Assembly (NCBI GenBank): GCA_943704525.1
Contig: CALSCQ010001377.1
Location: 1 to 29,335, forward strand
From: Pigoraptor vietnamica
Taxonomy: Eukaryota; Opisthokonta; Filasterea
DNA: 29,335 nt
Direction: 5' to 3'
In this document: one piece after another, positions 1-29,335 of the stretch
Layout of the letters: every line of letters begins with the position of its first letter
How positions within the stretch are numbered: the stretch's first letter is position 1
The notes under the pieces: model-generated
The model's input: the letters and a program-made list of their open reading frames with translations, nothing else
What the model was told of the DNA's origin: nothing
Databases searched by the model: none
Made by a program: the position numbers and the translations under genes

Positions 1-44
1 TGTGTGTGTGCGTCGAAGTCTCACAAGCCGGCCACTGCGCGCAG

Positions 45-172
45 AGTGTGTGGTCCTCCGTGACCCTGACTTTGCGCACGATTCGGCCTACTTTGGCCTC
101 GACCACCCGGATAAGGCGGGGGCCGTCAAACAGAGATCCATTTTTGAGCGGCCTGTCATCATCAAAAATTGA
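45..172 (+). CDS. 3'-terminal exon of an unidentified gene (partial)
   Basis: The frame ending at the TGA at 170-172 reads as protein-like sequence of about 41 residues rich in Asp, Phe, Gly and Lys and ending FERPVIIKN. It is preceded by a TG-rich stretch and a plausible acceptor (gcgcag, 41-46), the arrangement seen in other introns of this window. The frame is open to the window edge, so the exon may start further left. I do not recognise the family. The call rests on amino-acid texture and the acceptor only; it could be a chance frame. Confidence 0.4.
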
Positions 173-634
173 CGCGCGAGAGTGGGGCTTCATCGGCGTA
201 CAAGGCACAACTCATTTTACCTTCTTTTGTGGTATGAAATCAAAGAAAAACTAATATAGTATTGCCGTTACTAAGTTGCTAACCAGGCGCCGTGCTCACG
301 GTCACCAGTGAAAAATAGTTGCCATAACGACCGGTGAGTTTCGAAATTATATTCGGTTATTGCTATGGGCATACCTTTGAATTCCTGTGGCATGCTGCAT
401 CAAAATATGTCAAAATCCATTCAAAATTCCCAAAAATGGAAGGAGTTACCATGGAAGCCATGTCACACACCGCCCAACCCACACGCAAAGCTAACACCCC
501 CCACGGCCGTACAAATACCCCAAAAGCCGCTTCCGACTCATTGACAACTCGGAAGCAACGCCATCGCAGCATTCAGTTTGAAATCCCGCTACCCACTTTA
601 GTGCGCCCACCAGTGCGTAGCCGGAACCGTTAGC
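173..634. other. Intergenic region upstream of the repeat-protein gene
   Basis: About 460 bp with no convincing gene. It is less GC-rich than the flanking coding sequence and should hold the 3' UTR of the left-edge gene and the promoter and 5' UTR of the gene starting at 635. A 99-codon frame at 334-633 stops just before that ATG and has low-complexity Thr/Arg/Pro composition, so I treat it as leader sequence. No clear TATA box was recognised. Confidence 0.5.
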
Positions 635-3600
635 ATGGCTGGCGGTTCGTCCGTTGCCCCCATGCCCGAGGAGGGTGGGGCCAAATTTACTGTCGTGCAG
701 CGCGAGCCAGTCGGGTGGAAAATCTTGGCGGTTTTCACTTTCTGTATCGCCGTTCCCGCTCTCGTTATTGCCATCTACACATACGAGAATCCGCCCGAGG
801 CCGGTCCTGCCACTTCGTCGGCTAGTGGAAGCTTCAACGTCGAAACCATCAATGGCAGCCAAAGTGTCAGTCTCGCCTTGGGCTCAACGGAAGATCCTTA
901 CGCTCTCAAGTCAGCTAAGGTATGTGTTCAGTTTGGCTTTTTGTAATTTACGAACTGAACATTCCTCCGGACTTACGCTGACAACCGCCCGTCTGTTCCG
1001 GTAGGGTCAACCTCTCGTTCTTGGCCAAGCAGATCAGCCCATCATGTCCTTCACGACAACCGTGGTAGTGGTCACCACGCCATTCAACATTGCGGGTAAT
1101 CTGAAGGTTGGCGGGGCGACGAGTCGCCGTCGCGACGCGCAGCAAATTTTCGACGTCGACAGCAAAACCGGCAACGTCGCCGTTGGTGGAAATTTGACCA
1201 TTGCACAGGACGTTCGGCTTTCGGGAAATTTTAACGTTAATTCGGGTATGTTTACTGTCGATTCCGCAACCGGCGATGCGTACGTCAACGGCATGACGAA
1301 CGCAAAAGGCGACCTCAAGGTCAACACGAACAAGTTCACCGTCACGGCGTCGAACGGCAACACGGCCATCGCTGGCGACGTCGCCGTCAACACGAACAAG
1401 TTCACGATTGCGTCTGCGACCGGCAACACGGCGATTGCGGGCGACGTCGCCGTCAACACGAACAAGTTCACGGTCGCCGCCGCCACCGGCAACACGGCGA
1501 TCGACGGGACTGGCGACGTCAAGGGTGACTTCAAGGTCAACACGAACAAGTTCACCGTCACGGCGTCGAACGGCAACACGGCGATTGACGGGACTGGCGA
1601 CGTCAAGGGTGACTTCAAGGTCAACACGAACAAGTTCACCGTCACGGCGTCGAACGGCAACACGGCAATCGACGGGACTGGCGACGTCAAGGGTGACTTC
1701 AAGGTCAACACGAACAAGTTCACCGTCACGGCGTCGAACGGCAACACGGCCATTGCTGGCGACGTCGCCGTCAACACGAACAAGTTCACGATTGCGTCTG
1801 CGACCGGCAACACGGCGATTGCGGGCGACGTCGCCGTCAACACGAACAAGTTCACGGTCGCCGCCGCCACCGGCAACACGGCGATCGATGGCACTGGCGA
1901 CGTCAAGGGTGACTTCAAGGTCAACACGGACAAGTTCACCGTTACGGCGTCGAACGGCAACACGGCGATTGCGGGCGACGTCGCCGTCAACACGAACAAG
2001 TTCACGGTCGCTGCCGCCACCGGCAACACGGCGATCGACGGAACTGGCGACGTCAAGGGTGACTTCAAGGTCAACACGAACAAGTTCACCGTCACGGCGT
2101 CGAACGGCAACACGGCCATCGCTGGCGACGTCGCCGTCAACACGAACAAGTTCACGATTGCGTCTGCGACCGGCAACACGGCGATTGCGGGCGACGTCGC
2201 CGTCAACACGAACAAGTTCACGGTCGCCGCCGCCACCGGCAACACGGCGATCGACGGCACTGGCGACGTCAAGGGTGACTTCAAGGTCAACACGAACAAG
2301 TTCACCGTCACGGCGTCGAACGGCAACACGGCGATCGACGGGACTGGCGACGTCAAGGGTGACTTCAAGGTCAACACGGACAAGTTCACCGTCACTGCGT
2401 CAAACGGCAACACGGCCATCGCTGGCGACGTCGCCGTCAACACGAACAAGTTCACGATTGCGTCTGCGACCGGCAACACGGCGATTGCGGGCGACGTCGC
2501 CGTTAACACGAACAAGTTCACGGTCGCCGCCGCCACTGGCAACACGGCGATCGACGGGACTGGCGACGTCAAGGGTGACTTCAAGGTCAACACGGACAAG
2601 TTCACCGTCACCGCATCCAACGGCAACACGGCCATTGCTGGCGACGTTGCCGTCAACACGGACAAGTTCACCGTCACGGCGTCGAGCGGCAACACGGCCA
2701 TCGCCGGCACGGCCTCCGTTACGGGCGACCTCAGCGTCAACACGAACAAGTTCACCGTCACGGCGTCGAGCGGCAACACGGCCATCGCCGGCACGGCCTC
2801 CGTTACGGGCGACCTCAGCGTCAACACGGACAAGTTCGTTGTTACTGCGTCGAGCGGCAACACGGCCATCGCCGGCACGGCCTCGGTTACGGGTGACCTC
2901 AGCGTCAACACGAACAAGTTCACTGTCACGGCGTCGAGCGGTAACACGGCCATCGCCGGCACTGCCGCCGTTACGGGCGACCTCAGCGTCAACACGGACA
3001 AGTTCGTTGTTACTGCGTCGAGCGGCAACACGGCCATCGCCGGCACGGCCTCCGTTACGGGCGACCTCAGCGTCAACACGAACAAGTTCACTGTCACGGC
3101 GTCGAGCGGCAACACGGCCATCGCCGGCACGGCCTCCGTTACGGGCGACCTCAGCGTCAACACGGACAAGTTCACCGTCACTGCGTCGAGCGGCAACACG
3201 GCCATCGCCGGCACGGCCTCGGTTACGGGCGACCTCAGCGTCAACACTAACAAGTTCACTGTCACGGCGTCGAGCGGCAACACGGCCATCGCCGGCACGG
3301 CCTCGGTTACGGGCGACCTCAGCGTCAACACGGACAAGTTCGTTGTTACTGCGTCGAGCGGCAACACGGCCATCGCCGGCACGGCCTCGGTTACGGGCGA
3401 TCTCAGCGTCAACACGGACAAGTTCGTCGTTACAGCGTCGAGCGGCAACACTAACATTGCGGGAGGACTATATGTGGCGAAGACGACGATGATGGAAGCG
3501 CAGGCAATGGGCACGTCTGGCACTATCAACGGCGACGCGACTTTGACTGCTGCGCAAGTGATGGGCGGGTTCGTGATCCTGCTTGCAAACGCACAAGCGG

Positions 3601-3881
3601 ACCCCATCGTTATTACTCTACCGTCCGCTTCTTCACTGGCCACCGCTATCGGAGAGAGCGGGCAGGCTGCCGCAGCTGGCGACTGGGTTCGTCTCACGAT
3701 TTGCACGCAAGATACGGGGCGAATCTCGGTTGTGGCAGGGTCGAACGGCTCCGTCGCGACGCGCAACGATTGGGATGACCATGGCCTCGGAGACGAAGCA
3801 AACTCGACCTTCAACTCCGGTTGCGCGTCGTATATTCTCCGAATGACGTCTTCGTCTGCTTACAGCGTGTATGCAGCGTAA
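635..3881 (+). CDS. Membrane-anchored tandem-repeat fibre-like surface protein
   Basis: Two exons, 635-919 and 1005-3881, join in phase 0 across an 85-nt GT-AG intron and give 1053 aa. Residues about 28-48 are one hydrophobic segment after a short charged N-terminus, with no cleavage site evident, so it is a signal anchor with the bulk of the protein outside the membrane. Residues about 201-917 are 28 tandem repeats built on VNT(N/D)KF...GNTAIAG, preceded by two degenerate repeats. The last 135 or so residues are a non-repetitive domain with paired Cys. Such short beta-strand repeats with GNT turns resemble trimeric fibre or solenoid stalks of phage and giant-virus tail fibres and protist surface proteins; that comparison is from memory. 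A role as a cell-surface or scale fibre is inference. The following gene starts 128 bp downstream on the same strand. Confidence 0.8.
1320..3470 (+). repeat. Coding tandem repeat array, 66-bp and 84-bp units (28 copies)
   Basis: Each unit starts GTCAACACG(A/G)ACAAGTTC. In the first block (18 units, 1320-2651) 22-residue units ending AIAGDVA and 28-residue units ending GDVKGDFK alternate irregularly. The second block (2652 to about 3470) has nine 28-residue units ending TGDLS and one closing unit. Many units are identical at nucleotide level apart from single synonymous changes, which points to recent unequal crossing-over or gene conversion. The repeat composition keeps several other frames open on both strands. 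Confidence 0.95.
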
Positions 3882-4009
3882 GAGTCAGCCGAATAATGAA
3901 CTTGTACTATCGGAAAATGTCTCCGATCAATTTCCCGCCTATTTTTCCGCGCGCAATTTTTTTCTTTACAACTCCAAGTCCAACTGACTCACTATCACAT
4001 TCAATCACG

Positions 4010-4916
4010 ATGGCCGGTCGTGACCCTGTCGCGGTCGCCCTTGGGGGCCTGCTAAAGCAGACAAATGACGTCCGCACGGAGGCCGTTGAACGCGGTCTTG
4101 GCCACTGTGTGGACGCCGCGAGAGACGTTCACGAGCACGGCGCGGACGAGGCCCAGCTTCGCGAGTTGCAGGATGCCGTGGTGCTCCTCGCCCGCCTTGA
4201 CCAAAGGTTTGCACGCGCGCGTGTGTGTGTGTGTGTGTGTGGTTGCATGTGTGCATGTGTGCGTGTGCGCGCGGGCGCGCGCTGCGTTGCGTTTGTATGA
4301 AACATTATGGCTGCGTTTTTCAGTACTCATTTGTTGGTCGTTGCGCAGAATGGAGCTGCAGCATGCGATTCTCACCGAACTCACGAGGAGCGCCGCTGCC
4401 TATCCGAATGGGCAGGGAATGGGCGCAATCATGCAGCAGCGCTTGGACTCGCTCGTGGACAATGCTGCCGAACACCCCCAGTACAGGGTTTGTGTCGTTG
4501 TTTCTCATGGCGCGTACCGGCCATCGAACTTTGCTTAGTCACAGTTTATCACGTAGGACCTTCTTCAGCGCCTGAACCTCGCGGGCGGTGGCGACGACGA
4601 CGTGTTGGTGGAGGGCTGCCCTGCGCTCCCCCGTGTGTGCCCAATCACGCAGCGCGCCTTTGAGAATCCCGTTCGCAGCCGGCGGTGCAACCACGTCTAC
4701 TCGGAGAGTGCCATCCAGGAGCTCCTTCGCCATGGTCGAGGTGGCGAGGTGCGCTGTCCCGTGCCCGCGTGCCCGCACAAGGTGTCGCCGCGTGATCTCG
4801 TCGCGGACCCCTCCGTTGTGCGCGAGCTCAACAGGAGGCGCCGAGCAGAGGCACTTGCACATGCATCGCAAGGACCGAGTGCCAGCTCGGGCACAGAGGA
4901 AGACGTAATTCTTTAA
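4010..4916 (+). CDS. NSMCE2: NSE2/MMS21 E3 SUMO-protein ligase of the SMC5/6 complex
   Basis: Three exons (4010-4206, 4349-4487, 4557-4916) give 231 aa, close to the usual family length. The N-terminal 110 residues are predicted helical, matching the part of NSE2 that binds the SMC5 coiled coil. The C-terminal half carries the SP-RING: CPIT at 140-143, then C156, H158, and C179/C184 in RCPVPAC, with VRSRRCNHVYS giving the family signature. In other eukaryotes this ligase sumoylates partners in the nucleus for homologous-recombination repair. The first intron contains a TG microsatellite; both introns begin gtttg. The last residues are a polar tail. The assignment rests on the diagnostic zinc pattern; PIAS-type SP-RING proteins are longer and differ around the Cys/His spacing. 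Confidence 0.9.
4221..4241 (+). repeat. TG microsatellite in NSE2 intron 1
   Basis: About ten TG units just after the splice donor, followed by a looser tg/cg-rich stretch to about 4282. Confidence 0.95.
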
Positions 4917-5118
4917 CCCTTATCTGCTCGATTCCCAGTTGCCTGTTTATATTCTATCGAGTCTCAGTATTCTGGGCTGTCATTGAGACAACCATTTCTT
5001 GAAATATATGCTTGTATGGCGCTGATGCCTCGTCGAGACGATACCTACGGGAAACATTAGAGTCAAGCACGGTCTGAACCCGGTTCCGCGAAGTATTCAA
5101 CAAATTGTAGTGGGCTAC

Positions 5119-8100
5119 TCACGCTCCATCAGAAGCTTGAAGGAAGATGGTGTTCGTTGTAGGATCGAAAAAGACATTGACGATGTGACCGACAACGGCC
5201 GAAAAGCACGGACCAGCCTGAAAGCGAGAGGCTAGTAAATAGCATGTCTTTGATAGCAGGGATTGCGGTGCATGATACTTACATTCCCTTTTTGAAGTGA
5301 GCCGGTAACTATAAGGTCGCTCCACTGCGACTCATCCAATAGCCCGTCAGAGAGAGTGCCATTTGCGTCTCGAACTTCGACATTCTTTAACGCATAGACC
5401 GGACCCGTTGGCGTATCCAGTAAAAAGGCGGCCTTCTCAGCTTCAAGGAGGACACCTGGACGAGTCGATACTTGGTTATCGAACAACTTACATAGAAACG
5501 ATATGATTGACGATCGCACATTGTCAACAAAACATACCAGAAACTGGAGAAACTCCGCTTCCTGAATCCATACGTCTCAACAAATTCTCTTCGGAAAATA
5601 GTTCCTCGCGCTTCTTCGTCCACGGATACACAGGAACGTCGTTGAAAAAACCCCGGTGCCAGAGAATCTGCAGAACGTGTAGTTAGAATATAGTGAATGA
5701 AACATCAGACTCGTGTGTGAATGTAAAATCTGCAACTTTGAGGCTCCCCACCACCAACAGCAAAGCCAGAGCCGTTGGAATGGCGACGACGAGAACCAGT
5801 AAGCAAATCGCAACCGGCACAGACGTATGAAATGCGCGCGCCAGTTGATCGGCAAACCCTTGTCCTTTTGAGGACTGATTATGGCCGCCGTCATTGATGA
5901 CACCACCTCGATAATCTGCAAGCAAAATTGAGGTTTAGAGCTATGTGCACCGGCTCGCCGAACCGTTTGGTAAAGCGCAAGAGGAATAGACGTGCCTAAC
6001 AAACATTAATTTAAAAAAATCGGTTGAACTCACCACTATAATGCCGCACCCAGGTTTCTTGAAAGACAGTGACTTGTTGAGTTGGACAAAGAATTGATGG
6101 GAAACGAGCAGTAGTCGAGATTCTGCAACGACGCGCGTTGGACGTCGCATTGTAGCTGCTTGAAAGGAACGACAGTGAGTCGAATTGAGTACCCGTTTCC
6201 TCGGCTGCAATCAATGCTGACGGACCACAGACTCCAGTCATCAAGCAGCGCGCGAAATACCTCGCAAATATGAAGATAGACTGCGCCACATCGACAAGCG
6301 GAGAGTACAATGCAGTATCGATCGTCGGAACTGAACGCAAGCCCGTATCACAGTCGACAGACGTTGATAGAAGATTGACCTGTCGATACGAAGATACCGG
6401 CAGTTCAATTTAATGACATTCGTTCCTCGCAACACAATAGATTGTAACTCACTTCGCCAATGCTCTTGCCCGAAAGAACCAATGCCCCAACGAGCGACCC
6501 AAGGGAGGCATTAAAAGAAACGGTCGGCAAGGTTTGGTTCGAAAGAGAGAGAGTGAATGTAGGCCGAGGCCTAACTGCAAAGGCAATTACAGTACATTCA
6601 GCCACACTTACATCGGAAAGGAACACAGGTCACGCTGAATGTCTCCATACCGAATGTGCAAGGATCGCTGAGCCAACCGGCGTATGAAGCTAGAGGAAGG
6701 GCACAGCCAATTGCGGCCTTGCCTCTACGCTCCCACAGAGCTTTCTGTGTCACTTGCACGTCGAATGTACAGTTGATAAAGAGCTTGTCGATGGACGTCG
6801 GAAGTTGGGCTGGGTTACTACTGGTGACGTTGAACTTGAACACTTGCGAAAAGTTCTGTTGACCAACACGCGGACTCGGTCAGTTGCAGCCAGCGAATCT
6901 GCGTGGGGACAGGCACATTCGACTAACCGCGGGAATTACAGTTGAAATGTTCGACGGTGACTGGACGTTGAGCGAGGGGCACGAGAGTGAAGTTGCGAAG
7001 GTCCCCGAACCCTTACATGCGAAAGTCTTCAGTGTCAGTACCACGCACGTCATCGTCAAACGTAGTCCATGTATTAATGATTCGTAACGTACCGAACCAT
7101 AGTTCTTGACGACGATGTGGATTTCAGCCTCGTTTTCATGGCCCGTCATATTCGATGGATACACCTGAAATGGAAATTCACAGGCAAGGCCTGTCGAGCG
7201 ATTGCCGACGATCCAGTCGTCAACGGAGGCCAACAGCGACGGTTGCTGTACAGTGGAAACGGATAAAGAAATTGTTAACGTGAGCAAACCCGCGCGTGAC
7301 ATGTGCGCGCTGTCCGAGTGCGTGTACGTGTATGCGCAAATGAACGTGAAGCACATCAACAACATACCTGGATGTCAAGTTGTGAAATATTAATTGAAAG
7401 GGACGCCGTCCACTCGGCCGTTTGTTGATATTCTAACATAGCCGTTGGTCCGGGGTCGATGCGAAACCGGGCTACCCTGCCTCCATCCGCACTCAAAATC
7501 GAACCTGCAGTATGACATTTAACCAATTTCGGAGAAATGCAAGGGCACAATAATGACTCACCTCTCAGTCGCTCGTCGCCAAATGGAACATCAACGTCAG
7601 GGGACCGAACGAGGTTATGAATAGTCCATTCCAGACACGATTCTGTAAGTTGCAATGGAGAAAGCGTCACGGTTTGGCGTACAACCGATACTCCGAATTA
7701 CTAGAAGCCCGGCACTGATTGCGTCTCACCTACTGTCTTAGAGCACGGGTCCGTCACACTCAAAAACGACGATGTGTTCGGAGATATCTGACCACATGAC
7801 GATCCAACGCGGTCCTTGTCAACGTTCAAGATGGTCCCGGTGGGGCCAACAATAATGCGCAGCGAGCGCAGGATGTCGGACGCGGTGTCCTCAATGGCTC
7901 TGCAACAAGAAAAAAACAGGAATGTGAGTGACAAACCAGCAACGACGGAAACGGGTCCGGGACACAAACAGCACCCACCCTGATAGACGAACACTTATTG
8001 TATTGGACGACTTGAAGCCGGCACGCTCATTACCAGCAAAGACAATCGAGTCGACAATTTGACCTAAAGAATTACCCCGGATTAATACCGTCATACGCTG

Positions 8101-10064
8101 ACAGTTGGCAACTTCCACACTTACCGTCCCGCGCAAAAGCAATAGAAAAGCGATTGTCAATAACGACGTCAAAGGGCTCGTAAACCACAAACGCGCCACT
8201 GTCGCGGGCTTCGACCACGGAATGAAGGACTTGCGGGCACGACCAGCAGACGCTATTTCGAACGCTGCAGCGTGGACAGAGCAGCCCTGTGGGAATCCTT
8301 CTTTGCCACTGCAAGTAAAATCGACCGGGCGACGGAACAGTCAGACAGATGATGCGAACTCAACCAGTTGCGCCATATGTAAACAATACCTTTCCTTCGC
8401 TCCACTGAAACGGTTCGCTCAGAGTATCGCCGCCAGAGAATATTGCCAAAACGTACGTCGCTTTCGCTTCAATGACATCGGTGTCGTACACGGACAGCAC
8501 GTTGTCATACTCCGACGTCGGAACAACAGTGAAAATCGCGCTTAACTCGCCACTTCGAAAGCGACGGAGGCGGACGCTAAATTCGTTCGACGACGACTTA
8601 TCCCACGCGTACGAGTAATCGGGACCGCTTCCCACGCTCCCGTCAAGGATGCCCTCATCTTTCTCATAAACGTCATAAACGGTGGTGATGTTGCGAAGCG
8701 GAAGAACAGCTCTGGAATCTGTTTTTGAGGTTCAGCGACAAACCCAAATCGAGTGTGTCTGTAGAAGCACTTACCGTTTTTGGACAGACGAATTTCGTAA
8801 TTCCAGGTGAGGTGGTACACGTCCCCGAAGTCGTCAACGAGACTGAGATCCGTTGAACGAAGTACAACGGTACCACTCGTGTTAAAAGTCAATCGGGCTT
8901 GCACCTACATAGAGATTATTAGGACCAATGTAAGTGAATAGTCAATATGACATCCGCCAACTCAGACGGAGTCGGCCGACTGCCGGCCGCCGGCGGAGAA
9001 AGCCCGGGCGCCCGGTGCGGCCAGTCCGCCGGCACCAGTCACCGGCGCCGGCGGGCCGCCCGTGCAGGTACCCAGTGAGTGCCAATGCAGCCGGCTGTTC
9101 GCTTATGCCGTGGCCACACTGATAGCAGTTGTACTGACCTCAACGGAATTTGGACCCGCATCTGCCTGGGAGGACAATCGTGCTGTCTTTTCTCGCAGCA
9201 GGTTCAACGCACTGCTCGGAGATTCGACTGCTCCCGAAGCCGGAGTTGGACGAGCGATCGGCTGGCAATCTTTCGCAGCAGAACGTGGGGCGGACATCGC
9301 AGAGCGCAGCGCTTCGCTGGTGACCGGACAAAGCGAAAAGTTTGCACTTGCCCGATTATAGTAGTAAAACGTGGGTGTGGCGACTGGTAGAGTCGCGTTA
9401 TCGTCCGCGAGATAGAAACGCCCGATGATGACCAACTCTACGGTTGTGTTGCTGTCAATAAACGGATGGCATGTTAAGGCACGTCATTATTCGTCACTCG
9501 ACAGTCTCTCGGTGCCGGACGCGGTACTAATCAGCCGATGCCGGTACTGCACGGCCGAACACAACCGAGACATTACGCCAATAAAGCAACCACAGCCTTC
9601 GCACTGACAGGCAAAAGCGGATACATTGGTTGCTTGTCGAAAAGGAAGTTGATGCTTAAGACGTCGTAACCCGTATAGCCGACTGCTTTCGCGTAGTCTG
9701 GAATCATGCGACCAAAGCGCCCGCCTTGAAGATAAAGGGCTGGACGACCAGACTCGTCCACAGTTGTCGCGATCCATTGCGACAATGCCGTAGATGATAA
9801 GGACGACAACGCCACCGTTTTTGTCGCTGTCGCTGTAGGGCGAACGTACACTTTCTTCGAGAAGACTAGTGTTATCTTCAAAGGTACCTGGAGGTCCATG
9901 TTGTTAAAGTCGCTTCCAGGGTCGGGCGATACTTCATCGATTCGAAATCGAGTCGAACAAGGCTGACCGTCAATTGGCAAAGCCGCCCAATGACACGCGG
10001 CAACGATCAGCGTAAAAACGAACACGAATGAAGACCGGGAAGGAAAAGAGAGTGAGCGACGCAT
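5119..10064 (-). CDS. Large type I membrane protein with integrin-alpha-like GFF tail motif
   Basis: Nineteen exons, high to low: 10064-9577, 9451-9139, 8904-8775, 8718-8390, 8308-8125, 8063-7979, 7899-7730, 7690-7562, 7504-7368, 7245-7093, 7026-6928, 6855-6612, 6574-6453, 6379-6034, 5995-5951, 5915-5737, 5667-5538, 5455-5283, 5217-5119. All phases agree; product 1184 aa. Residues 1-33 are a signal peptide (basic MRRS start, long hydrophobic core). The ectodomain (to about 1022) is beta-rich with many N-x-S/T sites and a Cys cluster C431/C434/C441/C444. Residues about 1023-1048 are one transmembrane helix. It is followed at once by KILWHRGFFND (1051-1061), which resembles the juxtamembrane GFFKR motif of integrin alpha chains, and a 120-residue tail. 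I see no FG-GAP repeats or DxDxD calcium loops, so it is not a standard integrin alpha. HAP2 was considered and rejected. Family otherwise unknown. Head to head with the TALE gene. Confidence 0.8.
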
Positions 10065-10365
10065 TCTCACAACAGGCCAGCTCCTGTGAGGGATACCGAA
10101 CCAATACAATCGCCAACACTCAGTTTTCAGTCAGATAAAGCTGAGTGCTGCCGGTATCAATTGAACGTAGTATACCGGCGTGAAATGCCGTGCTGCATTA
10201 ATCGACCAATCAAAACTCGACTTGCCTTCACAAAGGGCCGTGAAGAGGAAACCGATGATTCTGATTGGGCGTTTACAATTCCCATGGGAATCGTGTCTCA
10301 ATTGACAGGATGACATCCGTCGCGGCACGACAAAACTGCTGCCCTTTCGGTCGCCTACTTTCGAA
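10065..10365. promoter_or_regulatory. Shared upstream region of surface-protein and TALE genes
   Basis: A 301-bp gap between two divergent start codons, so both promoters must lie here or in the flanking leaders. It holds an inverted pair of CCAAT elements: CCAATCA at 10206 and its complement TGATTGG at 10262-10268. This is the only motif pair I can point to; function is inferred. Confidence 0.4.
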
Positions 10366-11490
10366 ATGGAAAACGACGTCGCTTTCACTCTCGACTCTAT
10401 TTTAACCACAGCAGCGGCGTGGTATGAACAACAACTTCAAGACGGGGTGGCAGCGGCCGTGCCAGCATTCCGCGGAACGGTGCGAGACTCCAACTCGCCA
10501 GAGCCCGCCTTTCATCTCAGTTCGGCCGTTAGCGCGCTCTGCACGACGGACACACCAACAAACGACGGTGCGGCCGCGACAGCTGTCGACGAAAACATGG
10601 CGCTTGATTTCGACTTCGACGATTTCTCCGCCGAATGTCTCGAAGCGTTCGGCGAAATCAGTTCGGCGGCTTCAAGCGGCGACGCCGACTCTCTCTTATA
10701 TACCATTGGCGTCGCGAGCACCGGCGAGCCCTTCGTGCTTCATCCATCCGCCGCCGGCAGTGACGTTGTTAGTACCCGATCAACCGTGACACCATCGCTA
10801 AAGGAATTGGGGTGGTTGGGTGAAGCCGCTGGCGTCGAGCATCGCATGGGATCGCTTCGGTCCGAAACTGCCTTTGTTCTCCTCTCCATCCTCGTTACGC
10901 GCGCGAATGACGCCCGCCTCCTTGATTGCAACGAAGTCGCCGCTGACTACGATAAGCAGATAGATGATCTTTTCTTATCTCGCGGGATTTCGCCGGCGAA
11001 TCTACGGCACGAAACGCTACTTTCCGCGTGCGACGAACTCAACGACATCATCTTCGGCATGCTAGGCGTGTATGCGCACTTGAATAAGGAGCTAAACGGC
11101 GTCCGCGCGGCACTCCGAGAACTCGCCAACACTGCCGACGGAGCCTTATCGAGCGCTATTGCCAACGGCCTACGCGCTGAATGCCAGCGTCGCGCTGGCA
11201 CCGCGAGGAGACGCGCAGAAATGCAGATCAACGATCTCCGTACCGATTTTGTTGCCAAACGCAAAAGGGGAACGCACCCAAAGGAGACGATCCAAACGCT
11301 GAAGGCGTGGCTACATGCGCATCCGACAGATCCGTATCCAGACGAAATCGAGAAGCAAGCCCTCATGCGCACGACGGGTCTGACGTTGCGACAACTCGAC
11401 AACTGGTTTATCAACGCGCGCCGCCGCATCTTGCAGCCTATGATGGAACGCGCGCGTCACGAGGCTGGTCTTTCGGTGACCACCAATTAA
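10366..11490 (+). CDS. TALE-class homeodomain transcription factor
   Basis: Single exon, 374 aa. The homeodomain lies at about 293-356 and starts KRKRGTHPKE. It has the three-residue loop extension (HPTDPYPDE) between helices 1 and 2 and a recognition helix LDNWFINARRR with Ile at position 50, both hallmarks of the TALE class (Meis/PBX/KNOX/BELL type). Upstream of it, residues about 175-290 are helix-forming and could be a dimerisation region, but I cannot match them to MEINOX or PBC. The N-terminal 140 residues are acidic and low in complexity (LDFDFDDFSAE), like an activation domain. In protists TALE proteins often act in mating-type or ploidy control as heterodimers; that role here is inference. 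It is intronless amid intron-dense neighbours and ends only 46 bp from the convergent GTPBP1 stop. Confidence 0.93.
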   Translation: MENDVAFTLDSILTTAAAWYEQQLQDGVAAAVPAFRGTVRDSNSPEPAFHLSSAVSALCTTDTPTNDGAAATAVDENMALDFDFDDFSAECLEAFGEISSAASSGDADSLLYTIGVASTGEPFVLHPSAAGSDVVSTRSTVTPSLKELGWLGEAAGVEHRMGSLRSETAFVLLSILVTRANDARLLDCNEVAADYDKQIDDLFLSRGISPANLRHETLLSACDELNDIIFGMLGVYAHLNKELNGVRAALRELANTADGALSSAIANGLRAECQRRAGTARRRAEMQINDLRTDFVAKRKRGTHPKETIQTLKAWLHAHPTDPYPDEIEKQALMRTTGLTLRQLDNWFINARRRILQPMMERARHEAGLSVTTN

Positions 11491-11536
11491 AGAAATCGAT
11501 AGCCAAAACCTTAATGCCAGTTGAATAAGCAGTAAT

Positions 11537-13876
11537 CTACACAGAGATTGTTCTATTTTTTGCCTGCTGCCTCGTGTTCTCTGCTCTTGGAGCCTGAGGC
11601 GCCGCGGTGGCCCCTGCCTCGAACACCCGCGTCACCGTGCCCACTGCCTTTGTGCGCCCTTCGCGGAAGACAATGCGCGCGCCCACGGGAATGCACTCGG
11701 GGTGCCGCACGAGGCGGAACCGGACGGTGGCCTTGTCGCCCGTGCGCATGTGCTCACGGTCGGTCAGCTGCAGCGACGCCGTCTGCCGCACCGGCCCGCA
11801 GTGCACCATCGCCTGGTAGCGCGCGCCAATCGTGGTCGGGTGGTGCAGCACGAGAATGTCCGCCTCAAACTCGCGGCACGCGACGGGGTGCGCCTCGCGC
11901 GCGGCCAGCACCATGCCCTTGCGCACGGCACCGCGCTTGACCTTCTTGAGCGCAAACGACGCGGCCTGTCCGCCGCGCACGAGGTTCACCGGCGTGCGCT
12001 TGCGGTGGATGGACTTGATGGAGACGGGCTGGAACTGGCCGAGCGCATCCGGGCCAAGCAACAGTGTGTCGTTGGGCTGCACTGTCCCACGGAGCATCGT
12101 CCCCGAGACAACCGTTCCGACGCCCTGCAGCCGACCACAGGCCGTTGTCAGCGCAGCCGCACAAACCCCTGCCGGCCCAGCACACCGGCGATGCACAATC
12201 ACATCAAGTAGCGGCCACAAGGAGGCGAGAATGTAACAGCACGCACACGACGGAGAAGCCCGCGAAAACACACCGGCACTGCAAATGTCTCGTCGATTTG
12301 AAAGTACGCGGGTTCGTTGGCGTGGCTCTCCGCGCGCGTGGTGAGCAGGTTGAGAAAGAGGCGAAGGAGATCGAGGTTTTCGCCGGTGACGTTTGACACT
12401 TGGAATATGGGGCAAATTCTGTTGACGCACAACAACGACGACGGGGCACGAGGCAATCCATCGTTAAAGCGGAGACGCCATGTACAAGGGCAAAAAAAGC
12501 CCACCTTTCGGACACAAAGTTCGTTGCAGTGACAACGGCGTCGTCGGGGGAGGAGACGACGAGGGGGATCTTGCGGCAACCGGGCGACTTGAGCACCTTC
12601 GTGAGCATCGACATGGTCTCGCGAAACACATTCGGCGGACACATGTCAATCTTGGTTACGACGACAAAGACGGGGACGTTCAGCGCCAGTGCGAGGCCGA
12701 GGTGCTCTGCAACAGGCGCCATTCGGAGGGGAGCATGTAAGTCATTTGGGATGCACCCGTGTGCGCTGCGTGCGGGTAGCGGTCGACGGGGAAAAGACGG
12801 AGTTCCAACGATACGGACAGACACGGCGTGAAGGCCGGCAGCACACGGGCCCCGCAACCCACCCTTGGTCATCCCAATGACGCCGTGGTTCGCGCCCACC
12901 TGCGGCAGCAACCGGCCACGAACACCATCACCAACACAGGGACATACGAGAGCGCGTAACCACCCGCACTTGTTACGCACCATCAGCATGGCAAAGTCTG
13001 GCACGTGGCCGGTGAGCCCAAACACGGTCGTCTTGAGGTACTTCTCGTGCCCCGCAAGGTCAATGAACGTGATCACTTTCGATGCAGCCATGCAAATCTC
13101 GGTCCAGTCGAGCGCGCCCGTGTGCGCGTCCGGCGCGTTCACAGGCCGCCCCTTCGAGTCAAAGCCGAGAATGTCGTGGCCCACGCTGCTCGTGCGCCCG
13201 CTCTCGGACTCGTGCTTGTGGCGAAACAGCCGTGCGCGCGACAGGCCACGCCCGTTGTCGAGCGTGTTGTGCGTCAACACCCCAAGCAGCGTCGACTTGC
13301 CGGCGTCCACATTCCCGACGACGGCAACGCGAATCTCAAGAAAATCCCCCTCCGCCGCGCGCCGCCGCACGAGAAACTCGGCAACAGCCCCGCCGTCTTC
13401 GCGCCGCTCGCGCAAAAGGGAGGCGTCTGCGTCGGCCGCGTCCGCCAACCTTTGCAACGTCTCCTTCGACGCCTCCATCTCGGCGTCCGAGAGCCCACGC
13501 GCTGCGTCTGCACTCGCCGTAAGCGCACTTGCAAGCGCGATCAACTCAAGGGCAGCCACACGCACCTCCAATGCCAATCTCATAAAGCGTCTCGCCGTGC
13601 CCTTCCTGCAGCCGGCAGCGCAACGCGTCCAACAGCCGTGAAAACTCTTGCGGCGACGGATTCACAAGCCGTAACTGCGTAGACAAACGCGCTCAGATCG
13701 GGAGATGCACGCACCCACCCACGGCGCACAACACCCACCCGCACGTCCGTTCCTACGTCGGCCTGTCCGCCGTCGCTGTCCCCATCGCCAAGCAGGTCGA
13801 CGTCCGCGTCGCTCCCACCAAACAGCGCGTGGGCCGCGGCAAACTGTGCGCCGGGCTGTTCTTTTGGTTGTGCCAT
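11537..13876 (-). CDS. GTPBP1: GTPBP1/GTPBP2-family translational GTPase
   Basis: Seven exons (13876-13745, 13674-13566, 13507-12981, 12899-12863, 12706-12505, 12418-12274, 12124-11537) give 579 aa. The N-terminus is acidic, followed by the family's own upstream domain (LRLVNPSP... then [17 protein letters not shown]). The G domain has P-loop GNVDAGKST at 145-153, switch region [22 protein letters not shown] at 230-236 and TKID for guanine recognition. The EF-Tu-like domains 2 and 3 follow ([33 protein letters not shown]). This family is related to EF-1A and Hbs1 and in animals has been linked to ribosome-stall rescue and mRNA turnover. The human protein is longer mainly at both termini. The 37-nt fourth exon is unusually small. 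GTPBP1 versus GTPBP2 cannot be settled by eye; a single ancestral member is likely. Confidence 0.93.
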
Positions 13877-14067
13877 CGCAGGCGCAGAGTGGAAAAAGAA
13901 GCGCGTCGGTGGACCAATACTGCGGTTGTCTTCCTTTATGTCGTGCTTCTGCAAAGCGTGTCGACATGGCATCACACAGCGGCAACGTCCGCATTGCCCA
14001 TATGAGGCAACGGCCCGTTTCGCAAAGCCCCAATTGGCATCAGCGTAACAGACTGTTACTTGTCCAG

Positions 14068-15483
14068 TTAACGAAAGTCGGCCGAGTCCTCACTCGAGTC
14101 CGTGTCGCTGTCTCCGCTGCGGTCCGTGCCCCACTCGTCCTCGTCGGGATAGTCGTTGCGCCAATTGCCCTCGTCTGTGCCGCACGCGCGCACCGGTCAG
14201 TTCAACCGCAGCCTCGCTTGCGGCACACGCACACAATAACAACCCTCACCGTTCGAGTCTTCGTCCTCTCCCATGTCCTCTTCTTCGTCGTACTCGTGCT
14301 CGAGCACAAGTTCTTCGTCGAATGACACCACGGGGATGCTGCAAGAGCAGGAGCACTAAGACAGGACCCCTGCACCACACGCGCGCAGCCACACTTGCCT
14401 GTCCTCCGCATTCGCCGCGTCCTCGTCCTCGAGGCAATAGACGTCGTACACATACTCCGTTCGGGCTGCAGCCGACAAGAACCACCGCCGCGTTAGGGAA
14501 TGTCGCACTGCATCAACCGTAAACGCGCATTATCGCACCTCGGAGACTAAGGGACTCGCGCACCATCGGTATCAGGTTACACGTCACGGCATCTCTTGGA
14601 TCAATTCTGCGGCGCGTACTGCTGAGGTCGCATAAGACACACAGCACGTGGGAACTACGGCAGCAACACGGTGAACGCGCGCGCACCTGGCGCGGTCTGC
14701 GGCGTCCCCAGGCCGTGCCCACTCGCAGTCGTAAAGGTCAAACGTGCGCTCCATTTCGTCACCGGCGTCGCCGCTGTGAAGAGAACGCATGAGCTCGGCG
14801 AATGGCAAAGGGCCGCACAAGGCCACACAAATACGCACCCGCGGGCGCGGTGCTGGTTCACGTGTCGCAAGCGGGCCTCCTTGGTCGCTTTCTGCCAGAC
14901 AACTAGGCCGTGAGCTGGTGCCAGCGCAGCGGCTCAGCCACATCAAGTACCTTCGCGGTGTCGGCATGCGATGCGCGCCGTTCTTCTGCAGTGGCGAGTG
15001 CGCGCGGGTCCTTGCGCGGCTGCGCGGCCTTTCGCGCTGCCTCGTTGTCTTCAATTTGCGACTGCACACAGGGCGCGAGTTGTTGCATGGGGACGCAGTG
15101 AAAATGCTCACGTACGCGCGTGGCACATGTACCCACCCGAATGTCTTGCGCGCACGTGGGATCATTCGCAAAAGAGAGCGGCACAGAGGCCAGTCGTCTG
15201 AAAATGCCATCTACAGATGGGCAAGAAAGGTGAGGAAACAAAAAAGAAAGCGCACGGCAGCGATCCCGTTCCCACAGCCCCACGCACGCACCGGGGACAT
15301 CTCCATCACGTCGCACTTTCGGTTGGCGCAGCACTGCATGCGCACGGGATAAGGCGACCAAGCGTCGGTTAGTGCGCAGAATGGAGAACGAGAACAACGA
15401 GCACACGCGTGCCGCCCACCGAGCACATCGAGAGGGTCCTCGTCGAGGCGGCGCTTGATGCGCAACAATGGCGGTCGTTCCAT
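14068..15483 (-). CDS. SLC7A6OS: Iwr1/SLC7A6OS-type RNA polymerase II nuclear import factor
   Basis: Ten small exons (15483-15420, 15333-15292, 15210-15137, 15061-14951, 14891-14839, 14773-14687, 14606-14539, 14465-14399, 14338-14250, 14174-14068) give about 253 aa. The N-terminus LLRIKRRLDEDPLDVLVL matches the family's opening K-R-K-R/P-x-x-x-L block. Then come IFRRLASV, FDLYD, CNLIPMVRESL, the signature YVYDVYCLE, and an acidic tail containing NWRNDYPDEDEW, the classic Iwr1 end. In yeast Iwr1 carries assembled RNA polymerase II into the nucleus. Exon 8 appears to end at a GC donor (AG|GCAAGT); a GT alternative 4 nt on also keeps the frame and would insert several Cys-Ser residues. Exon 5 is the weakest part (see findings). 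It is tandem with GTPBP1 and head to head with AMDHD1. Confidence 0.88.
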
Positions 15484-15672
15484 TCTCAGACGTGAGGCTA
15501 GCAAAGAACGCACGAGAAGTGGCGCGAGACTACATGTCAAAGAGGTTCACGTAGACGCGTTTGAATTGGTCCACGTGATGTTGTACGAAGTGGAGCAGGG
15601 GCGCACTGGCTTTGATTTTCAGTGTGCAGCCGTGCTCAGAGAAGCCAGTTGGCCTGTGGGGCGAGGGCGAGA
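15484..15672. promoter_or_regulatory. Shared promoter region of Iwr1 and AMDHD1 genes
   Basis: Only 189 bp separate the divergent start codons. It contains ATTGG (inverted CCAAT) at 15565-15569 and, directly after, an E-box CACGTG at 15572-15577. These are consistent with a bidirectional promoter; activity is inferred. Confidence 0.4.
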
Positions 15673-17692
15673 ATGGCGCCCACATTCCTCCTGCGCATAC
15701 GGCGGGCATCGCAGGTGGTGCGCGTGTGTGCGCACCGCGAGCCGTACAAGGTCGGCGGGGACATGCGGCGGCTCGAAATACTTGCGGATGCGACCGTGAT
15801 TGTGGGTCACGACGGCCTCGTCCACACGGTGGCGCTGGAAGAGGAGCTGGAGAAGCAGGCGTGGTACCGCGAGGCCTCGTTTGAGACGGACGTGGATGGC
15901 GCTGGAAAGAGCGTCGTGCCGGGTGGGCAGGGGCTTGTGTTCGTTCGTCCTGCGCACCCTCTGTTGTTGCGCAGCACGTGGACCGGTGCTCAACCGCGCC
16001 CTCCCTGCGCAGGTCTTGCCGATGGCCACACTCACCCGGTGCGTTGACGTCATGCTGTTGCCTTTTCTGCTGCACGGTGACACGAGCGCTCACCCACTTC
16101 CATCTCCAACAGGTGTGGAGCGGAGACCGCGTGCACGAGGTACGGGGCGAATGTGGCTGTGCATCTGCTTACGCGACACGCTCACTCGCGTTGCGCGCAG
16201 TTTGCTATGAAGCTGGCGGGCGCCACCTACATGGACATTCACAAGCAAGGCGGTGGCATTGGGTTTACGGTGCGTCGCTGTGTATGGCCGTTTGCGCCGT
16301 GTAGCGCTCGTCTCACACAAAACGGTCCCTTGCTCTTGTGCGCTGCCACGCGGTCTTGTCTGCGGTCAGGTGCGGCACACCCGACAGAGCAGCGAGGAGG
16401 AGCTGTGCGCCTCCCTTCGCCGGCGGCTCGATCGCATGCTGCGCTGCGGGACGACGCTTGTCGAAGCCAAGAGCGGGTACGGCCTGGAGACGGCCACCGA
16501 ACTCAAGATGCTCAAGGCACGTCACGCGCTGCACAGGCACAGACGGCACGCGCTAAACCTTGCTCATCTCTCCAGGTCATCCACGACGTCGGCCGCGACC
16601 ACCCCGTCACGCTGGTGGCGACATACCTTGGGGCGCATTCGGTTCCGCAGGGCACGTCCGCGCGGGAGTACGCGACGGACGTCGTCGAGCGGCAGCTGCC
16701 CGCCATTGTCGCCGCTGCGTCGCGAGGGGAGATATCGCCCGCCAACATTGACGTGTTCCACGAGAAGGGGGTGTTTGAGGGCGAGGAGACGCGCCGCATT
16801 CTCGAGGTGGGTCTGCGCGCGCGCTGCAGCCTTAAGTCGAATGCAGGCGCAAACCGCCCGTTGCCGTGCAGGCGGGGAAGGCGGCGGGCCTTGCGATCAA
16901 CTTTCACGGCGACGAGCTCAATCCCATGTGCTCGGGGGAATTGGGAGCGGACGTGGGCGCGCTTGCTATCAGCCACCTTGAGGAGGTGTGTATGCGCCTC
17001 TCCCTGTGTTAACGAATGCTCGCGCCTGTTCGAACAACAATTCAGCGCCTACTCCCTAACTCGCACCGCACGCAACAGGTGAGCGAGGCCGGCATTGCGG
17101 CGATGGCGCAGCACAAGATATTTGCCGTGCTCCTCCCGACCACCGCGTACATTCTGCGCATCAAGCAGCCCCCCGCACGCCGCATGATCGACGCGGGTGG
17201 GTGATTTGCAAGCGTGCGCCGGGGTGGTTCGATGGGCGTTGACGGGGCGTGGCGGGAGAGAGCGGCTGTGCTGAGCGTGAGGTGCGCAGGCGTGCCAGTG
17301 TGCCTCGGGAGCGACTTCAACCCCAACGCCCACTGCCTCTCGATGCCCTTCGTCATGAACCTCGCGTGCGTCAACATGCGACTCACTATGGAGGAGGCGC
17401 TCGTGGCCGCCACCATCAACTGCGCCGGTGGGTGGACGTGTTCCGCTGGCACTCGCTGTGAACAAGGAAATTGTCCGCGCGAATGCCGTTTTGCACGCCC
17501 TTTTCATTGCCCAGTGTCCCACCCGCAGCGTCCCTGAGGCAGTCGCACATGCACGGGTCCATCGAGCCCGGCAAGTACGGCAATCTGGTCATCGTGGACA
17601 ATCCGCGGTGGGAGCACCTCGTGTATGAGCTTGTCGACCCCCCGATCCACTCGGTCGTCGTGCGCGGGCGCGTCGTGCACACCGCCCGCTGA
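15673..17692 (+). CDS. AMDHD1: Imidazolonepropionase, eukaryotic AMDHD1 type
   Basis: Ten exons (15673-15922, 16013-16038, 16113-16139, 16201-16269, 16370-16516, 16576-16806, 16872-16985, 17079-17196, 17290-17427, 17529-17692) give 427 aa, the normal family length. The enzyme hydrolyses 4-imidazolone-5-propanoate to N-formimino-L-glutamate, the third step of histidine breakdown, in the cytosol. It is an amidohydrolase-fold metal enzyme. Zinc-binding HTH lies in GHTHP at 88-92. Other conserved blocks are FAMKLAGATY, GTTLVEAKSGYGL, GAHSVP, NFHGDE, AISHLEE, LPTTAY and LGSDFNPN, the last carrying the catalytic-site Asp. Exon 5 ends AAG followed by gcacgt, so intron 5 appears to be GC-AG; no in-phase GT donor fits. 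Exons 2 and 3 are only 26 and 27 nt. No other hut gene lies in the window. Confidence 0.95.
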
Positions 17693-17743
17693 GGCCCCTG
17701 CATGAGGGCGTGCGGATGGCGTCGCAGTCGGCCACGCGCGCGG

Positions 17744-19772
17744 CTATCGCTCTGCGTTGGCCTTGAGCATCTCGGCAATACAGTACTCGTTCTCCTGCCC
17801 AATGTCCGTTAGGCGCACGTCCATCCGCCGTATGCGCTTGTGGCCCGCGGCGCCGTCCTGCACCAGCTTGCCGCCCTCGGGGCCCAGCTTGTTGCACGTG
17901 ATGTCCAGGTCCTCCAGGGACGTGTTCTGGCGGAGGAGCGCGCCGAGCGCCGTCGCCGTCTCAATGCCCAGCGAGTTGCTTCCAATGTTGAGCGACTTGA
18001 GCGTGTTGTTGCGCGCGAGGCCCTCCACCAGCGCGCGCCCGCCCGCATCGCCCAGCCGGTTCAGGCGCAGGTTGAGCGACTCGAGCGTCGTGTTGTGCTC
18101 GAGCGAGCGGCCGATGCTGTTGCCGCCGGACCGCTGAATCTGGTTGTCGCAGAGGTCGAGCGTGACCAGCTTGCTGTGGCCCTTGAGCAGCTTGGCCACG
18201 GCACGGGCGCCGCTGTCGCCGATCTTGTTGTGGGAGAGGTCTGCAGGGCAAGGGGAAACGGTGTCGGGGATCAGACAGGGCGCGAAAACAGAGGCGGACC
18301 GAAGCGCGGGCGACACTCACCGAGCACGCGGAGAGCGGGGTGGTCTAGCAGGTGGCTGATGAGGATGCGCACGCGTGCGTCGTCAATAGAGCTCCGATAG
18401 AGCCGCAGCGTCGTGAGTGCGGGCGTGCGCGTCTTGAACGTGCGCGCGAGCATCTGGCAGTCGCGTATGGTCATGCCGAAAAGCGACCAATCAAAGTTCA
18501 TCCCGCAATGGCGCACGCCGTACGTGAGGCTCAGCTCGCGCAGCTGGGGCAGCGCCTCGATGGCCGCCGCCAGGTTGACGTGGTCCTGCTGCGGCCCGCG
18601 CCCGTCGCCGTCGTCCCCAGAGCCCTCCTCTTCCTCATCGTGCTCGCTAATTTCCGCGCCCACACTCGCCACGGAAAGCGTCGACGACGTCGCGGCCAAG
18701 TTGTGTGTCCCGGACGAGGCGTTGCGGCCACCCTTCTCAGCCGGCGCGGCCCCGCTTCCTCCGCGCCCCGCAACCCCTCCTGCGACTTTCGAATTGGTGG
18801 CAGAGACGGTCGCGGGTGCTGGGGCTGCCGCGCTCGGGGACGGGGCAGCGGCGGGCGGATGCGTACCCGCGGACCGACCGCCGAAGTCTCGGCCATCGCG
18901 GTCGCGCGCCGGCGGAAGAAGCTGGCGAATATCGAGGCGGGTGACGAAGGGCGCGGACAGCCGCAGCAGCTTGGCCATTTCGGCGCTGTCGAGCCTGTTT
19001 GGCACAATCTTCTCAATGTACTCATCGAGGTTGCGCTCGAAGAACGCCTGCTTCCACGACCCCCCGTGCGCAGCCACGTCGTTGATCTTCCATCGCGCGG
19101 CACAGCAGCGCTGCCAGTAGCCCTCGTGCGCAATGAGGGGCGCCGTGATATGAAGGGGGACGTCGGTGCTGAGCTGGTCGAGCACCCGCGTGCGGTACTT
19201 GGGCGGCAGCTCCGTCAGCAGCGGGTTCTCTGCAGCAGCACACGCGTGTCAGCACACAGCGGTTACGGCCTGACACACAGCGGTTACGGCCACACGCAGA
19301 AGGAATGCGGCGTGTGCGCATTGCATGACACCCACTTGCGAAGTTGGCCACAATGTGCGCGACGCAGAGGTCGACCAGCCGCGGCACCAGCGCCACGTTC
19401 CACTCGGGGTCCTCTGCAATAACGCGCCGCATGCGCCGCGGGTCCGTCACCGCCGGGCGCGTGTCCGGTATGGGCACAGCCGCGGGAATGGCCACGCTCG
19501 AACGCTGCGCCATGTGTCAGTTCGTCAGTCACATCAAACGCGCTGCCTTCAGCTGTCTGCCGCACCACGCCACTCACCCGTCTCGCTGCCAGGCTATCGG
19601 TGCGCGGTAGCTCGGCGACGGCCACAGGCTCCTCCAGCGAAGGATGAACCACGTCGGCGGCCTCGCGCGCTGTTGCGTCTGCATCGTCCACGAGGTTGGT
19701 TGCAGATGCACGCAGCTGCGACGCCGTCTGCGACGCAGGCCGCGAGCGCGTGGGCGTCTGATCCTCGCCCAT
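17744..19772 (-). CDS. TCTE1: TCTE1/DRC5, leucine-rich-repeat subunit of the nexin-dynein regulatory complex
   Basis: Four exons (19772-19578, 19504-19336, 19229-18321, 18240-17744) give 589 aa. After a disordered N-terminus comes RRMRRVIAEDPEWNVALVP, then YWQRCCAARW, HGGSWKQAFFERNL and later CGMNFDWSLFG, all characteristic of TCTE1. A low-complexity Gly/Ala/Ser and acidic insert splits the middle. The last 190 residues are ribonuclease-inhibitor-type LRRs (DLSHNKIGDSGARAVAKLL, LNLRLNRLGDAGG and so on), ending with DVRLTDIGQENEY. In Chlamydomonas and animals this protein sits in the N-DRC linking axonemal doublets and is needed for normal beating, so the organism probably builds a motile flagellum. 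Intron 2 carries a small duplication. An in-frame ATG exists further upstream; the chosen start begins the first plausible leader. The stop is 51 bp from the AMDHD1 stop on the other strand. Confidence 0.93.
19253..19291. repeat. Two-copy 18-bp direct repeat in TCTE1 intron 2
   Basis: CACACAGCGGTTACGGCC occurs at 19253-19270 and again at 19274-19291, a 21-bp period, inside the intron. Confidence 0.85.
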
Positions 19773-20047
19773 GGTAGCGTTGGGCGGTCGAATTGCGCAA
19801 GAGAGGTGTGTCAGACAGCGCAAGCGCCCACAGTCACGGAGTTCAGCAAATACCATCGGAAAGATGCGCAAGGTTTTGACTCGTTGAACCACTTGAACCT
19901 CCGTTGCCAGGACAACAAAGGGTCCTTACAGGTGGGCTCTGATTGGCTGGTTTGCCCAAGTGAGCAAGTGGAGCGCGTGAAACAATTTGAAAAGTGGCCA
20001 ACCTGTCATTGATTGATTTAAAAGAACGACTGGCGGCGATTACACGA
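19773..20047. promoter_or_regulatory. Shared upstream region of TCTE1 and kinase genes
   Basis: A 275-bp gap between divergent starts, less GC-rich than the genes to its left. It includes GATTGGCTGG at 19941-19950 (an inverted CCAAT core). No X-box-like ciliary element was recognised with confidence. Confidence 0.35.
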
Positions 20048-21095
20048 ATGGCCACACAGACCCAGAGCGACGCAGCGCGTCTGGCAGACGCGCTCGTGGA
20101 GGCTGAAGCTCGCCTCATCAGGCTGCTTGTCGGTTGTGCCGCGGGCGAAGCGCCTTCTAACGGAACGGTCGCCGATTGGGAAATCCCTGTCGCCGAACTA
20201 CAGTGGCCAACGCACCGGCGAGTTCTCGGCGAAGGTGGCTTCGCTTCGGTTGTGGCGGGCTCCTGGCGAGGCAATGCCGTCGCCATTAAGGAGGCACACG
20301 TTGCGTACTCGTCGGCGGACGCGCTCTCCGAATTCGTAGCGGAGGTTTCCGTACTTCGCCGTCTTCAACACCTGAACGTCGTGCACATGTACGGCGCGTG
20401 CGTCGATCCTCCCCGCGTCTTTGTTGTCCTTGAGCTGTTACAAGGAGGAACTTTATTTGACGCAATTCGATCTCGCTCATTGTGCGCTCCTGATCGAATG
20501 CACGTCGCACGCGGAATCGCCCGAGGCATGACGTACTTGCATGCGCAAGAACCGCCCGTTCTTCATCGCGACCTCAAGTCGCTGAATATTTTGTTGTCGG
20601 AGGATCTCACGCCGAAAGTTTCCGACTTCGGCATCTCGTATACGGGAGTATCGGCGACGGCGAGTTCAGGCACATTGAACTGGATGAGCCCCGAAACGAT
20701 GCGAAGTGGCACTTTTACTGTAAAGAGCGACGTATACAGGTACGTGAGCGCGAAAAGACGCATCTCCTTACTTCAAACTAACATTTTTACTTCCACCCAG
20801 CTTTGCCATGGTCCTCTTCGAAATATTTTCGGGCGAGGTACCTTATTCGTCCATGCTAGCGAGTGACATCATCCGAAATGTTATAGAGCTACGCGTCAGG
20901 CCTACGATTCCGCGTGGGATGCCTTCGACGGTTCGAAATGTTATGGCGAAAGCCTGGCACCACGAACCTTTATTGCGCCCCACGTTTCTCGAGATACAAA
21001 CCCGTTTCGATGCTTCGTCGTCGGCTCAAAGCAAGAAGAAACATGCATTACCTCTACTTTCAAAGAGGAAAGGGTCCACTATTGAAAAACAATGA
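20048..21095 (+). CDS. Protein kinase, tyrosine-kinase-like (TKL) group
   Basis: Two exons (20048-20739, 20801-21095) give 328 aa. A short helical N-terminus (residues 1-45) precedes a complete kinase domain: Gly-rich loop GEGGFASVVAG at 61-71, catalytic Lys in AIKE (K81), helix-C Glu99, catalytic loop HRDLKSLN at 173-180, DFG at 193-195, GTLNWMSPE at 208-216, then SDVYSFAMVLFEI across the splice junction. All residues needed for activity are present. LKSLN in the catalytic loop, W-M-S-P-E and DVYSF are typical of TKL/Raf-like kinases, which phosphorylate Ser/Thr. The substrate is unknown. Translation starts at the first ATG in frame; an in-frame stop lies upstream at 19988. The last 30 residues are basic. 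Confidence 0.92.
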
Positions 21096-21603
21096 AATCA
21101 CAAGTGACGTCGATGAAGTGGAGTCAGTGACACTGTCTGCTTGGTATAAGCAGGAGTACTCATGAGTGCCTTTGAACGTCAACGCACGTGAACCAACATT
21201 GGCGTACTGAGTCTACGTAAATCAGTTGGTTCCTATCTATTCTTTACGTCTACATGTATAATTATTATCTATCAATGTGTTCCACTCACCTTTAATCTCA
21301 TATTAGTATGATATCTAAACAATCAGCCTCAGCCTTTGGGGCCTGAACATCTCAAATATATTGACTTGTCTTGTTCGATCCTCGTGCTCTCATCTGCCTC
21401 GTAATAGAGAAAATATTTGAACACGCAGGAGCCTACGCATTTATGCCCCCAGAGACTTATGATTCACACATTTGAAATGTGCGCCGCTTTCAAAGAGTAC
21501 CTGTAATGCTCGCAAAAATAGAGAAAAGAGTCAAATATTTTTTCTTGAGAGACAGCACACCACAAAGTCATTTGACAACAATTCAAAGATTACATTATAC
21601 AGT
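21096..21603. other. AT-rich convergent intergenic region
   Basis: A 508-bp gap between the kinase stop and the TMF1 stop on the opposite strand, clearly more AT-rich than anything else in the right half of the window. It should hold both 3' UTRs. The small frame at 21472-21681 lacks protein-like composition. I see no RNA gene, repeat or mobile element in it. Confidence 0.6.
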
Positions 21604-24600
21604 TCATTGAACATTATTCGCCTGCCGCCGTGTGAGATCATCGATTTGCCCAAGCAGATCCTCAATTTGGGCCCGATATAAGAGTTTGACGTCATGTAGG
21701 TCGAGATTCAGCTCCGTTATTCTCTCCTCGGCCTCACCGTACATTTGTAGCATCGCGTTGTGGCGTTCATCAAGCTGTTGATGCGATTGCCGCAGCGACT
21801 CGAGGTCCGTAACTGACGCCTTGAGCGTTTCGTTCTCAGCAGCGAGAGCCACAACTTCGTTAGCGAGCGTCGCACGGCCGGACTCGAGCTCCGCAATGCG
21901 TGCTTGGAGCGCGTGTATCTCCCCGTCCCGCTGCCGGAGCATTGTCTGGTACCGCTCGACAATAATCGCAGTTGAGCCCTCAACCACGCCCGGGCGACTC
22001 TTGATTTTGTCGAGGGGCGCCATGCCGAGACTTTCCTGCAGAATCTCGTCCTGTGACGGCGCAGGACGCTCCGTCTCCCGTGGTGTACTCGGAGGGGGCT
22101 CTGAACGGGTGGTCGGGACGGCCGTCGCCAGAGACCGCAAGCGCTCCACTTCCGACTTGAGAAGATTTACACGGCGTTTCTCGTTCTCGTGTTCGTCCCT
22201 GAGAAAGGGCAACGTAAGACCACGCTATGCCCGCCAAGAGCAACGAAATGCACCAACACACGCACCTCTCCTCCGACAGGCGAATTTCGAGCGCAGCGAT
22301 CTCTCGTCGCATTTCGTCCTGCACGCGCACGTGGGCGGCCTTGATGGCGTCTGCCCGTGCAACCTCGCGAAGGGCGCTTTCCCGCGCACCATCGAGGGCT
22401 TGACGCAACCCTGCCACTTCGCCCGCGAGAGCCGCCCGCTCCGCCCGCTCCGAAGAGAGAGCCGCCTCGATCGCAGAGAGGCGCGCTGCGGCGTCCATGG
22501 CACGCTCAAGGGCGACCCGCTCGCGTTCGGCCGCACCGGATGCCGCTTGTTGGGCTGCGCATGACACGCATAAGTATTTGCACGAAGCGCACAATGGGAA
22601 GGTCAACACACGAGCGCTGGCTCAATGTACCCACCTTCCTCGAGGCGCGCGACCAGCGACAACTCCGCGCGCTCCCAGGCGCCCTGCTGCTCGGCGTGCG
22701 CCTGACGAAGGCTCTCCATCTGGCGCAACAGCGGGCGCGTGGCCTGCGACACGCTCGCCGTCAACTCATCGTTCCGCGCCTCCGCATGTGCCAGGCGCTC
22801 GCGCAGGTCCGCCATTTCCGAGCGCAGCATCTCCTCACGACGGGCCGACTGCGCGTCCGCCCGCGACAGCGACTCGCGCAGCCCGTGTATCTCCGCGGCG
22901 AGCGCATCGCACTCGCGCGCGTGTTCCGCCTTGGTGCGCTCCAGCAACGCAGACCACTCCTCCCGCGCAGTTAGCCCCGCCGCCAGCGCAGCGCCCTGTA
23001 CCGCCGACTCGGTGCTGTCCGTGCGCCGGCGCAGCTCGACAATCTCGCGCTCGGCCGCCTCCACCGCCGCGCGTGCCGTGACGAGGGCCGCCTGCAGGGC
23101 ATCCTTTTCACGGCGAAGCACGCCCACATCACGCATCGCCGCTTCTGCTCGCTCGTTCAGCTGCTTGACTGACTCTGCACGGACGCCCACGTAAGCTGAT
23201 GGCTCTCTCGCACCCCCCCCCCCCCCCCCCCCCCCCCCCTTCTCTTTTTAAAAAAACAAAGCCCAGCCATCATGCGCATGGATGTGTACAGACCCCGTAC
23301 GACTTACCTTGCGCCTTCTTCTCGCGCGCATCCCTCTCCTTCAGCTCGGCGCGCATCTTTTCGCAGCGGTCCTCCGCGTCCGTCGCGCGCGCAGTGAGCG
23401 CAGCAATCTCCTCGTCGGCGTCCTTCTGCCGCGCCTTGAGCTTTTTCAGGGCATTCGCATACCCAAGCTCCTTCCGGGACAGCTTCTCGCCTGCGCAACA
23501 AAAGGTCAGCAGGGTAACTTGCTGCCCTCACCCTGCGCCGCGGGACCCACCCTCCGCCAAGAGCTGCGCAATCGTCGCATCCCTTTCCGCCAGCTGGTCG
23601 TTCGCACGCCGCGCCTGCTCCGCCCACTCCGCCGTCAGCCGCTCCATGTCCCCCTTGAGGGCGTCGCGCTCGCGCACTGCCGCGGACAGGCGCTGCTCGG
23701 ACGCCGCGATGCGCCCGGTGAATTCCGCCGACATGCGCGCGTACTCGTCCTGGCCGGTGGGCGCGCTCGCGTTCGCATGCTCCAGCAGGCTGCGAGGGAG
23801 GCCACAAGCGAGAAGGGGGGGGGGGGGGGGGACTTGGGTCAAAACGGCAGCTATACAAGACAGCACAAGAGAAGAGCAACAGCAACTCACACACGGCTGA
23901 CACATCGTCCCCTTCACCTGCCACACGACGCCTCACGCGCACACACACCCAGCAGACGAAGCACAAGGGCACCCCCATCCACCGCAACGCACCTCTTGAG
24001 AACTGCATTTGCCTCCGTCAGCGAAATGTTCTCGCGGCTCAGCTCCAGCAACCGACGCTCGCGCTCTTCCAGCACCCGCCGCACGTGCGCAAGCTCCTCC
24101 CCAACAGCGGCCTGCGCGCCGGTGGAAGTAGCCTGCGCACCTGCGCAGCCCATGTGCTCGCCGCCGCTCGATTCGCCTCCGTGTGCCGCGTGCGGTGCGT
24201 CGTGTCCCACTGGGGACGGCGCATCCTCATGCGCACCCAGTGCAGGGCCGCCGGCGCTCCCCAAATCCGCCTTCGTCGAATCCGCGCCGTCATCCGCCAC
24301 CGCAGCCACCGCACGCACAGCGGGCGCCCCATCCCCCTGCACGCCACCCACAGCGCCCTTCGGTGCCTCTGTCGCAGCCGCGCCACGAACGAAGACGGCC
24401 TCATCACGTGCCGCCTTGTGTGCGCCACCGTGTGCATGCGCGTCCCGGCCATCCGCGTCGTCCTCCACGCCCGGCGCATCGTGGAAGGCCTCGCTCTCGT
24501 CCGCAGCCCGACCACCCTGACCGCCCTCGCTCGCACCCGCCTGTTCCCCACCCGCGCCACCCATGGCACTGTGGGACGCAGGCGCGCGTGCGTCGGCGGG

Positions 24601-25185
24601 CGCTGCGTCCTCAGCACGAGCCCCTTCCTCCGCACCGATAGGGCTTCCGCTGGTCACGTGCACAGGCTGCGCTTGCGATGGCCTCGCCGCCAACTCGCCC
24701 GAAGCAACCGGCGCGACCGAGGGAGCGTCCTCCTGGGGGGATGGGACAGCAGTTGGTGCGACCGGCGCCTCCTGGCTCTGCGGCGGGGGCTGCTGAGGCA
24801 AGGGCTTGACCTGCAGGGACCGTGGCTGCGGCCGCACGGGCACCGCATCGCTCCCCGCGCTGCTCTGTGGAGTGGGCACGGACGCGTCCATAAAGGCCTC
24901 AAAAAACGCATCCGTCTCACGGCGCACGACGACAGACGCAACCGGCGTGTGTGAGCGGGAAGACGCAGGTGCCGGTTGCCCCGTCGTCGCCGCGGGCGGG
25001 CGGTAGGGCTCGTAGGAGCCGTACGCGCTGTAGGATGACGACGTGAGCGGCGGCGGCGCAGCAGCGGCGTGTGCCTGCGCATCCTCGCCCGCGGGAATGT
25101 CGAGAGCGCGGTCGATGGTGCGCTGCGCCTGGGAGAGGGCGGTCTTGGCCAGCGAGGCCCACTGCCCCGACGCGAGCCAGCTCAT
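21604..25185 (-). CDS. TMF1: TMF1/ARA160-type golgin (TATA element modulatory factor)
   Basis: Six exons (25185-23993, 23789-23551, 23490-23308, 23174-22635, 22554-22266, 22198-21604) give 1012 aa, near the usual length. The N-terminus MSW...LAKTALSQAQRTIDRAL matches the conserved TMF start. Residues about 30-365 are disordered and Ala/Gly/Pro/Asp-rich. From about 370 the protein is almost all coiled coil, with the family blocks EGEKLSRKEL, ATRPLLRQMESL (near 683) and, at the C-terminus, LQARIAELESG, NAMLQMYGEAEERI and LYRAQIEDLL, the Rab6-binding TMF domain. TMF is a peripheral Golgi tether acting in retrograde vesicle capture; yeast Sgm1 is related. Intron 3 contains a 27-base and intron 1 a 17-base homopolymer. 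Head to head with METTL5. Confidence 0.93.
23213..23239. repeat. 27-base C homopolymer in TMF1 intron 3
   Basis: An uninterrupted C run on the + strand, hence a G run in the TMF1 transcript, about 40 nt upstream of the exon 4 acceptor. The length is prone to sequencing error. Confidence 0.95.
23815..23831. repeat. 17-base G homopolymer in TMF1 intron 1
   Basis: An uninterrupted G run on the + strand, hence a C run in the TMF1 transcript, about 26 nt before the exon 2 acceptor, where it may serve as a C-rich pyrimidine tract. Confidence 0.95.
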
Positions 25186-26798
<1,613 letters not shown>

Positions 26799-26878
26799 TG
26801 ACGTCGTGGTGACGCATACCCTCCGTGCCCTGTTCCATCTCAACGCACACAAGACAAGGGTGTTTTATGTACAGCACT

Positions 26879-28187
26879 TCAGAACGTGTGGCGGCGGGCG
26901 GGCTGCTCCACGCTCCCGCCGGCGCCGTCGCCCTCTGCCGTGCCCTTGTCCAGCGCCTGCGCCTGCGCCTCCTTGAGGGCCGCGGCGTCGACCGTGAACT
27001 TGATTGCGTCTGCGGCCGCGCGCGTGCGAAGGTAGTACATGCCCGTCTTGAGGCCGCGCTTCCACGCGTAAAAGTGCATCGACGTGAGCTTTGCGTACGT
27101 GGGATCGGACACGTGCAGGTTGAGCGACTGCGACTGGTCGACAAATGCGCCGCGGTCCGCCGCGAGGTCGATGATGCGGCGCTGCGAGATCTCCCACACC
27201 GTCTTGTACAGCGCGCGGAGGTCGGCGGGGATTTCGGGGATGCCCTGCACGGAGCCATTGGCGGCGATGATCTTGTTCTTCATCGCCTCGCTCCACAGCC
27301 CGCGCTGCGCAAGGTCGCGGAGCAGGTGGTGGTTGACGACCTGGAACTCGCCCGAAAGCACCCTGCGACGGACGGCGTGTGAGCGGCAGCGCTCCCGGTC
27401 AACTGCATGGTGTGCTGGCGGACGCACTCACCGCCGCGTGTAAATGTTGCTCGTGTAAGGCTCGATCGACTCGTTGTTCCCCAGAATTTGCGCGGTAGAC
27501 GCCGTGGGCATCGGCGCGACAAGCAGGCTGTTGCGCACGCCGTGTTCGCGGATGCGCGCGCGGAGCCCCTCCCAGTCCCAGCGGCTCGACGGCGTCACGC
27601 CCCACATGTCGTGCTGCAGAATGCCCTGCGGTGCAATACAAGCGTCAGCACGCCCGCACCTTCAGACCATTGACCACACCGATCATTCGCAAGCGAACCT
27701 TGGAGACAGGCGAGCCCTCGTACGACGGGTACGGCCCGTCGACAGCCGCCAGCTCGGCAGACGCGGACAGGGCGGCGAAGTAAATCGTCTCGAATATGTC
27801 GCGGTTGATGTCGCGCGCGCCATCCGAGTCAAACGGCACGCGCATGAGGATGAACGTGTCCGCAAGTCCCTGCACACCAAGGCCGATCGGCCGGTGCCTG
27901 CGTACACGAGAGCATATGAGAACAATGTTGCAGTGCATGCACACGCAGTGCACGCAGCAGCGTCGTGTGCGCACCGAAAGTTGGATCGGCGCGCCTCGGG
28001 CACGGGATAGTGGTTGATGTCGATGATCCGGTTCAGATTGCGCGTCGCCACACGGGTGACCTCCGCCAGCCGCTCGTGGTCGAACGTGCCGTCGGGGCGT
28101 ACGAACTTGGGCAGTGCAATCGATGCAAGGTTGCAGACGGCAACCTGTGCGCGCTGGCGGTGAGCTAGCGTCCAAGGACGCCGAAGG

Positions 28188-28236
<49 letters not shown>

Positions 28237-29166
28237 CGCGTGTGTGTGCATCAGGGAGGGCAACAGACCTCATCGGGGCTCGTGTACTCGACGATCTCCG
28301 TGCACAAATTCGAGCACTTGATGGTGCCGAGGTTCTGCTGGTTGCTCTTCGCATTGCACGCGTCCTTGTACAGCAGATAGGGCGTCCCCGTCTGCGCGCG
28401 CGCCGCGTGAGCGATGGTACAGACGCAACCACGGCGATCGGCAAGCAGCGTGTGTCACACATCGCACAGGAACACACGCACCTCCATCTGCGCCTCCACA
28501 ATCGCGTGCCACAGCTTCTGCGCCGGCACGACCTTGCGCGCCCGGCCCTCCGCCTCGTAGCGCTCGTAGAGTGCGTCGAATGCGGCGCCGTGGCAGTCGC
28601 TGAGACCCGGGCACTCGTGCGGGCAGAAGAGCGACCAGTTCCCGTTGGCCTCCACGCGCCGCATGAACCCGTCGGGCACCCACAGCGCGAGGAAAAGGTC
28701 CTGCATCAGATTCGCGCGATGAGCCAGCTGGAACAATAAAGCACAGGACAGCGCGCACGTGACGCACCCGCGCGCGGTTCTCCTCCTTGCCCGTGTTCTT
28801 GCGCAGCTCAATAAACTCAAACACATCGGCGTGCCAGGGCTCCAAGTACACGGCGATCGACCCGTTGCGCTTGCCGCCGCCCTGCGTCACAAACCGCGCC
28901 TGCAGCCATGCCATCAGATCACGTGGATGGGTCCCACTGCGCACAAGCCACACGGGCTGGCGGGGGATGCGCAGCCTGTGAGAGACGACTGGACACACTC
29001 CACGCACCGTCGCATCAAAGTTGCGGAGCATGGGGATGAGTCCGTTGCTGGTGCCGTTGGTACCCGCAATGTAGGTGCCGCTGGCCCGGATGTTGTGGAC
29101 GTTGATGCCAATTCCGCCGGAGCTCTTGCTGATCAGCGCGCACGTCTTGAGCGTGTCGTAGATGCC
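26879..29166 (-). CDS. RRM1: Ribonucleoside-diphosphate reductase large subunit R1, 5' end cut by window
   Basis: Eight exons (29166-29008, 28899-28768, 28700-28482, 28391-28269, 28144-27975, 27897-27699, 27625-27432, 27362-26879) encode the C-terminal 559 aa; roughly the first 200 residues lie beyond the window. Class Ia R1 reduces NDPs to dNDPs in the cytosol using a radical from R2. Catalytic residues are visible: Cys of [11 protein letters not shown], the N-x-C-x-E loop NLCTE, the partner Cys in VAVCNLAS, and the two radical-path tyrosines in MYYLRTR. Other landmarks are [27 protein letters not shown] and [12 protein letters not shown]. After MYYLRTR the tail is low in complexity and ends RRHTF with no cysteine pair in this reading, which is unusual. 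Introns hold CA/TG microsatellites. Confidence 0.95.
28191..28232 (+). repeat. TG microsatellite in an RRM1 intron
   Basis: 21 TG units on the + strand (CA in the RRM1 transcript) between the exons ending at 28144 and beginning at 28269. Confidence 0.97.
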
Positions 29167-29234
29167 CTACGCAGGGGACAAGGAACTCTGCTGAGACAGA
29201 CAGGCACACACACCCACACCCACACCCACACATC

Positions 29235-29335
<101 letters not shown>

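Follow-up and report, generated by a model that had tools for sequence, protein, structure and literature searches.

Directly behind its predicted membrane helix, the product of a minus-strand gene in the DNA analysed here carries a GFF tail resembling that of integrin alpha chains, which raises the question of what kind of surface protein the gene encodes. An initial annotation had offered three answers: an integrin alpha that has diverged strongly, an unknown family of adhesion receptors with the same clasp as integrins, or convergence on a short motif. The whole stretch, hereafter the window, is a contig of 29,335 nucleotides (C562) in a genome of 32.5 Mb and 1395 contigs (G000).

The gene was modelled by hand from splice sites and one open frame, as a prediction from DNA. 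It runs from 10064 to 4954 on the minus strand and comprises 19 coding exons (10064-9577, 9451-9139, 8904-8775, 8718-8390, 8308-8125, 8063-7979, 7899-7730, 7642-7562, 7504-7368, 7245-7093, 7011-6928, 6855-6612, 6574-6453, 6379-6034, 5915-5737, 5667-5538, 5455-5283, 5217-5123 and 5044-4954) encoding 1177 aa. The rebuilt model replaces the 1184 aa and the gene end near 5119 given initially, and the junction in front of the GFF exon, formerly numbered exon 16/17, becomes exon 15/16. An extra intron within exon 14 (6260-6205) was dropped, as its removal breaks the frame.

An intron ending at 5668 is needed, because the retained frame meets a stop (ORF 5683-5934). To this extent the intron first proposed at 5668-5736 stands, but its donor does not score well. 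Scored on a matrix derived from the remaining 17 introns, whose own donors reach 3.6 to 11.8 bits, donor 5736 (AAA/GTTGCA) gave -4.8 bits, the poorest of the gene, whereas donor 5751 (GTG/GTGGGG) gave 4.5 bits and donor 5754 gave 0.2 bits; the better-scoring intron is thus 5668-5751 on the minus strand. The three donors are all in phase and therefore keep GFF in frame. With donor 5751, the probable one, the junction sequence reads LALLLVILWHRGFFND, exon 15 ends at 5752 in place of 5737, and the protein would be 1172 aa long. The KILWHRGFFND described initially is accordingly found as ILWHRGFFND, its K being absent with donor 5751 or 5754.

The predicted protein has the general build first ascribed to it. 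By hydropathy, a signal-like hydrophobic stretch is present at aa 11-32, and a single strong membrane segment lies near the C-terminus (aa about 987-1012; 5746-5823, minus strand; hydropathy up to 3.05). Eighteen of its 19 N-glycosylation sequons precede that segment. With the intron ending at 5668 spliced out, ILWHRGFFND follows the membrane segment immediately (5638-5667, minus strand; GFF codons 5652-5644), and the tail extends for 162 aa after K1015, longer than the 130 aa or so first estimated.

When the spliced protein was compared with Pfam, the sole family listed for the whole protein at E up to 10 was HAP2-GCS1 (PF10699; 37.5 bits, E 1.4e-9, against a curated cut-off of 27.4), and aa 482-784 taken alone scored 41.4 bits (E 9.1e-11). 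HAP2 is an ancient protein that brings about the fusion of gametes. The homologous region covers aa 530-730, corresponding to positions 239-436 of the 515 of the profile, and is encoded by exons 7-12 (6820-7841, minus strand). Within it, two core pieces are colinear with the profile, aa 532-580 on positions 253-304 (19.2 bits) and aa 651-730 on positions 362-436 (17.3 bits), each of them below the cut-off by itself. The reversed core and three of the four shuffles made gave no match.

The first of these pieces contains the HAP2-GCS1 motif GSSCGQISPNTSSFLSVTDPCSKTVESCL (aa 542-570; 7632-7805, minus strand), which follows the pattern G-x2-C-x9-F-x6-C-x6-CL. Its spacing is identical to that of the HAP2-like PDB chains 5ow4, 7s0k and 5mf1, and the pattern was found in none of 20000 shuffles of the protein. 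Intron 7 (7729-7643) falls inside the motif, therefore only the exon 7/8 junction completes it, and this junction had been modelled before the Pfam search was run. At the level of sequence comparison, about 200 aa of the predicted protein are homologous to HAP2-GCS1.

Other comparisons did not detect this relationship. A small profile built from the canonical HAP2 of the same genome (C950) and three PDB chains gave -0.4 bits with the protein, a score exceeded by 12 of 200 shuffles. In pairwise comparison with C950, the ectodomain scored 40, a value reached by 360 of 500 shuffles (mean 43), and the core 33, reached by 303 of 500 (mean 35). For the tail against the C950 tail the score was 36 against 29, and a homologous tail common to both proteins was dropped, as 51 of 500 shuffles scored equally high. 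A six-frame PF10699 search of the genome at E up to 1 yielded three matches, all in C950, and missed the window gene, the match of which spans several exons. No PDB chain was matched by the whole protein or the core, no Pfam family by aa 40-482 or aa 752-969, and no NCBIfam model by the protein. As the small profile, the pairwise comparisons, the six-frame search and the PDB search were all negative, the case for homology is carried by the PF10699 match of the spliced protein together with the motif.

Close homologues were found neither by a whole-protein search of the genome nor among viral contigs with aa 482-784. In the former, 18 of 19 matches lay in the window and the other, a possible paralogue on C478 (E 0.03), was taken as chance; in the latter, tblastn returned five candidate stretches and no relative. 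The first 400 aa of C950 likewise gave 24 candidates in viral contigs and no relative.

This pattern bears on whether the protein could be an unrelated beta-sandwich surface protein that matches the HAP2 profile by chance. Such an explanation would account for a homology that comes from a single source and is missed by both the small profile and the pairwise comparison, but it has to accommodate an E value of 9.1e-11 for aa 482-784, two colinear pieces with clean controls, and a motif spaced as in HAP2-like chains, and we consider it improbable.

On contig C950 the genome also encodes a canonical HAP2, the model of which is 888 aa long and matches PF10699 with 316 bits over positions 2-500 of 515. 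Against PDB it gave 14 rows, five of them named HAP2 or GCS1 and eight being weak lipoprotein-carrier rows; the best, 5ow4 (E 3.8e-48), is named an uncharacterized protein and aligns like the HAP2/GCS1 rows. The Mnd1 model and the TBPIP (Hop2 family) model found one match each in the genome, which we count in favour of the HAP2 reading. C950 and the window protein are alike in the motif and the region following it (the motif being one residue shorter in the latter) and as membrane-anchored surface proteins. They differ in that the window protein has a longer ectodomain and lacks both a recognisable fusion-loop tip and the basic, cysteine-rich stretch behind the helix, where C950 reads RRFCTCCKSCC and the window protein ILWHRGFFND. 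A stretch of this kind is described for many HAP2 orthologues (PMC8777248).

Unlike C950 and the PDB chains, the window protein contains no SQGFCC-like stretch, and neither the whole protein nor its pieces matched PF10699 ahead of profile position 239. It does carry a cysteine cluster, LCPRCSVRNSVCWSC (CxxC-x6-CxxC; aa 430-444; 8237-8281, minus strand), which an end-to-end alignment with C950, itself devoid of statistical support, sets opposite the GFCCQCS fusion-loop tip. Within the HAP2 reading, the protein might then be a second true fusogen, perhaps of the opposite mating type, with the cluster at aa 431-444 as a shortened and diverged tip. HAP2 tips are reported to differ strongly in length and sequence (PMC6089408), and the Leishmania paralogue HAP2-2 is reportedly essential for mating (PMC10630298), both of which would suit this variant. 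Against it stand the lack of statistical support for the alignment, the unmatched first part of the profile, and the scarcity of cysteines, only six being present between aa 200 and 544 and four of them falling in the cluster. A second fusogen thus appears unlikely, though less so than a chance match to the profile. With no recognisable fusion-loop tip, the protein was therefore filed as a HAP2-motif relative and not as a canonical fusogen. Our preferred reading, to which we give a probability of about 0.8, takes the product to be a diverged member of the HAP2/GCS1 family, a surface glycoprotein with a single membrane pass of the kind represented by HgrB of Dictyostelium, in which the motif and the following region are kept and a recognisable tip is missing.

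The integrin-like tail has to be explained separately. As a highly diverged integrin alpha chain, the protein would clasp integrin beta through its GFF tail, and the two do share W-x2-GFF directly after the membrane helix; LWHRGFFND resembles in particular the LWKLGFFKRK of one gene on contig C928. In its favour, too, a search of the same genome for integrin beta, the tails of which the initial annotation had suggested looking for, gave matches on C661, C928 and C829 and a weaker fourth on C373, below the cut-off. However, no integrin-alpha Pfam model matched the window protein and HAP2-GCS1 matched it instead, no K-R follows GFF (HRGFFND compared with KxGFFKR), and the tail of 162 aa is long. 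As the initial annotation had also noted, FG-GAP repeats are not recognisable: none was listed for the whole protein or four pieces of it at E up to 10, although few matches above about 0.1 pass the HMMER filters. Pfam matches to the Ig-like thigh and calf domains were likewise missing, but PF08441 matches nothing anywhere in the genome, and its silence on the window protein is therefore weak evidence; the C928 candidate had no Pfam match either.

Candidates for integrin alpha are found elsewhere. The K-x-GFF-K pattern occurs at four places in the genome, compared with three for a backward control. Two of the four are genes on C928 in which a hydrophobic segment is immediately followed by WKLGFFKRKPKPP and a short, acidic end; the integrin beta match of the same contig lies at distances of about 8.5 and 3.4 kb. 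Ahead of one of these genes is an FG-GAP-like stretch below the cut-off (14.2 bits against 22.1), and the 1168-aa frame of that gene matched no Pfam family at E up to 0.1. Both are putative integrin alpha candidates. FG-GAP matches elsewhere in the genome numbered 11 among those listed, the best being on C584 and C547.

With the ectodomain matching HAP2-GCS1 above the cut-off, no integrin model matching it, and two other WKLGFFKRKPKPP-tailed genes near an integrin beta match, the integrin alpha identity was rejected, and we regard it as very improbable. The second answer, a new family of adhesion receptors with the clasp, finds no support in the form given, since a family already known can be recognised. 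Of the three answers, convergence is the one that holds: the GFF tail resembles that of integrin alpha in a short motif, which we do not read as a sign of descent. From the composition of the window protein and C950, GFF is expected by chance within ten juxtamembrane residues in about 0.2% of single-pass proteins, so that GFF alone is weak evidence; W-x2-GFF, expected in about 2e-5 of them, is less easily put down to chance. One refutation named initially required that the ectodomain confidently match some unrelated family and that GFF be poorly conserved among close homologues. The first was found, and for the second GFF was checked in one relative, the distant C950, where RRFCTCCKSCCG follows the first membrane segment. 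The case warns that W-x2-GFF behind a membrane helix is insufficient to call an integrin.

The neighbourhood of the gene suggested a further possibility. A TALE (KN-type) homeobox gene with one open frame of 374 aa (10366-11490, plus strand; PF05920 61.6 bits, PF00046 24.6 bits) is arranged head-to-head with the HAP2-related gene, and the start codons are separated by 301 bp (10065-10365). This divergent region contains TTGACAG at 10302, presumably a TALE-type site, and TGACA at 10311; TTGACAG occurs twice in the window, both strands taken together and the occurrence at 10302 included. The genome has five TALE matches, and positions 4500-13500 have no second allele or copy in the assembly, the only other match being the homeobox of C1253. 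In certain other organisms, homeobox genes of this type govern the sexual life cycle. The pair could accordingly form the core of a mating-type locus on a shared 301-bp promoter, in which the homeobox protein would set mating identity or zygote fate and drive a partner-recognising surface protein. We hold this to be quite improbable, because the connection was drawn in hindsight and neighbouring genes in the window are closely spaced. The literature search found no paper combining all the terms of a HAP2/TALE mating-locus link, nor one on HAP2 with integrin and Thecamonas. One red-algal study reports a mating-type region that holds GCS1/HAP2 (gene CMK076C) and also describes TALE factors in the sex-determining regions of Bostrychia (PMC13353863). 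If true, the arrangement would parallel the type II locus of Dictyostelium (MatB and MatD) in an integrin-bearing lineage and would suggest that the pairing of homeobox and HAP2-motif genes is old or has arisen repeatedly; the homeobox neighbour allows a direct test of the mating-locus idea in a eukaryote that has integrins.

For the HAP2-related protein itself, the closest parallel comes from Dictyostelium, where HgrA, a normal HAP2, and HgrB are each reported to be needed for mating in two of the three mating types (PMC4910948). As described there, HgrB resembles HAP2 in the motif region only, and it shares with the window protein a signal peptide, a mid-protein motif, a probable C-terminal membrane region, and a normal HAP2 alongside. 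The same paper describes a weak similarity to the motif in MatD, from the type II mating-type locus, and in MatT, from type III (PMC4910948). The likeness to HgrB, MatD and MatT is drawn from published descriptions, not sequences, and Okamoto et al. described HgrB as restricted to dictyostelids (PMC4910948). The type II locus is also reported to encode the homeodomain-like MatB (PMC5580921); the neighbour here differs in being a plain TALE homeobox gene, not MatA/MatB-like.

By analogy with HgrB beside HgrA, the window protein would sit on the gamete plasma membrane and aid C950 in cell-cell recognition or assembly of the fusion machine. If the protein is indeed related to HAP2, a role as gamete-surface partner of C950 is perhaps slightly better than an even bet. 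A genome in which a full HAP2 is accompanied by a HAP2-motif protein that shows no recognisable tip makes it possible to study what relatives of HAP2 do beyond membrane insertion. Volvocine algae are likewise reported to have second HAP2 genes (PMC10256686), as are Leishmania and Plasmodium, and the second HAP2-related genes that have been studied, in Dictyostelium, Plasmodium and Leishmania, are described as mattering for mating (PMC10630298).

The HAP2-related gene of the window lies head-to-head with a TALE homeobox gene, which together with the intervening region occupies 10065-11490; the gap between the two genes is 301 bp long, and both TTGACAG and TGACA were found within it. The convergent neighbour of the HAP2-related gene, on the plus strand at 4557-4916, scores 58 bits with the zf-Nse model. 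It thus encodes a MIZ zinc finger of the Nse type, and its product is probably the SUMO ligase subunit NSE2.

Two successive plus-strand frames were found at 602-3881, the first with a membrane-helix-like stretch and the second, of 958 aa, with near-identical repeats of the VNTNKFTVTASSGNTAIAG type and a C-terminal part that differs from them. The product looks fibre-like, and a Pfam search with the tested parts of these frames gave no match above the cut-off.

Canonical HAP2 (888 aa, splice model) is encoded on another contig of the same genome (C950:3500-13000). In the modelled protein, a cysteine-rich stretch is followed by a second hydrophobic segment, and SKGFFDG occurs further along; 3 of its 15 modelled introns start with GC instead of GT. 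GT/CA microsatellites were frequent in many introns of this stretch and likewise in the window (4180-4300, 28150-28250 and 29170-29335).

On contig C928 (stretches L030, L040 and L041), an integrin beta match was flanked on both sides by integrin-alpha-like genes (n = 2). Both of these carry WKLGFFKRKPKPP tails, and the group is an apparent integrin cluster.
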